A stretch of 64,000 nt of DNA from Halobacillus ihumii. Its GTDB lineage: Bacteria; Bacillota; Bacilli; Bacillales; Halobacillaceae. The stretch spans positions 1,364,001 to 1,428,000 of the forward strand of contig NZ_CACVAO010000001.1 in assembly GCF_902726645.1 (NCBI RefSeq), written 5' to 3'. Below the pieces are notes generated by a model. That model saw only the letters and a list, made by a program, of their open reading frames with translations. It was not told where the DNA came from and ran no database searches. Both the position numbers and the translations under genes were made by a program. Each line of letters starts with the position of its first letter. Within the stretch, counting starts at the first letter, position 1. Below are positions 1 through 64,000 of this stretch, in pieces.

Positions 1-94
1 CCAAAATGTTTTTATTGTTGTTATACAATGCGCGAAACATTATAAAATCAGCCTTATTGGCGGTTATAAAAAAAATTTAAATTTTTCCAATATA

Positions 95-137
95 TTGACA
101 GCGTTTTCACTAACCGATATCTTGTATGTGACGGTTA
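95..137 (+). promoter_or_regulatory. paaK promoter with overlapping inverted-repeat operator
   Basis: A consensus -35 TTGACA lies at 95-100, followed by a 17-nt spacer and a -10-like TATCTT at 118-123. An inverted repeat, TAACCG at 111-116 and CGGTTA at 132-137, spans the -10 element, so a bound dimer would block RNA polymerase. The PaaX-family repressor encoded at 1775 is the natural candidate ligand-responsive regulator. That link is inferred from proximity and not from a known site match. Confidence 0.6.
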
Positions 138-180
138 TTAAATATCCCGTATATTTTATATCATAGGAGGAGATCATATC

Positions 181-1515
181 ATGTCCACTTTTTCGGAAAG
201 AGAACATTGGAGTCGCTCAACAATGAAAGACTTTCAATGGGAAGGTTTGAAAAAGACAGTTGAACGCGTGTATAACCATGTCCCGTTTTATCGAGAATCT
301 TTTCACCAATCCAATATCACCCCTGACGATATTCAGTCATGGGAGGATGTCCAGCAGCTTCCCTTTACGAAGAAACACCACTTGCGTGAGAATTATCCTT
401 TTAACTTATTGGCCACTCCTATGGAGGAAGTTGTCCGAATCCATGCCTCATCTGGTACAAGCGGGAAGCCTACGGTCGTGGCCTACTCAAGAAATGATAT
501 GGATCATTGGGGAGAAATTGTAGCCCGCGCTATTTACATGGCGGGAGGGCGTAAGGGAGACGTGCTTCACAACGCTTACGGGTATGGTTTATTTACGGGC
601 GGATTAGGGTTGCATGTGGGCTCCGAGCATTTAGGCTGCGCTACTGTGCCGATTTCAGGCGGAAATACATCAAAGCAAATCACACTTATTCAAGACTTTA
701 AACCTCGTGTCATTTGTTCGACTCCTTCTTATTTGTTGAACATAGGAGAAACGATGAAGAATATGGGCATTGACCCAGCATCCACCTCTTTAAAATATGC
801 TATACTTGGCGCCGAACCCTGGTCAGAACAAATGAGAAAGACGATTGAGAACATGTTTGATTTAAAAGCATCAGACATATACGGCTTAAGCGAAGTGATG
901 GGGCCAGGAGTAGCAATGGAATGCGTGGAATGTCAAGATGGTCTTCATATTGCGGACGATCACTTCCTCGTTGAAGTGATTAACCCTGATACACTCGAAC
1001 CTGTACCCGACGGCGAGGACGGAGAACTCGTTTTCACAAGTCTTACTAAGGAAGCACTGCCGATTATTCGTTATCGAACAGGTGATATATCTTCGATTAC
1101 TCGGGAAAAATGCGCGTGTGGACGAACGACGACGAAGATGAGCCGGATCAAGGGGCGAATAGATGACATGCTCATTATCCGCGGCGTCAATGTCTTTCCT
1201 TCCGAAATCGAGCGTTACATTTGCGGCATGGATGAATTGGTCCCACATTATCAAATACACCTTCACAAAAAAGGCGTCATGGACCACGTTGAATTACACG
1301 TGGAAGTTTGCGAAGAATTCTTTGCATCGTTGCCGGCACAGGACTTAAACGAAGCAAGCGCCCGCGAACTCGTCAAAAAGATCCAGAAGATCTTGAAGAT
1401 GGAAGCTCTCGTCTCCATGGAAGTGACGTTAAAAGAACCCAAAACCATTCCGCGATCTGAAGGAAAAGCCAAACGCATTTTCGATTCTCGCTCTTCCCTG
1501 TCTGCTTCCCTATAA
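181..1515 (+). CDS. paaK: Phenylacetate-CoA ligase
   Basis: This 444-residue cytosolic adenylate-forming ligase is predicted to activate phenylacetate (or a close aryl-acetate) to its CoA thioester using ATP, the first step of the paa pathway. The AMP-binding P-loop HASSGTSGKPT is at residues 88-98, a GLSEVMGPG adenylation motif lies near 240, and the C-terminal AMP-binding_C domain carries GRIDDMLIIRGVNVFPSEIE, typical of PaaK. Length fits the family (about 430-440). An AGGAGGAG ribosome binding site lies 8 nt before the ATG. A strong terminator follows, so it appears to be transcribed alone. The monooxygenase genes paaABCDE are not in this window and may lie upstream. Other aryl-CoA ligases such as benzoate-CoA ligase are less likely. 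Confidence 0.93.
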   Translation: MSTFSEREHWSRSTMKDFQWEGLKKTVERVYNHVPFYRESFHQSNITPDDIQSWEDVQQLPFTKKHHLRENYPFNLLATPMEEVVRIHASSGTSGKPTVVAYSRNDMDHWGEIVARAIYMAGGRKGDVLHNAYGYGLFTGGLGLHVGSEHLGCATVPISGGNTSKQITLIQDFKPRVICSTPSYLLNIGETMKNMGIDPASTSLKYAILGAEPWSEQMRKTIENMFDLKASDIYGLSEVMGPGVAMECVECQDGLHIADDHFLVEVINPDTLEPVPDGEDGELVFTSLTKEALPIIRYRTGDISSITREKCACGRTTTKMSRIKGRIDDMLIIRGVNVFPSEIERYICGMDELVPHYQIHLHKKGVMDHVELHVEVCEEFFASLPAQDLNEASARELVKKIQKILKMEALVSMEVTLKEPKTIPRSEGKAKRIFDSRSSLSASL

Positions 1516-1538
1516 AATGGCTATAACTACTATGTTAT

Positions 1539-1575
1539 ACAAAGCGAAAGGACCCTTCGCTTTGTATTTTTTTGT
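1539..1575 (+). terminator. Rho-independent terminator after paaK
   Basis: A long GC-containing stem, ACAAAGCGAAAGG paired with CCTTCGCTTTGT, is followed by a run of seven T residues about 25 nt after the paaK stop codon. Confidence 0.85.
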
Positions 1576-1774
1576 ATCCAGAAAAAATAGTATGACGCTT
1601 TTTCATTTTGTAGTAGAATACCTATTAGAGGATTTATCACGATAACGTAACGTTTCATTGCTTTTATTAAAATGGAAAAGCAAATTAGGTTCTTACGATT
1701 ATTTAAAGTGATAAGCGAGCATGATAGCATAATATACAAGCTATAAACCACGGAGGAAAAGGAAAGGACAGCTG

Positions 1775-2626
1775 ATGGAAAAACTATTTAACACACGTTC
1801 AATGATTTTTACATTATACGGAGATTACATTAGTCAATACGGAAATGTCATATGGATTGGCAGTTTAATTCGATTACTGAAAGAGTTCGGTCACAACGAA
1901 CAGTCCGTCCGGGCAGCGATATCCCGTATGAGCAAACAAGGCTGGGTACAGTCTGAAAAGCAAGGAAACAAAAGCTATTATTACTTAACAGACCGCGGAA
2001 AAAAACGAATGGATGAAGCCGCGAATCGAATTTATCAAATCAACCCTCCTTCCTGGGACGGAGAGTGGCGGTTATTGCTCTATACGATCCCTGAAGACAA
2101 ACGCCACTTAAGAGATGAATTAAGAAGGGAATTAGTTTGGAGCGGTTTCGGCCTTTTATCAAACAGCTGCTGGATCACGCCAAACCCGCTAGAAGAGCAA
2201 GTTAACAACTTAATTGCCAAATACGAAATCGATTCCTATGTCAATTTCTTTCGTGCGAAATATGAGGGAATGAACGAGAACAAAGACCTGGTCGATCAAT
2301 GCTGGGACTTGGAAGAAGTGAATGAGCGTTACTCGGAGTTTATCCAAACATATAGCCAGAAATATATAATCGATAAGAATAAGATTGAAAAAGGAGATTT
2401 AAGCGACGGAAGCTGTTTCGTAGAGAGAACGATGTTAGTCCATCAATACAGGAAGTTTTTGTTCATCGACCCCAGCCTTCCTCAAGAGCTATTACCTGAG
2501 GATTGGTTAGGAGATTCAGCGGCTTCTCTTTTTAGGGATTATTATCAAATGTTAAGGGAACCTGCGACGCGCTTTTTTGAATCTGTATTTGAACCGGGTG
2601 AACCGCTTGATATAAAAGAATCCTGA
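1775..2626 (+). CDS. paaX: PaaX-family transcriptional repressor
   Basis: The 283-residue protein has the PaaX layout: an N-terminal winged helix (residues 1-80, including HNEQSVRAAISRMSKQGW), a central domain starting near SWDGEWRLLLYTIPE, and a C-terminal PaaX_C region. PaaX proteins repress phenylacetate catabolic genes and are released by phenylacetyl-CoA, the product of PaaK. The ATG at 1775 follows a purine-rich GGAGGAAAAGGAAAGGA stretch. The gene lies alone between two terminators. A TAACGTAACGTTT motif at 1643-1655 upstream resembles the AACGTT repeats in front of the 5139 operon and may be an autoregulatory site (inference). Confidence 0.88.
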   Translation: MEKLFNTRSMIFTLYGDYISQYGNVIWIGSLIRLLKEFGHNEQSVRAAISRMSKQGWVQSEKQGNKSYYYLTDRGKKRMDEAANRIYQINPPSWDGEWRLLLYTIPEDKRHLRDELRRELVWSGFGLLSNSCWITPNPLEEQVNNLIAKYEIDSYVNFFRAKYEGMNENKDLVDQCWDLEEVNERYSEFIQTYSQKYIIDKNKIEKGDLSDGSCFVERTMLVHQYRKFLFIDPSLPQELLPEDWLGDSAASLFRDYYQMLREPATRFFESVFEPGEPLDIKES

Positions 2627-2642
2627 CTATGCATTAATCTAA

Positions 2643-2690
2643 GTAGTTCGGTTTTGGAGTACACTCACTCTAGAACCGAACTGCTTTTTT
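2643..2690 (+). terminator. Rho-independent terminator after paaX
   Basis: The arms AGTTCGGTTTT and GAACCGAACT form a stem around a short loop, followed by six T residues, 17 nt after the paaX stop codon. Confidence 0.85.
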
Positions 2691-2725
2691 GTTATAGGCT
2701 CCCGGAAATATTACATCTACCGGCT

Positions 2726-2866
2726 CTATGAACTCGCAGTTAACATACACTCCGCTTTCCACGGGCACGGCCTCAGATTCCTCAGAAAGCAAAGACCGCT
2801 TTCCTGCGGGATCTTCGACTCGCGCTGTTCCCGTAGGAGTCTTCGTGTATGTCAACTGCTGGTATG
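2726..2866. repeat. Large structured intergenic element with nested inverted repeats
   Basis: Outer arms GCAGTTAACATACAC (near 2731) and GTGTATGTCAACTGC (near 2847) pair over about 130 bp. Inside is a second stem, CCTGCGGGA near 2812 against TCCCGTAGG near 2830, enclosing a CTTCGACTCGCGCTG segment. An open frame crosses it on the minus strand, but its composition and the symmetric structure point to an intergenic element and not a gene. From memory, similar elements recur in Bacillaceae genomes. No second copy was found in this window. Confidence 0.5.
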
Positions 2867-3083
2867 AGTGATTTAAGATCATTTTTTCGAAATCAATCAA
2901 TATCACTCCCCTTCTGATTTTTGCTATGTGTCTATTAAAAACTTTAGTTTATACGCAGTTGCTATCAAGTGTATCCCGTCAGAACTAAGAAGAGAAGGTT
3001 GCTCTCTAGCTAACATCAGCTGCAAAGAATAATCTCTTTCGATTACCCGGTTTACCGTGGAGTAAATATACGAGAGAGTAAAA

Positions 3084-3120
3084 TAGCTTGTAGACAAACC
3101 CCGGGTTTGTCTACAAGCTA
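3084..3120. terminator. Perfect 18-bp inverted repeat (hairpin)
   Basis: The two 18-nt arms (3084-3101 and 3103-3120) are exact reverse complements, separated by a single base. It sits 11 nt beyond the stop codon of the minus-strand gene ending at 3131, and on that strand it runs into ATTTTACTCT. It most likely acts as that gene's terminator, but its perfection and near-zero loop are unusual. Confidence 0.6.
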
Positions 3121-3130
3121 GAAACAAAAC

Positions 3131-3661
3131 TTATCCAAACACTTTCTCAAGCACCTCTACCTTTTGAAATTCCTGCCCTTTCTGAACATATGTCTGGATC
3201 GTCTCCTCAATCATTTCCATGTCTTTATCCGTCAGTTCCCTCACTACTTTTCCAGGCGACCCCAGCACAAGAGAACGAGGAGGAATCACTTTTCCTGAAG
3301 GAACAAGACTATTTGCACCTACAATCGAATACTCTCCGATCTCAGCCCCATCTAATACAGTCGCCCCCATGCCTACCAATGATCCTTTTCTCAATGTGCA
3401 GCCATGGACTATCGCATTATGTCCAACCGACACTTCATCTTCAAGTGTTAATGGAAAATCCTCGTAAAGATGACACATCGAATTTTCCTGAATATTGCAG
3501 CGCTCGCCAATTCGAATCGGCCCTTCATCCCCTCTTAAGACAACATGAAACCAAATACTTGATTGAGCTCCAATCTCGACATCCCCAATCACTTTAGACC
3601 CATCTGCAACAAAAGCGGTCTCGTGAATTTGCGGAGAAAAGTCCTTATAACGATAAATCAT
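3131..3661 (-). CDS. Gamma-carbonic anhydrase family hexapeptide protein (PaaY/YrdA-like)
   Basis: The 176-residue left-handed beta-helix protein is built from hexapeptide repeats such as VGHNAIVHGCTLRKGSLVGMGATVLDG, cut here into shorter motifs IGDVEIGA, VGHNAIVH and IGEYSIVGA. The zinc-ligand histidines of the family are visible in MCHLYED and GHNAIVHG. Its place beside paaK and paaX suggests the PaaY role, a thioesterase-like housekeeping enzyme of phenylacetate breakdown. General YtoA/YrdA homologues with unknown function are equally common in Bacillaceae. It is divergently transcribed from the flavoprotein gene at 3730 across a 68-bp gap. Confidence 0.85.
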   Translation of the reverse strand: MIYRYKDFSPQIHETAFVADGSKVIGDVEIGAQSSIWFHVVLRGDEGPIRIGERCNIQENSMCHLYEDFPLTLEDEVSVGHNAIVHGCTLRKGSLVGMGATVLDGAEIGEYSIVGANSLVPSGKVIPPRSLVLGSPGKVVRELTDKDMEMIEETIQTYVQKGQEFQKVEVLEKVFG

Positions 3662-3729
3662 GTGTACTCCTCCTATCCCTTCATGTTATACTTTTTAATA
3701 TAACACATTTTTAACGGAGGTGCATTATT

Positions 3730-4689
3730 ATGAATGATATAACGAAAATACTGAACGTGGACCTTCCTTTTATTCAGGGAGGAATGGGGAATATTAGTCA
3801 TGCCTCTCTGGCCGTCGCTGTCTCTGAAGCCGGCGGGTTAGGCACGATTGGTGCTGGCACATTAGCTCCTGAAAAAGTTGAGCAGATGATCTTGGACATC
3901 CGCCGCGAAACGTCAAAGCCATTTGCCGTCAACATCCCTCTCGCCGTCCAGCCTTACGTCAAAGACATTCTCTCTCTGATCAAAAAACATCAAGTACCTG
4001 TAGTCGCTTTATCCGCAGGCAACCCTGCCCCCTATATTGAGCCGTTGAGGGCTGAAAACGTTGTCGTCATGTGTGTCGTCGCGAATGAAAAGCAAGCCCG
4101 AAAAGCCGAAGCGGCAGGAGCCGACATCGTGATAGCGGAAGGGTATGAAGCAGCAGGTATTAATGCAAAAGAAGAACTCACCACGTTCACATTACTCCCG
4201 AAAGTCACTGCATCCGTTAATATTCCCGTCGTAGCCGCCGGCGGCATCGGTGATGGACGCGGAGTGCTGGCCGCACTGAGTTTAGGCGCACAAGGCGTCC
4301 AATTAGGCACACGGCTCATCGCAACCAAAGATGCCCAGGTACATCCAGCTTATAAGGAAGCCTTATGCTCGGCCGGGTCTGATGGAACCATGATCGTCGG
4401 GCGACCTTATCAGCAAGTACGAAGAATATTAAAAACACCTTATGGCCAGCACTTACTTGATTCCGAAAAAGAAAAAATACCTCTTGAATCTTACTTAGAA
4501 AAGACCGACGAGTCCCGTCATATCCTGGGCGCAATCGAAGGCAAACTAAACGAAGGTCACGTCAATGCAGGACAAATATCTGCGATGATTGAGGACATCC
4601 CAACTGTCCAGGAACTTTTCACAAGAATGATCCAGGAAGCACAAAGCAAATTAAAAGATATTTCATTACCTGCCCACAGCCAGAAATAA
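3730..4689 (+). CDS. Nitronate monooxygenase / enoyl-ACP reductase II-like flavoprotein
   Basis: The 319-residue protein is an FMN-binding TIM barrel of the 2-nitropropane dioxygenase/FabK family: it begins with LPFIQGGMGNISHASLA, has GGLGTIGAGTL, VVAAGGIGDGRG and GAQGVQLGTRL, the usual phosphate-binding elements. The segment that normally reads EGxEAGGHxG, carrying the family's catalytic histidine, here reads EGYEAAGINAKEE and lacks histidine. The exact substrate is therefore open. Position within the phenylacetate block suggests a flavin reductase or oxidase role in aromatic acid breakdown (inference). A GGAGGTG ribosome binding site precedes the ATG, and a good terminator follows. Confidence 0.8.
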   Translation: MNDITKILNVDLPFIQGGMGNISHASLAVAVSEAGGLGTIGAGTLAPEKVEQMILDIRRETSKPFAVNIPLAVQPYVKDILSLIKKHQVPVVALSAGNPAPYIEPLRAENVVVMCVVANEKQARKAEAAGADIVIAEGYEAAGINAKEELTTFTLLPKVTASVNIPVVAAGGIGDGRGVLAALSLGAQGVQLGTRLIATKDAQVHPAYKEALCSAGSDGTMIVGRPYQQVRRILKTPYGQHLLDSEKEKIPLESYLEKTDESRHILGAIEGKLNEGHVNAGQISAMIEDIPTVQELFTRMIQEAQSKLKDISLPAHSQK

Positions 4690-4690
4690 A

Positions 4691-4728
4691 GTAAAGCGGA
4701 TACCGAAAAGGTATTCGCTTCTTTTTTT
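4691..4728 (+). terminator. Rho-independent terminator after the flavoprotein gene
   Basis: The stem AAGCGGATACC / GGTATTCGCTT encloses a GAAAA loop and is followed by CTTTTTTT, immediately after the stop codon. Confidence 0.88.
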
Positions 4729-4792
4729 GCCACCTTTCTTCCACCTCAGGTCATCCATTCATTTCCATTTTCATAGGGAGAGGCGGTTTGTA

Positions 4793-4917
4793 TTGCTCCC
4801 TAATGCGGACTGATAACGCCCTAACTCCCAATAATAGCGCCCTATCTCAAAATATAACTCCCTAATGCAATGGCATAACGACTTAACGAACAAGTATACC
4901 GCCCTAACTAAAAACCT
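4793..4917. repeat. Degenerate 21-bp intergenic tandem array, family A
   Basis: Six units starting near 4793, 4814, 4835, 4855, 4876 and 4897 share the core CGCCCTAACTC or CTCCCTAATGC. Spacings are 21, 21, 20, 21 and 21 bp. It lies in a 440-bp gap with no credible gene, between a terminator and the promoter of the 5139 operon. Confidence 0.7.
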
Positions 4918-5044
4918 CACTGTTTACGGTCTGTCTGGAGTAGTATTGGCAGCTGCTCCCCTGCTCATCGGCGAGACTTCAATATTTCGCTAAAAACTTC
5001 CACCCCCTCCACCTTACTTTTTTCAAAAATGATGATGCTTCATG

Positions 5045-5112
5045 TTGACAGCTTAACAGAAATTACGTATCCTTCTATATAACAAAATATAAATAAACGT
5101 TTAAATAACGTT
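5045..5112 (+). promoter_or_regulatory. Promoter and AACGTT repeats before the reductase-thioesterase operon
   Basis: TTGACA at 5045-5050 and TATCCT at 5068-5073 are separated by 17 nt. Downstream, two palindromic AACGTT hexamers at 5096-5101 and 5107-5112 are spaced 11 bp, one helical turn, and could hold a repressor acting as a roadblock. The regulator is not identified; PaaX is a reasonable guess. Confidence 0.5.
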
Positions 5113-5138
5113 ATATTAATTTATAAGGAGAGATGAGA

Positions 5139-6146
5139 ATGACGTCTGAAGAAAAGACTTACGATATTACCATTATTGGAGCAGGTCCGGTTGGTCTTTT
5201 TACAGCTTTTTATGCAGGCATGAGAAAAGCATCCGTCAACGTGATTGATAGTTTACCTGGAGTCGGCGGCCAGCTGTCCGCTTTGTATCCTGACAAATAT
5301 ATTTACGATGTGGGCGGCTTTCCGAAAATTAAAGCACAGGAACTGGTCGATCAATTACATGAGCAAGCACAAACTTTTTCACCAACTTGGAGCCTGGAAC
5401 AATCGGTTGAAAACGTGATCCGTTTAGAAGACGGCACGTTTAAACTAGAGACTTCAACGGACACCCACTACTCACGAAGTATTATCATTACGGCAGGAGC
5501 CGGTGCTTTTCAGCCTAGAAAACTAAAGGTAGAACGAGCAGACAGCTACGAAAACAACTGTCTTCATTACGCGGTCAAAGACTTGCATCAATTCAAGGAT
5601 CGGCGGGTTGTCGTCTGCGGTGGCGGGGATTCAGCAGTAGATTGGTCGCTAGCTCTGGAACCAATCGCCAAGGAAGTCACCCTGATTCACCGACGTCCCT
5701 CCTTCCGTGCTCATGAACACAGCCTCTCTCTGCTTGAACAGTCGAAGGTTGACATGAAGACCCCTTTTGAAGTGAGCAGATTAATCGGAAGAGATGACAA
5801 ACTCGAACAAGTGTTAATTCAAGAGGTAAAAGGAGATACAACTCATTTACTTGATGTGGAGGACCTTATCGTAAACTTTGGCTTCGTCACGTCCCTCGGT
5901 CCTGTAAAAACGTGGGGACTGGATGTCCAAAAAAACGCCATCCAAGTCAACTCAAGAATGGAGACGAATATCCCAGGTATATTTGCAGCCGGAGATGTTT
6001 GCACATACGAAGGCAAAGCAAAGTTAATCGCAACTGGATTTGGCGAAGCCCCGATTGCGGTCAATCACGCAAAATTATTAGTCGATCCGAAAGCAAGACT
6101 TCATGCAGGACACAGCACAAGTATTTTTGCAGCTTCCGCCAAATAA
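5139..6146 (+). CDS. Ferredoxin-NADP(+) reductase, thioredoxin-reductase type (YumC-like)
   Basis: This 335-residue flavoprotein should move electrons between NADPH and ferredoxin or flavodoxin. It carries the FAD motif [14 protein letters not shown] near residues 15-28, the NADPH motif [16 protein letters not shown] near 155-170 and a C-terminal FAD motif [13 protein letters not shown]. It lacks the CxxC pair of thioredoxin reductase, matching the YumC class. The second ATG at 5139 is preferred over 5133 because AAGGAG (5125-5130) is then 8 nt away. It is the first gene of an operon with a crotonase and two hotdog thioesterases, so it may be a dedicated reductase for the ring-epoxidising monooxygenase. 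That role is inference. Confidence 0.88.
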
Positions 6147-6191
6147 TTTTTATCAAAAACGACTGAAACCTATTCACAGGAGGACAAACAG

Positions 6192-6968
6192 ATGAGCAAA
6201 GTTGATACAGAGTTGACAGGATCTATTGCCACCATCATGTTAAACCGCCCAGAACGATTGAATTGCTTTGATTTTGACACACTCCAACAATTAGAGGACA
6301 CCCTGCAGAATCTTCAATCAGATCGCGAAATCCGGGCGATTATGTTTACCGGCGCAGGTGAAAAAGCCTTTAGCGCAGGGGCTGATTTGAAGGAACGACA
6401 AACCTTGAATGAGAAGGAAGTAAGACGAAATGTTAATAAAATTAGATATGTGTTCAACCTCATTGAAGAAATGCCTCAACCGACGATCGCCGCTATTAAT
6501 GGCTATGCTTTAGGCGGCGGCTTCGAACTCGCTTTAGCTTGTGACTTTCGTTTAGCCATTCCTGAAGCAAAAATGGGGTTAACTGAAGTGAGCTGGGCGA
6601 TTATTCCGGGTGCCGGCGGAACGCAGCGACTTACGAATTTAATTGGTCCCTCCTATACTAAGGAGTTGATTCTGACTGCCCGGAAAATCGAGGCGAATGC
6701 AGCTAAGGAGTTAGGAATCCTTAATGCGGTCGTGTCAAAAGAGGAATTGCTTATCGAAGCCGCTTCCCTGGCCAATGAAATATCTGCGAATGGACCACTG
6801 GCTGTGACTCAGGCTAAATACGCGATTAACCAGGCAGCTAATGTTGATATTCATACAGGGTTAGCGATCGAAGCTAAAGCTTATGAAGTGATTATTCCTA
6901 CTGAAGACCGAGTGGAAGCCTTACATGCTTTTAATGAAAAACGGCCAGCCAATTTTAAAGGGAAATAA
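6192..6968 (+). CDS. Enoyl-CoA hydratase (crotonase family)
   Basis: The 258-residue crotonase is predicted to hydrate an enoyl-CoA intermediate of the adjacent aromatic acid or beta-oxidation pathway. The oxyanion-hole sequences FSAGADLKE (60-68) and NGYALGGG (103-110) are present, and both catalytic glutamates are visible: E112 in GGFELA and E132 in GLTEVSW, followed by PGAGGTQRL. It therefore looks fully active. PaaF/PaaG, YngF and other short-chain hydratases are hard to separate by sequence reading alone. It starts 45 nt after the reductase gene, with AGGAGGAC as ribosome binding site. Confidence 0.88.
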   Translation: MSKVDTELTGSIATIMLNRPERLNCFDFDTLQQLEDTLQNLQSDREIRAIMFTGAGEKAFSAGADLKERQTLNEKEVRRNVNKIRYVFNLIEEMPQPTIAAINGYALGGGFELALACDFRLAIPEAKMGLTEVSWAIIPGAGGTQRLTNLIGPSYTKELILTARKIEANAAKELGILNAVVSKEELLIEAASLANEISANGPLAVTQAKYAINQAANVDIHTGLAIEAKAYEVIIPTEDRVEALHAFNEKRPANFKGK

Positions 6969-6992
6969 TTTAATTTGGAAGGAGAATGAGTC

Positions 6993-7385
6993 ATGAAGAC
7001 TGGACTTCAGGTCGGTGATACGGCGGTCATCCAGACAGAAGTAACCCCTGACATGTTTGCACAATTTGATGGAGAAGTCGTCCACCCCGCCTACTCTACC
7101 GCAACAATGGTCTATCACATGGAATGGGCATCCAGAAAACTTATCCTTCCCTATCTGACTTCTGAAGAAGAAGGGATGGGAGCTTCCGTCCAAGTCAAGC
7201 ATCTGGCTCCTTCTTGCGAGGGCGAGCAAATCACAGTGACCGCGACCATAACTGAGATCCGCCCGAAATCTATTTTGACTCACGTCAGCGTAACTAATGA
7301 ACAGCGGCAAGTTGGAGAAGGCCACGTCAAACAAGCCATTTTGTTAAAAGAATACATTAGCAAGCAACTCACCGCCAAACAGTAA
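6993..7385 (+). CDS. FlK-like hotdog thioesterase
   Basis: The 130-residue hotdog protein resembles fluoroacetyl-CoA thioesterase FlK: KTGLQVGD at the start, HMEWASRKLILPYL in the central helix and GASVQVKHLAPSCEG in the next strand. Residues T36, E44 and H70 align with the Thr/Glu/His catalytic triad described for FlK. It probably hydrolyses a small or dead-end acyl-CoA to free CoA. True fluoroacetyl-CoA specificity cannot be claimed because most Bacillaceae members of the family are uncharacterised. The gene is 24 nt from the crotonase and 25 nt from PaaI, so they share a transcript. Confidence 0.75.
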   Translation: MKTGLQVGDTAVIQTEVTPDMFAQFDGEVVHPAYSTATMVYHMEWASRKLILPYLTSEEEGMGASVQVKHLAPSCEGEQITVTATITEIRPKSILTHVSVTNEQRQVGEGHVKQAILLKEYISKQLTAKQ

Positions 7386-7410
7386 GCTCACTAACGAGGG
7401 AGGAACTGTC

Positions 7411-7860
7411 TTGAAATCTGTAATCAATGAAAGCGAGCTACACCATCGCTACAAAACCGAAATCGTTGCAACAATGGAGAACGAACCTTACGCTCAATTT
7501 CTAGGAATTAGATTAGTAGATATCGAGGAAGGAACGGCTCTGGCCGAACTGGATATCCAGGACCACATGCTAAACGCACACGAAACCGTTCATGGAGCCA
7601 TTACATTCGCTATTGCGGATTATGTCTTTGCAGCAGCCTCCAACTCTTACGGAAAAACGGCTGTCGGCATATCTACTACCATGAACTATATGGCCGCCGG
7701 AGAAAAAGGAGCACAACTCCGCGCAACAGCTATTGAGGAAAAGAAAAATCATAGAATGGCCTGGTATAAAGTAAACGTCGAAAGTGACGGTGTGTTAATC
7801 GCTACAATGGAAGCGGTAGCTTACCGTAAAAATCATTATTTTGTTCCTGTAGAAGAATAA
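7411..7860 (+). CDS. paaI: PaaI-family acyl-CoA thioesterase
   Basis: The 149-residue hotdog thioesterase has the PaaI signature HGAITFAIADYVFAAASNSYG, whose AD pair places the catalytic aspartate of PaaI. In phenylacetate degradation PaaI rescues CoA from ring-hydroxylated phenylacetyl-CoA intermediates that stall. The start is a TTG at 7411, justified by GGGAGGAAC 8 nt upstream and by the lack of a better in-frame ATG. It is the last gene of the operon and is followed by a hairpin. Confidence 0.85.
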   Translation: MKSVINESELHHRYKTEIVATMENEPYAQFLGIRLVDIEEGTALAELDIQDHMLNAHETVHGAITFAIADYVFAAASNSYGKTAVGISTTMNYMAAGEKGAQLRATAIEEKKNHRMAWYKVNVESDGVLIATMEAVAYRKNHYFVPVEE

Positions 7861-7864
7861 GAGC

Positions 7865-7912
7865 ATGCAGATGGGCGCCATCTATTGGAAGTAGATGAGT
7901 GCCCTTCTGCAT
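7865..7912 (+). terminator. Hairpin after the paaI operon
   Basis: ATGCAG at 7865-7870 pairs with CTGCAT at 7907-7912, and inner arms GGGC...ATCTA / TAGAT...GCCC extend the stem. There is no strong T-tract, so termination may be partial. Confidence 0.55.
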
Positions 7913-7915
7913 TGG

Positions 7916-8035
7916 TGTACAACGCTCCAATTTAGGCTATTTTCGCTCATGATTTTTATAAAAAGCTCATCTTTCGTTCAGTTCGCTCACCTTCTAATCC
8001 GTTTCGCTCACTTTCAACCCAATTACGCTCGCGAC
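7916..8035. repeat. Phased GCTC array B1 (near-identical to 14177-14290)
   Basis: GCTC cores start at 7924, 7945, 7965, 7985, 8006 and 8027, with spacings of 21, 20, 20, 21 and 21 bp. The typical unit reads TTTCGCTCACTTTCAA. The first ~100 bp is almost identical to the array at 14177, so the two are dispersed copies of one element. Confidence 0.85.
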
Positions 8036-8194
8036 CGATGACCATAAAGTGGCACCTCTCCTCCACTAGTTAAAAACGAGTTAATTAATCAGGCTAACAA
8101 TAAAATGAGTGCTCCGCCTAAGCGAGAGGAAATCTGAGCAAAAGACATCAGTATCATTCTTTCGAGACAAAAAAAACATTTTGTATTTGCAGTC

Positions 8195-8223
8195 TTGACA
8201 TTCTTTTGTAAGCGCTTTACGAT
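8195..8223 (+). promoter_or_regulatory. rbs operon promoter with cre box
   Basis: The -35 TTGACA is at 8195-8200 and the -10 TACGAT at 8218-8223, 17 nt apart. The sequence TGTAAGCGCTTTACG at 8207-8221 is an excellent catabolite-responsive element lying in the spacer and -10, so CcpA-HPr-Ser-P binding should repress the operon when preferred sugars are present. Confidence 0.85.
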
Positions 8224-8224
8224 A

Positions 8225-8242
8225 TGTGTAACGGGTTACACA
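8225..8242 (+). promoter_or_regulatory. RbsR operator 1
   Basis: The palindrome TGTGTAACGGGTTACACA lies at the expected transcription start region of the rbs operon. It shares the TGTAAC/GTTACA half-sites with operator 2. Confidence 0.8.
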
Positions 8243-8264
8243 CCCCTTTTTATTTTATCCGATA

Positions 8265-8278
8265 TGTAACCGGTTACA
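8265..8278 (+). promoter_or_regulatory. RbsR operator 2
   Basis: TGTAACCGGTTACA is a perfect 14-bp palindrome with the central CpG typical of LacI-family operators. It is centred 38 bp downstream of operator 1 and 26 nt before the rbsR start codon. Confidence 0.85.
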
Positions 8279-8304
8279 CATTGAAGCGTAAAGGTGATTC
8301 ATAC

Positions 8305-9300
8305 ATGACAACCATAAAAGATGTCGCTAAACTAGCTGGAGTTTCCGTTGCCACTGTTTCCAGGGCTTTAAACAAGAATGGCTATGTCCACTCTGAGACA
8401 GAAAAGCGTGTTGCTTATGCGATTAAACAATTAAACTATAAACCTAATGACGTAGCACGAAGCCTTTTTAAAGGACGCTCGAAGATGATTGCTCTTCTTG
8501 TGCCAGATATCATGAACCCCTTCTTCCCTGAACTTGCCCGGGCTGTAGAAGATATGACAAAACAACATAGTTTCACCTTTGTTCTATGTAATACGGATGA
8601 TGATATCAATAAGGAAATGGCCTATTTAGATGCCTTAAAACAAAAATCCGTAGACGGAATTATTATTGTGTCGAGTACTATTTCTGCTGATAACATCAAT
8701 GGGATGGGTACTCCAATCGTGGCACTCGACAGAATTCTTAGTTCAAGTTTATCTTCTGTTACTGTAAATAATTATGATGGTGCGAGAGAAGCAGTCCAAC
8801 ATCTGAAAGCGATTGGCTGTAAGCGAATCGCTCATATTTCGGGACCAGAAGATGTGAGCAATGCCAAGCAGCGTTTGGATGGATACCTCGAAGAAGTACA
8901 AGATGAAGAATGGTTTCATCCGAGTTTTATAGAACAAGGTGAATATCGTTTTGAGAATGCCAAGGAAGCGGCTAAAAAGCTACTCACCACACATAGTGAT
9001 ATCGATGGTCTTTTTGTAGCGAATGACCTAATGGGTGTTGGAGCATTAAAGGCAGCCGAATCACTTGGGATCAAAGTTCCTGAGGAGCTATCGATCATTG
9101 CTTTTGACGGAATCAGCCTTGGTGAAACCACTTCCCCTGCTTTAACCACTATGGCACAGCCGATCTATCAGGCGGGTGCTAGAGCTGCGGAAATACTGAT
9201 TGAACAAATTGAGAATCAGGAGCTTACTACAACGAACGAAGAGTTTTCTGTAAAACTTATTGAACGGCAATCTACTAAATCCAGGAGGTGTTCACCATGA
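8305..9300 (+). CDS. rbsR: Ribose operon repressor, LacI family
   Basis: The 331-residue regulator has an N-terminal LacI helix-turn-helix (TIKDVAKLAGVSVATVSRAL, residues 3-22) and a periplasmic-binding-protein-like effector domain ending in the usual LIERQST tail. It should repress the rbs operon until ribose enters. I chose the ATG at 8305 because the longer frame starting at 8224 would run through both operators, and AAAGGTG lies 8 nt upstream of 8305. The stop overlaps the ribokinase start in an ATGA, indicating translational coupling. Confidence 0.93.
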   Translation: MTTIKDVAKLAGVSVATVSRALNKNGYVHSETEKRVAYAIKQLNYKPNDVARSLFKGRSKMIALLVPDIMNPFFPELARAVEDMTKQHSFTFVLCNTDDDINKEMAYLDALKQKSVDGIIIVSSTISADNINGMGTPIVALDRILSSSLSSVTVNNYDGAREAVQHLKAIGCKRIAHISGPEDVSNAKQRLDGYLEEVQDEEWFHPSFIEQGEYRFENAKEAAKKLLTTHSDIDGLFVANDLMGVGALKAAESLGIKVPEELSIIAFDGISLGETTSPALTTMAQPIYQAGARAAEILIEQIENQELTTTNEEFSVKLIERQSTKSRRCSP

Positions 9301-10193
9301 GTCATCAGCCGACGGTAACGGTTATCGGGAGTATCAATATGGATTTGGCAGTATCGACAGATGTGATGCCGCTCCAAGGCGAAACTGTCCTCGGAAACAA
9401 CTTTGCCACGTATCCTGGCGGTAAGGGAGCCAATCAAGCTGTAGCTGCCGCGAGATTGGAAGCCAATGTGAATATGATTGGAGCAGTCGGCGAAGATATT
9501 TTCGGAAAAAAATTACTTCAGCACCTCAACAACGAGAATATTAATACATCAGCTGTTCACGTATTCGACGGTATTCCTTCAGGTACTGCGACGATTATAT
9601 TATCGGAGCAAGATAATCGAATTATCGTTGCCCCCGGCGCAAATGGCTTGGTCTCGCCTGAATTGGTGCAAAATCATAAATCTATGATTCAAAATAGCGA
9701 TTTGATTCTATTACAATTAGAAATTCCGATAGAAACGATCAGTTACGTAGCATCGTTGGCTTACGACATGGGAGTGCCCGTCATACTAAATCCCGCTCCC
9801 TATCAAAAGCTCCCGGCCGCCTTGCTATCTCAGGTTGAATTTCTTACGCCTAATGAATCCGAAGCAAGATCTTTAATAAGAGATCCAGTACTTGATATTC
9901 TTCGTGAAAAAATGATTATCACACAAGGTGAGCAGGGTGTTGTGATTCATCAAAATGATTCAGATATTACCATTCCTAGTTACAAGGTCCTCCCTCAAGA
10001 TACAACTGGCGCTGGGGACACCTTCAACGGAGCTTTTGCAACACAGTTAGCCAAAGGAAAAGGTTTAAAGGAAGCTATAATTTTTGCTAACGCAGCGGCA
10101 GCCATGTCTGTTATGAAACTAGGAGCTCAAAGTGGTATGCCAACGAAGGATGAGGTCGAACAGTTTTTGCAAGAAAGGTCTGAGCAGCTATGA
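9297..10193 (+). CDS. rbsK: Ribokinase
   Basis: The 298-residue PfkB-family kinase phosphorylates D-ribose at O5 with ATP. It shows the N-terminal GSINMDLAVSTD motif, the GGKGANQAVAAARL ribose-binding motif near residues 39-52 and the C-terminal DTTGAGDTFNGAFA anion-hole/catalytic motif near 240, where D of GAGD is the catalytic base. The ATG at 9297 lies 8 nt after AGGAGG and overlaps the rbsR stop. It also overlaps rbsD by four bases. Confidence 0.95.
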   Translation: MSHQPTVTVIGSINMDLAVSTDVMPLQGETVLGNNFATYPGGKGANQAVAAARLEANVNMIGAVGEDIFGKKLLQHLNNENINTSAVHVFDGIPSGTATIILSEQDNRIIVAPGANGLVSPELVQNHKSMIQNSDLILLQLEIPIETISYVASLAYDMGVPVILNPAPYQKLPAALLSQVEFLTPNESEARSLIRDPVLDILREKMIITQGEQGVVIHQNDSDITIPSYKVLPQDTTGAGDTFNGAFATQLAKGKGLKEAIIFANAAAAMSVMKLGAQSGMPTKDEVEQFLQERSEQL

Positions 10194-10579
10194 AAAAAAC
10201 AGGCATATTAAACCGTGAACTAGCTTCAATTCTAGCAAGACTTGGACATACAGATACGATCATCATTGCAGATTGCGGCCTGCCCATTCCAGATAACACA
10301 AAATGCGTAGATCTTTCCATAAAACTCGGCACTCCCTCCTTTGAATCGGTATTACAGGCCATAGCAGAGGATATGGAAATAGAATCAATTACTCTAGCAG
10401 AAGAAATGAAGCAGCATAACGCCTCTTTACATGAAAAGGTTTCAGGCTATTCAAAGTCCATAAAGTATACAAGTCATGAAAATATAAAGGCACAAATCAA
10501 ACATGCTAAGGCAGTGATTCGTACTGGGGAAAATACTCCTTATGCGAATGCCACCCTGCAGTCAGGAGTTATTTTTTAA
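10190..10579 (+). CDS. rbsD: D-ribose pyranase
   Basis: The 129-residue protein converts beta-pyranose to beta-furanose ribose, the form that ribokinase uses. The family hallmarks are KKTGILNRELASILARLGHTD split as GILNRELASILA and LGHTD, then IADCGLPIP, and the C-terminal RTGENTPYANATLQSGV in shorter pieces RTGE and YANA. Start ATG overlaps the rbsK stop as ATGA. Confidence 0.95.
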   Translation: MKKTGILNRELASILARLGHTDTIIIADCGLPIPDNTKCVDLSIKLGTPSFESVLQAIAEDMEIESITLAEEMKQHNASLHEKVSGYSKSIKYTSHENIKAQIKHAKAVIRTGENTPYANATLQSGVIF

Positions 10580-10596
10580 ACAAAAAGGGGTGAGAG

Positions 10597-12099
10597 ATGA
10601 TGGTGGATACACCTTTTATTGAGATGAGAAAGATAAATAAATCGTTCGCTGGCAACCAAGTGTTAAAGGATGTTGATTTCACAGTGTATACAGGGGAAGT
10701 GCATGCTCTCATGGGGGAAAATGGTGCTGGAAAATCAACACTAATCAAAGTGTTAACAGGAATTCATCCAAAGGACAGTGGGACTATCCAGTTAAAAGGT
10801 GAGGACGTTACGTTTACTAATCCGAAGCAAGCCGAACATAAAGGAATTGTTGTCATTCACCAGGAGCTGAACATTATTCCACACTTAACGGTTACTCAGA
10901 ATATGTTTCTTGGAAAAGAACTGACCTATGGGAAGTCTGGCATTCTAAAAATGAAAGAAATGCGTCAACAAACGCTTGAGAATTTGGAACGCCTCGGTGT
11001 AACAAATATTAATCCTGATGAAGAAGCTGGCCATCTTTCCGTTGGGAAACAGCAGATGGTAGAGATTGCCCGGGCCGTTTCCACAAATGCTGAAATGATT
11101 ATTATGGACGAGCCAACGGCGGCATTGACTGAACGTGAAATCGAACGTCTATTTGATGTCGTTAATTCTTTACGAGAACAGAACGTCAGCATCGTTTATA
11201 TTTCTCATAGGATGGAGGAGATTTTCCAAATATGTGATCGAATCACGGTGCTTCGTGACGGCTCCTACGTCGGAACAGAACATATTTCTGAAACCTCCTT
11301 TAAAGCAATTGTAAAAATGATGGTGGGCCGCGAGCTCGGTGAACGTTTTCCGGAGCGAACGAGCGTAGTTGGAGATGTAGTCCTTGAAGTGACTAATCTG
11401 GCTAGAACAGGACTTTTCACTGATGTCAGCTTCACCGTACATCAAGGGGAAATCCTCGGTGTAGCCGGACTGATGGGGGCTGGTCGAACGGAAATTATGG
11501 AAGCTATCTTCGGGTCCCGTAAGAAAAGTCATGGCAGTATTTCCTTAAACGGCCAACCGCTAACGATTAAACACCCACAGGATGCCATTCGATCAGGTAT
11601 TGGTTATATAACCGAAGATCGAAAAGATGAAGGACTCGTGCTTAACTTGTCGATTCGGGAAAATATGGCATTAACAAATTTGAAAGCGATTTCCAAAAAT
11701 GGCGTCATTTCTTCTTCTAATGAGATGAAATTAATTGATGAGTTGATTGATAAGCTTCACGTAAGAACGACAGGGCGTGAACAGGAGGTTCGATCATTAA
11801 GCGGCGGAAACCAGCAAAAGGTTGTGATCGCAAAGTGGCTTGGTATTAAACCTAAGCTTCTTATCCTGGATGAACCTACCCGTGGCGTAGATGTCGGTGC
11901 TAAAAAAGAGATTTACCATATCATGAATGAACTTACTGAACAAGGTGTCGCTATTATTATGGTTTCATCTGAACTCCCAGAGGTGCTAGGAGTAAGTGAC
12001 CGAATTATGGTGATTCATGAAGGAAAAGTTGCGCGTATCATCGACAGAGATGAAGCGGACCAAGAAAAAGTCATGGCAGCAGCTACAGGAGGGGAGTAA
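10597..12099 (+). CDS. rbsA: Ribose ABC transporter, duplicated ATP-binding protein
   Basis: The 500-residue protein contains two ABC domains in tandem. The first has Walker [10 protein letters not shown] (near 40-48), signature [13 protein letters not shown] and Walker [12 protein letters not shown]. The second has a degenerate loop [10 protein letters not shown], signature [15 protein letters not shown] and [12 protein letters not shown], the usual RbsA asymmetry. It energises ribose import with RbsC. It lies 17 nt after rbsD and 2 nt before rbsC. Confidence 0.95.
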
Positions 12100-12101
12100 C
12101 G

Positions 12102-13037
12102 ATGAAGCAAACATTAACAAGCAATTTTTCTAAGCTTGGCCCACTAATTGGTCTCCTATTAATTATGATTATTTTATCTATTTTAAGTGATAACTTTTTA
12201 ACCGTTGATAACTTACTCAACCTTCTAAGACAAATTTCGATTAATGCTCTGATTGCTTTCGGAATGACTTTCGTTATATTAACTGGTGGAATTGATCTAT
12301 CTGTTGGATCCATATTAGCATTCGGCAGTGCTTTAACAGCTGGCATGCTTACTAGCGGTATGGATCCGCTGCTCGCTGTGTTAATAGGGTTGTTAGCAGG
12401 CTTTGCTATGGGAGCCTTTAACGGACTTGTCATTACAAAAGGAAAAGTCGCTCCTTTTATTGCAACATTAGCCACGATGACGGTCTTCCGAGGCGCTACA
12501 CTAGTCTATACAGAGGGGCGCCCCATCACGGGATTATCTAACAGCTTCACATTTGAAATGATCGGAGGAGGTTATGTATTCGGCATTCCATTTCCAGCGA
12601 TCTTAATGCTTGTAGTTTTCGTTATTTTATTCTTTATCCTGCGTAACACTGTTTTTGGCAGGCAAGTATATTCTGTTGGTGGTAATGAAGAAGCCTCCAT
12701 CCTATCAGGAATTAAAGCGGACCGCGTCAAAATATGGGTGTATTCTTTGACAGGGATGTTGTCCGTTTTGGGTGGAATCATTTTGACAAGCCGGTTAAAT
12801 TCAGCGCAGCCGACAGCTGGAACCATGTACGAACTTGATGCAATTGCTGCTGTTGTACTCGGTGGAACGAGCCTGGCAGGCGGCCGAGGTCGAATCGCTG
12901 GTACATTGGTCGGTGCTCTTATTATTGGAGTCCTTGACAATGGACTAAATTTATTAAACGTATCATCCTTCTATCAACAAATTGTCAAAGGTGGCGTCAT
13001 CCTGCTCGCTGTCTTGCTTGATCGTAAATCCAGTTAA
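12102..13037 (+). CDS. rbsC: Ribose ABC transporter permease
   Basis: This 311-residue integral membrane protein of the BPD_transp_2 family has about eight to ten hydrophobic segments and the conserved GGIDLSVGSILAF loop (residues 63-75) and LGGTSLAGGRGRIAGT cytoplasmic motif. It forms the membrane channel that works with RbsA and RbsB. GGAGGGG lies directly ahead of the ATG. Confidence 0.94.
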   Translation: MKQTLTSNFSKLGPLIGLLLIMIILSILSDNFLTVDNLLNLLRQISINALIAFGMTFVILTGGIDLSVGSILAFGSALTAGMLTSGMDPLLAVLIGLLAGFAMGAFNGLVITKGKVAPFIATLATMTVFRGATLVYTEGRPITGLSNSFTFEMIGGGYVFGIPFPAILMLVVFVILFFILRNTVFGRQVYSVGGNEEASILSGIKADRVKIWVYSLTGMLSVLGGIILTSRLNSAQPTAGTMYELDAIAAVVLGGTSLAGGRGRIAGTLVGALIIGVLDNGLNLLNVSSFYQQIVKGGVILLAVLLDRKSS

Positions 13038-13097
13038 CAAACATGATGTTCTTCAATGGACATGATGATAAAAAAATATTTCAAGGAGGAAATACAC

Positions 13098-14045
13098 ATG
13101 AGTAAATGGATCAAATCACTTGGGCTCTTAGCATTATTGTTGATTGTTGCTACAGCCTGTTCGACCGAAGCACCGGGATCTTCTTCAGATGATTCAAGCG
13201 GGGAAAGCGAAGGATCTGATGATGGCACGATTAAAATCGGACTCTCCATTTCAACTTTGAACAATCCATTCTTCGTTTCATTGCGTGATGGTGCGGAAGC
13301 TGCTGCAAAAGAAGCCGGTTTCGAACTTCTAACGTCAGACGCACAAAATGATGCAGCAACACAAGTTAGTGATATTGAAGACTTATTACAGCAAAATATT
13401 GATGTTCTGCTTGTGAACCCAACAGATTCCGCAGCAATTGTCTCTGCCATAGAGTCAGCGAATAACGCTGGTGTACCGGTCATTACAGTGGACCGTAGTG
13501 CTGATGGCGGTGAAGTCGTGTCTCACATTGCTTCTGATAACGTAGCCGGCGGGGAAATGGCAGGCGAATTTATTGCAGAACAGTTAGGTGGAGAAGGTAA
13601 TGTAGTTGAACTTGAAGGTATCCCTGGGGCGTCAGCTACTCGTGAACGCGGGAAAGGCTTTCACAACGTTATTGATAGCATCGAGGGTATCGAGATTGTT
13701 GCCAAGCAATCAGCAAACTTCGATCGAGCTGAAGGATTAACAGTTATGGAAAACATTTTACAGAGTACAGACAAAATTGACGCTGTCTTTGCCCACAATG
13801 ATGAAATGGCATTGGGTGCTGTACAGGCTTTAGAAGCAAACAATTTGCTTGAGGATGTTACGGTTGTAGGGTTCGATGGCACAGATGATGCAAGGGCAGC
13901 CATTTCTGAGGGACGCATGGATGCAACGATTGCCCAGCAGCCGGAACTTATCGGTGAAAAAGCGATTGAGACAGCTGGAAAGGTAGCTAACGGCGAAAGT
14001 GTGGAAGATTTTATCCCTGTGGAGCTAGAGCTTATAACAGAATAA
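13098..14045 (+). CDS. rbsB: Ribose-binding lipoprotein
   Basis: The 315-residue extracellular substrate-binding protein has a lipoprotein signal peptide with lipobox VATAC, so it is anchored on the outer face of the membrane, followed by a low-complexity Ser/Gly/Asp linker and a Peripla_BP_4 domain (IGLSISTLNNPFFVSLRDG onwards, including TVDRSADGGEVVSHIASDN in shorter form). The ATG at 13098 is correct because AAGGAGG is 8 nt upstream and the leader then has a normal length. It is the last gene of the rbs operon. Confidence 0.94.
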   Translation: MSKWIKSLGLLALLLIVATACSTEAPGSSSDDSSGESEGSDDGTIKIGLSISTLNNPFFVSLRDGAEAAAKEAGFELLTSDAQNDAATQVSDIEDLLQQNIDVLLVNPTDSAAIVSAIESANNAGVPVITVDRSADGGEVVSHIASDNVAGGEMAGEFIAEQLGGEGNVVELEGIPGASATRERGKGFHNVIDSIEGIEIVAKQSANFDRAEGLTVMENILQSTDKIDAVFAHNDEMALGAVQALEANNLLEDVTVVGFDGTDDARAAISEGRMDATIAQQPELIGEKAIETAGKVANGESVEDFIPVELELITE

Positions 14046-14088
14046 CTAGAAAAACAACTGAGCTGTCATGACCTTATATTTCTATTAC

Positions 14089-14140
14089 GGCATTATCAAA
14101 GCAGTTTCCTTTACGGGACATGCTATGATAATGCCTTTTT
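14089..14140 (+). terminator. Terminator of the rbs operon
   Basis: GGCATTATCA at 14089-14098 pairs with TGATAATGCC at 14126-14135, with a 27-nt loop, and TTTTT follows. Confidence 0.8.
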
Positions 14141-14176
14141 CATTTAGCAGCTTCTTGGAAAGCGTAAGTTGTGAAG

Positions 14177-14290
14177 TGTACAACGCTCCAATATAGGCTA
14201 TTTTCGCTCATAATTTTTATAAAAAGCTCATCTTTCGTTAAGTTCGCTCACCTACTAATCCGTTTCGCTCACTTTCAAGTCATTTACGCT
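14177..14290. repeat. Phased GCTC array B2
   Basis: GCTC cores start at 14185, 14206, 14226, 14246, 14267 and 14288, with spacings of 21, 20, 20, 21 and 21 bp. The sequence is nearly the same as array B1 at 7916. It sits between the rbs terminator and the convergent symporter gene. Confidence 0.85.
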
Positions 14291-14363
14291 CCACCTCCCC
14301 CACTTCTTCTAAGGAAACAACAGCATCTTTCATTGAAAAATTACCAGCGGCCATCCTCCTGTT

Positions 14364-16025
14364 TTATTGAAATTTAGACGGTATTTCTTGTAAATTAATT
14401 CCCCACATAACCGGCAAGATGAAATACACCGCGAGTACAATTAAAATTAGTGCGATGATATTCAACCAGAACCCATTTTTAACCATCTCGATGATCTTAA
14501 CCTTTCCTGTTCCAAACATGATAGCGTTTGGCGGTGTCCCTACCGGCAGCATGAATGCGCAATTGGCTGCCATGGCACACGGAACCATTAATGCATAGGG
14601 GTGAACGTTCAAGGCAATCGCAAGCGCAGCCACAACTGGCAAAATCATGGTTCCTGTTGCTGTATTGGATGTAATTTCAGTCAAGAAAAGAACGACAGCC
14701 GTTGAAACTAGAAGGATGATAATGAAGTTCATTCCCTGAAGAACAGTCAACTGTTCACCCACCCAATCGGAAAGGCCTGTCTCAGTGAAACCAGCAGCGA
14801 TCGCAAGTCCACCACCAAACAGCAGCAAGATACCCCAGGGAATATCTTTAGAGTCCCTCCACTCCATGATCCTTGTCCCATCTTCTCTCTTTGTAGGAAT
14901 CGTGAAAAGAAGAGCAGTGGCTACCATTGCAATCATTCCGTCACTAATTCCGGGTACATGGACAATATTTTCCCAAATGAATGTACGCGTAATCCACATG
15001 AATGCAGCGAAGAGAAAGACAGCTAAAACAGCTTTTTCTTCGAATGATGTTAAACCTAGAGCCTTTCTTTCTGAATGAATCTTTTCTTTTCCCCCTGGAA
15101 GCTCGCTCAAGTTCACTTTATAAATCACTTTTGTAAGATAAAGCCACGCAATAGCAATCAAAACAGCGGCAATTGGTATCCCAAAGACCATCCAGCCAGC
15201 AAAGGAAATCTCTGTGTCATACAATTCCCCGGCAGTAGCTGCCAGAATACTGAGTGGCGGTGTTCCAATCAATGTACCAAGCCCGCCAATTGTTCCAGCA
15301 TAGCCAATACCAAAAATAACGGCTTTTTCAAATTTAGGTAATTCAGAGGCATGTTTCCCTTTTTTCAATGAATCAGATGCCTGATGGACAATCGCCAGCC
15401 CGATCGGAATCATCATCATCGTAGCTGCAGTATTAGAAACCCACATCGATAGAAACCCTGTAGCCACCATGAATCCCAATATAATCCGCTGTGGACTCGT
15501 TCCAATTAAGGAGATGATCGCCAACGCAATCCGCTTATGGAGATTCCACTTCTCCATTGCCATTGCAATAACAAACCCACCTAGAAATAAGAAAATAATA
15601 TCATTTCCATAAGCTGAAACAACCGAGTCCCCGTCCATAGCTCCGGTAATCGGAAGTAAGATAATCGGCAAGACCGATGTGACGGGAATAGGAATGGCCT
15701 CGGTAATCCACCAGGTGGCAATCCATAACGTGGAAGCAAGCACAGCTTGTGCTTCCGGATTTAACCCCGGTGGATTTAAAAATAGTAACGTGATCAGGAA
15801 TAAGGAAGGTCCCAGGATCAATCCGACCAGCTGTGCCGTTGTATAGGCAGACTTTTTCTTATTGCCTGAAGGCCCCCCGGCAGCTGCAGGCTGTCTTTCT
15901 TCATGATTTTTCAAAGCTTCCGTCTTTCTTGCACTATTGTCATGTGAAAAAGTTAGCAAATTCTTCGTTTGCTTATGGGAGGTCCAGAGTCCTCTCCATA
16001 ATGTTGTAATGGTTCCACGTTCCAT
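14364..16025 (-). CDS. SLC13/DASS sodium:dicarboxylate symporter
   Basis: The 553-residue transporter belongs to the divalent anion:sodium symporter family (SdcS/CitT-like). After a charged cytoplasmic leader of about 70 residues it has 11-12 hydrophobic segments, the two family SNT-type motifs (VSNTAATMMMIPI and ITSNTATGTMILPV) and the C-terminal GTPPNAIMFGTGKV. It probably imports succinate, fumarate or malate with sodium. The start at 16025 is preferred to the upstream GTG at 16037 because AAAGGA precedes the ATG by 5 nt. The CitA/DcuS-type two-component genes lie upstream on the same strand, which supports dicarboxylate induction. Confidence 0.88.
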   Translation of the reverse strand: MERGTITTLWRGLWTSHKQTKNLLTFSHDNSARKTEALKNHEERQPAAAGGPSGNKKKSAYTTAQLVGLILGPSLFLITLLFLNPPGLNPEAQAVLASTLWIATWWITEAIPIPVTSVLPIILLPITGAMDGDSVVSAYGNDIIFLFLGGFVIAMAMEKWNLHKRIALAIISLIGTSPQRIILGFMVATGFLSMWVSNTAATMMMIPIGLAIVHQASDSLKKGKHASELPKFEKAVIFGIGYAGTIGGLGTLIGTPPLSILAATAGELYDTEISFAGWMVFGIPIAAVLIAIAWLYLTKVIYKVNLSELPGGKEKIHSERKALGLTSFEEKAVLAVFLFAAFMWITRTFIWENIVHVPGISDGMIAMVATALLFTIPTKREDGTRIMEWRDSKDIPWGILLLFGGGLAIAAGFTETGLSDWVGEQLTVLQGMNFIIILLVSTAVVLFLTEITSNTATGTMILPVVAALAIALNVHPYALMVPCAMAANCAFMLPVGTPPNAIMFGTGKVKIIEMVKNGFWLNIIALILIVLAVYFILPVMWGINLQEIPSKFQ

Positions 16026-16171
16026 AAGTCCTTTCACCCTTTCTTTTTGCCTTGCATGTCTGAAACTTATCCGTCCGTTTGGTTGTCATAGTCCAGCACT
16101 TGAGCTGTTTTGACATCTTGATCCACTCCTTTTCGTTTGTACTATCATGACGAATGAATGCCTGAAGCGTC

Positions 16172-16186
16172 AGTAAACGCTTTCAA
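16172..16186 (-). promoter_or_regulatory. cre box upstream of the dicarboxylate symporter
   Basis: On the minus strand TTGAAAGCGTTTACT matches every fixed position of the cre consensus WTGNAANCGNWNNCW. It lies about 150 bp upstream of the symporter start, implying CcpA control of dicarboxylate uptake. Confidence 0.7.
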
Positions 16187-16253
16187 TAAACTCACCTTAA
16201 TGTAATTAACAAAACATTCACATATTTCGAAATTAATGATAGTAATGTAATTA

Positions 16254-16282
16254 AAAAAAGCAGCCGAAGTTGGCTGCTTTTA
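16254..16282 (-). terminator. Terminator of the two-component operon
   Basis: On the minus strand AAAGCAGCC pairs with GGCTGCTTT around a short loop and is followed by seven T residues. It overlaps the last codons of the response regulator gene and separates it from the symporter gene. Confidence 0.85.
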
Positions 16283-16999
16283 CAGATAACGATCAATATG
16301 ATCACGGTTAGAATCATTCAGTTTATATTGGTAAATCGGCCTCCCGACACCGTAGACCAGCGTTTCCTCCAAATACTCGATGTCACTCAGAAATTTCAAG
16401 TACTTCCTTACAGACACCCTGGAGATTTGGGTCGCCTCCGCCATCTCATCCGTGGAAAAAGAATCCGGTTCCTTAGAGAGAATCACCTGGTTGATCGTAG
16501 CTAATGTGTTCTTCGTAAGGCCCTTCGGTAATTCATATGTCTTCGATCCCACTGCTTGCGGACTCGACTTCTGGAGCACTCGGTCGATTTCGCGCTGGTT
16601 AACTTGATCGATATCCGTTAATGTATAATGATTTCGCTTGTACTGAGTGAGCGCCTCCTTAAAGCGCTCGTATTCAAAAGGTTTGATTAAATAATCCACA
16701 GCCCCGAGCCTTAATGATTGCTGAATCAGATGAATATCCGAGGCGGCGGTGATCAAGATGACGTCGATATCCTGATTCTGTTCACGGATCAATTTTAAAA
16801 AATCAATTCCATTTAATCCGGGCATATAGACATCCAGCAGCAGCAAGTCCACTTTCGTCTGGGACAAATGCTCAATGGCCTCCTCTGTATGTGCAGCGAT
16901 GCCGCTAAGTGTGAAATCGTCCATTTGCTCGATATAACTTTTGTTTAATTGAGCCACCATCGGGTCATCCTCTACGATAAGAACGTTGATCACTTTCAT
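16280..16999 (-). CDS. CitB/DcuR-family response regulator
   Basis: The 239-residue protein has an N-terminal receiver domain (EDDPMVAQLN acidic pocket, phospho-acceptor D in LLLLDVYMP near residue 56, then TAASD and KPFEYERF) and a C-terminal helix-turn-helix of the DctR/CitT/MalR type (TQISRVSVRKYLKFLSDIEYL). It is phosphorylated by the adjacent kinase and should activate the symporter gene downstream. Its start overlaps the kinase stop by four bases. Confidence 0.92.
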   Translation of the reverse strand: MKVINVLIVEDDPMVAQLNKSYIEQMDDFTLSGIAAHTEEAIEHLSQTKVDLLLLDVYMPGLNGIDFLKLIREQNQDIDVILITAASDIHLIQQSLRLGAVDYLIKPFEYERFKEALTQYKRNHYTLTDIDQVNQREIDRVLQKSSPQAVGSKTYELPKGLTKNTLATINQVILSKEPDSFSTDEMAEATQISRVSVRKYLKFLSDIEYLEETLVYGVGRPIYQYKLNDSNRDHIDRYL

Positions 17000-18597
17000 T
17001 CACCTCCTGATTCGTAAGGAATAATTAACGTAAAGGTTGTCCCGATCTCTGGAATGGAATCCACATCAATGGAGCCGCCCATTTTCTCCACACTCTGTTT
17101 CGAAAGATAGAGGCCGAACCCACGATGATTTCCTTCCTTAGTAGACACTCCTTTTTGAAAAATTTCCTCGTGTTGGTCTTCTGACATGCCGCTTCCCGTG
17201 TCCGACACGATAATCGTCAACAGGTCATCTATGTACGACAAACTCACATCGACTTGCTTCTGCGTACGTTCCCAAACACTATCAACGGCATTATCAATAA
17301 GATTCCCGAGAATCGTAATCAATTCATGGGTAATGGCAGGATCCCTGGGCTGCGGGATCACGGTTTCGCATTCAACAGTCAAATGCACATGCGATTCTCT
17401 GGCAGAGCTCATTTTGCCAATGACGAAACCAGCAAGCGCCGGATCTTTGATATCCCGCGTGACATTGCCCACTTCATGAGCCTGGTGATTCACCAATGTA
17501 CTAATAAAATGGTTCACTTCCTTATAATCTTCCATTTTAATTAACCCTAGCAGCACATGCAGTTGATTCATAAACTCATGTGATTGAGCCCTTAGCGTAT
17601 CGGCATACATCTGCACCCCCGTCAGCTGTTCCGCTAACTGATTGACCTCAGTTTTATCACGAAATGTGGCAATCGCCCCAACGACTTGATCCTGAACTAC
17701 TAAGGGAACACGGTTCGTGATGATCGAAACACCATTAATCGTTTGCTGCTCATCTAATTCCGTTACGTTTTCTTCGAGTACATGATCAAGCATCGTCCCT
17801 GGTAAAAAATCGTTAATTTTCATCCCGACCGGCTCCTGGTCCATCAACCCTGCCTTCTGGAAAATTTGACGGGCCGACTTATTTACGAGAACAATCGTTG
17901 CCCCTTTATCAATCGCGATAATGCCTTCGCGCACTGAATGCAGCATCCGATTTCGCTCTTCATGAATCCGTGCAATCGCATGCGGCTCAAGACCAAACAA
18001 GCTTTTCTTAATATAATCAGCTAAAAGTAGAGCCCCAATGATCCCCACGAAAACCCCCACAATCGAACCGATGATCACCCGCTGGTGGCTTTGTTGAATC
18101 GATTCCTGAACGGCTTGTAATGAAATCCCGACAGCTACAGCACCAATTTGATCCTGATTCTGATCATAAATCGGTGTGAAAGCCCGCAAAGACTTTCCTA
18201 ACGTGCCTTTTGACGAAGAAATATACTCCTCCCCCTGAAGAACGCGTCCCTCATCACCACCTACAAAGTGTTTACCAATTCGCTCAGGAACAGGATGTGA
18301 CTGGCGGATCCCATTCATATCCATCACCACAACGAATAAGACACCGGTTTCATCCTGAATCGTCATCGCATACTCCTGAATTTTATCTTGATCCACCTCA
18401 CCCTGTAACCCTTTTTTAACAATTTGAGATTGCGCAACTGTACGGGAGACGATTGTCGCTTTCTCCTCTAATTGATTACGGATATTTTCACTTGTGGAGT
18501 CAGTAATGAGGAGGTCCGTAATGATCAAAGACACGAGCACAACGAGGCAGACCAATAGCATGATAATGGTACTTAACTTAAATCGCGGCTGGCGCAC
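16996..18597 (-). CDS. CitA/DcuS-family sensor histidine kinase
   Basis: The 533-residue membrane kinase has a transmembrane helix at about 10-32, an extracellular Cache/PASTA-like sensor domain (33-170, with the ligand region RQSHPVPERIGKHFVGGDEG), a second transmembrane helix at about 175-195, a cytoplasmic PAS domain, then SPOB_a-type dimerisation (LRAQSHEFMNQLHVLLG, with H as phospho-acceptor) and an HATPase domain (LIDNAVDS, VSDTGSGM, GFGLYLS). This layout is that of citrate, malate and fumarate sensors. The start is GTG at 18597, preceded by GAGGTGAGA. Confidence 0.92.
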   Translation of the reverse strand: MRQPRFKLSTIIMLLVCLVVLVSLIITDLLITDSTSENIRNQLEEKATIVSRTVAQSQIVKKGLQGEVDQDKIQEYAMTIQDETGVLFVVVMDMNGIRQSHPVPERIGKHFVGGDEGRVLQGEEYISSSKGTLGKSLRAFTPIYDQNQDQIGAVAVGISLQAVQESIQQSHQRVIIGSIVGVFVGIIGALLLADYIKKSLFGLEPHAIARIHEERNRMLHSVREGIIAIDKGATIVLVNKSARQIFQKAGLMDQEPVGMKINDFLPGTMLDHVLEENVTELDEQQTINGVSIITNRVPLVVQDQVVGAIATFRDKTEVNQLAEQLTGVQMYADTLRAQSHEFMNQLHVLLGLIKMEDYKEVNHFISTLVNHQAHEVGNVTRDIKDPALAGFVIGKMSSARESHVHLTVECETVIPQPRDPAITHELITILGNLIDNAVDSVWERTQKQVDVSLSYIDDLLTIIVSDTGSGMSEDQHEEIFQKGVSTKEGNHRGFGLYLSKQSVEKMGGSIDVDSIPEIGTTFTLIIPYESGGE

Positions 18598-19399
18598 TGT
18601 GTCTCACCTCTAATTAGAAGTTGATAGCTAATGATATCGATGGGCGATATTCTCAATACAACAATTTCTATCTATAAGAACGAAATATAATTTCACCTAT
18701 TTGTTCAGAATTTACCTGAAATCTACGTAAAGCCATATAGTTCGCTATTCTATCACTTCTATTTTCCCTTCATTGTAGCACAAAGTCCCACATCCATTTA
18801 ACAATCTAGGATATCGATCCATGAAAGGAACAACTAAGGAAATAAAACACATCCTTACTTCTTTTGAAAAATATGAATGTTCCCAAGCAACGGTTCTGAG
18901 ACCCTTTTGGGGCTTTGTTTGATTTGATCGCAGCGTCTGCCGTCGAAGGATGTTGAAATAGATATTTCCCGGGAAATTATCATAATTTCTAAGAGAAATA
19001 TGTCAAAAAGACGACTGACAATGAAGCTCAGACGCTTTTTACACGAACATAGTTTATTAGGCGGCCCCATTTATTTATCATAGTGTTGATGAACGACCCG
19101 GCGTGAATTTATATTACGTTATAAATAAGCGAAATAAGCGTTATAGCTCATCTCAAGTCTGTTTTCGCTCATATTTTTCATAATAAGCTCGCTTTTCTTC
19201 CGTATCGCTCCCCTCCCTATCCATTTCGCTCACTTCCAAGCCATTTACGCTCGCCGTCTCCGTCATGGTAGTTATCGAAGCATCCAACAGAAAGCTTGCC
19301 ATACTATTCCGTAACCACACAAACCTTTAGTAACCATACATACCTCCCCGACGATTGGATAATCTAAATTTAAAACAGTTTTAACCAAGGCGGGGTCAC
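18598..19399. other. 800-bp intergenic region without a credible gene
   Basis: It holds the likely kinase promoter region, a perfect palindrome ATTTCCCGGGAAAT at 18964-18977, and the phased GCTC array at 19142-19260. The minus-strand frame at 18855-19070 has no ribosome binding site or recognisable domain and is not called. Confidence 0.6.
19142..19260. repeat. Phased GCTC array B3
   Basis: GCTC cores start at 19146, 19167, 19187, 19207, 19228 and 19249. Spacings of 21, 20, 20, 21 and 21 bp are exactly those of B1 and B2 although the unit sequences have diverged, for example TTTCGCTCACTTCCAAGCC. Confidence 0.85.
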
Positions 19400-19921
19400 A
19401 TGCACATTTTCATAACGATTTGGGCTGTAGCAGCAGCCTGGCGCTGGGCTGATTGGAGCCGGTTTCGTGAATTCCACGCGACAATGATCTACATGCCCGC
19501 AATGGATTTATTATATTTTTATTTTACAAACGACTACCCACTATGGACGGTACAATCACATTTAGGACTCCCCTACACAGGAATAGCATTATTATATACG
19601 TTTATTGTCTTTCCCTGTACGGTGATCCTATTTCTGTCCAACTATCCGGATACGGTGAGAAAGCAAATTCTTCATGTTGGAAAATGTGTTATGATTTATG
19701 TGGGAATTGAATGGATCTGGCTGCTCTTAAGATTTATAAAGTATGATAATGGTTGGTCATTGGGATGGTCATTCTTATTTGTGATCGTTATGTTTCCTAT
19801 GCTGCTGCTCCATTATAAGCGGCCTTTTCCAGCCTATATTGCTTCATTGATCATTATTATTTTCTTAATTTATTGGTTCAATGTACCTTGGGATTCCCTA
19901 CACGTTAATAAGGAGACATAA
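19400..19921 (+). CDS. CBO0543-family membrane protein
   Basis: The 173-residue protein has about five hydrophobic helices and the family start MHIFITIWAVAAAWRWADW followed by FHATMIYMPAMDLLYFYF. CBO0543 proteins are widespread in Bacilli and have no established function. A weak AAGGCGGGG ribosome binding site precedes the ATG. It is translationally close (2 nt) to a paralogous gene, so the two probably form a membrane pair. Confidence 0.75.
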   Translation: MHIFITIWAVAAAWRWADWSRFREFHATMIYMPAMDLLYFYFTNDYPLWTVQSHLGLPYTGIALLYTFIVFPCTVILFLSNYPDTVRKQILHVGKCVMIYVGIEWIWLLLRFIKYDNGWSLGWSFLFVIVMFPMLLLHYKRPFPAYIASLIIIIFLIYWFNVPWDSLHVNKET

Positions 19922-19923
19922 TT

Positions 19924-20406
19924 ATGGAAATCATAATGCTGCGTGTTTTTCTCTTTATTGGAATAGGACTCTTTATACTAGCTTTAAGGAGGCCACCACA
20001 AAAGGATTGGTTGTTAATTTATTTTATTTCAGCATACTTCGGAAGCTTTATAGGAGCTCTTGTAGTTGCACACAACCTCATTTCTTATCCAGTAACTTTT
20101 CTTAAACCACCCTTTCACTCAAGCGTTCTTTTTGAGTTTCTGTTATTACCCATAGTATGTACGTATTATTATCAAACATCTTACCAATCGGGTATTTTCG
20201 GACGTATTTGGCAAGCAGGGTTCTATAGTAGTGCTTTGACCATTATTGAATTCTTTTTAGAAAGATACACAGATCTTATCGAATACCATCAATGGAAGTG
20301 GTACTTTACTTTAATTACTGTGTTTACGTTTATGATTTGTGTGCGTTCGCTGATGTGGGTGATCCATAAGAAGGCAAGTACTTTGAAAAACTCGGAATCA
20401 CAGTAA
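19924..20406 (+). CDS. CBO0543-family membrane protein, second copy
   Basis: The 160-residue protein has five predicted membrane segments, with LLIYFISAYFGSFIGALVVA, FLLLPIVCTYYYQTSY and IIEFFLERYTDLIEYHQWKW as recognisable family stretches. It is distantly related to the preceding gene and begins 2 nt after it, with AAGGAG in the upstream stop region. No function is known. Confidence 0.75.
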   Translation: MEIIMLRVFLFIGIGLFILALRRPPQKDWLLIYFISAYFGSFIGALVVAHNLISYPVTFLKPPFHSSVLFEFLLLPIVCTYYYQTSYQSGIFGRIWQAGFYSSALTIIEFFLERYTDLIEYHQWKWYFTLITVFTFMICVRSLMWVIHKKASTLKNSESQ

Positions 20407-20430
20407 ATTTAATGACTTTCCTTTCCTATC

Positions 20431-20472
20431 AAAAAAACACCTTCAAACGTCATGATAACGCTTGAAGGTGTT
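20431..20472 (-). terminator. Terminator after the amidase gene
   Basis: On the minus strand AACACCTTCAAGCG and CGTTTGAAGGTGTT pair around TTATCATGA, followed by seven T residues. The structure may also stop the convergent membrane-protein transcript. Confidence 0.85.
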
Positions 20473-20478
20473 ACAATT

Positions 20479-21519
20479 TTAAAAATAATCCATAAGACCT
20501 TGGGTAATTGCTTCAGCTACATTAGCCTTATAACTTGCCGTCTTCAGCTTCTCCACTTCAATCGGATTCGAGAGAAAACCAAGTTCAACAAGAACAGATG
20601 TATCACTGTTCTCCCTCAGCACATGAAAGTCTCCAAACCTCACACCATCATTCTGCAGACCCGTGTGAGCCACTAACTGATCTTGAATTTGATCGGCAAG
20701 CCCTCTATCTGCATCTGAATAATAATACGTGCTAATGCCGCGGGCACTTGAGTAAATACTAGAGTTATAATGCAAACTAATGAAAGCGTGGGTGTTGTAA
20801 TCATTGCTGATGGCCACCCGCTCCTCAAGAGATAAATAACGGTCACTCGACCTCGTCATAATCACCGTCGCGCCTGCCTGCTGCAATTGTTCAGAGACAA
20901 TCTGAGCAGTTGGCAAAGTCATGTTCTTCTCGTGGCCGCCGTAATATCCTATAGCACCGGGATCATACCCGCCGTGCCCTGCGTCGAGCACCACGTTAAT
21001 ACCTTCTAACGAAGATGAACTCGGAGGCTCAGATGATGAACCGCTCGTGAGAAGCCAGCCTGCGATCCAGCCGCTGCCTCCCGACACCTGCACTTGAACC
21101 CAGTCATTGGACTTTTCGATGACTGTAAAAGTATCCCCGCGATAAACAAGTCCAAGACTGTCATGACCCGTTCCTGGACCAGTCCGCAAATGAGCCGCAT
21201 CTACACTGACGGTAACTTGTCCTCCTCCAGAAGAATTGGAGTCCGTCTCAACCAAATAGTATCCGGCAACCCAGCCCACTTGGCCATCATAATTAATGCG
21301 GGCCCAGCCATATCGATGCTCATAAACCGTAACCAGAGCCTGATCATCCAGCGAACCAATAACAGACGACTCAAGACCTGGCCCACTTCTCACATTCAGA
21401 TTAGTGGCTTCCACCCGATATGTAGTCCCTTCCTCAGCCGCAACCTTCGGGGTCAAAAAAGTGAACGCCATCATAAGACTGAGACACGCCACCATTAACT
21501 TAAAACTATTTTTCCTCAC
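20479..21519 (-). CDS. Secreted N-acetylmuramoyl-L-alanine amidase with two SH3b domains
   Basis: The 346-residue cell-wall hydrolase has a Sec signal peptide (1-28, ending VAAEE), two bacterial SH3 domains (about 32-95, starting YRVEATNLNVRSGPG, and 103-160, VTVSVDAAHLRTGPG), a Ser/Pro linker and an Amidase_3 domain (VVLDAGHGGYDPGAIG to VLVELGFLSNP). Zinc-ligand and catalytic residues are visible as H in DAGHGG, E in GHEKN, H in FISLHYN and E in VELGF. It cleaves the stem peptide from the glycan in autolysis or remodelling. Single gene, own terminator. Confidence 0.92.
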   Translation of the reverse strand: MRKNSFKLMVACLSLMMAFTFLTPKVAAEEGTTYRVEATNLNVRSGPGLESSVIGSLDDQALVTVYEHRYGWARINYDGQVGWVAGYYLVETDSNSSGGGQVTVSVDAAHLRTGPGTGHDSLGLVYRGDTFTVIEKSNDWVQVQVSGGSGWIAGWLLTSGSSSEPPSSSSLEGINVVLDAGHGGYDPGAIGYYGGHEKNMTLPTAQIVSEQLQQAGATVIMTRSSDRYLSLEERVAISNDYNTHAFISLHYNSSIYSSARGISTYYYSDADRGLADQIQDQLVAHTGLQNDGVRFGDFHVLRENSDTSVLVELGFLSNPIEVEKLKTASYKANVAEAITQGLMDYF

Positions 21520-21796
21520 AACAATAATAAAACCCTCACTCCTCTCTCCTCATTCTCTACTAACTAAAACTATAGAACCATAGCTTTAAGTTGGATTGGT
21601 CACAGTATTGTAACAATATTCTGCAAAACGTAACATATCTCTCCATAAAATTAATTCTAATAAACTAGTTTAGGAGGAAATAAAAGGATTTATTGGAAAT
21701 GTATACTGAATGAGGGGTACTTTTTCATTTGGCGTGAAGGGGTACTTTAAGCACATAAAGCGACCTGTTGACTCCTTAGGGAAAAGTCTTCGTCTT

Positions 21797-22284
21797 GAAG
21801 GGCCAAATCTTTGCCGCGAAGGGAAGAATCACTGGCTTGAAAGGCCGAACTCTTGCCTCGTAGGGAAGAATCACTGGCTTGAAAGGCCGAACTCTTGCCT
21901 CGAAGGGGAGAATCACCGCCCTGAAAGGCCGAACCCTGGCCTCGAAGGGGAGAATCACCGCCTTGAAAGGCCGAACTCTTGCCAGGTAGGGCAGAACCTT
22001 CGCCTTGAAAGGCCGAACTCTTGCCACGAAGGGCAGAACCTTCGCCTTGAAAGGCCGAATACTTATCACAAAGGGAAATACTCGCCGTGAACGGCTGAAT
22101 CCTTTGCCAATCGCCACCAAGAAAGATTCCTCGTCTTTAAGGGGCGAACATTTGCTCCGAAAGGGAGAACCTTCACCTTGAAGGGTCGAACCCTTGTCGC
22201 AAAGGGGAGAACTACCGCCTTGAAAGGCCGAATCCTTGCCGCGAAGGGGATAATCACTGCGTTGAAGGGTCGAATCCCTAAAGT
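21797..22284. repeat. 21-bp tandem repeat block, family C
   Basis: About 22 units of a 21-bp repeat with consensus GAAAGGCCGAACTCTTGCCTC fill this stretch. Units 1-13 (21797-22069) hold perfect 21-bp phase, then there is one 20-bp unit, a ~27-bp irregular patch at 22111-22137, and seven more phased units. Two unit types alternate (GCCGAACTCTTGCC and GGGAGAATCACCGCC), giving a 42-bp higher-order period. Because 21 is a multiple of three, all frames stay open and produce long repetitive frames on both strands. None has a convincing ribosome binding site or domain. Confidence 0.85.
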
Positions 22285-22344
22285 TTCGGTTAAAAAGTCT
22301 CCCTTATGGTCAAATAAATTTCCAACCCCCCATAATTGGAGGCA

Positions 22345-22380
22345 AAATAAGCGCCTGAGCAATATAGCTCAGACGCTTTT
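22345..22380 (-). terminator. Terminator of the IclR-catabolic operon
   Basis: On the minus strand AAGCGTCTGAGC and GCTCAGGCGCTT form a 12-bp stem with a TATATT loop, followed by ATTTTG. It lies 28 nt beyond the stop of the IclR gene. Confidence 0.8.
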
Positions 22381-22405
22381 CCCATGCACTTAGATTGTTA
22401 GAAGT

Positions 22406-23182
22406 TTATATCCCTAATTTATCCGTAATTTCCTTTGCTCCATTTACAATTTTATCTGTTAAGTCCTCGAAGTTATAATCATCCGCTCTTGCAGAAGGAA
22501 TAATAATAGTTAATGCTGCAAAAATGTTTGAAAACGGGTCAAATATAGGGGCACTAATCGAAGACGCTCCCTTTACTCTCTCCCCATGACTTGCAGCAAA
22601 ACCATTTTTTCTTATTTTGTTTAGATCCTCGGTAATGGCTTCCTTAGTTGATATCGTATTTTCAGTTATAACCTCTAAAGAAACATCATTTAAATAATTT
22701 TCTAATTCATCCTGATTAAAGTGGGCAAGCAATACCTTTGCAGATGCACCTGCATATAATGGTGAAGTTTGACCAACAAACGTTAACGCATTTAGCTCAT
22801 GTTTACTTTCAATGTTGTGGATACACTTTCTTTCCTTATTTTCAATGACACTCAAACTAACACTCTCCGTCGTTGCGGAGTAAATACGTTCCATAACGGG
22901 TTGAGCAATGGAAAGGAGACTTGAGTTCTTTTCCACTAACTCTGCAAAGAAGATAAAGTCTATTCCAAGCTGATAACGCTTATCTTGATCACTTTTTTGG
23001 AGCAGACCTTCCATGGTCAATGTAGAAAGAAGCCGTTGAAGGCTTGATTTTCCAATCCCCGTAAGTGAATGTAATTCAGTTAAGGTAAGTCTTTTATGAT
23101 GTCTTGAAAAAGCTCGCAAAATCTGTACTGCTCGATGTACAGTCTGCATGGAGTAATTCTTCTCGAAGTTTTCTTTATTCAT
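22406..23182 (-). CDS. IclR-family transcriptional regulator
   Basis: The 258-residue regulator has an N-terminal winged helix (AVQILRAFSRHHKRLTLTELHSLTGIGKSSLQRLLSTL, seen as HKRLTLTEL and GKSSLQRLLSTL) and a C-terminal IclR effector domain with GASAKVLLAHF, SHGERVKGASSISAPIFD and AALTIIIPS. IclR proteins bind small carboxylates or their CoA derivatives. It is the last gene of a seven-gene minus-strand operon and should control it, possibly through the repeats at 30557-30593. Start ATG follows AGGTGATATAA. Confidence 0.9.
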   Translation of the reverse strand: MNKENFEKNYSMQTVHRAVQILRAFSRHHKRLTLTELHSLTGIGKSSLQRLLSTLTMEGLLQKSDQDKRYQLGIDFIFFAELVEKNSSLLSIAQPVMERIYSATTESVSLSVIENKERKCIHNIESKHELNALTFVGQTSPLYAGASAKVLLAHFNQDELENYLNDVSLEVITENTISTKEAITEDLNKIRKNGFAASHGERVKGASSISAPIFDPFSNIFAALTIIIPSARADDYNFEDLTDKIVNGAKEITDKLGI

Positions 23183-23206
23183 TTATATCACCTATTTAGC
23201 TTATTA

Positions 23207-24427
23207 TCATCCATCCACTATTTTATCAAAAGCAGTGTATGAAATAACATGTTGTTTTCTTAATTCATCTAGTTCTTCCATACTGTACCCTAATTCCTCC
23301 ATTAATAACTCCTCTGTGTGTTCTCCTAATAGTGGAGGTGCGTACTTACTTGAGATATTTAAGTCGGAAAATCTCATTGGATTTTTTGTCATTTTAATTT
23401 CTCCAACGATAGGATGAGTAAGCACTTCTACGCTTTCTCTGGCCTGAACCTGGGGATGATCAAACGCTTGATCAATCGTATTCACTTTACCAGCAGGGAT
23501 TTTTGCCTGGGAGAGCAATTCCATCCATTCATCAGCCGTTTTCTTCTTCATCACTTGTTGAATCTTGGAAACTAACTCTTCTTCATTTTCTAAGCGCTTA
23601 TCATTAGTGCAATATCTTGGGTCTGTGGCCCACTCTGGATGGTTTAATAGCTTACATAATTTAACGTACAGACCATTATTTCCAGCACATAACATAATCG
23701 GATCGTCCTTACAGCGGAAAACCTGATAAGGTACGACATTATTGTGACTATTTCCCACACGCTTAGAGATTTTCCCAGCATTTAAATAGCCGCTCGATAC
23801 ATTAGCTAGACTGCTGATTTGGACATCTAGTAAAGATAAATCAATATGCTGCCCCTGGTTATTGAAGTCTCTCATTCTAATAGCGGACAAAATACTAAGC
23901 GCCACATAATTAGAGGTAAGAATATCAGCTATAGGCACACCAACTTTAGTAGGTTCTCCATCAGCATCTCCTGTAACATCCATTAAACCACTGATGGCTT
24001 GAATCACTGGGTCGAAACCAGGAGCACCTTTATCGGGACCAGTTTGACCAAAGCCTGTAACCGAACACATAATTAACTGATCATTAACCGTCTTCAAATA
24101 TTCATAGCCTAACCCTAGTTTTTCCATCGTCCCCGTTTTAAAGTTTTCCAGAACGACATCTGCTTTTTTTACTAAGTCTAGAAATACGTCTTTACCTTTT
24201 TCTTCTTTTAAATTTAACGTAATGGATCTTTTATTACGGTTAGATGAAAAATAATACGTACTCTCGCCGTTTACAAAAGGCCCCCACTCCCTCATACTAT
24301 CTGAGCCTGTTAACGATTCAACCCTTATAACATCCGCCCCCAGATCTGCAAGAATCATGGATCCTGCTGGAGCAGCATATACCCTGGACAAATCCAGAAT
24401 TCTTATATCTTCTAACGGTTGGTTCAT
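23207..24427 (-). CDS. CaiB/BaiF family (class III) CoA-transferase
   Basis: The 406-residue enzyme transfers CoA between acids. It shows the family start IRILDLSRVYAAPAGSMILADLGADVIRVE in pieces (LDLSRVYA, LADLGADVIRVE), NRNKRSITLNLK, and the catalytic-aspartate segment GFDPVIQAISGL. The partner acid is not predictable; in this operon it probably activates the imported carboxylate to its CoA ester before the two dehydrogenases act. The ATG at 24427 has AGGAG 8 nt upstream, while 24433 would be too close to it. Confidence 0.88.
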   Translation of the reverse strand: MNQPLEDIRILDLSRVYAAPAGSMILADLGADVIRVESLTGSDSMREWGPFVNGESTYYFSSNRNKRSITLNLKEEKGKDVFLDLVKKADVVLENFKTGTMEKLGLGYEYLKTVNDQLIMCSVTGFGQTGPDKGAPGFDPVIQAISGLMDVTGDADGEPTKVGVPIADILTSNYVALSILSAIRMRDFNNQGQHIDLSLLDVQISSLANVSSGYLNAGKISKRVGNSHNNVVPYQVFRCKDDPIMLCAGNNGLYVKLCKLLNHPEWATDPRYCTNDKRLENEEELVSKIQQVMKKKTADEWMELLSQAKIPAGKVNTIDQAFDHPQVQARESVEVLTHPIVGEIKMTKNPMRFSDLNISSKYAPPLLGEHTEELLMEELGYSMEELDELRKQHVISYTAFDKIVDG

Positions 24428-24438
24428 ATTCATCTCTC

Positions 24439-26424
24439 CTATAAGGTAAGTCGTTTACCCGAAGCTGTTCTTTCCGATTCTTCTTCTTTCCTGATACTAA
24501 ACTTCTGCATAACTGCTACGACGCCTATTAAAGCCACCCCAAGCAATCCAAACAATATCCCTGGGAAGATTAATAGGAATGCTGCCACTAACATGATTGC
24601 TCTTTGTAATAGGTTAGTTTTTATAAATAACCTCCCTTTTACCACTGATGCTAGGGCAATAACCCCTATAATAGCTGTTATGGCTGCACGTAGACTATCC
24701 CATGTGGAACCTCCATCAAAAAGGAGCACGGGGTTAAACAAGAAGAAAAACGGGACAATAAAACCAGCTAATCCTATTTTCAGGGATTCTATTGATACTT
24801 TTCCGGAATCAGTGCCAGCAATACCGCCTGCTGCATAAGAAGCTAAAGCTACAGGAGGAGTAATACTGGATAAGGCGGCATAGTAGAAAGCAAACATATG
24901 AGCAGCTAATGGTGCCACATTCATGGTGATAAGAATAGGAACAGCAATGGCTGCAACAATAATATAGGCAGCCGTCACAGGAACGCCCATTCCAAGGATA
25001 ATGCTTATAGCCATTGTTAATAACGCCGCTAAGAATACACTATCCCCAGCTAGATTTATAACATTATTGCCTACTACAAGGCCTAAACTAGTCAAACTTA
25101 CTGTTGCTATAACCACGCCTACAATCGCACACGCGATCCCAACGTTGATAGCTCCCTTAGCCCCTTCTTCAATAGACAATAAGATTGTTCTAAAATTCAT
25201 TCTCGTTGATTTTCTTAACCAACTAGCAGCTACAGTCGAAATTAATGCCCATATAGCTGCGAACAATGGAGTGACACCAGAAAATAAAGCGCCCACTAAC
25301 ACAAACAGCGGAATTAATAAATGGCCTCCATTTTTTAAAACCTTCATTGCATTAGGGATGTTTTCCTTGGATAAGCCTGATAGCCCCATATTTTTTGCTT
25401 CAAAATGTACGACCATAAATAGGGTTACATAATAAAGCAGTGCTGGAATTAATGCTGCCATCATAACCACTGTATATGGCACACCCAGAAACTGTGCCAT
25501 AATAAACCCAGCTGCTCCCATGATAGGGGGTGCTATTAACCCTCCTGTAGATGCTACCGCTTCTACAGCGCCGGCAAATTTAGGACTATATCCGGTTTTC
25601 TTCATCATCGGGATCGTAACCGTTCCTGTAGTAACAACATTTCCAACAGCACTTCCACTGATCATCCCCATGAAGCCACTGCCGAAAATAGCAACCTTTG
25701 CAGGGCCTCCTGCTGAACGTCCCGCAATGGTTAAAGCCAGATCATTGATAAAATCAGTAAAACCACTATTTTTAAGGAAGGCCCCAAAAAGCACAAAGAC
25801 AAAAATGTATGTGGCTGACACACCCAGGGCAATGCCAAAAATCCCTTGACTTCCCCAGAACATGACATTAATAACTCGTTCGACAGTAAATCCATAGTGT
25901 CCTAATAGGCCAGGTATATAAGCTCCGAAAAAATTATACAGAAGGAAAATGGCCGCAATGATAGTGAGTCCTTTTCCGGCAACTCTCCTACTTGCCTCAA
26001 ATAATAAGAGTACGGCAACCCCACCCACGAAATAATCTAGTGTTGTATTTATACCATTTCTTTCTAGAATAAAATTGTCGTACATTAAAATAAAATAGCC
26101 AATAGATCCAACCGACAAAATGACACAAATGACATCCCAGACCGTCGGCGCTACTCTATTTCCACTACTTTTCTTCGAAGCCGGATAAAGTAAAAAAGTT
26201 AATACAAGCAAAAACCCTAAGTGCCAGGCCCTAAACTTCACAGTCTCCATAACTCCATAACTACTCGTGTATAACTGAAATACAGTCCAGACAATACATA
26301 GAAGTAAAATGACTCTAGACATAACCCCTAAATAATTCACCTGTTTTACACCATCATCAGTATAATTAGATTCTGACGGTTGTTCGGAGTCCTTTACCTT
26401 CTTTCGTTTAGGCAGGAACTTCAT
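24439..26424 (-). CDS. TRAP transporter permease, fused small and large subunits (TAXI type)
   Basis: The 661-residue membrane protein fuses the 4-helix DctQ-like part to the 12-helix DctM-like part, as is standard in TAXI-type TRAP systems. Recognisable motifs are GSGFMGMISGSAVGNVVTTG, GGLIAPPIMGAAGFIMA and TPPVALASYAAGGIAG. It drives sodium-coupled import of the ligand delivered by the TAXI binding protein encoded just upstream. Gene order binding protein then permease then CoA-transferase suggests uptake directly coupled to activation. Confidence 0.92.
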   Translation of the reverse strand: MKFLPKRKKVKDSEQPSESNYTDDGVKQVNYLGVMSRVILLLCIVWTVFQLYTSSYGVMETVKFRAWHLGFLLVLTFLLYPASKKSSGNRVAPTVWDVICVILSVGSIGYFILMYDNFILERNGINTTLDYFVGGVAVLLLFEASRRVAGKGLTIIAAIFLLYNFFGAYIPGLLGHYGFTVERVINVMFWGSQGIFGIALGVSATYIFVFVLFGAFLKNSGFTDFINDLALTIAGRSAGGPAKVAIFGSGFMGMISGSAVGNVVTTGTVTIPMMKKTGYSPKFAGAVEAVASTGGLIAPPIMGAAGFIMAQFLGVPYTVVMMAALIPALLYYVTLFMVVHFEAKNMGLSGLSKENIPNAMKVLKNGGHLLIPLFVLVGALFSGVTPLFAAIWALISTVAASWLRKSTRMNFRTILLSIEEGAKGAINVGIACAIVGVVIATVSLTSLGLVVGNNVINLAGDSVFLAALLTMAISIILGMGVPVTAAYIIVAAIAVPILITMNVAPLAAHMFAFYYAALSSITPPVALASYAAGGIAGTDSGKVSIESLKIGLAGFIVPFFFLFNPVLLFDGGSTWDSLRAAITAIIGVIALASVVKGRLFIKTNLLQRAIMLVAAFLLIFPGILFGLLGVALIGVVAVMQKFSIRKEEESERTASGKRLTL

Positions 26425-26463
26425 CCTTTCACCCTCCTCCTCATAGCCGTGTCAACATAGAGC

Positions 26464-27438
26464 TTATTCAAGAACGCCTATTTCCTTATAATATTTTTTT
26501 GCACCTGGATGTAATGGAACGCCTGCAGTACCTTGCACGGCTAACTCAGGGTCAAACTGTTTGGCAACGGCCTGACCGTCTTTCAATTTATCAAGATTTT
26601 CCCATAATGCCTTAGTCAGCTCATAAACCTTCTCTTCAGACACATTAGCATCAACAGCGATCCCGCTAAATTGCCCAACCGTAATAATATCTTCTGGTTG
26701 ATTATCGTAAGTTCCAGCTTCGATGGTATGTTTAAAATTCCATGGATAGTCTGATTCATCCGTTAATGTTTTGATTGCATCTTCTGAAAAGCTCAGCACT
26801 TTTGAATCAACAGTGGAAATGAGCTCGGTAGCAGCCGAGGAAGGTACGCCTGTATAAATATTTGCTGCTTCTACTTGACCATTTCTTAATAAATCAACAG
26901 CTTCTGTAAACCCAACATAGTTCGCATTCACACTATCAACATTTACTCCATGGGCTTTCAATAATAATTCGGATTCTATGGCTGTTGCACTTCCTGGAGC
27001 ACCAAATACGAAGGAATGGCCTTTAATATCAGAAGGTGATTCAATACCAGATCCTTCTAGCGCTATGACATGACTTACATTTGGATAGAGATTTGCTAAG
27101 ACACGTATATCTTTGTACTGATTGTCTTCAAAATTACCAACTCCGTTATAAGCTTGATACATCATATTTACAGTTGAAAAACCCATCGTGACGTTTCCTT
27201 GGCTCATCAAGTTTAGATTATCAACACTCCCGTTAGAACCCTGTGATGTCACTTGTGTGCCAAGTTCATCCGTCCAAGTAGTGGATAATAATGCTCCCAA
27301 TGAATAGAAGACCCCGGTGGTTGTTCCAGTTGAAAGTACTAAAGGTTTTCCTTTCGAGTTTCCAGCCGCACCACTGCAACCGCTTACAAACAGAACGATG
27401 GCTAGCAATAACAAACCGACCTTACTGATCTTTTTCAT
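26464..27438 (-). CDS. TAXI-family TRAP solute-binding lipoprotein
   Basis: The 324-residue extracellular receptor has a lipoprotein signal with lipobox FVSGC and then the TAXI signature STGTTTGVFYSLGALLS, followed by GSNGSVDNLNLMSQGNVTMGF in shorter conserved pieces. It captures the carboxylate substrate for the fused permease. TAXI ligands known so far include glutamate and dicarboxylic or aromatic acids, so the ligand is open. The ATG at 27438 gives a proper signal peptide and lies 8 nt after AAAGGGAG; the longer frame to 27474 is unlikely. Confidence 0.9.
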   Translation of the reverse strand: MKKISKVGLLLLAIVLFVSGCSGAAGNSKGKPLVLSTGTTTGVFYSLGALLSTTWTDELGTQVTSQGSNGSVDNLNLMSQGNVTMGFSTVNMMYQAYNGVGNFEDNQYKDIRVLANLYPNVSHVIALEGSGIESPSDIKGHSFVFGAPGSATAIESELLLKAHGVNVDSVNANYVGFTEAVDLLRNGQVEAANIYTGVPSSAATELISTVDSKVLSFSEDAIKTLTDESDYPWNFKHTIEAGTYDNQPEDIITVGQFSGIAVDANVSEEKVYELTKALWENLDKLKDGQAVAKQFDPELAVQGTAGVPLHPGAKKYYKEIGVLE

Positions 27439-27491
27439 AAAATAATCTCCCTTTCCATTATTTGGTGAAACCAACGGAAACTAACTTCTTC

Positions 27492-28298
27492 CTACTTGAA
27501 AGTAGCTTTTCGCTTTTCCACAATCGCCTGCACACCTTGCTGGTAATCTTCCAACTCGGTGACCAATCCCATCGAAGAAGAAATCATATCAAGCGATGAA
27601 CGTAAACTCATATTTTCACTTTGATAAACCGCTCTTTTCGTCAATCTAATGGCTTGTTGTGGCCCATTCACTATCTTTTGTAAATAATTATCTGTAAAAT
27701 TCTCGACCTCATCCTGGGGTACTACGAAAGTCACCAAGCCCATTTCCTTAGCTTCCTCTGCTTCAATTACCTTCCCAGTCCATAACATATCTAGCGCTCT
27801 ATCCTTACCTACCAATCGAGGCAAGAAATAGGCAGCCCCATCCCCTGGAACCAACCCTACATTCACATAACTTTCAGATAATCTAATCTCCTCTGACGCA
27901 ATGCGAATATCACACATTAGTGCCATATCAAGTCCTGCACCAAACGCAGCTCCATGCATTTGAGCAATGACAGGCTGGTCAATTTCTTCCAATAATAAGG
28001 GGATCCTTTGGACCTTTTTCCATAATGAATTCTTTCTTGCTAAACCTGTACTTGTTAAATCCTCTTCACTTTTGTAAAAACCATTTCCAGCAATCATTTC
28101 CTTAATATCTCCGCCTGCACAAAAGCCTTTCCCATTCCCTTTAATCAGCACAGCACGTATTTGTTCCGAGTCCCGGACTGTTTCCAGTGCTTCAATCCAT
28201 AAATGAATCATTTCTTCACTAAAAGCATTTAAACGATCTGGCCTGTTTAATGTGATTGTTGCAATATGGTCTTCTACTTTAAAAATTAAATCGCTCAT
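27492..28298 (-). CDS. Atypical enoyl-CoA hydratase/isomerase (crotonase family)
   Basis: The 268-residue crotonase has the fold hallmarks FCAGGDIKEM and HGAAFGAGLDMALMCD. Neither catalytic glutamate of classical hydratases is conserved: the first position is D (GAGLDMA) and the second aligns with Y in SESYVNVGLVPGDG. The chemistry may thus be isomerisation, ring cleavage or hydrolysis and not simple hydration. Start ATG at 28298 overlaps the upstream dehydrogenase stop by four bases, so the longer frame to 28355 is rejected. Confidence 0.85.
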   Translation of the reverse strand: MSDLIFKVEDHIATITLNRPDRLNAFSEEMIHLWIEALETVRDSEQIRAVLIKGNGKGFCAGGDIKEMIAGNGFYKSEEDLTSTGLARKNSLWKKVQRIPLLLEEIDQPVIAQMHGAAFGAGLDMALMCDIRIASEEIRLSESYVNVGLVPGDGAAYFLPRLVGKDRALDMLWTGKVIEAEEAKEMGLVTFVVPQDEVENFTDNYLQKIVNGPQQAIRLTKRAVYQSENMSLRSSLDMISSSMGLVTELEDYQQGVQAIVEKRKATFK

Positions 28299-29392
28299 TT
28301 TATTCCCTCCCCTAATTGTTTTTCTATTACCGTCCGATCCGTGATCATTTCCCATAAGCTATCTTTGTTAGAATTCATGACATTTTCAGCCAACTGATCT
28401 GCCCAATAATTTTCATTTCCAAATTCATCTCTCCAAGCCCAAAGTCTTCGAGTCACTTGATTCAACCGATGTTCATGTGTTACTCCTATTGCCCCATGAA
28501 GCTGGTGTGCAATTTCGGTTACTTTGCCTGCTGCCTCATTCACCTTTATTTTTGCTACCGCAATTTCTTGTTCCTCAGTCCCTTTAATAAAAGCTAATAT
28601 GGCTTTATTGGCAATGGTAGTGGAGGCTACTGTTTCACCTGCTAATACAGCAATATGCTGTTGAATAGCTTGTAAACGATGCAGTGGCCGGCCAAATTGT
28701 TCACGCTCCTTTGAGTAAAGAACGCTTAATTCCAATAAGGTTTCCATAGCTCCACTCATCATGACAGTTTTTATTAATCCTCCTAAATGAGTGACTTTCG
28801 CCCTGAATTTCTCCACATTAACCTCTTCAATGAAAATGTCACCAACATCAACACTTTCAAAATGAATAGTGTCCAATGGTTCGCCAGCAAGATTGCTATT
28901 ATAATCAAAGTTAGCTTGCTTTAATGGTAATAAAGCGATTTTGGAAACACCTTCAACGCTGACTGGTACTAATAAACTCTCCGCATGTCTAGCCCATGGC
29001 ACATGTATGGCCTTCCCTCGAACAGAGTACCCTGTAGAAGTCATTTCTAACTCAATCTTGTTCTCATTATTTACAGAGAATGTCAAAACATCTGCTGAGG
29101 GTGTTACCCCATGATCCGACAACAACCATTGAACTATTAAGGTTTCTGATAAAGGAAGCGGGACAGTAAACTTCCCGGCTAACTGTAAGATATAAAGAGC
29201 ATCAGAGTAATCTCCACCAGTCCCTCCTAACGATTCTGGAATACCGACAGATGTAATGCCAGATTCCACTAACACCGACCATAAATCCTCAGCAAATATG
29301 CCGTTTTCTGATTGATCAATCAATTCTTTTGAGCACAAAGACTTGAACATTTTATTGGTGGAATCCAATATGATTTCTTGCATATCACTCAT
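28295..29392 (-). CDS. Acyl-CoA dehydrogenase, small partner subunit
   Basis: The 365-residue flavoprotein has the N-terminal ACAD domain (GIPESLGGTGGDYSDALYI) and a C-terminal helical domain with SKEREQFGRPLHRLQAIQQHIA and LHGAIGVTHEHRLNQVTRRL. The central substrate-binding part is short. It overlaps the next dehydrogenase gene by four bases, which fits obligate heteromeric ACADs such as those for steroid side chains or cyclic acids. Whether it keeps its own active-site base was not established. Confidence 0.85.
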   Translation of the reverse strand: MSDMQEIILDSTNKMFKSLCSKELIDQSENGIFAEDLWSVLVESGITSVGIPESLGGTGGDYSDALYILQLAGKFTVPLPLSETLIVQWLLSDHGVTPSADVLTFSVNNENKIELEMTSTGYSVRGKAIHVPWARHAESLLVPVSVEGVSKIALLPLKQANFDYNSNLAGEPLDTIHFESVDVGDIFIEEVNVEKFRAKVTHLGGLIKTVMMSGAMETLLELSVLYSKEREQFGRPLHRLQAIQQHIAVLAGETVASTTIANKAILAFIKGTEEQEIAVAKIKVNEAAGKVTEIAHQLHGAIGVTHEHRLNQVTRRLWAWRDEFGNENYWADQLAENVMNSNKDSLWEMITDRTVIEKQLGEGIK

Positions 29393-30537
29393 TCAGCAAC
29401 AACCCCTTTCGTAACGATTCCTCTTAAGATTTCTGTGGTCCCACCACGCAAAGTGAATCCTGGTCCATGTAAAATGGACTGAGCCAATAACCTTTCAAAC
29501 CGAACATCCGACGTTATCGATGGATGACTATCAATAATTAACCGGGCAGTCTCAGCCACACTCTTCTCAAAATTTGTTCCCATATCTTTAACTAAAGCAG
29601 CGGCTGTATTTACATCCGCTCCTTCCTCTAATAATTGCGCAATCCCGATGGACATGTGTCTTAAACTATATAATTCAGCCAAAAGTTTCGCCGTTTCCCT
29701 CATTCCTCGCAGGTCCTTATTACTCTTCAACTTGCCAATCATTTCCTCTAATAAAGGGAATGTACTCAGTATCCTTTCAGGTCCACTTCTTTCATAAGCA
29801 AGCTCCGCCATGCTCTGTTTCCACCCGTTAGCTTCTTGCCCAACAATGTTTCCTTCAGGAATGATAACGTTTTCAAAAAATACTTCATTAAAGTGTTCTT
29901 CGCCTGTTAAATATTTAATGGGTCTAATAGTGATACCAGGACTGGACAAATCCACAACCAATTGACTTAACCCCTCATGTTTCCTGTCTGTTTTTCTTGG
30001 TGAGGTTCTGCAGAGCACTATCATATAATCGGATAGATGCGCCCCACTAGTCCATATTTTCATGCCATTTAACACCCAGCCCTCTTTTGTCCTTTCTGCT
30101 CTTGTACTTATAGAAGCTAAATCAGAACCAGCATTTGGCTCACTTAAACCTATTGAAAAATAACACGTACCTTTTGCAATTTTAGGAAGGAAAAACTCCT
30201 TTTGTGCTTCAGTTCCATATTTCAGAAATAAAGGACCCGTCTGACGATCAGCAAACCAATGAGCAGCTATTGGAGCACCTGCCGCTAATAATTCCTCAAT
30301 AACTATATATCGTTCGAGTGAGCTCCTCTCAGACCCCCCATATTTTTTAGGCCAAGTCATACCAATCCAGCCTTTTCCTCCAAGCTTTTTCGAGAACTCT
30401 GGTGAATAGCCGCTTAGCCATGAGTCAACTTGAGGTTCGAAGCTTTCTTTTTCATCCTTTAGAAATTGTCGTACCTCCCCCCTAAAGGCTTCTTGTTCCT
30501 CCGTAAATTCCGTCATCGGTACCTTTAATTTGTTCAT
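29389..30537 (-). CDS. Acyl-CoA dehydrogenase, large partner subunit
   Basis: The 382-residue ACAD shows GWIGMTWPKKYGGSERSSLERYIV (in part GMTWPKKYGGS), SIGLSEPNAGSDLASISTRAER (FAD/substrate motif SEPNAGSDLAS), WTSGAHLSDY and the C-terminal LRGGTTEILRGIV. It is typical of FadE-type enzymes that occur as pairs with a second ACAD. It is the first gene of the catabolic operon. GGGAGGGTG lies about 9 nt before the ATG. Substrate unknown; alicyclic, branched or steroid-derived acyl-CoA are candidates. Confidence 0.88.
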   Translation of the reverse strand: MNKLKVPMTEFTEEQEAFRGEVRQFLKDEKESFEPQVDSWLSGYSPEFSKKLGGKGWIGMTWPKKYGGSERSSLERYIVIEELLAAGAPIAAHWFADRQTGPLFLKYGTEAQKEFFLPKIAKGTCYFSIGLSEPNAGSDLASISTRAERTKEGWVLNGMKIWTSGAHLSDYMIVLCRTSPRKTDRKHEGLSQLVVDLSSPGITIRPIKYLTGEEHFNEVFFENVIIPEGNIVGQEANGWKQSMAELAYERSGPERILSTFPLLEEMIGKLKSNKDLRGMRETAKLLAELYSLRHMSIGIAQLLEEGADVNTAAALVKDMGTNFEKSVAETARLIIDSHPSITSDVRFERLLAQSILHGPGFTLRGGTTEILRGIVTKGVVAE

Positions 30538-30556
30538 ATAAAAACACCCTCCCTTT

Positions 30557-30593
30557 TTACCGTTATACGATAACTGTTACCATTATATGATAC
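30557..30593 (-). promoter_or_regulatory. Direct repeats upstream of the dehydrogenase operon, candidate IclR operators
   Basis: Two 16-bp direct repeats, TTACCGTTATACGATA at 30557-30572 and TTACCATTATATGATA at 30577-30592, are spaced exactly 20 bp. The first contains the inverted repeat GTTAT-ACG-ATAAC. They lie 20-56 bp upstream of the operon's first start codon. The operon's own IclR regulator is the likely ligand (inference). Confidence 0.55.
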
Positions 30594-30991
30594 TTTGTAT
30601 TTTAAAGGACTCAATTATAAATAGCAACAACTTTTAAAATTTTCTAATTATTACTTCAGAGGATTTATTTCCAAGGTCACTATCCTCTAAAAAGTTAATG
30701 GTTTCTAAGCACAAAAAAGTCAGAAAGAGAATTCTTCCTTCCTGACTAAGAATCTTCGAATATAAAGTTTAAATGGACTGCTCAATTATTGAAATTCCAG
30801 ATGAAAATTGTATCTTTATTTGATTGGGCATAGATATATATATAAATATAAACAAATAAGCCAGAAGATGATATGATGAGTACAAACCACTGGAAAAAGG
30901 TGTCTTATATGGCTAAAGACCACGCACCACCTCATGTCGTTCAGGATTGCCCGGATAAAATCCACACTTTTATTTAAATATACTCAGAAAC
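30594..30991. other. Intergenic region, no gene recognised
   Basis: About 400 AT-rich bases upstream of the catabolic operon. Possible tiny frames (for example 30873-30977 on the plus strand) lack a convincing ribosome binding site or family. Confidence 0.5.
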
Positions 30992-31027
30992 AAAAAAAGC
31001 ACCTGAGCAATGAAGCCCAGGCGCCTT
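30992..31027 (-). terminator. Terminator of the 60-residue gene
   Basis: On the minus strand GGCGCCTGGGC pairs with GCTCAGGTGC around TTCATT and is followed by seven T residues. It resembles the terminator at 22345. Confidence 0.75.
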
Positions 31028-31068
31028 TCCCGTAGATTTATCAGGAGCTGTTCGTGAGCGACAGCCCC

Positions 31069-31251
31069 CTATTGTTTCTCCATATTCCGCTTAAACTCCC
31101 TCATTTTCTCATCAGCTACCAATTCAATAGGCTCCTCCTGATCGGCAGCGACCCCTATTTGTTTCCCACGATCATCATTGATGATCCGATCTCTTTGACC
31201 GTCGCGGTGGGGAGTTGTTTCGGAATGAGTGTTCTCTGAATCCTTCGGCAT
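31069..31251 (-). CDS. Small acidic/charged hypothetical protein
   Basis: The 60-residue soluble protein is highly hydrophilic, with an Asp/Glu/Arg-rich sequence ending in ADEKMREFKRNMEKQ. I do not recognise a family. It is called because AAGGAGG lies 9 nt before the ATG at 31251 and because its own terminator follows 42 nt downstream. The earlier in-frame ATG at 31260 overlaps that ribosome binding site and is unlikely. Confidence 0.55.
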   Translation of the reverse strand: MPKDSENTHSETTPHRDGQRDRIINDDRGKQIGVAADQEEPIELVADEKMREFKRNMEKQ

Positions 31252-31441
31252 AAGGTTCATCCTCCTTTTTCATAATTTGGATGAACGGCCTTAATATTAT
31301 ACCTAAGTAAAATAACAACTATCATCAGAGTGTGAATCGTCTTAACAAACCGAATCATTCTCCCCTGCTCACACGACTAATGTATACAGACCCATACATT
31401 CAGCAACAATGGTAAAAACATCAACGAGTGAGGTGTCGGTC

Positions 31442-31531
31442 ATGTTTGCGAAAGGATTCAGAAACGCACTATTGCTATGTGCCCCATTTTGGATAATGGT
31501 CATCCTGTTGATAGCTTTCACAAAAGGATAA
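31442..31531 (+). CDS. Possible single-helix small membrane peptide
   Basis: A 29-residue frame encodes a short basic N-terminus (MFAKGFRN), a continuous hydrophobic helix (LLLCAPFWIMVILLIAF) and a TKG tail, the profile of a genuine small membrane peptide. The upstream GTGAGGTG is a weak ribosome binding site. It lies in the gap between two minus-strand genes. Chance origin cannot be excluded. Confidence 0.35.
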   Translation: MFAKGFRNALLLCAPFWIMVILLIAFTKG

Positions 31532-31545
31532 CGCCTAGAAATAGA

Positions 31546-31586
31546 AAAATGCTGTCTCTCCGCCAAACGCGAAGAGACAGCATTTT
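31546..31586 (-). terminator. Terminator of the first LCP gene
   Basis: Minus-strand arms AAAATGCTGTCTCT and AGAGACAGCATTTT form a 14-bp stem with a 12-nt loop immediately after the stop codon. Confidence 0.88.
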
Positions 31587-31589
31587 AAG

Positions 31590-32549
31590 TTACGAGCTGT
31601 ATTCCTTAATCATATTATGAACCTTCTGTACTTCCTTATCCGGCACTTGCAGATAGTACGTCCCATTAATCCTTGTACCGTTACCCTTCATTTGATACGT
31701 GTTCATATTTTCCTTGGCACTACGATAGTTCAGCATAATATTTTTCATTGTACTGAAATTCATATTCGTTGTGACATTACTGCCAAGAACATCCATGATA
31801 TCTCCAATCCGACTCACCGAACTAATGCTCGCACCCTTATCAATAATCGCCTGAATCACTTGACGCTGACGCTCATTTCGCCCAGCATCGCCTCTTGGAT
31901 CCTGGTATCTCATCCGTACATACCCCATCGTCTGCGCGCCATTCATCGTAATTTTACCTTTTTCATAATGATAGCCTTTTTTATAATAGCCGGTATCATA
32001 CCAATCTAGTTGATTGTTAACGGTAATTCCTCCAACCGCATCGACCATTTCAGAAAGCCCCTGCATGTTCATCTGCACATAATAATCAAGTTCAATATCT
32101 AAAAAGTTCTCCACCGTACTGATCGTCATGCTTGTGCCGCCAAATGCATACGCATGATTAATCTTGTCCATCGTTCCAGCCATTGGGTCATCGCCCACAA
32201 GCTTCGTTCGCGTATCACGCGGAATACTGATCAGCTGACTGCGATCATTGGCCGGATCTAACGAAAGCACCATCAGAGCATCCGATCTGCCTCGATCACC
32301 TTTCCTTTCATCAACACCCATCAGCAAAATATTTAAAGGTTCCTGGTTAGAAATCTTTTTCTTGGCCGCTTCGTGATCAATAGAAGCCACCTTCTGATGC
32401 ATCTCATCATCAACCGTGCTTTTCGCTCCCGCATAAATTGTGTACAGGTAACCTCCCCCGCCTACAATAAGCAAGGCGATCAGTAGAAGCGGTATCTTCC
32501 ACCATTTGCCCCTTTTTCTCTTCTTTCTGTGTATATCTGAACGTTTCAT
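31590..32549 (-). CDS. LytR-CpsA-Psr (LCP) family phosphotransferase, copy 1
   Basis: The 319-residue protein has a basic cytoplasmic tail, one transmembrane helix (KWWKIPLLLIALLIVGGGGYLY region, about 15-38) and an extracellular LCP domain with NILLMGVDERKGDRGRSDALMVLSLDP, SIPRDTRTKL and the catalytic-arginine motif YVRMRYQDPRGDAGRNERQRQVI, all cut here from the usual sequence. LCP enzymes attach teichoic acid or other glycopolymers to peptidoglycan. It is nearly identical over its length to the gene at 58678, which is on the same strand. Confidence 0.93.
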   Translation of the reverse strand: MKRSDIHRKKRKRGKWWKIPLLLIALLIVGGGGYLYTIYAGAKSTVDDEMHQKVASIDHEAAKKKISNQEPLNILLMGVDERKGDRGRSDALMVLSLDPANDRSQLISIPRDTRTKLVGDDPMAGTMDKINHAYAFGGTSMTISTVENFLDIELDYYVQMNMQGLSEMVDAVGGITVNNQLDWYDTGYYKKGYHYEKGKITMNGAQTMGYVRMRYQDPRGDAGRNERQRQVIQAIIDKGASISSVSRIGDIMDVLGSNVTTNMNFSTMKNIMLNYRSAKENMNTYQMKGNGTRINGTYYLQVPDKEVQKVHNMIKEYSS

Positions 32550-32800
32550 AATTAATGTCTCACTCCATTATTTGTAAATCTACTATCCTTCATTATACCT
32601 ATATAGTGCACAGACAACAAGAATACGACAAAATTCTTAGAATTGCAAATGGCTTTCTAGATTAATAGTGGGATCATTTCACACAAAAAATAGACACCTC
32701 CCGCTATCAAGCAGAGAATGCCTAAATTCGATGAATGGTATTACCGTAATCAAAGAGCAACTATATAAAAAGCTGCATCTCGATTTATTCTGAAATATCT
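32550..32800. other. Intergenic spacer with a possible toxin-module remnant
   Basis: No gene is seen. The segment AAAAATAGACACCTCCCGC at about 32686-32704 resembles the AATAGACACTTCCCG arm of the bidirectional hairpin in the type I toxin modules and could be a decayed fragment. Confidence 0.3.
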
Positions 32801-32830
32801 AATATTATGGAAGTATTACCAGCATAGTTA

Positions 32831-32839
32831 TGTAATAAT
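32831..32839 (+). promoter_or_regulatory. Candidate toxin promoter, module 1
   Basis: The sequence TGTAATAAT forms an extended -10 that is conserved in all three modules (also near 37320 and 40098). The upstream TTGGAAGTATTA segment is conserved in modules 2 and 3, with ATGGAA in module 1. Confidence 0.45.
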
Positions 32840-32912
32840 AGAAAATAGATAGTTGTTTGAATTGAATAGGGTGTCGGCTAGTCCCCATGTCATATAAAAA
32901 GGGGGTGATGCC

Positions 32913-33011
32913 ATGAGCGTCTATGAAGCATTGATGGTTGCTATAGCTTTTAGCACCTTAAATGTATCATTGATTGCCTTAGTTGTGGCGATTTCACGCA
33001 AAAGAAAATAG
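32913..33011 (+). CDS. Type I toxin, holin-like peptide (Hol-Tox family), copy 1
   Basis: The 32-residue peptide starts MSVYEALMVAIAFSTLNVS, has a hydrophobic helix through LIALVVAI and ends in the basic tail SRKRK. This matches the putative holin-like toxin family related to TxpA/BsrG toxins, which insert in the membrane. The ribosome binding site AAAGGGGGTG is strong. A convergent antisense promoter lies about 130 bp downstream, the classical arrangement for a type I system. Copy 2 at 37403 encodes an identical peptide. Confidence 0.85.
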   Translation: MSVYEALMVAIAFSTLNVSLIALVVAISRKRK

Positions 33012-33168
33012 ACACCCTGTCGAGCAAACGGGAAGTGTCTATTTTCGACAATAGCCATACCCTATCTAGAGCAACTATCTAGGGGATCACAGTGGGAGCT
33101 GTGATCTCCTTTTCTTATGTGTATCCTGTTTCTGGCTTAATTATACCATGTTTTTGTCTGAAAGTTAA
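33012..33168 (-). ncRNA. Antisense antitoxin RNA, module 1
   Basis: On the minus strand a -35 TTAACT (33163-33168), 17-nt spacer and extended -10 TGGTATAAT (TATAAT at 33140-33145) should start an RNA near 33133. The RNA runs through a stable hairpin (33083-33109) and ends at a GACACTTCCCG/CGACAGGGTGTC hairpin followed by ATTTTC at about 33012. It overlaps the 3' end of the toxin transcript, as in txpA/RatA and bsrG/SR4. The mature ends are inferred. Confidence 0.7.
33083..33116 (+). terminator. Sense-strand terminator of toxin module 1
   Basis: GGGATCACAG and CTGTGATCTCC form a stem with a TGGGAG loop, followed by TTTTCTT on the plus strand. Conserved in all three modules (37574 and 40351 regions). 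Confidence 0.7.
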
Positions 33169-33175
33169 ATGAATA

Positions 33176-33434
33176 GTTACCTATTGGTAGTAACCCACAC
33201 ATAAATCAGCCTGACAACTGATAGACTATCACCACAACAAAGTCTGGGCAGTACCTCGATAAGGTCAACTGAACTTCGACGCCTTAACGATTGCACTACA
33301 ATAAGAGTAAGTCTAATAAAATCTTTTCCGGTACTCACCTGTTACTGCTGAATCCAACACAAGTAGTTGTAACTACTTAGACAGAAGGTGATTATTGGTA
33401 TTTTAATTTATAGCGTTGTGCGAAATTAATAAGG
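33176..33434. other. Intergenic spacer, nothing recognised
   Basis: About 260 bases between toxin module 1 and the GntR gene. No open frame with a ribosome binding site, RNA gene or clear repeat is visible. Confidence 0.5.
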
Positions 33435-34118
33435 TTAAACTTTCTCAATAGAATGTCTAACAGAAGCCATGATTTCACGAAAAGACTGAAGAGCTTCATC
33501 AGAATCCCTTTCACGAATCGCCTTAAGCAGAGACTCATGGAAAGGATAACTCTGATCAAAGATATCATCTTTCCCAAATGGTACATTCCAGAACTCATGA
33601 AAAGTATCCCATACCGAGTCTATGATGCTCTCTAGCATTGGATTTTTAGATGCTTTATATATGGCCTGATGAAAGTGAGCATCTGCCTGATTGGCCTTCT
33701 CCCTTTCATCATTTTCAATAAAAGTAACATATTCTTTCAAATGAAGACTCATTTGATTGATATCTGCCTCATTTGCTGAGACTACTGCAAGTTCTACTGC
33801 TTTCCCCTCTAACGCCTCTCTCACCTCAAGAGTTTCCAACAAGAATTTCTTTTCATTTTCCACCTCAAAGGCCATTTGAATATGGAATGGTTTTATATCA
33901 CTTATGAAAGTGCCCTTCCCATTCAAAACTTTTAAGGCACCTTGGGATTCAAGTAATTGTAACGCTTCCCTTAATGAGGAGCGCCCTATTCCTAATGTTT
34001 GAACGAGTTCTGCCACGGAGGGAAGACGATCTCCGCTTTTTAAATTCTCTTGCTTAATGTACGTCTTAATTTCATCTGCCACGAGTTCAGACAATCGTTT
34101 TTTCCTTAATGCTTTCAC
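33435..34118 (-). CDS. FadR-subfamily GntR transcriptional regulator
   Basis: The 227-residue protein has an N-terminal GntR winged helix (LKSGDRLPSVAELVQTLGIGRSSLREALQLLE in pieces, GDRLPSVAELV and GRSSLREAL) and a C-terminal all-helical FCD domain with the metal-binding D/H residues in EANQADAHFHQAIYKAS and SHFHE-like FHESLLKAI. It is divergent from the lyase-antiporter pair and probably controls it. GTG at 34118 preceded by AGAGGTGATG is preferred over the upstream ATG at 34166, which lies in the promoter region. Confidence 0.88.
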   Translation of the reverse strand: MKALRKKRLSELVADEIKTYIKQENLKSGDRLPSVAELVQTLGIGRSSLREALQLLESQGALKVLNGKGTFISDIKPFHIQMAFEVENEKKFLLETLEVREALEGKAVELAVVSANEADINQMSLHLKEYVTFIENDEREKANQADAHFHQAIYKASKNPMLESIIDSVWDTFHEFWNVPFGKDDIFDQSYPFHESLLKAIRERDSDEALQSFREIMASVRHSIEKV

Positions 34119-34146
34119 GACATCACCTCTGATTGAACTTACCCTC

Positions 34147-34169
34147 ATTATACTATGGGTGTACATAGT
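34147..34169 (-). promoter_or_regulatory. GntR-gene promoter with inverted-repeat operator
   Basis: A minus-strand -10 TATAAT (34147-34152) adjoins the inverted repeat ACTATG-N6-CATAGT at 34152-34169. This arrangement suggests autoregulation by the FadR-type repressor. The exact site is inferred. Confidence 0.5.
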
Positions 34170-34290
34170 TATAAAATATAAACACTCTGGTTGTTTGTAA
34201 ATTCATAATATTTATACCTTTCATACAGGTTGATAGTATGATAGTATTTCATAAAGTGAATCAATCGGCAATGATGAGGGAGGAACGCTT

Positions 34291-35457
34291 GTGAATTACA
34301 CAGATGAAGAAATATGTACACAGTACGGGGATAGGCCTAAAGATAATAGAGGAGCTGTTTCGCCACCCATTTACCAAACCAGTTTATTTACATTCGATAC
34401 ATTTGAAGCGTTTACACATGCTCAATTATACGAAAGGGAGAATTACGTATATACAAGAGGTGTGAACCCTACTACTGAACTATTAGAGGAAAAATTGGCC
34501 CTCTTAGAAAGAGGAGAGAAATGTAAATGTTTCGGATCAGGAATGGGAGCGATCAGTTCCGTTTTTTTCTCCTTATTAAAAAGTGGAGACCATGTCTTGT
34601 TTGTCAATAACATTTATGGTCCCACGCAGCAGCTATTGGAGCACTTACAGAATTTTAATATAGAACATAGCTTCTCAAATGGAGATGTCGAGTCCGACAT
34701 AAAGCCTCATACAAAGTTGATTTATGTAGAAAGCCCCGGAACCATGTTAATGAAAGTCGTCGATTTAAGAAAAATCTCAACTATAGCTAAAAAGCACGGC
34801 ATTTACACAGCTATTGATAATACATGGGCGACTCCCATTTTCCAAAAGCCTATCACACTAGGATTTGATCTAAGTATCCACTCCTTGACGAAGTATATCG
34901 GGGGGCATAGTGATGTGGTAGGAGGAGCCGTTGTTGGTACACATGAACTCATCGACCGAATCTTTACATACGGCTTCCAGCTAAACGGATCTGTTCTTTC
35001 CCCCCAAGATGCTTCTCTAATCATTAGAGGCTTGCGAACACTGCCTCTTCGTATGAAACAACACCAAGATAACTGTTTACGCGTGATTCAATACCTCACA
35101 ACAAAAGAAGAAGTTCTAAAAATTAATCATCCGAGCCAATGGAAAGGAGGTGCCTTTTCCTTTATAGATGATCAAATGACGGGTTATTCAGGCTTATTAA
35201 GTATCGAATTAAAAGAAGGAGGGTTTAAGAAAGTTGCAGCTTTTATCAACCAGCTCTCGATATTCAAAATTGGGGTAAGCTGGGGGGGTTATGAGAGTCT
35301 TGTCAATTCACCCATCAAGGAAAACAATGAACTAGAACTTATTGAACAAGGAATTGGAACTGGTATCATACGATTTTCCATTGGACTAGAAGGTTCAGAT
35401 CTTGTAATTGCCGACTTAGAAAAAGGGTTTCAAGCCCTGCATTCTATTAAATCTTAG
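34291..35457 (+). CDS. PLP-dependent Cys/Met metabolism enzyme (methionine gamma-lyase or cystathionine lyase type)
   Basis: The 388-residue enzyme belongs to the Cys/Met_Meta_PP family: YTRGVNPTTELLEEKLALLE, CFGSGMGAISSVFFS, YVESPGTMLMKVVDL, and the PLP lysine in SIHSLTKYIGGHSDVVGG (cited in part). It likely breaks C-S bonds of a sulfur amino acid, giving 2-oxobutyrate or pyruvate, ammonia and a thiol. Start is GTG with GGAGGAACGC upstream. The adjacent NhaC-type gene, 13 nt downstream, suggests import of the same amino acid. Confidence 0.87.
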   Translation: MNYTDEEICTQYGDRPKDNRGAVSPPIYQTSLFTFDTFEAFTHAQLYERENYVYTRGVNPTTELLEEKLALLERGEKCKCFGSGMGAISSVFFSLLKSGDHVLFVNNIYGPTQQLLEHLQNFNIEHSFSNGDVESDIKPHTKLIYVESPGTMLMKVVDLRKISTIAKKHGIYTAIDNTWATPIFQKPITLGFDLSIHSLTKYIGGHSDVVGGAVVGTHELIDRIFTYGFQLNGSVLSPQDASLIIRGLRTLPLRMKQHQDNCLRVIQYLTTKEEVLKINHPSQWKGGAFSFIDDQMTGYSGLLSIELKEGGFKKVAAFINQLSIFKIGVSWGGYESLVNSPIKENNELELIEQGIGTGIIRFSIGLEGSDLVIADLEKGFQALHSIKS

Positions 35458-35470
35458 GGAGAGGATTATA

Positions 35471-36952
35471 GTGAACCAAAAAGAAGTGAAACGTCCAACT
35501 ACAGCAATGGTATTGATCCCCATCTCCATTGCCCTCATCATATTTATTGGTGGGATCGGGGTGATGAGGTTTCAAGCTGAATTAATGTTAATATTTGCTG
35601 GTGTAGTGTTTGCCATATTTGCAGGAATCTATGGGCATAAGTGGGATGAAATTAGCTCCGTGATGGGCGAGAAAATTAAAACCGCATTACCAGCCATACT
35701 CATCTTATTTAGCATTGGTTTAATCATAGGCACTTGGATGATCTCTGGCACGATTCCCTTCTTTGTTTATTATGGGTTAGAATTGATTAACCCTGGATAT
35801 TTATATGTAATGGCTTTTATCGTAACAGCCATTGTCTCCACATGTGTAGGTACCTCGTGGGGATCTGCAGGTACCATTGGTGTTGCCTTGATGAGCGTAG
35901 CGCAAACCATGGACCTTTCCCTGGCGATTACAGCTGGTGCTGTCGTCTCTGGCGCTTATTTCGGTGACAAACTATCACCATTGTCTGATACTACCAACAT
36001 GAGTTCATTGGCAGCAGGCTCTAATCTATATGAACACATTAAACATATGATATACACTGCCCTTCCCTCATCAATCATTGCCATACTCGTCTTTTATTTC
36101 GTTGGACTACAAATTGAAACCAATTCTGGACAGCTATCAAATATTCAAGAAACACTCTCTGTTATTGACCAATTGTTTAACCTAAATATCCTAGTCCTGC
36201 TTCCAGCAATCATTGTCATAGCGGGCTCTCTAATGAAGAAGACTCCACTGATCGTTTTGTTTAGTTCCTCCGTGGTCGCCATGTTCATAGCTTTAATTTT
36301 CCAAAATGCATCTATTAGCAATGTATTTACAGCTGCTGTAGAAGGCTTTAACGTAGAAATGATTACTTCTACCCTACCCGGACTAGATTCGAGTGTACTA
36401 TCTGAGGATATGCAAGGATTATTAAACCGCGGTGGATTATATTCCATGTACAATGCTACATTCTTCGTATTTTGTGCCTTTTTCTTTGCATCGGCACTCG
36501 AGGTCTCACAAGCATTAAATATCCTTCTTGAAAAAATTATTATGTACCTAAAGTCCGTGGGAAGCGTTATTTTCGCATCACTCGTTACTGGATTTGCAGT
36601 TATTAACTGTACCTCTAATGCCCTTGTTACCTATTTTCTAATAAAAGATATATATGGTGACGTTTATAAAAAGAAAAACTTACACCCTGTAAACTTATCT
36701 AGAAGCATGGAAGACTCCGTAACAATCACCGAAGTCTTAATGCCTTGGACCGTATCAGGCGTGTTTATGGCCACAACACTAGGTGTAAGCAACTTCGAAT
36801 TTTTACCATGGGCTATATTTAACTTAGGTGGCTTTGTCTTTTCCGCCCTGTATGGATTTCTGGCCCCGTATACTGGAGGATTCGGAATTAGAAAACTGAA
36901 TGAAGATAAACCATTAGAAGACTCAGAAGCTTCTTCTAAAAAAGTCATATAA
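35471..36952 (+). CDS. NhaC-family antiporter / amino-acid transporter
   Basis: The 493-residue membrane protein has about 11-12 helices and NhaC motifs STCVGTSWGSAGTIGVALM and GAVVSGAYFGDKLSPLSDTTN, plus the C-terminal MEDSVTITEVLMPWTVSG. The family includes Na+/H+ antiporters, malate/lactate exchangers and the methionine transporter MetT. Pairing with a C-S lyase favours a sulfur amino acid substrate (inference). Confidence 0.88.
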   Translation: MNQKEVKRPTTAMVLIPISIALIIFIGGIGVMRFQAELMLIFAGVVFAIFAGIYGHKWDEISSVMGEKIKTALPAILILFSIGLIIGTWMISGTIPFFVYYGLELINPGYLYVMAFIVTAIVSTCVGTSWGSAGTIGVALMSVAQTMDLSLAITAGAVVSGAYFGDKLSPLSDTTNMSSLAAGSNLYEHIKHMIYTALPSSIIAILVFYFVGLQIETNSGQLSNIQETLSVIDQLFNLNILVLLPAIIVIAGSLMKKTPLIVLFSSSVVAMFIALIFQNASISNVFTAAVEGFNVEMITSTLPGLDSSVLSEDMQGLLNRGGLYSMYNATFFVFCAFFFASALEVSQALNILLEKIIMYLKSVGSVIFASLVTGFAVINCTSNALVTYFLIKDIYGDVYKKKNLHPVNLSRSMEDSVTITEVLMPWTVSGVFMATTLGVSNFEFLPWAIFNLGGFVFSALYGFLAPYTGGFGIRKLNEDKPLEDSEASSKKVI

Positions 36953-36978
36953 AAAAGTGAGTCAGACATTCTACAATT

Positions 36979-37018
36979 AAAGGATCCTAAATGAGCAAGT
37001 CCGCTTATAGGATCCTTT
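36979..37018 (+). terminator. Terminator of the lyase-transporter operon
   Basis: AAAGGATCCTA and TAGGATCCTTT form an 11-bp stem, loop of 18 nt. It occurs 27 nt after the stop codon. Confidence 0.8.
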
Positions 37019-37162
37019 GTATTGGAACCGAAATCATCAAATGGCTGCAGTAAAGTTTCTGATGTTTTATCAAGTTGTACATATACGTTCTCATTGAATC
37101 ATTACAATACCAGGCAGTATCAGAGTTTCCAGAAAACAAGAACTTATTGACGGAATCAAATA

Positions 37163-37226
37163 TTGGTGAGGTTACTAGCTTTATGTAATCCCGCCTCCAC
37201 TGCCTCCTGTTCGAGAAAATCTCCCC
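37163..37226 (-). pseudogene. Remnant of an LXG-domain toxin gene
   Basis: On the minus strand this stretch translates to DFLEQEAVEAGLHKAS followed by a stop, matching EDFLEQEVEAGLHKAS, residues about 98-113 of the intact LXG toxin at 38260-39831. The DNA match (CTTTATGTAATCCCGC and neighbours) covers about 60 bp and contains a one-codon insertion. The rest of the gene is missing. It precedes toxin module 2, just as the intact LXG gene precedes module 3, so the whole unit was duplicated and then decayed. Confidence 0.75.
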
Positions 37227-37402
37227 GGACTCCGTCATGTCTGAAACCAACAGTTCTAATCAGTTCAACCGTACCTCAATGAAATTCCTTAATATTTTGG
37301 AAGTATTAACACCATATTTATGTAATAATAGAAAATAGATAGTTGTTCGAATTGAATAGGGTGTCGGCTAATCCCCATGTCAGATAAAAAGGGGGTGATG
37401 CC

Positions 37403-37501
37403 ATGAGCGTCTATGAAGCATTGATGGTTGCTATAGCTTTTAGCACCTTAAATGTATCATTGATTGCCTTAGTTGTGGCGATTTCACGCAAAAGAAAATA
37501 G
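37403..37501 (+). CDS. Type I toxin, holin-like peptide, copy 2
   Basis: The 32-residue peptide is identical to copy 1 at 32913, with the same AAAGGGGGTG ribosome binding site and conserved flanks. The flanking ~300 bp (about 37290-37667) is a near-identical repeat of module 1. Module 2 differs by a few bases in the hairpins, for example CACCCTCTCAACC replacing CACCCTGTCGAGC. Confidence 0.85.
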   Translation: MSVYEALMVAIAFSTLNVSLIALVVAISRKRK

Positions 37502-37659
37502 ACACCCTCTCAACCAAACGGGAAGTGTCTATTTTCAACAATAGCCATGCCCTAATCTAGAGCAACTATCTTGGGGATCACAGTGGGAGCTGTGATCTCC
37601 TTTTCTTATGTGTATCCTGTTTCTGACCTAATTATACCATGTTTTTGTTTGAAAGTTAA
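37502..37659 (-). ncRNA. Antisense antitoxin RNA, module 2
   Basis: The minus-strand promoter TTAACT (37654-37659), 17-nt spacer and TATAAT (37631-37636) is conserved with module 1. The RNA should pass the GATCACAG hairpin and stop in the GACACTTCCCG hairpin just after the toxin gene. Ends are inferred. Confidence 0.7.
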
Positions 37660-37768
37660 ATGAATAGTGGATTACATCGGTTACATCTTCTGTTGTTAAC
37701 CTAGGTAGAAGTTACGTAGTGCATATCTAAGATAAAATATCTTAAAAGTAACTAGTTCCCCAGAGACA

Positions 37769-38254
37769 TCACATATTGCTTTTTTCGAACTCTCTCATTC
37801 TCTCTATTAAACCTAGATCCTTTTCTTTCTCTTCACTTACATACTTATACTCAAAATATTTTATTCTAGCAGCCGGACCAAATTCACTTTTATGCCAATC
37901 CGTATAATCAAAATGCACATTTAAATTACCTGTATCGTCCACTAATAATGTTACTGAAAACCAAGGTTCCTGGTCATTCTCTATAAATACCTTTTGTAGT
38001 TTAACAGTTAGTTCAAATAGTTCATGAAGGTCTTTATTATATCCCCTCTTATCTACAGCGTATAATTTTGGAATATAATGCGAAAAAACAGATTGCCCTT
38101 GGTCATCTTTAGGAGTAAAAAAGAAGAAAACTCCTCCTTCTTCGTCCTTAACTTCACCACTAAAAGAAAAATTACTCCATTCAATTGGAATCATATCATT
38201 AATCTGTTGGGCTATTGTTTCATATAGCTTGTTTAATTCTAATTCAAAACTCAT
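37769..38254 (-). CDS. YezG-family immunity protein
   Basis: The 161-residue cytosolic protein belongs to the YezG/DUF600 immunity family (start MSFELELNKLYETIAQQIND; later VTLLVDDTGNLNVHFDYTDW). These proteins bind and neutralise the C-terminal nuclease of a cognate LXG toxin. The ATG at 38254 lies 9 nt after AGGAGG and 5 nt after the toxin stop. The longer TTG start at 38263 touches that ribosome binding site and is rejected. Toxin and antidote are thus co-transcribed. Confidence 0.88.
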   Translation of the reverse strand: MSFELELNKLYETIAQQINDMIPIEWSNFSFSGEVKDEEGGVFFFFTPKDDQGQSVFSHYIPKLYAVDKRGYNKDLHELFELTVKLQKVFIENDQEPWFSVTLLVDDTGNLNVHFDYTDWHKSEFGPAARIKYFEYKYVSEEKEKDLGLIERMREFEKSNM

Positions 38255-38259
38255 CAATA

Positions 38260-39831
38260 TCAACCTCCTGATTTATTTGCAATCTCACGGACCACCGGGA
38301 ATTCTCCTTCAATTTCATATTCAACCATAAAGGAATCTGGTCGCATTGATTTTTTTGAATAAATTGGTTCAATGCCTACTGACACTTTTTTGGGCGGAAT
38401 CTCCTTCATTGCATTAGCCCACTCGGTCTCCATTTCATACCAAACTCCGCCCCTCCTATTAATTTGGCTATTTTGTGGAACAAGATTATCAATATCAGGT
38501 GATCCGTTGAATTGTGCTCCTACTAAATGACCACCATCATCATCTGGCAACCTGTCTTTTCCTCCTACATTTACTTGAGCATATTTATTTCTATCAGCCT
38601 TTTTCAATACTAGTTCAGGAGCCTCTACATTTACGATACGACCAAGGTCATCGGTATTATATGTGTAGTTACCATTAGTTATATATTTAGTGTTTGGAAG
38701 TAATTGTTTCTTACCATTTTTCCCTTTTATTATGTGGGCTCCTAAATCAATTTCTTTAACTTTCTTCACACTAGTACTATTTATAACACCATTACTTTTA
38801 CCCGCACCCTTAGCAACACTACTAACACCTTTAACACCTTTCCCAAATACCTTAACAGCTCCCCCGCCAACAACAGAGGCAGCAAGAATCGCCCGCTCCC
38901 AACCTTCATACTCCACACCCGTAATCAAATTCTCACCAGTCTTCGTCTCAATAGCCGCCTTGACATTCCCAACAATCGGAATAAAATCAAGAACGAAGGA
39001 TGCCGTCTTCTTAAACCAGCCCACATCTTCTGCTGAAGCCGCCATTATGTCTTCTCTTGTACATACCCCTCCTGAGGTGAATTCATACCCCAATGATACA
39101 GGGGAGAGCCGCTTCTGTTCAGAAATAAACTCATCTACTTCACCTGGGGGAACGAATTTCGCACTCACCGCTAGATTGATAGATGCCCAATCCGCATTTG
39201 ATTGAATCTGACCTGCCTGATAACTTCCTATACTCATATCTCCAGTCTCAAACTGGGAGGATATCGATTCTATGTATTGATTCATGGTCGATAAGCTTTG
39301 CTTCAGCTCCGCCAACTGGCTCGACTCCGTCTGATCAAACTCATGCAGCCGCTCCACCGTCTCGTCCTTCTTATTCCTCGCCTGTTGAATATCCTGCAAA
39401 AATGCGCTGTCATCAACAGACGGCAGTGACACAATATCCTGAACGCCGTTAACGACTTGATTGACTTCCTGAACGATCTCCATCGTGACGGTACTTGCTT
39501 TATGTAATCCCGCTTCCACTTCCTGTTCAAGAAAATCTTCCCGAATCAGACCTTCAGCATCCGGCTCGAGCTCATTCAAGGAAGCCATCATCTTACGAAT
39601 AGTATCTTCATATTGCGAAAGGAATTGCTCCAAATAGCTCAAAAACGGCAGGTGCGCTTCCTTGTAAAACACCCGAATCGCCTCCCCGCCTTCCCCGCGA
39701 AGCGAGTCTTCCAAATCAATGATCGCCTTTATACTGACCTTAACTTGTTGAACCGAGTTCCTCAAGCTTTCCAGCGTATGTATCGTTTCTTCTCCACCCT
39801 TTTGGAGATCCGAAACATCAAGCACCTTCAT
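38260..39831 (-). CDS. LXG-domain polymorphic toxin with C-terminal DNA/RNA endonuclease
   Basis: The 523-residue toxin has an N-terminal LXG domain (1-200, KVLDVSDLQKGGEETIHTLE start, long coiled helices), which directs export through the type VII (ESX-like) secretion system, a hydrophobic middle (FVLDFIPIVGNVKAAIE), and a C-terminal nuclease of the EndoU/NucA-like non-specific type: GGHLVGAQFNG (433-443) and DNLVPQNSQINR (448-459) form the catalytic His-Asn core. It resembles the YeeF/EsaD class used in competition between related bacteria. The start ATG at 39831 has AGAGG upstream. Type VII secretion genes are not in this window. Confidence 0.9.
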   Translation of the reverse strand: MKVLDVSDLQKGGEETIHTLESLRNSVQQVKVSIKAIIDLEDSLRGEGGEAIRVFYKEAHLPFLSYLEQFLSQYEDTIRKMMASLNELEPDAEGLIREDFLEQEVEAGLHKASTVTMEIVQEVNQVVNGVQDIVSLPSVDDSAFLQDIQQARNKKDETVERLHEFDQTESSQLAELKQSLSTMNQYIESISSQFETGDMSIGSYQAGQIQSNADWASINLAVSAKFVPPGEVDEFISEQKRLSPVSLGYEFTSGGVCTREDIMAASAEDVGWFKKTASFVLDFIPIVGNVKAAIETKTGENLITGVEYEGWERAILAASVVGGGAVKVFGKGVKGVSSVAKGAGKSNGVINSTSVKKVKEIDLGAHIIKGKNGKKQLLPNTKYITNGNYTYNTDDLGRIVNVEAPELVLKKADRNKYAQVNVGGKDRLPDDDGGHLVGAQFNGSPDIDNLVPQNSQINRRGGVWYEMETEWANAMKEIPPKKVSVGIEPIYSKKSMRPDSFMVEYEIEGEFPVVREIANKSGG

Positions 39832-40178
39832 GTAAAACAACCTCTTTCCGAATTCGTTACATCAAGTATATAGAATTTTTTACCAGAAAGGAATACGTCT
39901 ATCTAAATCTTAACGTTTAGTATCACAAAATCGGAAACAAACACATAACCCGCTTCTCCCCATAGATCTATCCCTCAAAGAATGATACCTCAGAAGCACT
40001 GCTGGCCTCGTCACCTCTGAAACCACCACTTACAACCAGTTCAACCGTACCTCAATGAAATTTCTTAATATTTTGGAAGTATTAACAACATAATTATGTA
40101 ATAATAGAAATTAGATAGTTGTTCGAATTGAATAGGGTGTCGGCTAATCCCCATGTCAAATAATGAGGGGGTGATGCC

Positions 40179-40277
40179 ATGAGCGTCTATGAAGCATTGA
40201 TGGTTGCTATAGCCTTTAGCACCCTAAATGTAACATTGATTGCCTTGATAGTGGCGATAATACGCATAAAAAAATAG
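40179..40277 (+). CDS. Type I toxin, holin-like peptide, copy 3 (diverged)
   Basis: The 32-residue peptide keeps MSVYEALMVAIAFSTLNV and then diverges: TLIALIVAIIRIKK in place of SLIALVVAISRKRK. The substitutions preserve the amphipathic membrane helix and basic tail, so the copy is probably functional. It is preceded by GAGGGGGTG. The shared flank extends about 60 bp further upstream with module 2 than with module 1 (CAGTTCAACCGTACCTCAAT). Confidence 0.83.
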   Translation: MSVYEALMVAIAFSTLNVTLIALIVAIIRIKK

Positions 40278-40434
40278 ACACCCTGTCTGGATAACGGGGA
40301 GTGTCTATTTTCACGAATAGCCTTGCCCTAATCAAGAGCAACTATCTAGGGGATCACAGTTGGAGCTGTGATCTCCTTTTCTTATGTTTATCCTGTTTAT
40401 GACTTAATTATACCACGTTTTTCACAAAAGTTAA
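40278..40434 (-). ncRNA. Antisense antitoxin RNA, module 3
   Basis: Minus-strand TTAACT (40429-40434), 16-nt spacer and TATAAT (40407-40412) resemble modules 1 and 2. The hairpins are conserved, with compensating loop changes (GATCACAGTTGGAGCTG). Cross-talk with the other modules depends on these differences. Confidence 0.65.
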
Positions 40435-40488
40435 ATGTAGTAGTCAAGCTATAGCTCGATTACCTTTTCGCCTATTTTACCGTCACAT

Positions 40489-41028
40489 TCAATCTTCCAA
40501 ACATTGATACCGCAGAACCGCAGCAAGCCCCGCCCCATGTCTAAAGTCACCACTGCCAATCAGCTCGTACAACTCATCCATCCCAACAAGCTGCATCTCA
40601 ATCTCTTCACTCGGTTCAAGCGTCTGTTCTCCAGCCTTATAAACACCCTTTGCTGCAAAAAGGTGAATCGCTTCAGAAGTGGATCCCGCAGAAGGGTGAA
40701 CAAATCCGAGGTTGATCCATTGATCCGCCTGATAGCCCGTTTCCTCCAGCAACTCACGCTTGGCCGTGGTAAGCGGTGAATCGTTATCGTCAATCGCACC
40801 CCCCGGCAGCTCTAACTCCCACTGCCTCACCGCATGACGGTATTGTTTGAGCATGATCACTTGATTATCCTCTGTCAGGGCCAACACACAAACACCGTGC
40901 GGAAAACTTACATAGGAAAATTCCATCTCATCCTCATTGGAGAGTTGGACTTGCTCTTTTTTTACAGTGAATTTGCTAACTTTAACATTCTCTGATTCCA
41001 TAACCTTCCATGGCTGTTCTTTCGTCAT
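40489..41028 (-). CDS. NUDIX hydrolase (ADP-ribose/sugar-nucleotide pyrophosphatase type)
   Basis: The 179-residue protein has a NUDIX box near residues 95-118: GGAIDDNDSPLTTAKRELLEETG, quoted as GGAIDDND and KRELLEETGYQ; the REXXEEXG core is intact while the first acidic E is a D. YRHAVRQWELELPGG immediately before the box is typical of the ADP-ribose pyrophosphatase subgroup. It is monocistronic, unrelated to the toxin genes beside it. It probably cleans up nucleotide-sugars. Confidence 0.85.
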   Translation of the reverse strand: MTKEQPWKVMESENVKVSKFTVKKEQVQLSNEDEMEFSYVSFPHGVCVLALTEDNQVIMLKQYRHAVRQWELELPGGAIDDNDSPLTTAKRELLEETGYQADQWINLGFVHPSAGSTSEAIHLFAAKGVYKAGEQTLEPSEEIEMQLVGMDELYELIGSGDFRHGAGLAAVLRYQCLED

Positions 41029-41315
41029 AGTGAACTCCTTTTAATAGATGATGATCCCATTTTCCTGCCAGCTTTTTACTATGTCAACTTGTTTTATCTA
41101 TCAAAAAATTGGTAAAGAACAAATAGAACATTATCCTTTTGCTGGCGTAAAGAAGATTATGTGAAAAATAAAGCCTAATCTTTTATTGTCCTTTACAAAT
41201 GGGTAAAATAAGTTATAGCTATGTAATTACAATAGATTATCATACTTCTCAATCATTGAAATGTGTTGTATTATAAAGTTAAATAAACTTCTTGAAGAAA
41301 GGTAGGGCGAGATCA
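41029..41315. other. AT-rich intergenic spacer
   Basis: No gene or repeat recognised in these 290 bases. A promoter for the 41316 pair presumably lies here. Confidence 0.4.
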
Positions 41316-41552
41316 ATGCGCACAGTTACTCTTGAACAAATTAATCAAAACATCAAGAAGAATTGTAAAAAAGCAAATGCTACAATAAGAACTTCAGTTC
41401 CAGCCAATGGGCGAAGAAAAAAATCTCGCACCCGTACACCTGGAGAAGTGAAAGCCTTAAACGAAATATCAGTTGCCCGATGGCAAAAAGCCGTAAAAGA
41501 TGGTCGTATCATTAAAACTGGTAAAAGGTCAATGTACTATGACTACAGTTGA
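41316..41552 (+). CDS. Small basic protein paired with a nucleotidyltransferase
   Basis: The 78-residue protein is strongly basic, with an N-terminal helix (RTVTLEQINQNIKKNCKKAN), a RRKKSRTRTPGEVKAL centre and a C-terminal KTGKRSMYYDYS. I do not know the family. Paralogues occur at 42215 and, decayed, at 50866. It overlaps the nucleotidyltransferase gene by 14 nt, a strong sign of co-translation, as in two-gene toxin-antitoxin systems. A DNA- or RNA-binding partner or antitoxin role is inference. The ATG at 41316 is preferred to TTG 41292, which lacks a ribosome binding site. Confidence 0.65.
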   Translation: MRTVTLEQINQNIKKNCKKANATIRTSVPANGRRKKSRTRTPGEVKALNEISVARWQKAVKDGRIIKTGKRSMYYDYS

Positions 41553-42117
41553 AGATCTAAAAGAAGCCCTTAACTATTTAGAAGATAAGCCTAAATTTGA
41601 ACGGCAGCTTGAATTTGCTGCTCTTTTAACAGATTATTTTAAAAGTAAAGGGATCGTGCCCATAGTTGTGGGAGGATTATCTGTTGAAATCTACACAAGA
41701 AATGATTACCACACCCATGATATAGATTTTGTAAGTGATGGCTGGCATTTATATGACGACCTTCTCACTAATCAATTAGGGTTCCAACGTACTGAACGAG
41801 AATGGTATCATCTGGATACTGAAATTGCGGTCGAGATACCATCTAATCACCTTGAAGGTAGTCTCGATCGTGTGTATGAGATAACCCTTCCAAACAGCAA
41901 GAAACTCTATGTAATAGGCATAGAGGATATCATTATTCATCGTATTGAAGGTATTGCTTTTGCATTAAAGTTCCCAGAAGATGATGAAGATTACGAATGG
42001 GCTTATAGAATGTTTCTAATTCATAAAGATGACGTGGACTTGGAGTATTTGGAGGAACAGGCAAAACAAGCTAATATTTATAACTTAATAGAACATTGGT
42101 TTAAGCAAAGGAACTAA
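41539..42117 (+). CDS. Nucleotidyltransferase-fold protein (DUF6036/AbiEii-like)
   Basis: The 192-residue protein has the minimal nucleotidyltransferase signature: VVGGLSVEIYTRNDYHTHDIDFV, with GG and the DxD pair (HDIDFV), followed by VAVEIP-like TEIAVEIPSN. This resembles DUF6036 and AbiEii-type toxins and MNT antitoxins. It ends with a helical C-terminus (EYLEEQAKQANIYNLIEHW). It probably forms a defence or toxin-antitoxin pair with the overlapping basic protein. Which partner is toxic cannot be told from sequence. Confidence 0.7.
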   Translation: MTTVEDLKEALNYLEDKPKFERQLEFAALLTDYFKSKGIVPIVVGGLSVEIYTRNDYHTHDIDFVSDGWHLYDDLLTNQLGFQRTEREWYHLDTEIAVEIPSNHLEGSLDRVYEITLPNSKKLYVIGIEDIIIHRIEGIAFALKFPEDDEDYEWAYRMFLIHKDDVDLEYLEEQAKQANIYNLIEHWFKQRN

Positions 42118-42214
42118 CAGACTGATAATAATCTGTTGGTTCTTTTTATTGCGTTCTCACTCATAAGAATGAATAGCTAAGGCATACTATTCCTAGGTTA
42201 AAGGAGAGAGAGCG

Positions 42215-42454
42215 TTGAAAAAAGTGAATTTAGAAGACATAAATAATCGGATCGAAGCTAATAGAAAAGAGGCTAATAAAAAGATTGCTGAAAGTCGAAA
42301 AGGAAGACGAAAACGAACCAGAGTAAGAACAAAAGGGGAGAAAGAAGCCCTAGATCTAATATCGATAAAACGTTGGAAAAGAGCTGAAGAAAAAGGACTC
42401 ATAAAGAAACTAGGGAAAAGAAAAATGTTTTATGATCACCGCTCAGTTGATTAG
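42215..42454 (+). CDS. Solo paralogue of the small basic protein
   Basis: The 79-residue protein is clearly homologous to that at 41316 (KVNLEDINNRIEANRKEANKKI, then RKRTRVRTKGEKEAL and KLGKRKMFYDHRS). The TTG start at 42215 has AAGGAG 8 nt upstream. No nucleotidyltransferase gene follows, so this is an orphan copy. It could antagonise or regulate the neighbouring pair. Confidence 0.6.
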   Translation: MKKVNLEDINNRIEANRKEANKKIAESRKGRRKRTRVRTKGEKEALDLISIKRWKRAEEKGLIKKLGKRKMFYDHRSVD

Positions 42455-42521
42455 CTGCTTGTTTGATGAGGGTTATTGGATCGGCTACACTTAATTGAAC
42501 AGCTCTAGACTCAGTGAATTG

Positions 42522-42640
42522 TGCATAACGCTCACAATAACATCATTCCCGCTCCCAATCTAACTACGCTCGCTATTTTCATTTTTCGCTCCGATCCTAA
42601 CTATTTCGCTCACTTCCACGCCATTTCCGCTCGCCCTCTC
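42522..42640. repeat. Phased GCTC array B4
   Basis: GCTC cores start at 42530, 42551, 42568, 42588, 42608 and 42629. Spacings are 21, 17, 20, 20 and 21 bp, so one internal step is out of phase. Unit sequences resemble B3 (TTTCGCTCACTTCCACGCC). Confidence 0.75.
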
Positions 42641-42719
42641 GTCCACTCACCTGCTCCCGCGCCCTGATACTTAGCTGGGAAGCATGACAGCTCCTCCCAC
42701 CATCCTTTGACGACTTCAC

Positions 42720-42762
42720 AAAAAAAGCTACCGGCCTGCAAAATAACAGACCAATAGCCTCA
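42720..42762 (-). terminator. Terminator of the amino-acid ABC operon
   Basis: Minus-strand GGCTATTGGTCTG pairs with GCAGGCCGGTAGC (wobble pairs included) and is followed by seven T residues, just after the ATPase stop codon. Confidence 0.8.
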
Positions 42763-42769
42763 TACATCA

Positions 42770-43492
42770 TCACAATATTTTATTCAGAAATTCCTTCGTC
42801 CGCTCCGATTCAGGATTGTTAAAAATCTGTTCCGGATCGCCTTCCTCCATGATAATTCCTTCATCCATAAAGAGGACTCGATCCCCAACTTCTTTGGCAA
42901 ATCCCATTTCGTGCGTCACGACGACCATCGTCATCCCTTCATAGGCGAGCTGTTTCATAACCGCTAAAACTTCACCAACAAGCTCTGGGTCCAGCGCAGA
43001 GGTTGGTTCATCAAACAACATGACCTTAGGCTCCATGGCAAGGGCACGAGCAATGGCCACACGTTGCTGCTGTCCGCCTGATAATTGATTGGGATACATG
43101 TCAGCTTTTTCACTCAGACCGACCTTATCCAGTAACTTCTGTGCACGCTCCTTTGCTTCTCCTTTACTAATACCACGCGCTTTTTGTGGGGCAAGCATGA
43201 CATTTTCAATTACGGATTTATGCGGGAACAGATTAAACTGCTGAAACACCATTCCCACTTCTTTTCGAACTTCATTAATATTTGTCTTCGGATCATTTAA
43301 ACTTGCACCATCTACCACAACATCACCGCTTGTAATTTCTTCAAGCAGGTTTAAACACCTTAAAAATGTACTCTTTCCGGATCCACTCGGGCCGATTACA
43401 CAAACCACTTCTTTTTGTTCAACCTTGCAATCAATACCCTTTAGGACCTTTGTCTTTCCGAAACTCTTATGCAGTTGTTCAACTGTTATCAT
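42770..43492 (-). CDS. Polar amino-acid ABC transporter ATP-binding protein
   Basis: The 240-residue ATPase has Walker [10 protein letters not shown] (32-40), Q-loop [12 protein letters not shown], signature [15 protein letters not shown] and Walker [20 protein letters not shown], a GlnQ/HisP-class subunit. It powers import of glutamine, glutamate or cystine with the two upstream genes. Its ATG overlaps the permease stop by one base. Confidence 0.93.
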
Positions 43493-44148
43493 TATACATC
43501 CAGCCTCCTTTCAACAATGCTCAAAACGAAGGATAGTGTTAAGGTAATGGCCAGATAGAACACAGCAACTGTCGTATAAATTTCAACAGCGTTAAAGTGG
43601 TTGGCAGCAATCAAACGTCCCTGGAAAATCAGTTCCGGAACGAGTATGACTGATAACAGTGAAGTATCCTTAATACTGATAATGAACTGGTTGCCCAGTG
43701 GCGGAATCATTCGTTTAAAAGCCTGTGGCCAAATAATATGGCGCATCGTCTGTCGATGATTCAGACCAAGTGAACGACCAGCCTCCATTTGACCTTTTTC
43801 AATAGATACAACGGCACCACGCACAATTTCTGCGATATAGGCACCCGAATTTAAGGCAATAACAATAATACCTGCTGTAACGGAATCGAAATTATAGTAA
43901 ATAATCAACGGCAGCGCATAAAATATCCAAATGGCCTGAACTAGAACCGGAGTTCCGCGCAGAACCTCTATGTACACACTTGATATCCAATAAATAATTT
44001 TAATATTTGAAATACGTCCCAATCCAAAAATGGCACCGAGAACAAAGCCTATCAAAAGACCAACCACCGAGATTAGCAGCGTATAATAAAGACCGGTCAT
44101 TAATTGTGGTAAAAATTCAACAACACCGGCAAAATTAAATCTATCCAT
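43492..44148 (-). CDS. Polar amino-acid ABC transporter permease
   Basis: The 218-residue membrane protein has about five helices and the HisM/GlnP motif [33 protein letters not shown] (quoted in part as [12 protein letters not shown] and [10 protein letters not shown]). A GAGGTG ribosome binding site and ATG at 44148 are chosen over GTG 44157, which overlaps it. Confidence 0.92.
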
Positions 44149-44179
44149 CACAATCACCTCTCTTGTTGTCTATAAAAAG

Positions 44180-44216
44180 TAAAGGGTGTAACAACTGGAT
44201 GGTTACACCCTTTTAC
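44180..44216 (-). terminator. Intercistronic hairpin between binding protein and permease
   Basis: AAGGGTGTAAC and GTTACACCCTT form an 11-bp stem with an ACTGGATG-type loop. On the minus strand it is followed by TACTTTTT. It lies in the 73-bp gap and should reduce read-through, giving more binding protein than permease. Confidence 0.75.
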
Positions 44217-44221
44217 TGCTC

Positions 44222-45016
44222 CTATGATTCTTTAGGTGCTTCCCCGAACCATTTTTTATAAATTTCATCGTATGTGCCATTTTCTTTCAGTGTTGCCAGG
44301 GCGTCATTGATAGCCTTTACCAAATCTTCGTGCCCTTTGGAAATGGCAATTCCATATTGCTCGGCTTTATACAATTCACCGACCATTTTCAGCTTATCGC
44401 TGCCTTCAGTTTTGATGTAATAAGCCACGTTTGGAGCATCATACAGCACAGCATCAGCGCTTCCATTTTCCACTGCTAGATATACCTGACTCATCTGCTG
44501 GTACTCATTTGCTGTGGCATCTTTAATATTCTCTTTGATAAACGCTGCACTAGTTGACCCGAGTCTTGTGGCGATTGTTTTGCCTTCCAGATCCTCAAGA
44601 TTTTTGATGGATGTATTATCTTTCGGAACCCCAATACGCAGCCCCGATTCATAGTATGGATCACTGTAATCAATCTTCTTAGCACGCTCTTCAGTAATAC
44701 CAATCCCAGCTATGGCAATATCAAATTTACCCGTTTGCAGCCCCGGAATGATACCATCAAAGTTTGTTGGTGCCAATTCGATTTCAAATCCCGCTTCGTC
44801 GGCGATCGCATTAATGAGTTCAATATCGAAACCTGTATATTCACCGTCTTCTTTAAATTCAAACGGAACAAATCCAGTATCCGTTGCAACGGTATACTTG
44901 TCCTCTAATTCACCATCTGAACCACTTTCACCGCCACCTCCGCATGCAGCAAGTACAAGCATCAGACTAGCAGAAAATAAAATAAGACTTAAAAATTTCC
45001 AATTACTTTTTCTCAA
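44222..45016 (-). CDS. Polar amino-acid binding lipoprotein
   Basis: The 264-residue lipoprotein (lipobox VLAAC near residue 24) has a PBP2 domain with YTVATDTGFVPFEFKEDGEYTGFDIEL, GIITEERAKKIDYSDPYYESG-type hinge (IGITEERAKKIDYSDPYY), and TRLGSTSAAFIKEN. It is similar to GlnH/TcyA. The ligand is probably glutamine or cystine; not certain. Confidence 0.9.
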   Translation of the reverse strand: MRKSNWKFLSLILFSASLMLVLAACGGGGESGSDGELEDKYTVATDTGFVPFEFKEDGEYTGFDIELINAIADEAGFEIELAPTNFDGIIPGLQTGKFDIAIAGIGITEERAKKIDYSDPYYESGLRIGVPKDNTSIKNLEDLEGKTIATRLGSTSAAFIKENIKDATANEYQQMSQVYLAVENGSADAVLYDAPNVAYYIKTEGSDKLKMVGELYKAEQYGIAISKGHEDLVKAINDALATLKENGTYDEIYKKWFGEAPKES

Positions 45017-45299
45017 TGTTGTTCTCCCCCTTTTGTAAGTCTAACTGGTTACTAAACCAGCCTTTCATGACCTCCCTTAAATGATTTGTCGAGCTCAATG
45101 GCTCTACGCAAAAATTTTCTCAATTTTCTTATATTATACAATATCTCAGAAGTATTTCAAATTTTACGAAAATGTTAACCCATAAGGCGCCCATTGTTAA
45201 TGAATCAAAAATTTCCTTGAATGGATTTTCCAAAATGGTTGGGATTCTGAATTTGAGAGAACTGACGGCTTGGATTCTACTCCCCTTAAATAAGAGAAT

Positions 45300-45522
45300 G
45301 AACGAACGCTCACGATAACCCATTTTCCGCTCACAACTTGAGCACTTGCGCTCGCTAGTTCTGTTTTACGCTCCGTTCCAGCTATTTCTGCTCACCTCCA
45401 CCGCCATTTCGCTCACCCCCGCAAAACCGGCAGTTAGACACACGCATCATTGAGGAAAATAACACCTCCTCAAAAACGCAAAAAGCCACTGCGCTTCTTT
45501 GCTCAAAAAGAAACGCAGTCGC
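45300..45522. repeat. Composite intergenic element, copy 1 (GCTC array B5 plus hairpin)
   Basis: GCTC cores start at 45308, 45329, 45350, 45370, 45390 and 45411 (spacings 21, 21, 20, 20, 21). The array is followed by CCCCGCAAAACCGGCAGTT...ACACACGCATCATTGAG (45416-45454) and a hairpin at 45484-45522, GCCACTGCGCTTCTTT paired with AAGAAACGCAGTCGC. The same order of parts recurs at 51144, and the last two parts recur at 46461. Confidence 0.8.
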
Positions 45523-45753
45523 TTATTCTCACTAAGAAAGGGGTGGCAAGTTTATCGATGTTAATTTTCTAAACGACCTTACATCCATTATGAATTCCTA
45601 GATCATAGCACACACCTGACTCTTCTTTAGGAGCATGGTAAATACTATTGAACTATGAATAAACCATCTTATAGTCACGTATAATTACCTATTATTTTCA
45701 AAATGGATCTCATATCAAAAAGTAAATTAACCGTGAGAGAGGATGATAAAGAA

Positions 45754-46335
45754 ATGCTATACAATGTCGTATTATTTCTACATATATTAGGCGTGGTAAT
45801 CATGTTTATGGCAGTTGGCGTTACCTTATCTGCTATGATTGCTATGCTCCATTCCAAGACGGTTGAAACATTACGAAGTTGGTCGAAGGTCGCTGTGAAA
45901 GTGGATGGTTTACTTCCACTCAGTGTGATTTTAATCTTACTGCCTGGTGTCTATTTGGTGTTCTCCAGATGGGGGTGGAGGATGGCGTGGGTGAACGTCT
46001 CCCTAGTTACTTTAATTGTCATGACTTTTATGGGGCCCGCCATTAATTTACGCCGGTTAAAAGAAATTCTGAACACAGCTATGGATACTACTGACAGCGT
46101 ACCTACCGTTGAATTATTGGAAAAGGTGCGAGACCGCATCCTATGGAATTCCATTTCCATCATGACTATGCTGGCTATTGCCATTCTCTTTTTAATGACT
46201 GTTAAACTGGGTATGATCGGCTCTTTAATCACAATCGGTGCAGCCATCTCTTTGGGACCCATTATTGCTAAAGCCGTTTTGAATGGAGCAGCCGAATCGA
46301 TTTCAGACTCCTCTAAGAGTCCTTCAAACTTCTAA
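45754..46335 (+). CDS. DUF2269-like integral membrane protein
   Basis: The 193-residue protein has five predicted helices (VVLFLHILGVVIMFMAVG, LSVILILLPGVYLV, VSLVTLIVMTFMG, ISIMTMLAIAILFL, LGMIGSLITIGAAI). The N-terminal LHILGV helix is typical of the DUF2269 and CopD-like superfamily. Function unknown. The start at 45754 is preferred because GAGAGGATG lies upstream and the 17 residues before it are hydrophilic and lack a ribosome binding site. Confidence 0.6.
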   Translation: MLYNVVLFLHILGVVIMFMAVGVTLSAMIAMLHSKTVETLRSWSKVAVKVDGLLPLSVILILLPGVYLVFSRWGWRMAWVNVSLVTLIVMTFMGPAINLRRLKEILNTAMDTTDSVPTVELLEKVRDRILWNSISIMTMLAIAILFLMTVKLGMIGSLITIGAAISLGPIIAKAVLNGAAESISDSSKSPSNF

Positions 46336-46460
46336 CAATCCGAGTTAATAATAGTACCCGCTTCTCCCTTTAAAAGAAGCGGTAATATCTTTTACGATAA
46401 TAGGGACATCACCGGTTTTGCACTAATTGGTTAAGCAAGCCAACACCCATCCTATCGATC

Positions 46461-46579
46461 CGCTCGCCCCGCCAAAACTGGCAGATAAACACACTCAACA
46501 CATTGATCCAAAACCACATCTCAGAAACGTAAAAAAGCCGCCGAGCTTCTTTACTCAAAAAGAAGCTTGGTGGCTTTTT
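46461..46579. repeat. Composite intergenic element, copy 2 (array lost) with bidirectional terminator
   Basis: Only the last GCTC unit, the CGCCAAAACTGGCAG core and ACACACTCAACACATTGA remain. The hairpin at 46532-46579, AAAAAGCCGCCGAGCTTCTTT paired with the complementary 3' arm, has T runs on both sides and terminates both convergent genes. Confidence 0.75.
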
Positions 46580-46607
46580 GAAAAAGTGGACCTAGTGGAG
46601 TACAAAT

Positions 46608-47405
46608 TTAAAAAGTGATATACGTTAATAAATCTTCGCCTATGAAAGTAAGTTTACACCTTGTTTCCCGTTGTTCAGTATTAAAGGCTTCCATTAATCC
46701 CAATCGTTGCAGTTCAATAACTGAATGTTGAATACGGTTAAATATTACATCGTCTGAAATCCCTTTTTCTCTACAATAGGCTTGGGAAAACTCCGAATAA
46801 AAGTCTGAGGTTACTTTTGGGCCGAACTGCATGCTAGCTCCAAGTTTAATAGGTGGCCAAGTTCTATAGTCTGAAATTATAGTTAAAGCTTGAGGCGTTA
46901 ACCTTTCTATTTGACTCAGCGCATATCGGTGTTTTTCAAAAAGCTTTTCAAAATCACCATTATCCACTAGGTTCTTTAAGACTGTAGACAAATGATCAGA
47001 TAGTTCTCGGTCTGGGGGAGAATCATCTAATAAACGTAAAATTTTATTGAAGAGAGTATTCCCCTGCGGACTTATTAAAAAGTCTTTCAAGTCCCCCAAA
47101 GAACTTTCCAAAGAATTTGTTTTATCAAAATACTGTTGCAAAAGAACTAACTTTTTTGCTTCTGCCATCTCCTGATTAATACCATCATTCCAATTCAAGA
47201 TTGCTGAAACCACTCCTCCAACTGGTCCTAAAAATGATAGGCCATTATCAACAACAATCTTCTTGGAATTATCAGAAACAATTCTTTCTTTCTCTTCTTC
47301 TGTAAGTTCAATATCCTTCAACATTTTTTCCAATGATTTTGCTTGTGTACTTAAATAACTCTTAGGATCTTCTGAGACAAATGAAAGTTCCTCTTCTCTC
47401 CTCAT
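46608..47405 (-). CDS. Hypothetical helical protein, DUF4393-like
   Basis: The 265-residue soluble protein is mostly helical, with a glycine-rich hydrophobic patch GLSFLGPVGGVVSAILNWNDG near residue 55-75 and the segment LTPQALTIISDYRTWPPIKLG near 170. This arrangement resembles DUF4393 proteins, which are common in defence or phage-related regions, but the match is from memory. It lies alone, with a terminator downstream. It has an AT-rich composition unlike the metabolic genes. Confidence 0.55.
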   Translation of the reverse strand: MRREEELSFVSEDPKSYLSTQAKSLEKMLKDIELTEEEKERIVSDNSKKIVVDNGLSFLGPVGGVVSAILNWNDGINQEMAEAKKLVLLQQYFDKTNSLESSLGDLKDFLISPQGNTLFNKILRLLDDSPPDRELSDHLSTVLKNLVDNGDFEKLFEKHRYALSQIERLTPQALTIISDYRTWPPIKLGASMQFGPKVTSDFYSEFSQAYCREKGISDDVIFNRIQHSVIELQRLGLMEAFNTEQRETRCKLTFIGEDLLTYITF

Positions 47406-47758
47406 ATAATCTCTCCTTAATCAATTTCAAAAGAATAGATTGTAAAGAATATAAAATTCAGATGTCCATCTGAATTACGCTATAATCTATGAAATCAAAA
47501 AATACTTACTTCCTCCTCTCTAAAATTGCGATAAATAACCTGTATCCCAAATAAATTTAAACTTACCTGTATAAACTTCGGATTCAGAGAGCCTTTTTAT
47601 CTATTATAGCTATCAGGCTTGCTTAGCAGGAGCATATGATTCATATATGCATAAAGCCTTCTGCGCGATTGTAGTCAAGAAATTATTCTACACCCAACTC
47701 CAATCCATCAAATACGACTAAACAAATGTTCTCCTGCACTCTCTAAATTATTTTCAAA
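47406..47758. other. AT-rich intergenic spacer, nothing recognised
   Basis: About 350 bases between the DUF4393-like gene and the decayed lipoprotein gene. No gene or repeat seen. Confidence 0.4.
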
Positions 47759-48855
47759 CTAATAAATCATATTATTGTAAACATATTTATTTCGGGGATC
47801 AATGCCATACTATCCCCAAGTAGCCTGATGACCTTCTTTTGTTTCTGGATTATCAATAACAACCTCATATAACCTAAAGATATAGTCACCGTTGTCTTTA
47901 TCATGATCATATTCAAGAAAAACATTTGGATTATTCAACTGAGTTTTAGTGTATTTATTTAATAGATATTTATAGACTAAATTCTTAGCTTCCTGATGAG
48001 TAAGCAAGGACTGTCCTTGTTCTTTCTTCTCTTGGAGGGCTTCCTCGTTTTCTTTCTTTTCTTCAGCCCGCACTTCTTCTGCTCTTCTTTTCTCTTCCTG
48101 TATCCTTTGCTCCGCTAAATACTGTTCTTTAGCTTTGAGGGTTTGCTCAAGTAGTTCACTAGCATCATCTTTAACCTTGTTGATCCGAGAGCTTTCTTTT
48201 TTAATCTCGTGCTTAGCAATCTGTTCGAATATACTAATAGCTTCATCGAACTTCAGTTTTTCCAATTTATTTTCACCCGATTGAAGTTTATTGCTCAATT
48301 CATCATAGAGTTTTCCACCTTGAGCCTGCCTCAACAATTCATTTGCTTTATGAGTTACCTCGTTGAATTTTTTATTATCAAATTGATCTTTACCCTCGAG
48401 TACTTTCTTAAACATTAGAATAGCTTCCTGAAATTGTCCATCCTCTAAGTCATCTTCCCCTCTAATCAGCCACTCTTTTCTATCATTATATGTATTCAGA
48501 GCTAATTCTGCATGTTTCTTAAATTTTTCAGCGTCACTTTTAATCTCACCCATATATCCAGACCGTTTTGCTTCATATCCAAAACTTCTCCATAGTTACT
48601 TATACTCAATTCCATATTGCCATCCTCAAAAGCATTAGCTCCTTCATTCATAAGTTGAAGTAGCTTTATTACATTTCTAGCTTCATCGGTGTTATTCTCG
48701 GACTGAGCGTTTTCGTATTGATTTAGTGCTTCCTCATAGTCTGCTTTTTGTATTGCATTATTTCCATCCTCTATAGAGGATTTATATACTTCCGTGGTGC
48801 AACCAGTAATCAGGAATAAGGTTAATACAGTCATGATAATTAATATACTTTTCAT
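47759..48855 (-). pseudogene. Decayed TPR-type lipoprotein gene (frameshift and nonsense mutation)
   Basis: The 5' part (ATG 48855, ribosome binding site GGAGGA) encodes a lipoprotein: signal helix, lipobox LITGC, then TTEVYKSSIEDGNNAIQKADYEEALNQYE with TPR-like repeats. At about 48550 the frame breaks (GLDI, then WVRLKV) and the continuation GEIKSDAEKFKKHAEL lies in another frame, consistent with one lost base. Near the 3' end the reading QATWG is followed by TAG, then YGIDPRNKYVYNNMIY and a second stop, so a TGG tryptophan codon has become TAG. The two lesions make one original gene of about 365 codons non-functional, though the 5' half could still give a truncated lipoprotein. Confidence 0.75.
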
Positions 48856-48951
48856 AAAATTCCTCCAAACCAACTGCACTTCGCTATTGGCCAATACAAC
48901 ATCATACATAGTCGATCAACTTTCTGGTCTAATCAATATTTTTTTATTAAA

Positions 48952-50193
48952 TTATAATCGTTCAATTAAATCCCCTTGAACCGTCTCGTAAAGAGATTTA
49001 TATCCAAGCTTGTCTATATAATTTTGGTAAGGATGTCCATACCCATTATCTCCGTAAGAAATAAAACCCTTAAATTTAAGTGAACTCCAGTTCTTAGAAT
49101 CGATTCTCCCTGCCTTGCCACCATGATGCGGTATAACCATAGTCAAATTAGGTTTAAGATTGTTTGCTTTAAGAATAATGTCTTCCATTATCTTATTGTA
49201 ATGGTGGTCTCCTGTTAGCAACCCTGACCTTTCTTTACCACGTACATGTATAGCAATCCCTGTCTGATTACGAGAAACTCCTGATGTAGCGCGGTACACA
49301 TTAAAATGCAAACCATTTGCTATTTCTTTCAACCTTATTCCCCTGCCTTTTCCTTTTGCAGGTTTTAATAATATAGGAGTAACTCCGTTGGTGATTAATC
49401 TACCCCACGCTTTTATGTAGGTATTACTTCCTGGAAGATTGTCTGGTGCTATAAAGCTTTTAATCTTTTTAATCTCTTCATCATCCATATAGCATATACT
49501 AGAAATATGATCAGTATCCCAATGACTTAAAACAACGTGTACTTCTTCATCAAGTCTTATTCTATTGTCATCTAGGATTCTATCAATCTTTTGGTTTCCA
49601 AACCCATTATCCATTCCTAAATCGTATATTAGTCTAAAAAGTTTTGTTGCACCTTTATTCTTAAAACAAAAGTGAACCTCGTTCCAATTGCCATGACCAA
49701 TGTTTATTACCTTTAACTGTGGATAATTCCAAAACGCTTCGCATAACGGTTCACTAGTATAGTCTAACCACGGAAGGGCGGTTTTTGTTGGAGTGTGGGA
49801 ATAAGAATCAACTTTAATTTGAGGATCAGGTGACTTTGAAATATATTGTTGGAGATTAAATAATCTATTATCATGTTTAGGTTTTAATAAAATGCGGACA
49901 ATAGCTATATGAAAATCATTAGATTCATCGCTATCGTAAAATAAATCATAATCCGAAGGCGTTAATTTAAAATCATCCCAAAAGCTATCGGGTATAACGT
50001 ACCAACTACCAGCTTTAGGATATTGGTTAAATGCAGAAAAGTTAATATTTTGAATCTGAATCATGGAACGTGGATCTCTTTCATCCCAAGGGATATTATT
50101 CTGCTCACACCACTCCTTCAAATTTTCATTGTCTAAGAAATCTAATACTATTTCGTTATTATTTTGTTTCTCGCAGTAAAAATATCTATTCAT
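48952..50193 (-). CDS. ComEC-like metallo-beta-lactamase fold hydrolase
   Basis: The 413-residue protein has a metal site typical of the ComEC/Rec2 C-terminal subgroup: INIGHGNWNEV, VVLSHWDTDHISS (the HxHxDH variant), LLTGDHHYNK, VIPHHGGKAGRID and SYGDNGYGHP. It lacks the ComEC membrane channel. A nuclease or phosphodiesterase activity is plausible. The N-terminal 140 residues are unfamiliar. The ATG at 50193 is 7 nt after GGAGGG; the GTG at 50208 overlaps that site. It lies in an AT-rich accessory block near Gabija, so a defence role is possible but not shown. Confidence 0.75.
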   Translation of the reverse strand: MNRYFYCEKQNNNEIVLDFLDNENLKEWCEQNNIPWDERDPRSMIQIQNINFSAFNQYPKAGSWYVIPDSFWDDFKLTPSDYDLFYDSDESNDFHIAIVRILLKPKHDNRLFNLQQYISKSPDPQIKVDSYSHTPTKTALPWLDYTSEPLCEAFWNYPQLKVINIGHGNWNEVHFCFKNKGATKLFRLIYDLGMDNGFGNQKIDRILDDNRIRLDEEVHVVLSHWDTDHISSICYMDDEEIKKIKSFIAPDNLPGSNTYIKAWGRLITNGVTPILLKPAKGKGRGIRLKEIANGLHFNVYRATSGVSRNQTGIAIHVRGKERSGLLTGDHHYNKIMEDIILKANNLKPNLTMVIPHHGGKAGRIDSKNWSSLKFKGFISYGDNGYGHPYQNYIDKLGYKSLYETVQGDLIERL

Positions 50194-50865
50194 TTGTAGT
50201 CCCTCCACTTTCTTTTATCGGTCAATTAATAGGTTTGTAAATGGAGGCAGTTGATTTAAATTCCTGCCCATATCAAAACAACACCTATAGACATGAAAAC
50301 CCCGTGGTCGGAGCAACTGGTACATGTATTCATATAATTACATGAACATATCAATTGACATATTCTAAATAATGTTTATTTTTATAAGATGGAGAAGATA
50401 AAGCACCGTATAGAAAGTATGCAAAGATCCAAAATCTGCAGGGACTCTGGTAGGACCAGACTCATTCTACTTGTCAAGTTTCTGACTTATTTCATCCTAT
50501 TTTCTAATTGTCATTCAGTTCTAACGGACTAATACTGACAAGTGCTCAATTTTGGCTTATTCCTCATTTTTTTATAAACTTCCCCATCCTTATTAACTCC
50601 CCTTTTTTATCGTATATCTTATATTTCGACAAACAATGAGAGAAACCTTCTATAATATGTAATAATTATATGTATTTTGCACTAAAAATCTTCATTAAAT
50701 CTGTGAGGGCTAGATCAAATAGATAAACTAAGATTTAACAGCATTCCAATGGATAACTGCCATAAAGTGCTGGATGATTTAAGGGAATCCCGTAAGATGG
50801 GGAAGGAGCTCTAATAATATTTAACAGCAAACTCCATACTATTGATCTGGGATTAAAGAGGGTTA
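50194..50865. other. AT-rich intergenic region, possible gene debris
   Basis: No gene is supported. A short frame near 50742-50811 (MDNCHKVLDDLRESRKM) has no upstream signal and may be debris of a lost gene. The rest shows nothing recognisable. Confidence 0.4.
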
Positions 50866-51093
50866 TTGAGAAAAAATTAATATAGAGGACATAAATCATC
50901 TGGCAAATAGGAACAGAAGCTAATAAAAAATTGGGAAGGTCGAAAAGGAAAGCGAGAATTAATCAGAGCATGAACAAGTGGCAAGAACAAAACCCAAGGA
51001 TTTATATCATTAAAACGATGGAAATGGCTGAAGAAAAAGGCGCTGTAAAGAAACCGTATAACATAAAATATTCTATTATCACTGCTCTGTTAA
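50866..51093 (+). pseudogene. Decayed third copy of the small basic protein gene
   Basis: This stretch aligns at the DNA level with the gene at 42215: TTGAGAAAAAATTAATATAG against TTGAAAAAAGTGAATTTAG at the start, GAGGACATAAATCATC, AAGCTAATAAAAAA, GGTCGAAAAGGAAAG, TTAAAACGATGGAAATGGCTGA and finally CTGCTCTGTTAA. Several indels and stops break the frame. It is directly followed by the composite GCTC element at 51144, as the 42215 gene is followed by array B4. Confidence 0.75.
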
Positions 51094-51143
51094 CTAACTG
51101 CTCGGACTCTGCTCCTCTCTTGAACATAAGACCACTTTCAAAT

Positions 51144-51337
51144 GAACGAACGCTCACGATAACACATTTTTCGCTCACAGCTTGAGCACATGCGCTCACC
51201 ATTTTTGATTTACGCTCCGTTCCAGCTATTTTCGCTCACCTCCACCCCCATTTCGCTCGCCCCCGCAAAACCGGCAGTTAGACACACGCATCATTGAGCA
51301 AAAAAAACACCGCGCTTCATAAAGAAGCACGATGGCT
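51144..51337. repeat. Composite intergenic element, copy 3 (GCTC array B6 plus hairpin/terminator)
   Basis: GCTC cores start at 51152, 51173, 51194, 51214, 51234 and 51255 (21, 21, 20, 20, 21), identical to copy 1. The CCCCGCAAAACCGGCAGTT...ACACACGCATCATTGAG core follows (51260-51298). The hairpin GTGCTTC/GAAGCGC at about 51308-51337 is followed on the minus strand by eight T residues and acts as terminator of the YfcC gene. Confidence 0.8.
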
Positions 51338-51346
51338 TATATACAC

Positions 51347-52777
51347 CTAGTAATTCGGTCCCCAGCCAATCAACACCCCGATCGCCAAGAACACCATCGA
51401 CAACACATACCACATCACGATTAACGGCAGCATGAACCGTACCCACTTCGTCCACGGCACCCCGCCAATCGCAAGACAAGCTAACAGCACACCAGACGCC
51501 GGCGTAATACTGTTCATAAAGCCATCTGACAATTGATACGCCGTCACCGCCACCTGGCGAGGAACTTCCATCAGGTCCGCTAATGGTGTTAGGATCGGCA
51601 TCATCACGACGGCGTTCCCGCTCCCAGACGATACGAGCAAGGCGAACAACGAATTCCCGATAAACATGGCAATCGCCCCGAACACGGAGGAGAAGGGTTC
51701 CATCGCCACGGCCAGCCAGTGGACGATTGTATCGAGGATCTCCCCGTTCTGCATAACGAGCACAATGGCCCTGGCTAGTCCGATAATTAATGCGCCATAG
51801 ACGAGATTCTTCGCGCCGCCCATGAATTCTTTGACCACAAAGTTCGGCGACATTTTAGCAATCAGCCCGGTTCCAACTGTGATAATGAGAAAAATGGCTG
51901 CCATGTGATTAAGTGACCAGCCGAATTGCAGCGCACCCACGATGTAAAATACAATCGCTAACACGACAAAGGACAGAATCAGTTTATGCGTGCCGGTAAA
52001 TTTCTGCTGCACATCCTCACTCACTTGCTCATCGTCTTTTGGAAAACGATTGGCCCCCATCAGACTCTTCGTCGGATCATTCTTCACACGCTTAATGTAC
52101 CAAAGAATATAACCAATCGTAACGGCAAAAATCACCACGGTCATAATACATCTGAACAGGATGCCGGAGTACAACGGAAGTCCGGCGATGTCCTGAGCAA
52201 TCAGCACGGTGAATGGACTCATAAACGACGTGTTAAATCCGACATACGCGGTTAATTTAATGATCGCCACACCAGCGATCGCGTCTAAATCGAGCGCCTT
52301 CGCGAGGACGATCCCGATTGGAATAAAGGCAATGACAGCATTGGAGATCGCGCCGGTCAACCCGCCAATCGCAAGCAGCACCCCAACGAACAGGACAAGT
52401 AAATGTTCGCGATTTTTCGTTTTATTTACGGCCTTCATAATCGAAGCATTGATGGCCCCGGTCGATTCGATAACAGCAAAGGTTCCCCCGATAATTAAAA
52501 CTAAGAAAATGATTCCAGCTGTCTCGACCATGCCATTTTGAATCGATAAAAAGAAGTCCATAATTCCAGTTGGATCTCCATCGACACTATGAAAGCTGTC
52601 TGGAACGACTACCGTAATATCTCCCTGCTCCACTCGTTCAAATGCCCCCGATGGCAAGATGTACGTGGCCACCGCCGCAAGCAGCATAATCAGCAGCATG
52701 ATGATATAGGCGTCAGGCATCGCCCACTTTTTCTTCTGTTTCGGAGCGGAATGGCGCTCCCTTTGTTGTATCGCCAT
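51347..52777 (-). CDS. YfcC-family (C4-dicarboxylate/short-chain-fatty-acid-like) transporter
   Basis: The 476-residue membrane protein has about 12 helices and the YfcC/DcuC family segments LPSGAFERVEQGD, AFIPIGIVLAKALDLD, GSGNAVVMMPILTPLADLM and QLSDGFMNSITPASGVLLACLAIGG (in part). The substrate is uncertain; peptides, N-acyl amino acids or arginine/ornithine-type solutes are suggested because an M20 amidohydrolase and an RpiR regulator are divergently encoded. ATG 52777 has AAGGAGG 10 nt upstream. Confidence 0.83.
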   Translation of the reverse strand: MAIQQRERHSAPKQKKKWAMPDAYIIMLLIMLLAAVATYILPSGAFERVEQGDITVVVPDSFHSVDGDPTGIMDFFLSIQNGMVETAGIIFLVLIIGGTFAVIESTGAINASIMKAVNKTKNREHLLVLFVGVLLAIGGLTGAISNAVIAFIPIGIVLAKALDLDAIAGVAIIKLTAYVGFNTSFMSPFTVLIAQDIAGLPLYSGILFRCIMTVVIFAVTIGYILWYIKRVKNDPTKSLMGANRFPKDDEQVSEDVQQKFTGTHKLILSFVVLAIVFYIVGALQFGWSLNHMAAIFLIITVGTGLIAKMSPNFVVKEFMGGAKNLVYGALIIGLARAIVLVMQNGEILDTIVHWLAVAMEPFSSVFGAIAMFIGNSLFALLVSSGSGNAVVMMPILTPLADLMEVPRQVAVTAYQLSDGFMNSITPASGVLLACLAIGGVPWTKWVRFMLPLIVMWYVLSMVFLAIGVLIGWGPNY

Positions 52778-52910
52778 GTGTAAACTTCCTCCTTTGTTAA
52801 AATTGAATAAATATTGTGACAACTAATAAGTTATGATAGATTATAATAAAGTATTTCTTTTAAATCAATATCATTTTAAAAATTATCTTTTATTTTCAGG
52901 AGGAAGCTTT

Positions 52911-53747
52911 GTGGAAGATTACTACACAAAAATCGAAAACGCCTATGATGATCTATCAAAAGGGTTAAAAAAAGTGGCGAACTATCTACTAGAGGAACCT
53001 ACCGCCTTTGCGGCGAATCCAGCGAAGAAGGTTGGCGAGGCGCTCGGGGTTAGCGAATCGATGATCACTCGCTTCTGTCTGACGTTAGGGTATAAGGGGT
53101 ACAGCGAGCTGCAGGATGAGGTGCGCGACCATGTATTTAATCAGAAGCGGATCTTTGCGGAGTATCCATTGTCCCATAACGAGGAGAAAGAGCGTCCCTT
53201 TCACGAACGAGTGATGCTGCACGATCAATTTAACATCGCATCCACAGCGGAAAATATAAAAGAAGAGCAATTCAAGCAAGCCACGGCTTCCCTGGCTGAA
53301 GCCGATCAGGTCCTGATTGCCGGATTGCGTTACACCTTCTCGATGGCCCACTGGCTGACTTATGCCCTGCAGTCGATCGGGATCAATGCCAGACTCTATC
53401 GTCCTGATCTCGATGCCCATCTCGACTTTGGGTCAACAAAACACGTCTTTATCGTATTCTCGTTTCACGCCTATTCAACAGAAACCTTAATGCTTGCCGA
53501 AGAAGCGAAACGACGCGACTGGACGATTATCGGCATTACCGATTCCGGGATCGCACCAATATCAAAGCACGCCGACACCCTGTTTCCCGTCTATTTTTCA
53601 AAAAGAAGCCATTCCGAAACGGCCCCGATTGTATTTTCCTTTCTAAATGCGCTCGTGTCCGGCATATCTATTAACGAACCAGAACGAACCCGACAAAACA
53701 AACTAACAATGGAAGAAAAACGACTCAAACAAACGTTTAAATTGTAA
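52911..53747 (+). CDS. RpiR/MurR-family transcriptional regulator
   Basis: The 278-residue protein has an HTH_6 domain (PAKKVGEALGVSESMITRFCLTLGYKGYSELQDEV, quoted as VGEALGVSESMITRFC and GYKGYSEL) and a C-terminal SIS domain with IIGITDSGIAPISKHADTLFPV. SIS ligands are usually sugar or amino-acid phosphates. The GTG at 52911 is 7 nt after AGGAGG; the frame starting at 52833 has no ribosome binding site. It is divergent from YfcC and 18 nt ahead of the amidohydrolase gene. Confidence 0.88.
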   Translation: MEDYYTKIENAYDDLSKGLKKVANYLLEEPTAFAANPAKKVGEALGVSESMITRFCLTLGYKGYSELQDEVRDHVFNQKRIFAEYPLSHNEEKERPFHERVMLHDQFNIASTAENIKEEQFKQATASLAEADQVLIAGLRYTFSMAHWLTYALQSIGINARLYRPDLDAHLDFGSTKHVFIVFSFHAYSTETLMLAEEAKRRDWTIIGITDSGIAPISKHADTLFPVYFSKRSHSETAPIVFSFLNALVSGISINEPERTRQNKLTMEEKRLKQTFKL

Positions 53748-53765
53748 AAAGGAGAAGTGATCACT

Positions 53766-54896
53766 ATGGATATCGAAAAAAAAGTTATGGAAATCTTTGA
53801 ACACCTGCACACACACCCGGAAATAAGCTGGAAAGAAACCGGAACGACCGAATATATCAAAAATCTATTAGTCGAAAACGGCTGCCGCGTCCGTACGTTT
53901 GACGATTGTACCGGCGTGATCGGAGAAATAGGAGAAGGAAAACCAGTCGTCGGAATCCGTGCCGACATGGACGCCCTCTGGCAGGAAGTCAATGGCACAT
54001 TCCAAGCGAACCACTCATGCGGCCACGACTCCCACATGTCCATGGTCCTCGGCGTGCTGCTGTCGATTCAAGAAATGGATCACGTCCCGAATGGAACCAT
54101 TCGCTTTATCTTCCAACCCGCCGAAGAAAAAGGAACCGGCGCACTTAAGATGGTCGAAAAAAACGTCGTCGACGATGTCGATTACTTATACGGCGTCCAC
54201 CTGCGCCCCATTCAGGAAGTCGAGAACGGCATGGCCACCCCTGCCCTCTTTCACGGAGCGGCCCGCCATATTACCGGCGAAATTAAAGGAGAAGACACAC
54301 ACGGAGCCCGCCCCCACCTCGGCGTCAATGCGATTGAAATCGGAGCGGAACTAGTCCAGAAACTAAATCACATCCATATCGACCCGATGATTCCACACTC
54401 CGTCAAGTTCACCAAATTTCAAGCCGGCGGCGAAAGCGCCAATATCATCCCGGGCAATGCCACCTTCAGCATTGATTTGCGCGCCCAAAAGAACGATGCC
54501 ATAGAAAAATTAACGACCTCTGTAGAAGAAGCCGTTAAATCAGTCTCAGATTACTATGGAGTTCCAATCGATTTATCACTAGAATCGATGATGGCCTCAG
54601 CGATCGTGGACCCAGAAGCCCAAGCGTTTATGGCGGAATCTATTAAGGAAGTTTTAGGAGAAGAGAATCTAGTAGATCCTGTAACGACTACAGGAAGTGA
54701 AGACTTTCACTTTTATACATTGAAAAAGGAGCATATAAAAGCATCTGTAATGGGATTAGGGTGTGATTTGAAACCGGGGCTGCATCATCCGAATATGTCG
54801 TTTGATCATGGGATGATTATGCCGGGTGTGAGGATTTTGGCGGGAGCGGTTTTGAAGACTCTTGAACATTTGAATGACTCAGATAAACTCAGATAA
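53766..54896 (+). CDS. M20 family amidohydrolase (N-acyl-amino acid deacylase type)
   Basis: The 376-residue metallohydrolase has HTHPEISWKETGT, GIRADMDALWQEV, NHSCGHDSHMSM, QPAEEKGTGALKM and GSEDFHFYT, the metal-binding elements of IAA-amino acid/hippurate hydrolases. It probably frees an amino acid from an N-acyl conjugate imported by the YfcC gene product. GC-rich third positions mark it as metabolic and distinct from the AT-rich Gabija genes. ATG 53766 is chosen over GTG 53757, which is too near AAAGGAG. Confidence 0.88.
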   Translation: MDIEKKVMEIFEHLHTHPEISWKETGTTEYIKNLLVENGCRVRTFDDCTGVIGEIGEGKPVVGIRADMDALWQEVNGTFQANHSCGHDSHMSMVLGVLLSIQEMDHVPNGTIRFIFQPAEEKGTGALKMVEKNVVDDVDYLYGVHLRPIQEVENGMATPALFHGAARHITGEIKGEDTHGARPHLGVNAIEIGAELVQKLNHIHIDPMIPHSVKFTKFQAGGESANIIPGNATFSIDLRAQKNDAIEKLTTSVEEAVKSVSDYYGVPIDLSLESMMASAIVDPEAQAFMAESIKEVLGEENLVDPVTTTGSEDFHFYTLKKEHIKASVMGLGCDLKPGLHHPNMSFDHGMIMPGVRILAGAVLKTLEHLNDSDKLR

Positions 54897-54923
54897 GAGA
54901 TCATAATATGGTGAAATAGGCGA

Positions 54924-54957
54924 AATAATCCCTTCCTGTTGTAAGGAAGGGATTATT
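54924..54957 (+). terminator. Terminator after the amidohydrolase gene
   Basis: AATAATCCCTTCC and GGAAGGGATTATT form a perfect 13-bp stem with a TGTTGTAA loop, 28 nt after the stop codon. Confidence 0.8.
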
Positions 54958-55089
54958 AATGAAGAATGTTTTGCCTAGAAATTAGTTTTACTTTCCTACC
55001 GTGAGCAGAGCCCGAAATTAGAACTCTAAGATTTTATTATACTCTATTGATGCTACAATTCTAGAACATGCCCCACGAATATATCTTTT

Positions 55090-56631
55090 TTATTCAAGAA
55101 TTTTAATTACTTTTTCAACATCAATTTCGATTCCTAAATCCTTTGTTTTTGAAATTACAAAATTGATATAGCTTTTATATCTGGTCATAAAATCATTTTG
55201 AGCAATAATTAATAACCTTTCTTCCGGTCTAGATATTGCAACGTAATGCAAGAATTTTATCCCTTCTCTAGTCAAGTCATAATCTTGGGCATTTATTATT
55301 ACCTGTTCAAACTCAAGACCTTTAGATGAATGGATTGTACCAGAAGTTAATTTGTAACGGTCTTGATTGTAAGTAGGTGTATATTTCTGGTCATTTACTA
55401 CTTCATGTAATACACTTATCTCTCCATTTATTTTATCCAAGTCTTCACTATAACCTAGGTAATTGTACAAAGTAATACAGTTTTCTTTAAATTGATTCTG
55501 GTCGTTAAGTGTATCATTAATTTCTTTTAATAACATTTTGATATCAGAAATTCTGTATACTTCAGGCATCGGTATTTCATCCCTAAAGTCATACTCACTA
55601 TATCTATACTGGAATATATAATGAGCTATAGCTCTTGCTATCCATATGTGCTCGCTCTCAAGATTAGCATAATCTAAAGGTGACCCGGGAATGAAGACGA
55701 ACGGAAGACCAGATTCACTTAATCGATTACTCCACTTCTCTGCATTATCATTTCTAAAATTCAAGAAGGCACATTTTTTACTAACATCAATCCATTCATT
55801 TATATAAGCAATAGCTTCACTATCAATACCGAACTTAAAAGCGATTACTTCATTATTAAATTCAGTTTGATGATAATGCTTTCTTACACTCTCCATAAAT
55901 ATATTTGAATAATTTTGAATAACTTTGTTTGACCTGAAATTATGCCATAACTCGAATTCTTTGAAAGTTTGTTTGGTAAATAACTCAGTGAACCCATCAC
56001 TATAAGCTCCTCTCCAACCATATATAGACTGTTTAGAATCACCAACAATAAACAAAGGAATTTCGAGTTCATCGGATAAATACATAAAAAATTTGTGCAT
56101 ATCTTCGTCACTATCTTGGTACTCATCAATATAAACCCGATAATACTTTGCTTTCATATATCTTCTCGCAGAATGGGAATTCTTTAAAATTTCTAAAGCC
56201 AATTGGAATGCAAAATTTTTCTTTCTATCACGGTACTTACACATTAATTTCGTGTTCTTAATCTTATCTATACCATCATTAAAAGTTTTAACTTGGTTCT
56301 CATCACTAAAGTCTGGTTTAATTTCTATCCTGAAATCCATGCCGTAGACATCGTACATAAATGGTTGAATTACCTCTAACCAAATGAAATTATCGTTTGT
56401 TCCTACAAACCCCTCTCCCTTATTAGGGCCAAGTCTATTTATAATCTCCTTTGCTGCTTTTCGTGTGAAAGTTACAGCTGCAAATGTTTGATAGTTATTA
56501 ATCTCTTCTACATCTTTAATAATTCTTTTTATAGTAGTGTATGTTTTTCCAGTCCCTGCACTAGCGCTTATTACAATATTACCTTCAGTAGTGAGAATTT
56601 TGTCCCTAATATCTTTATCTACTGGCAACAT
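55090..56631 (-). CDS. gajB: Gabija protein B, UvrD-like helicase/NTPase
   Basis: The 513-residue SF1 helicase has Walker A SASAGTGKT (22-30), Walker B YIDEYQDSD, motif III GDSKQSIYGWRG, motif V TIHSSKGLEFE and motif VI YVAISRPEERLL. Gabija GajB uses these in nucleotide sensing and phage response together with GajA. Its ATG at 56631 overlaps the gajA stop by 13 nt, so the longer frame to 56655 is not preferred. The B. cereus founder GajB is about 494 residues, close to this size. Confidence 0.9.
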   Translation of the reverse strand: MLPVDKDIRDKILTTEGNIVISASAGTGKTYTTIKRIIKDVEEINNYQTFAAVTFTRKAAKEIINRLGPNKGEGFVGTNDNFIWLEVIQPFMYDVYGMDFRIEIKPDFSDENQVKTFNDGIDKIKNTKLMCKYRDRKKNFAFQLALEILKNSHSARRYMKAKYYRVYIDEYQDSDEDMHKFFMYLSDELEIPLFIVGDSKQSIYGWRGAYSDGFTELFTKQTFKEFELWHNFRSNKVIQNYSNIFMESVRKHYHQTEFNNEVIAFKFGIDSEAIAYINEWIDVSKKCAFLNFRNDNAEKWSNRLSESGLPFVFIPGSPLDYANLESEHIWIARAIAHYIFQYRYSEYDFRDEIPMPEVYRISDIKMLLKEINDTLNDQNQFKENCITLYNYLGYSEDLDKINGEISVLHEVVNDQKYTPTYNQDRYKLTSGTIHSSKGLEFEQVIINAQDYDLTREGIKFLHYVAISRPEERLLIIAQNDFMTRYKSYINFVISKTKDLGIEIDVEKVIKILE

Positions 56632-58346
56632 ATTTCCACCAGCTCTCTCAAACATTCAAATCTCTTATGTTTATAAATCTTATCTATACCGTATTGAGTA
56701 ATACTGGTACTTAATTCAATCATATTAATAAGTTTTGCGCTTTGTAAATAATCCACACCATTTTTTGAGCTGTTTTGATCCTTAGCTAGCCTGTCCAGAA
56801 TTCTTGGAATTACTTCATACAAATCATTTTCTAAATCAACTCTGGAAAGAAAAATATTCTCGACTTTTAATTGCTCAACTACTTCAGATAATTCACTAAA
56901 TACAAATTTTTTCCTCTCAACTTTATAGCTTGAATCTTTTTCATATCTTGTAGGGTCAATACCTCTTAAATTATTTTGTTCTGTTTCACCAATAAGCCTT
57001 TGACATCTGTTTACACCGATAAGACTACACTCTGGTCTTCCGTTAATTTTTTTAAGATCATTATCAGTTTTCACTATCACTTTGATTCCAAGTGCAGTCA
57101 ATACCGAATAGTATTCCTTAAAATTAATACCATCTACTTCTAGAATATAACCTCCAAAACTCTCATACCGTTCACACTTGTCTTTTAGTATTCGTTCAAA
57201 CAGTATCTTTTCGGACGGTCCCTCAACGAGCAAAACTACATCCGCGTAAATTGCTTCCGCTAGATTTTGATTTAGTTTTTGCTTTAATGTTTTATACATT
57301 TCTGGAACTCTATAGATGAAAGATTTCCCTACAACTGTAGCATCCTTAAATAGCTTGATCAGGTTAACATCATCCATTTGACTTACAATTAGTGATGAAT
57401 GTGTTGTCATAAATAGATGCTTAAAAATCTCATCAGAGAAAATCTGATACGATAACGCTATCTGCATTGACCTATGTAAATGATTTTCTAGTTCTTCAAT
57501 TAAAAATATATTGATTTTTCTTTCTTCTAGCCTACGGTTCTCAAGCGTAAAAAGTGTATAAGCAAGAATCTTCTTTCTACCATCTCCGGAAGTTGGATAG
57601 TTTTCACTTTTTTCATCTTGAATATATGGCGTGAGTTTGCTGTGAATATTACTTAATTCAATTTCAGATTGGATAGACACATTAAAATTTTTTTCATCTT
57701 TAAATTTCTTATATTCACTTACCAGTGCTTTTTCAAATTCCTTTATCGTGCTCAACCTACCTACACTACTATTAAGCTTTTTTATATCCTTGCTAAGTCC
57801 TTTTCTTTCCTTTTCACTTAAACTTGACTCACCTTTTAAAATCTCTTTAGAATATCTTTTGAATGTACTCTCTAGTTGAATTGACGAATCAATGTAAACT
57901 ACATTAATGTACTTATCTAGCTCATAGTATGACTGACTACTTGGAACTTCCTCCAAATCCTGTAAGTCAGCACCCCAAAAGAGATTCGGCTCTCCTACAA
58001 GGGATTCACCATCATACACAGATTTAAGTTGTATGTAAATTTCATCAGCACCTGTAGGTATAGCACCACTCATCATTGTATAAATCTTTTTACTATCATT
58101 ATTCTCTTCATCATCAATCTTAATTTTAAGGGTTATTACAATTTCCCTTCTAGTGTCTTTATTGTAAAAATCGGAGTCCACAAACCCGTTTTTTCTGAAA
58201 TTTCTATCTAGTAGGAAACGTATAGCAGCTAGGAAATTACTCTTACCAATATCATTGAGGCCAAAGACGATATTGCGATTAGTTAAATCAATATCCACAT
58301 TTTCAAAGTTCCTGAAGTTTTGAATAGCCAAATGTTTAAGGATCAT
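56619..58346 (-). CDS. gajA: Gabija protein A, OLD-family nuclease with Toprim domain
   Basis: The 575-residue nuclease has an N-terminal ABC ATPase (Walker A FGLNDIGKSN, 28-37; SGDGRKK, 253-259; Walker B FLIEELE, 281-287; TTH 314-316) and a C-terminal Toprim domain with VEGPSEK (374-380) and KTDNDLKK (426-433). Sequence pattern and length match GajA of Bacillus cereus (578 residues as I recall it). It is a sequence-specific DNA-nicking endonuclease that is kept inactive by nucleotides and unleashed when phage depletes them. An AAGGGGG ribosome binding site precedes the ATG. Confidence 0.92.
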   Translation of the reverse strand: MILKHLAIQNFRNFENVDIDLTNRNIVFGLNDIGKSNFLAAIRFLLDRNFRKNGFVDSDFYNKDTRREIVITLKIKIDDEENNDSKKIYTMMSGAIPTGADEIYIQLKSVYDGESLVGEPNLFWGADLQDLEEVPSSQSYYELDKYINVVYIDSSIQLESTFKRYSKEILKGESSLSEKERKGLSKDIKKLNSSVGRLSTIKEFEKALVSEYKKFKDEKNFNVSIQSEIELSNIHSKLTPYIQDEKSENYPTSGDGRKKILAYTLFTLENRRLEERKINIFLIEELENHLHRSMQIALSYQIFSDEIFKHLFMTTHSSLIVSQMDDVNLIKLFKDATVVGKSFIYRVPEMYKTLKQKLNQNLAEAIYADVVLLVEGPSEKILFERILKDKCERYESFGGYILEVDGINFKEYYSVLTALGIKVIVKTDNDLKKINGRPECSLIGVNRCQRLIGETEQNNLRGIDPTRYEKDSSYKVERKKFVFSELSEVVEQLKVENIFLSRVDLENDLYEVIPRILDRLAKDQNSSKNGVDYLQSAKLINMIELSTSITQYGIDKIYKHKRFECLRELVEICCQ

Positions 58347-58677
58347 GTTATCCCCCTTAATTATTGCTCAGTTTTAGAAAAGCTTCACTTAATTCTTCAT
58401 ATAATAAGTTAATCACTTCTCCATACTCACTTAATATATTATAGCTTAATTAGATACTTCTCCCACGTAGTCGTTCATAACCCCGATATATAAAAACACA
58501 AGTGTAAAAAAATCATAAGTAATAATACTCTGATTCAATTTTAAATATTTTGCACTTAAAGCATCGGATAACAGAGCTTTTCCCGAGTGCGGCAAAGTGT
58601 GGTGTATCTTGCAGAAGTTAACCCACATCTAACAGATCCTATGATTAAATACTCTCCAATAGAGGCAAAACCTTTGC
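58347..58677. other. Spacer upstream of gajA
   Basis: The region should hold the Gabija promoter: a minus-strand TATAAT lies at 58438-58443, about 95 bp before gajA. No other gene is supported here. Confidence 0.45.
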
Positions 58678-59631
58678 TTATGAATTGTATTCCATAATCA
58701 TATTGTGAACTTCCTGAACCTCTTGATCCGAAACAAGCAAATAATAAGTACCATCTATTTTTGTGCCTTTCCCTGTCATTTGATAGGTCGTCATGTTTTG
58801 CTGGGCACTACGATAGTTAAGTAATATATTTTTCATTGTGCTGAAATTCATGTTCGTCGTTACATTATTGCCGAGGACATCCATGATCTCACCAATCCTA
58901 CTTACGGAACTAATACTGGCCCCTTTATCAATAATCGCTTGGATTACTTGTCGCTGGCGTTCGTTTCGACCGAAGTCACCATTCGGATCCTGATACCTCA
59001 TCCGCACATAGCCCATAGTTTTTGGACCATTAAGGGTAATCTTACCTTTTTCGTAATGGTAGCCTTTTTTATAATAACCACTATCATACCAATCTAGTGA
59101 ATTATTAACAGTAATTCCTCCGACAGCATCCACCATTTCAGAAAGACCCTGCATGTTCATCTGAACATAATAGTCTATTTCAATATCTAAAAAGTTTTCA
59201 ACTGTTTGTATAGACATGTTCGTTCCACCAAAAGCATAAGCATGGTTAATCTTATCTTTGATTCCAGCTTTGGGATCATCTCCTACGAGTGTCGTTCTGG
59301 TATCACGTGGAATGCTGATCAACTGGCTGCGGTCATTAGCAGGATCTAATGAAAGAACCATAAGAGCATCTGATCTTCCACGGTCTCCTTTTCGTTCATC
59401 TACTCCCATTAATAAAATGTTTAACGGTTCCTCTTGATTCAGTTTTTTCTTGGCCGCCTCATGATCAATAGAAGCTACCTTCTGATGCATCTTATCATCA
59501 ACAGTACTCTTCGCCCCAGCATAAATAGTATATAAATACACTCCCCCACCGACTACTAGTAAAGCTAAAAGTATTAGCGGAATCTTCCACCACTTGCCCT
59601 TCTTTTTCTTCATTTTTTCAGCACGTTTCAT
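58678..59631 (-). CDS. LytR-CpsA-Psr (LCP) family phosphotransferase, copy 2
   Basis: The 317-residue membrane-anchored LCP enzyme is a close paralogue of the protein at 31590, with a KWWKIPLILLALLVVGGG transmembrane segment, LLMGVDERKGDRGRSD, SIPRDTRTTL and YVRMRYQDPNGDFGRNERQR motifs. It links wall teichoic acid-like polymers to peptidoglycan. It lies between Gabija and the PAPS operon, downstream of the sat terminator. Confidence 0.93.
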   Translation of the reverse strand: MKRAEKMKKKKGKWWKIPLILLALLVVGGGVYLYTIYAGAKSTVDDKMHQKVASIDHEAAKKKLNQEEPLNILLMGVDERKGDRGRSDALMVLSLDPANDRSQLISIPRDTRTTLVGDDPKAGIKDKINHAYAFGGTNMSIQTVENFLDIEIDYYVQMNMQGLSEMVDAVGGITVNNSLDWYDSGYYKKGYHYEKGKITLNGPKTMGYVRMRYQDPNGDFGRNERQRQVIQAIIDKGASISSVSRIGEIMDVLGNNVTTNMNFSTMKNILLNYRSAQQNMTTYQMTGKGTKIDGTYYLLVSDQEVQEVHNMIMEYNS

Positions 59632-59716
59632 AAAATGTCCACTCCAATATCTGTAAGTCTATTATAATTCATTATACCTAGAACTATGATAAACAACAAG
59701 TCGACAAAATCCATAG

Positions 59717-59748
59717 AAAAAAGCAAAGCATTTAAGCTTTGCTTTCTC
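59717..59748 (-). terminator. Terminator of the sat operon
   Basis: AAGCAAAGC and GCTTTGCTT form a 9-bp stem with an ATTTAA loop, followed on the minus strand by TTTTCT, about 30 nt beyond the sat stop codon. Confidence 0.8.
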
Positions 59749-59776
59749 CTAATATTTTCAAATAAATCCGTTATTC

Positions 59777-60931
59777 TTACTTTTGTTTCATGCCTTTAAT
59801 CAGCACATCAGCAACCTCAGGACGAGAGAACTCTTTTGGAGGGCGCTCACCATTACGTAGAAGTCCACGAACTTTAGTACCGCTTAGGTGAACATGTTGT
59901 TCTTTATCATGTGGACATGTTTTAGCTGTAGCCATATTTCCACATACTTGACAGAAGAAAGCATGCTCAAACTTAAAGATGCTAATGCCTAACTCATCTT
60001 CAACAGTTGAAATTAATTCCTGTGCTTCATATGTTCCATAATAATCGCCTACTCCAGCGTGGTCACGACCTACAATGAAGTGTGTGCAGCCGTAGTTTTT
60101 ACGTACTGTCGCGTGCAGAATAGATTCACGTGGGCCAGCATAACGCATGGCTGCTGGATAGATGACTAAACGAACGCGATCTTCTGGATAATAATGCTTT
60201 AGAATAGTTTGATAGCTTTCCATACGTACATCAGCTGGAATGTCGTCTGACTTTGTTTCTCCAACTAATGGGTTTAATAAAAGACCATCCACAGCTTCTA
60301 GAGCTGATTTTTGAATATACTCATGGGCACGGTGAACAGGGTTACGAGTTTGGAAACCTACTACGGTTTTCCAGCCTAGATCAGCAAACAGTTGACGTGT
60401 TTCAGATGGATCCAAGTAAAAGTCCTCGAACTCACCGTGGTCTGGACGGTTTAGTAGAGTGATAGGTCCACCAAGGTAGATGTTACCCTTCTTATAAACG
60501 TTGTTCACTCCAGGGTGAGCATCTTCTGTTGTACCATATACTTTAGCCGCTTCATGTTCTTTATCGTAGGAGTATTTTTCTTTAATAAGCAAGGTACCAT
60601 ATGTAATACCATCTTCTCCTACTAGGGCAATCTCTTCCCCAACTTCATACTGGTCAGCTTGTTCTTCACTTACAGGAAGAGTGATTGGAATGCTCCAAAT
60701 TGTACCATCTTTTAGACGCATTTCATTAACTACTCTTTCATAGTCTTCTTGTCCCATAAAGCCTGTAAGGGGGCTGAACCCACCAATTCCAATAAGTTCT
60801 AAATCGGAAATCGTCCATTTTGATATTTCAAGAGAGTTAAGTGATGCAGCATTAGATACTGCTTCTTCTTTCTCACTTCCTTTTAGTTCACGATTTACTA
60901 AAGATGTTCCACCGTGTACTTTAACAGCCAT
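59777..60931 (-). CDS. sat: Sulfate adenylyltransferase
   Basis: The 384-residue ATP sulfurylase converts sulfate and ATP to APS. It has the PUA-like N-terminal domain, the catalytic [15 protein letters not shown] (HxxH motif) and [12 protein letters not shown], plus a C-terminal Zn-binding region with [18 protein letters not shown] and [17 protein letters not shown]. It is the last gene of an operon whose earlier genes make PAPS. Confidence 0.95.
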
Positions 60932-61019
60932 TGTAAAACCTCCAAAAAATATTTAATAAATGAATTCTTTTATGAGCGTCTTTACCCATCTTATATATTA
61001 ACCATAATCAAATAGTTAT

Positions 61020-62030
61020 TCAATTCCCTATATTTACTAACGGATCTTTATAACCTTTGGGATGCTTCTGATGCCATTCCCAGGCTGTTCTGATGATTTC
61101 TGTCATAGAGACAAATTCTGGCTGCCACCCAAGAACTTCTTGGACTTTCTTAGAAGAAGCAACTAACCGTGCGGGATCACCTGCACGTCTTGCTGCCATT
61201 TGAACTGGTATTTCATGACCAGTTACTTCTCTAGCGGCTTCAACCATTTCTTTCACAGAGAAACCTTGTCCATTACCTAAGTTAAATACGGAAGAAGTGT
61301 TAGCTTCTGAAAGATGATCTAAAGCAAGAAGGTGTGCTTTGACTAGATCCACAACATGTATGTAGTCACGAATACACGTTCCATCTGGCGTATCATAGTC
61401 ATCTCCGAATATTGAAATATGATCGCGCTGTCCTAGTGCTACTTGAAGAATAATTGGAACAAGGTGAGATTCTGGCTGATGATCTTCCCCAATATCTAAA
61501 TCAGGATGGCATCCCGCAACGTTAAAATATCGCAATGATACATACTTAATGCCGTGAGCATGTTCAGACCAATGCAACATTTTTTCAACTGCTAATTTGG
61601 TCTGACCATATGGATTTGTTGGGTTTGTAGGTGCAGTTTCCGCAATTGGAATTTGCTCAGGCTCCCCATAGGTAGCTGCAGTTGATGAAAATACAAATTT
61701 GTCTACATTGTATTCTGCCATTACTTTCAAGAGAGTCATTGTACCAAAAACATTATTTCCATAATATTTTAGCGGATCTTCTATACTCTCTCCAACTAAT
61801 GAGTTAGCTGCAAAGTGCATGACTGCATCAACCGAATGTTTATCAAAAACCTTACGTACTTCATCAATATCTCTTAAATCAGCTTTCTCGAACACAGCAG
61901 AATCCACAACTGCATCCCTATGACCCGTTTCTAAATTATCTAAAACGATAACATTGTGATCAGCTTTTACGAGTTCAGCCACCGCATGACTACCGATATA
62001 TCCGGCTCCACCAGCTACTAAAACATTCAC
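61020..62030 (-). CDS. galE: UDP-glucose 4-epimerase
   Basis: The 336-residue SDR enzyme has GGAGYIGSH (8-16), the YxxxK pair in NPYGQTKLAVEKML and the S/T catalytic residue in SSTAATYGEPE. It interconverts UDP-glucose and UDP-galactose. Its place between cysQ and sat points to a link between sulfate activation and a galactose-containing polymer (inference). GGAGGTG precedes the ATG. Confidence 0.94.
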   Translation of the reverse strand: MNVLVAGGAGYIGSHAVAELVKADHNVIVLDNLETGHRDAVVDSAVFEKADLRDIDEVRKVFDKHSVDAVMHFAANSLVGESIEDPLKYYGNNVFGTMTLLKVMAEYNVDKFVFSSTAATYGEPEQIPIAETAPTNPTNPYGQTKLAVEKMLHWSEHAHGIKYVSLRYFNVAGCHPDLDIGEDHQPESHLVPIILQVALGQRDHISIFGDDYDTPDGTCIRDYIHVVDLVKAHLLALDHLSEANTSSVFNLGNGQGFSVKEMVEAAREVTGHEIPVQMAARRAGDPARLVASSKKVQEVLGWQPEFVSMTEIIRTAWEWHQKHPKGYKDPLVNIGN

Positions 62031-62049
62031 CTTAACACCTCCTCTAAAA

Positions 62050-62835
62050 TTAAGCTCTCTGAGCTAGAAACCATGGATTCCGAAGCACTTCTTTATTATA
62101 AGTTAGTGGCACTTCTTCATTAGCTACTTCTACTTTCCCACCAGATAACTCAACGATCGCTTGTCCAGCACCAGTATCCCACTCCATTGTCGGCGCAAAA
62201 CGAGGATAATAATCTGCTTTCCCTTCTGCCACGAGGCAAAGCTTTAAAGAACTTCCAGCTGATACGGTCTCCACTTCGTCATGCGTTTCCTTTAATTGAT
62301 TAATAAATGCCTCCGTCTCCTCTGACATATGAGAACGACTAGCCACTACACTTGCAACTCCAGGCTTGCTGCTTAATAATGGCAACCTCTCCGCTCCAAC
62401 AAGCTCCTCACCAGTAGATTCTAATACAGCGGAAATCTTGTAGGCCCCTCTCTCTTCATCAGCAACATAAAGGTCATCAAGGGCCGGAGCATACACCACA
62501 CCTAATACTGGCTTACCATCTCGGATTAGGGCAATATTAACAGTGAATTCACCATTCTTTTTAATAAATTCCTTCGTACCATCAATAGGATCGACTAACC
62601 AGAATTCCTTCCATAATTTGCGCTCTTCATAAGGAAGATGTGCACCTTCTTCACTAAGGATTGGAACTTCAGGATAGTTTTCTTGTAAAACTTCCTTGAT
62701 AATTTCATGTGAACGCTGATCCGCTATCGTAAGTGGAGATTCATCTTCTTTATATTCCACGTCAAAATCAGTTTCGTATATATTCATGATTTCTTTTCCA
62801 GCATCTAATGCTGCTTGAATAACTATCTTTTTCAT
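62050..62835 (-). CDS. cysQ: 3'(2'),5'-bisphosphate nucleotidase
   Basis: The 261-residue inositol-monophosphatase-fold enzyme hydrolyses PAP, the product of PAPS use, to AMP. The metal motif is LVDPIDGTKEFI (with E in LSEEGA upstream), and WDTGAGQAIVE ends the family signature. It recycles PAP left by sulfotransferases or PAPS reductase. Confidence 0.93.
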   Translation of the reverse strand: MKKIVIQAALDAGKEIMNIYETDFDVEYKEDESPLTIADQRSHEIIKEVLQENYPEVPILSEEGAHLPYEERKLWKEFWLVDPIDGTKEFIKKNGEFTVNIALIRDGKPVLGVVYAPALDDLYVADEERGAYKISAVLESTGEELVGAERLPLLSSKPGVASVVASRSHMSEETEAFINQLKETHDEVETVSAGSSLKLCLVAEGKADYYPRFAPTMEWDTGAGQAIVELSGGKVEVANEEVPLTYNKEVLRNPWFLAQRA

Positions 62836-62879
62836 CTTTATACCTCCCCTAGAGACCTTCCTTAATCTACTAAGATGAT

Positions 62880-63476
62880 TTAAATATATTTGTTTTCTAG
62901 CAAGTAATTAACAACTTGTTTAACAGAATCTTCAAGTGAATGCTGATCTGTCTCAACTGTGATCTCAGGGGAATGAGGTTCTTCGTATGGGGCATCAATT
63001 CCAGTAAACCCTTTGATTTCACCCGCACGGGCCTTTTTATAAAGACCTTTAGGATCACGTTCTTCAGCTTCTTCTAAAGAGCATTTTGTATAGACTTCGA
63101 TAAAATCTCCGTCTTCAAATAATTCTCGAACGTTACCACGATCTTCACGGTACGGTGAAATAAATGCAGTTAATGTAACTAAACCGGCATCGTTCATGAG
63201 TTTGGCTACTTCACCAATTCGACGAATATTTTCTGTACGATCCTCAGGACTGAATCCTAAATTTTTGTTTAAACCATGACGGACATTATCTCCGTCTAAC
63301 CGATAAGAGTGAACACCTAACTCATATAGAGCCTTCTCGACTTCAACAGAAAGAGTAGATTTACCTGAGCCAGACAAACCTGTAAACCAGAGAACAGGGC
63401 TCTTATGTTTCTTTTGATTTTGTCGCTCTTCTTTTGCCACTTTTGAATCGTGCCATGTAATATTAGTAGACTTCAT
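62880..63476 (-). CDS. cysC: Adenylylsulfate kinase
   Basis: The 198-residue kinase phosphorylates APS to PAPS. P-loop GLSGSGKST (33-41), then [23 protein letters not shown] in part and [13 protein letters not shown], as in standard CysC. It begins 12 nt after the permease gene and precedes cysQ. Confidence 0.94.
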
Positions 63477-63488
63477 TCGTATTTCCTC

Positions 63489-64000
63489 CTAAGCAAATTG
63501 AAAATATATAATAGATATGGTGATAATCATTACTATAAATGTTAAAGGTAAACCCGCGCGTATATAATCTTTGAAATTATATCCCCCAGGACCGTAAACT
63601 ATTAAATTTGTTTGATAACCGATAGGAGATAAAAAACTAGAAGACGCAGCGATAGCAACTAAGATCGCCATCCCCATCGGATCTATCCCTGAATCCATTG
63701 CCACTTCATAGGCAATCGGGAACATTATGACAGCCGCTGCATTATTCGTAATTAACTCCGTAAACAAATTCGTCATAATATAAATGGACGCCAGAATGGC
63801 CAAAATCCCAAAGGGTGCTAAACTTGCAACCAGATTATTAGCAAGCCAATCTGCTGTGCCTGTTTGTATTATCACATTTCCTATTCCTAAAGCACTGGCA
63901 ATGAGTAATAAAACTTGAAACTGAACTGTAGCTTTAGCTTCCCTCGGAGAAATCATCTTTGTTAAAAGTAAGATTCCAACTGTAATCACCATTGCTTTAA
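63489..64000 (-). CDS. SLC13-family permease, C-terminal part (runs off the window)
   Basis: At least 169 residues of the C-terminal half of an SLC13/DASS permease, including TELITNNAAAVIMFPIAYE and SPIGYQTNLIVYGPGGY. The frame stays open to the window edge, so the real start lies beyond 64000; the ATG at 63992 is internal. The position ahead of cysC, cysQ and sat suggests a sulfate importer. Confidence 0.85.
   Translation of the reverse strand, partial: KAMVITVGILLLTKMISPREAKATVQFQVLLLIASALGIGNVIIQTGTADWLANNLVASLAPFGILAILASIYIMTNLFTELITNNAAAVIMFPIAYEVAMDSGIDPMGMAILVAIAASSSFLSPIGYQTNLIVYGPGGYNFKDYIRAGLPLTFIVMIITISIIYFQFA

Follow-up and report, generated by a model that had tools for sequence, protein, structure and literature searches.

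The 64,000-nucleotide stretch of Halobacillus ihumii DNA analysed here (the window) carries dispersed intergenic arrays of short, directly repeated core units. These and the related arrays compared with them share a phase of 20 to 21 bp and a usual count of six units, the core word is set element by element, Fictibacillus arrays follow a constant leader, terminators are frequent in the neighborhood, and the array can be replaced at a conserved site. From these features we infer a function and a protein, and tentatively, with a probability of about 0.42, read each array as a protein scaffold between transcription units, with several sites held in phase on probably curved DNA, that is spread and exchanged as a whole cassette.

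A chain search of the whole window recovered six intergenic GCTC arrays of six cores each (hexads), all on the + strand, exactly as the first-pass annotation had claimed. The hexad at 7915..8030 begins with GTGTACAAC and has its cores at 7924, 7945, 7965, 7985, 8006, and 8027; the one at 14176..14291 is a copy of it, and the alignment of the two spans GTGTACAAC to the last GCTC and stops there, so that both ends are sharp. The remaining hexads are located at 19146..19252 (in a divergent gap), 42530..42632, 45308..45414, and 51152..51258, the last of which has the sequence past its final core in common with the 45.3-kb copy. As had been reported, the spacing order 21-20-20-21-21 is common to the arrays starting at 7924, 14185, and 19146 and the order 21-21-20-20-21 to those at 45308 and 51152, and the sole 17-bp step (at 42551) belongs to the array at 42530 (order 21-17-20-20-21). 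On the − strand of the 64-kb window, no GCTC chain of three or more cores was found. GCTC and CGCT gave the top two 4-mer/lag signals of the window, with 17 pairs of GCTC at lag 21 versus a mean of 1.85 over lags 6 to 59 and 16 pairs of CGCT at the same lag versus a mean of 1.5. TTTC was most frequent in the four bases before the window cores (12/36), followed by TTAC (5/36). Tandem Repeats Finder (TRF) called 0/6 of the GCTC hexads.

The hexads sit in gaps between long frames, and a coding origin was ruled out because their mixed 20- and 21-bp steps disrupt the reading frame. Spacer identity was 52% for same-rank units of different window hexads, 30% for units of different ranks, and 33% for units within one array. 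The greater likeness of same-rank spacers (52% versus 30%) indicates that the window arrays descend from whole arrays that were copied in register and then drifted. Recent slippage would make the units of an array alike, and since units within an array are barely alike (33% versus 30%), slippage is a poor fit for the hexads. The earlier view that the hexads are neither coding nor the product of simple slippage is thus upheld. The same annotation had taken the identical spacing orders as a sign of constraint; the phase is indeed kept on drifted sequence, but the orders are not independent of each other and partly reflect copying, as the 52% same-rank identity indicates. That all copies are recent duplicates with no independent divergence does not match what is seen.

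In a scan free of any fixed core, the 26 intergenic segments of the window, delimited by simple open-frame calls, were searched for chains of at least five 9-base words with 6/9 bases alike. Such chains were present at steps of 20/21 in 7/26 segments, and none was obtained in these segments at step pairs within 14 to 30 lacking both 20 and 21 or, at the four step pairs tried, in five shuffles. The 42.5-kb array is absent from the seven segments because of its 17-bp step. Two features had been overlooked in the first-pass annotation. One is a seventh hexad (4796..4908, + strand) with core C(T/G)CCCTAA, one degenerate unit, and steps 21-21-20-21-21, of which TRF calls just 2.6 units; all seven window hexads are thus on the + strand. 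The other is a long satellite (21794..22274, no strand assigned) whose 42-bp unit consists of two 21-bp halves with another core, in the same period class as the hexads. This satellite is made of GAAGGG/GAAC-type words and keeps open a + strand frame (21710-22090) with a 14-residue repeat. When the six GCTC hexads were removed, the lag test detected no excess at lags 20 and 21 in the rest of the window, which shows this test to be insensitive to single elements.

A 5-core GCTC scan of a genome collection returned at least 119 stretches, with 66 Bacillales among the matches listed. In the stretches read from Fictibacillus sp. BK138 (G004; the source of L077), at least 17 short arrays of the window type were present, in addition to homogeneous 20-bp satellites. 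Aligning same-site arrays of different species revealed an unexpected constant part, the leader, which comprises ~35 bp with few changes and reads TT(T/C)ACGGTACGTGTTC, then an A/T-rich stretch, then TTACACGTTC. The leader directly precedes 48/61 GCTC arrays of 4 to 9 cores in G004, G008, and ten Fictibacillus loci, a count that omits chains of more than nine cores; of the remaining 13, 12 are pieces of homogeneous satellites at nine places, and in the last the leader is degraded. The exact leader pattern was found in 15/34 family genomes, at 1 to 41 copies each (reversed control, 0), and inexact copies in a wider match list reach further genomes. No such leader was found in the six window flanks aligned, and the link between the window and Fictibacillus therefore rests on the design of the unit. 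In 874 pairs of within-genome matches, the central half of the left ends fell between −5 and −7. Where a match extended beyond the leader, its right end was mostly located at +136 to +143, but half of the pairs stopped by +59. In five genomes with few exact leaders (G011, G014, G015, G016, and G018), a leader lies at about equal distance from the contig end (L208 and contig positions 8.5 to 10.3 kb); at L208, the array is of the ACC(T/G) type, and a SAM riboswitch and a T-box lie close to it.

Forty stretches chosen by the leader yielded 42 leader-anchored elements, in which units were scored with a hand-set profile that favors TTTC and CRC and allows steps of 17 to 24. Steps between good units were 20 or 21 bp in 166/176 cases (31 and 135, respectively), compared with an even distribution in shuffles, in which 20/21 made up ~22% of the steps. 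Five or more good units were present in 38/42 elements but also in 242/840 shuffles, so the step distribution, and not the unit count, constitutes the evidence. The commonest core per element (n = 38) was GCTC in 20, ACGC in 6, ACCC in 4, GCCC in 3, GCCG in 2, and one of three others in 1 each, a tally in which GCTC is under-counted because the stretches from G007 and G008 were those outside existing GCTC lists. Tetramers matched in 57% of pairs within an element and in 23% between elements; the core is thus mostly uniform per element. TTTC immediately precedes the core in all four larger Fictibacillus core classes, which is partly built in by the profile; the TTTC count of the window is independent of it. 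In a few leader-anchored elements, the number of GCTC cores is not six but one, four, or seven. At L201, L227, and L226, the array beside the leader retains a single unit or is missing altogether, as though core-core recombination had deleted it. GCTC, which the first-pass annotation had made the defining mark and which was built into our first scan, was abandoned as such once the leader-anchored elements showed other cores.

Twenty-two pairs served to assess the exchange of arrays, orthology being assumed where 200 bp or more of flank matched; some pairs were one-sided or shared members, and the totals exclude flanks with fewer than 60 aligned bases or more than 45% divergence. Substitutions per bp amounted to 0.044 in the leader, 0.323 in the array, and 0.22 to 0.25 in the flanks. 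Indels per substitution were only mildly rarer in arrays (0.039) than in flanks (0.07 to 0.08), and replaced arrays align badly. Complete reading of four pairs showed arrays whose cores differ at an unchanged step, next to a matching leader and one or two matching flanks. At the L214 locus, compared in 30 genomes, leader plus hexad is present in 13, a leaderless 20-bp GCTC satellite occupies the site in G012, and the other 16 are leaderless. Cores at this locus are ACGC in G007 and G004, GCTC in G008, G019, and G013, a 21-bp GCTC form in G017, G018, G020, and G015, and ACC(T/G)G in G010, G011, G014, and G016. The core word can change at one site, and leader, count, and phase stay. By eye, other 20- to 21-bp phased words (ATAATTCCA, TTATTATCGAA, and TTTAT(G/T)TTCA) are seen at the same site in leaderless G022, G027, and G028. 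Satellites, too, occupy corresponding sites in G004, G008, and G016, their units having changed. Homogeneous 20-bp satellites at L188, L153, and L156 start or end with an inverted-core hairpin (GCTCGT.. / ..ACGAGC) that replaces the leader.

At 17 leaderless loci, 54 intergenic segments of 17 relatives were picked by gene and not by repeats. Chains of at least four units at steps of 20/21 were present in 8/54 segments, five of them at the comparable site, and chains at step pairs lacking 20 and 21 in 0/54. Most of the eight chains have different words, and two look alike. The proposal that the two-turn phase persists through sequence drift is therefore borne out by both the leader-anchored elements (166/176 steps) and the gene-anchored segments (8/54), and spacing kept on a changing word seems to mean that the spacing itself matters. 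In intergenic DNA with GCTC arrays and leader elements masked, lags 20 and 21 were within the top three (z = 4.9 and 7.7 in Fictibacillus; z = 5.1 and 8.6 at other Bacillales loci, which came from the GCTC scan and in which degenerate units beyond the mask may feed the signal). The top lags of non-Bacillales loci found and masked likewise were 21, 39, and 18, all divisible by three, the pattern expected of coding DNA. Across 14 genomes, the best match to the window reached 68% over 1.08 kb. A unit pair of the window type, at most three mismatches being allowed, was found in 1/299 genomes of one order; a plasmid collection gave a single weak 37-base match, within ftsY, and viral contigs gave five stretches with the 5-core pattern. 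GCTC arrays of 20 to 21 bp were also seen in other phyla (L004, L009, and L112, from a Spirochaetes MAG, Emticicia, and a Myxococcales MAG), and some of these may be coding.

Terminator-like hairpins called by a scan adjoin four window hexads. The one next to the 4.8-kb hexad is on the + strand (4694..4720), between that hexad and the gene at 3730-4689. The other three are on the − strand: 42724..42761 (the hairpin of gene 42770-43492 [−], with the hexad starting ~93 nt beyond), 45488..45519 (~71 nt from the 45.3-kb hexad), and 51308..51334 (the hairpin of gene 51347-52822 [−], ~49 nt from the 51.2-kb hexad). The 7.9- and 14.2-kb hexads adjoin + strand hairpins detected by folding only. One is a strong hairpin that lacks a T run and separates gene 7411-7860 from the 7.9-kb hexad (7864..7914; fold z = −5.9; not a terminator by the scan), and the other is a hairpin followed by a T run between an rbsB-like gene and the 14.2-kb hexad (14089..14135; stretch z = −3.0; not called by the scan). 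The 19.1-kb hexad, in its divergent gap, is without an adjoining terminator-like hairpin. As the hairpins lie on both strands and the cores always on the + strand, the gene does not set the strand of the array in the window. Elsewhere in the window (55090-58346, − strand), a UvrD/RecB-like helicase gene adjoins a RecF/MAD3-like ATPase gene, possibly a defense pair.

In G004, G008, and G016, terminators were present on the GAGC-sense side in 27/60 arrays by our own scoring, compared with 12/60 for opposite-sense terminators on that side, 9 and 13 on the other side, and 3.4 in shuffles. In other Bacillales, no side preference was observed (20/58 and 26/58 on the two array sides). For 65 arrays located outside long open frames, of which the window supplied five (the 42.5-kb array was missed), the gene 3′ of GCTC is directed toward the array in 42 cases and away from it in 12. 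A fixed orientation to genes was dropped, since the window divides 3 to 3 and tandem cases alone give 15 versus 8. The check for a linked conserved gene that the first-pass annotation had suggested returned, beside 79 leaders, no recurring gene except frames in repeats and ABC transporters.

Judged from dnaA and skew, with computed binomials, the arrays of a given family tend to lie on the same strand with respect to replication. GCTC is on the lagging-type strand in 14/14 satellites of G016 by position (13/14 by local skew) and, among the matches listed, in 21/25 of G004; in G008, the leader sense is on that strand in 24/29 leaders, with the terminus taken as the antipode. In G003, polarity goes by family, the GCTCA(A/T) type lying one way in 10/10 and the GCTCGAG type the opposite way in 5/6. 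In G002, among the matches listed, one family lies the same way in 6/6 and a second, with matches at 678, 679, and 850 kb, is on the other strand. The + strand of the window, which bears all seven hexads, has negative GC skew, i.e., is C-rich, from 16 to 64 kb. These polarities would be expected if a fork- or segregation-linked machine read the arrays on one strand as a replication-strand signal. Nevertheless, we consider such a signal improbable: the GCTC-bearing strand varies by family and genus, and GCTC itself is therefore not the signal; 67 mixed loci have no common skew sign (only 30 are negative in the array sense); at one comparable site, two species carry GCTC on opposite strands; and gene strand is confounded with polarity. 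The scaffold reading does not account for polarity relative to replication, which was counted against it, and because polarity in G003 goes by family, the replication-strand explanation was rated up and the scaffold slightly down.

It is rather unlikely that the arrays are neutral tandem satellites, generated by replication slippage where 3′ intergenic DNA safely accommodates 20- to 21-bp repeats and drifting with age, so that the period would reflect the slippage machinery and not a function. Long homogeneous 20-bp satellites do occur in the same genomes, and G012 has one where relatives carry a hexad; unit sequence changes between species at five compared sites, and gene ends often have arrays nearby. 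A neutral origin nevertheless sits poorly with window hexad units that are barely alike outside the core, with the recurrence of the leader and the usual count of six, and with the same step in arrays of unrelated cores. It is likewise unlikely that the leader and the array end are the ends of a non-autonomous mobile element (MITE- or REP-like) used by an in-trans transposase, with the phasing as part of a transpososome. The dispersed copies, their sharp ends, and the 1 to 41 exact leader copies in 15/34 family genomes would suit such an element; many copies, however, are old and occupy the same sites across several species, and the array is swapped while leader and flank remain. An RNA transcribed from the arrays in which GCUC or GAGC recurs, be it a small RNA or a protein sponge in a 3′ UTR, would agree with the closeness of arrays to gene ends, and the accessible text of PMC8161180 puts such an idea forward for its repeats, but for the present arrays we regard it as very improbable. 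The strand of the window arrays is not tied to the gene, helix-turn spacing is without evident reason in RNA, and structure was no higher than in shuffles: on folding 27/79 elements on both strands, the mean z was −0.40 and −0.61, with 2 and 4 elements below −2. Rfam gave no family on the window elements at gathering score and none in seven loci tested. A structured RNA was rejected on the fold z near shuffles in these 27 elements and on this Rfam result.

AA/TT phasing near 10.25 bp was marked (window, z = 5.4; Fictibacillus, z = 16.9) and stronger than that at 20.5 bp (z = 4.1 and 5.2, respectively); curved DNA with the cores on one face is plausible, and the TTTC before the cores contributes to this phasing. 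The bend element or one-face protein array suggested by the first-pass annotation thus fits the phasing, but no protein was found; overall, its interpretation is partly supported. In the scaffold that we favor, each array would be one copy of a fixed-size intergenic element of about six short core units, the unit often being TTTC plus an element-specific word (GCTC, GCCC, ACCC, or ACGC), and the 20- to 21-bp spacing would place the cores on one side of the helix. A protein complex would recognize the leader or its equivalent, and putative subunits would line the phased cores on the AA/TT-phased, probably curved DNA, so that a wrapped or bridged nucleoprotein patch would separate neighboring transcription units. 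Copies would spread and swap as whole cassettes, the core word would turn over with a changing set of readers, and selection would keep leader, count, and phase; the published 20- to 21-nt Bacillus repeats would be the same element in homogeneous and expanded form. Core exchange implies several readers, a reader of loose specificity, or a reader of repetition itself. The demand for several or loosely specific readers counts against the scaffold, as does the lack of a recurring gene beside the 79 leaders. It is quite improbable that the reader senses repetition in register and not a fixed sequence, in which case the leader would mark the site and about six copies of whatever short word, set two turns apart, would suffice. 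If that were true, elements with the same word would carry an address and could find each other, either by direct recognition of homology between helices or with the help of paralogous readers that form a family, and the chromosome would be organized by word class.

Plasmid centromeres and iterons consist of ~20-bp direct repeats in helical register that are bound by a protein polymer. They are likewise phased direct repeats and offer a possible model of action, but they occur at a single locus beside their own par or rep genes, whereas here dozens of chromosomal sites are occupied and no linked gene recurs. REP/BIME elements are similarly dispersed beyond gene ends; their units, however, are palindromic, in contrast to the phased direct cores described here. 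CRISPR arrays have identical repeats of ~24 to 48 bp, unique spacers, and cas genes; such an array was ruled out by the short common part and the 20- to 21-bp period, and no Cas protein was present among 20 of the window proteins that were scanned.

According to the accessible text of PMC3532100, STAR elements of staphylococci resemble the present elements in being interspersed intergenic direct repeats, with a start sequence before 1 to 6 motifs at one locus and locus-specific spacers, but they have a single 14-bp GC-rich motif, T(G/A/T)TGTTG(G/T)GGCCC(C/A), and spacers of at least 40 bp. A STAR element was ruled out, the window unit being 20 to 21 bp in all. The first-pass annotation knew of no described family; the accessible text of Subirana and Messeguer (2021; PMC8161180), however, already reports non-coding 20- to 21-nt tandem repeats of constant size and variable sequence in Bacillus, in several families per genome, in which short characteristic words are kept. 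That text remarks on the period as two turns and suggests a polymerizing protein or small RNAs. The likeness extends to period, non-coding location, constant size with variable sequence, and at least four repeats (six here). As far as that text goes, the class comprises at least four regular tandem units found by a repeat program (SATFIND), a regularity that the GCTC hexads, uncalled by TRF, lack; the elements here are dispersed, drifted, and mostly of six units, and they differ in their Fictibacillus leader, cores that vary within a genome, array replacement, and frequent terminator neighborhood. The constant-size class is thus already known, and the dispersed, drifted, mostly six-unit element is new here; no account of a leader-plus-hexad element was found in the parts of the open-access literature searched.

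The pairing of constant size with free sequence, until now a statistical curiosity, becomes an element whose ends, leader, and usual count are defined and whose core is exchangeable; within one family, many species carry it at corresponding sites. This allows direct tests of what holds the two-turn register and provides bait for the putative reader protein.
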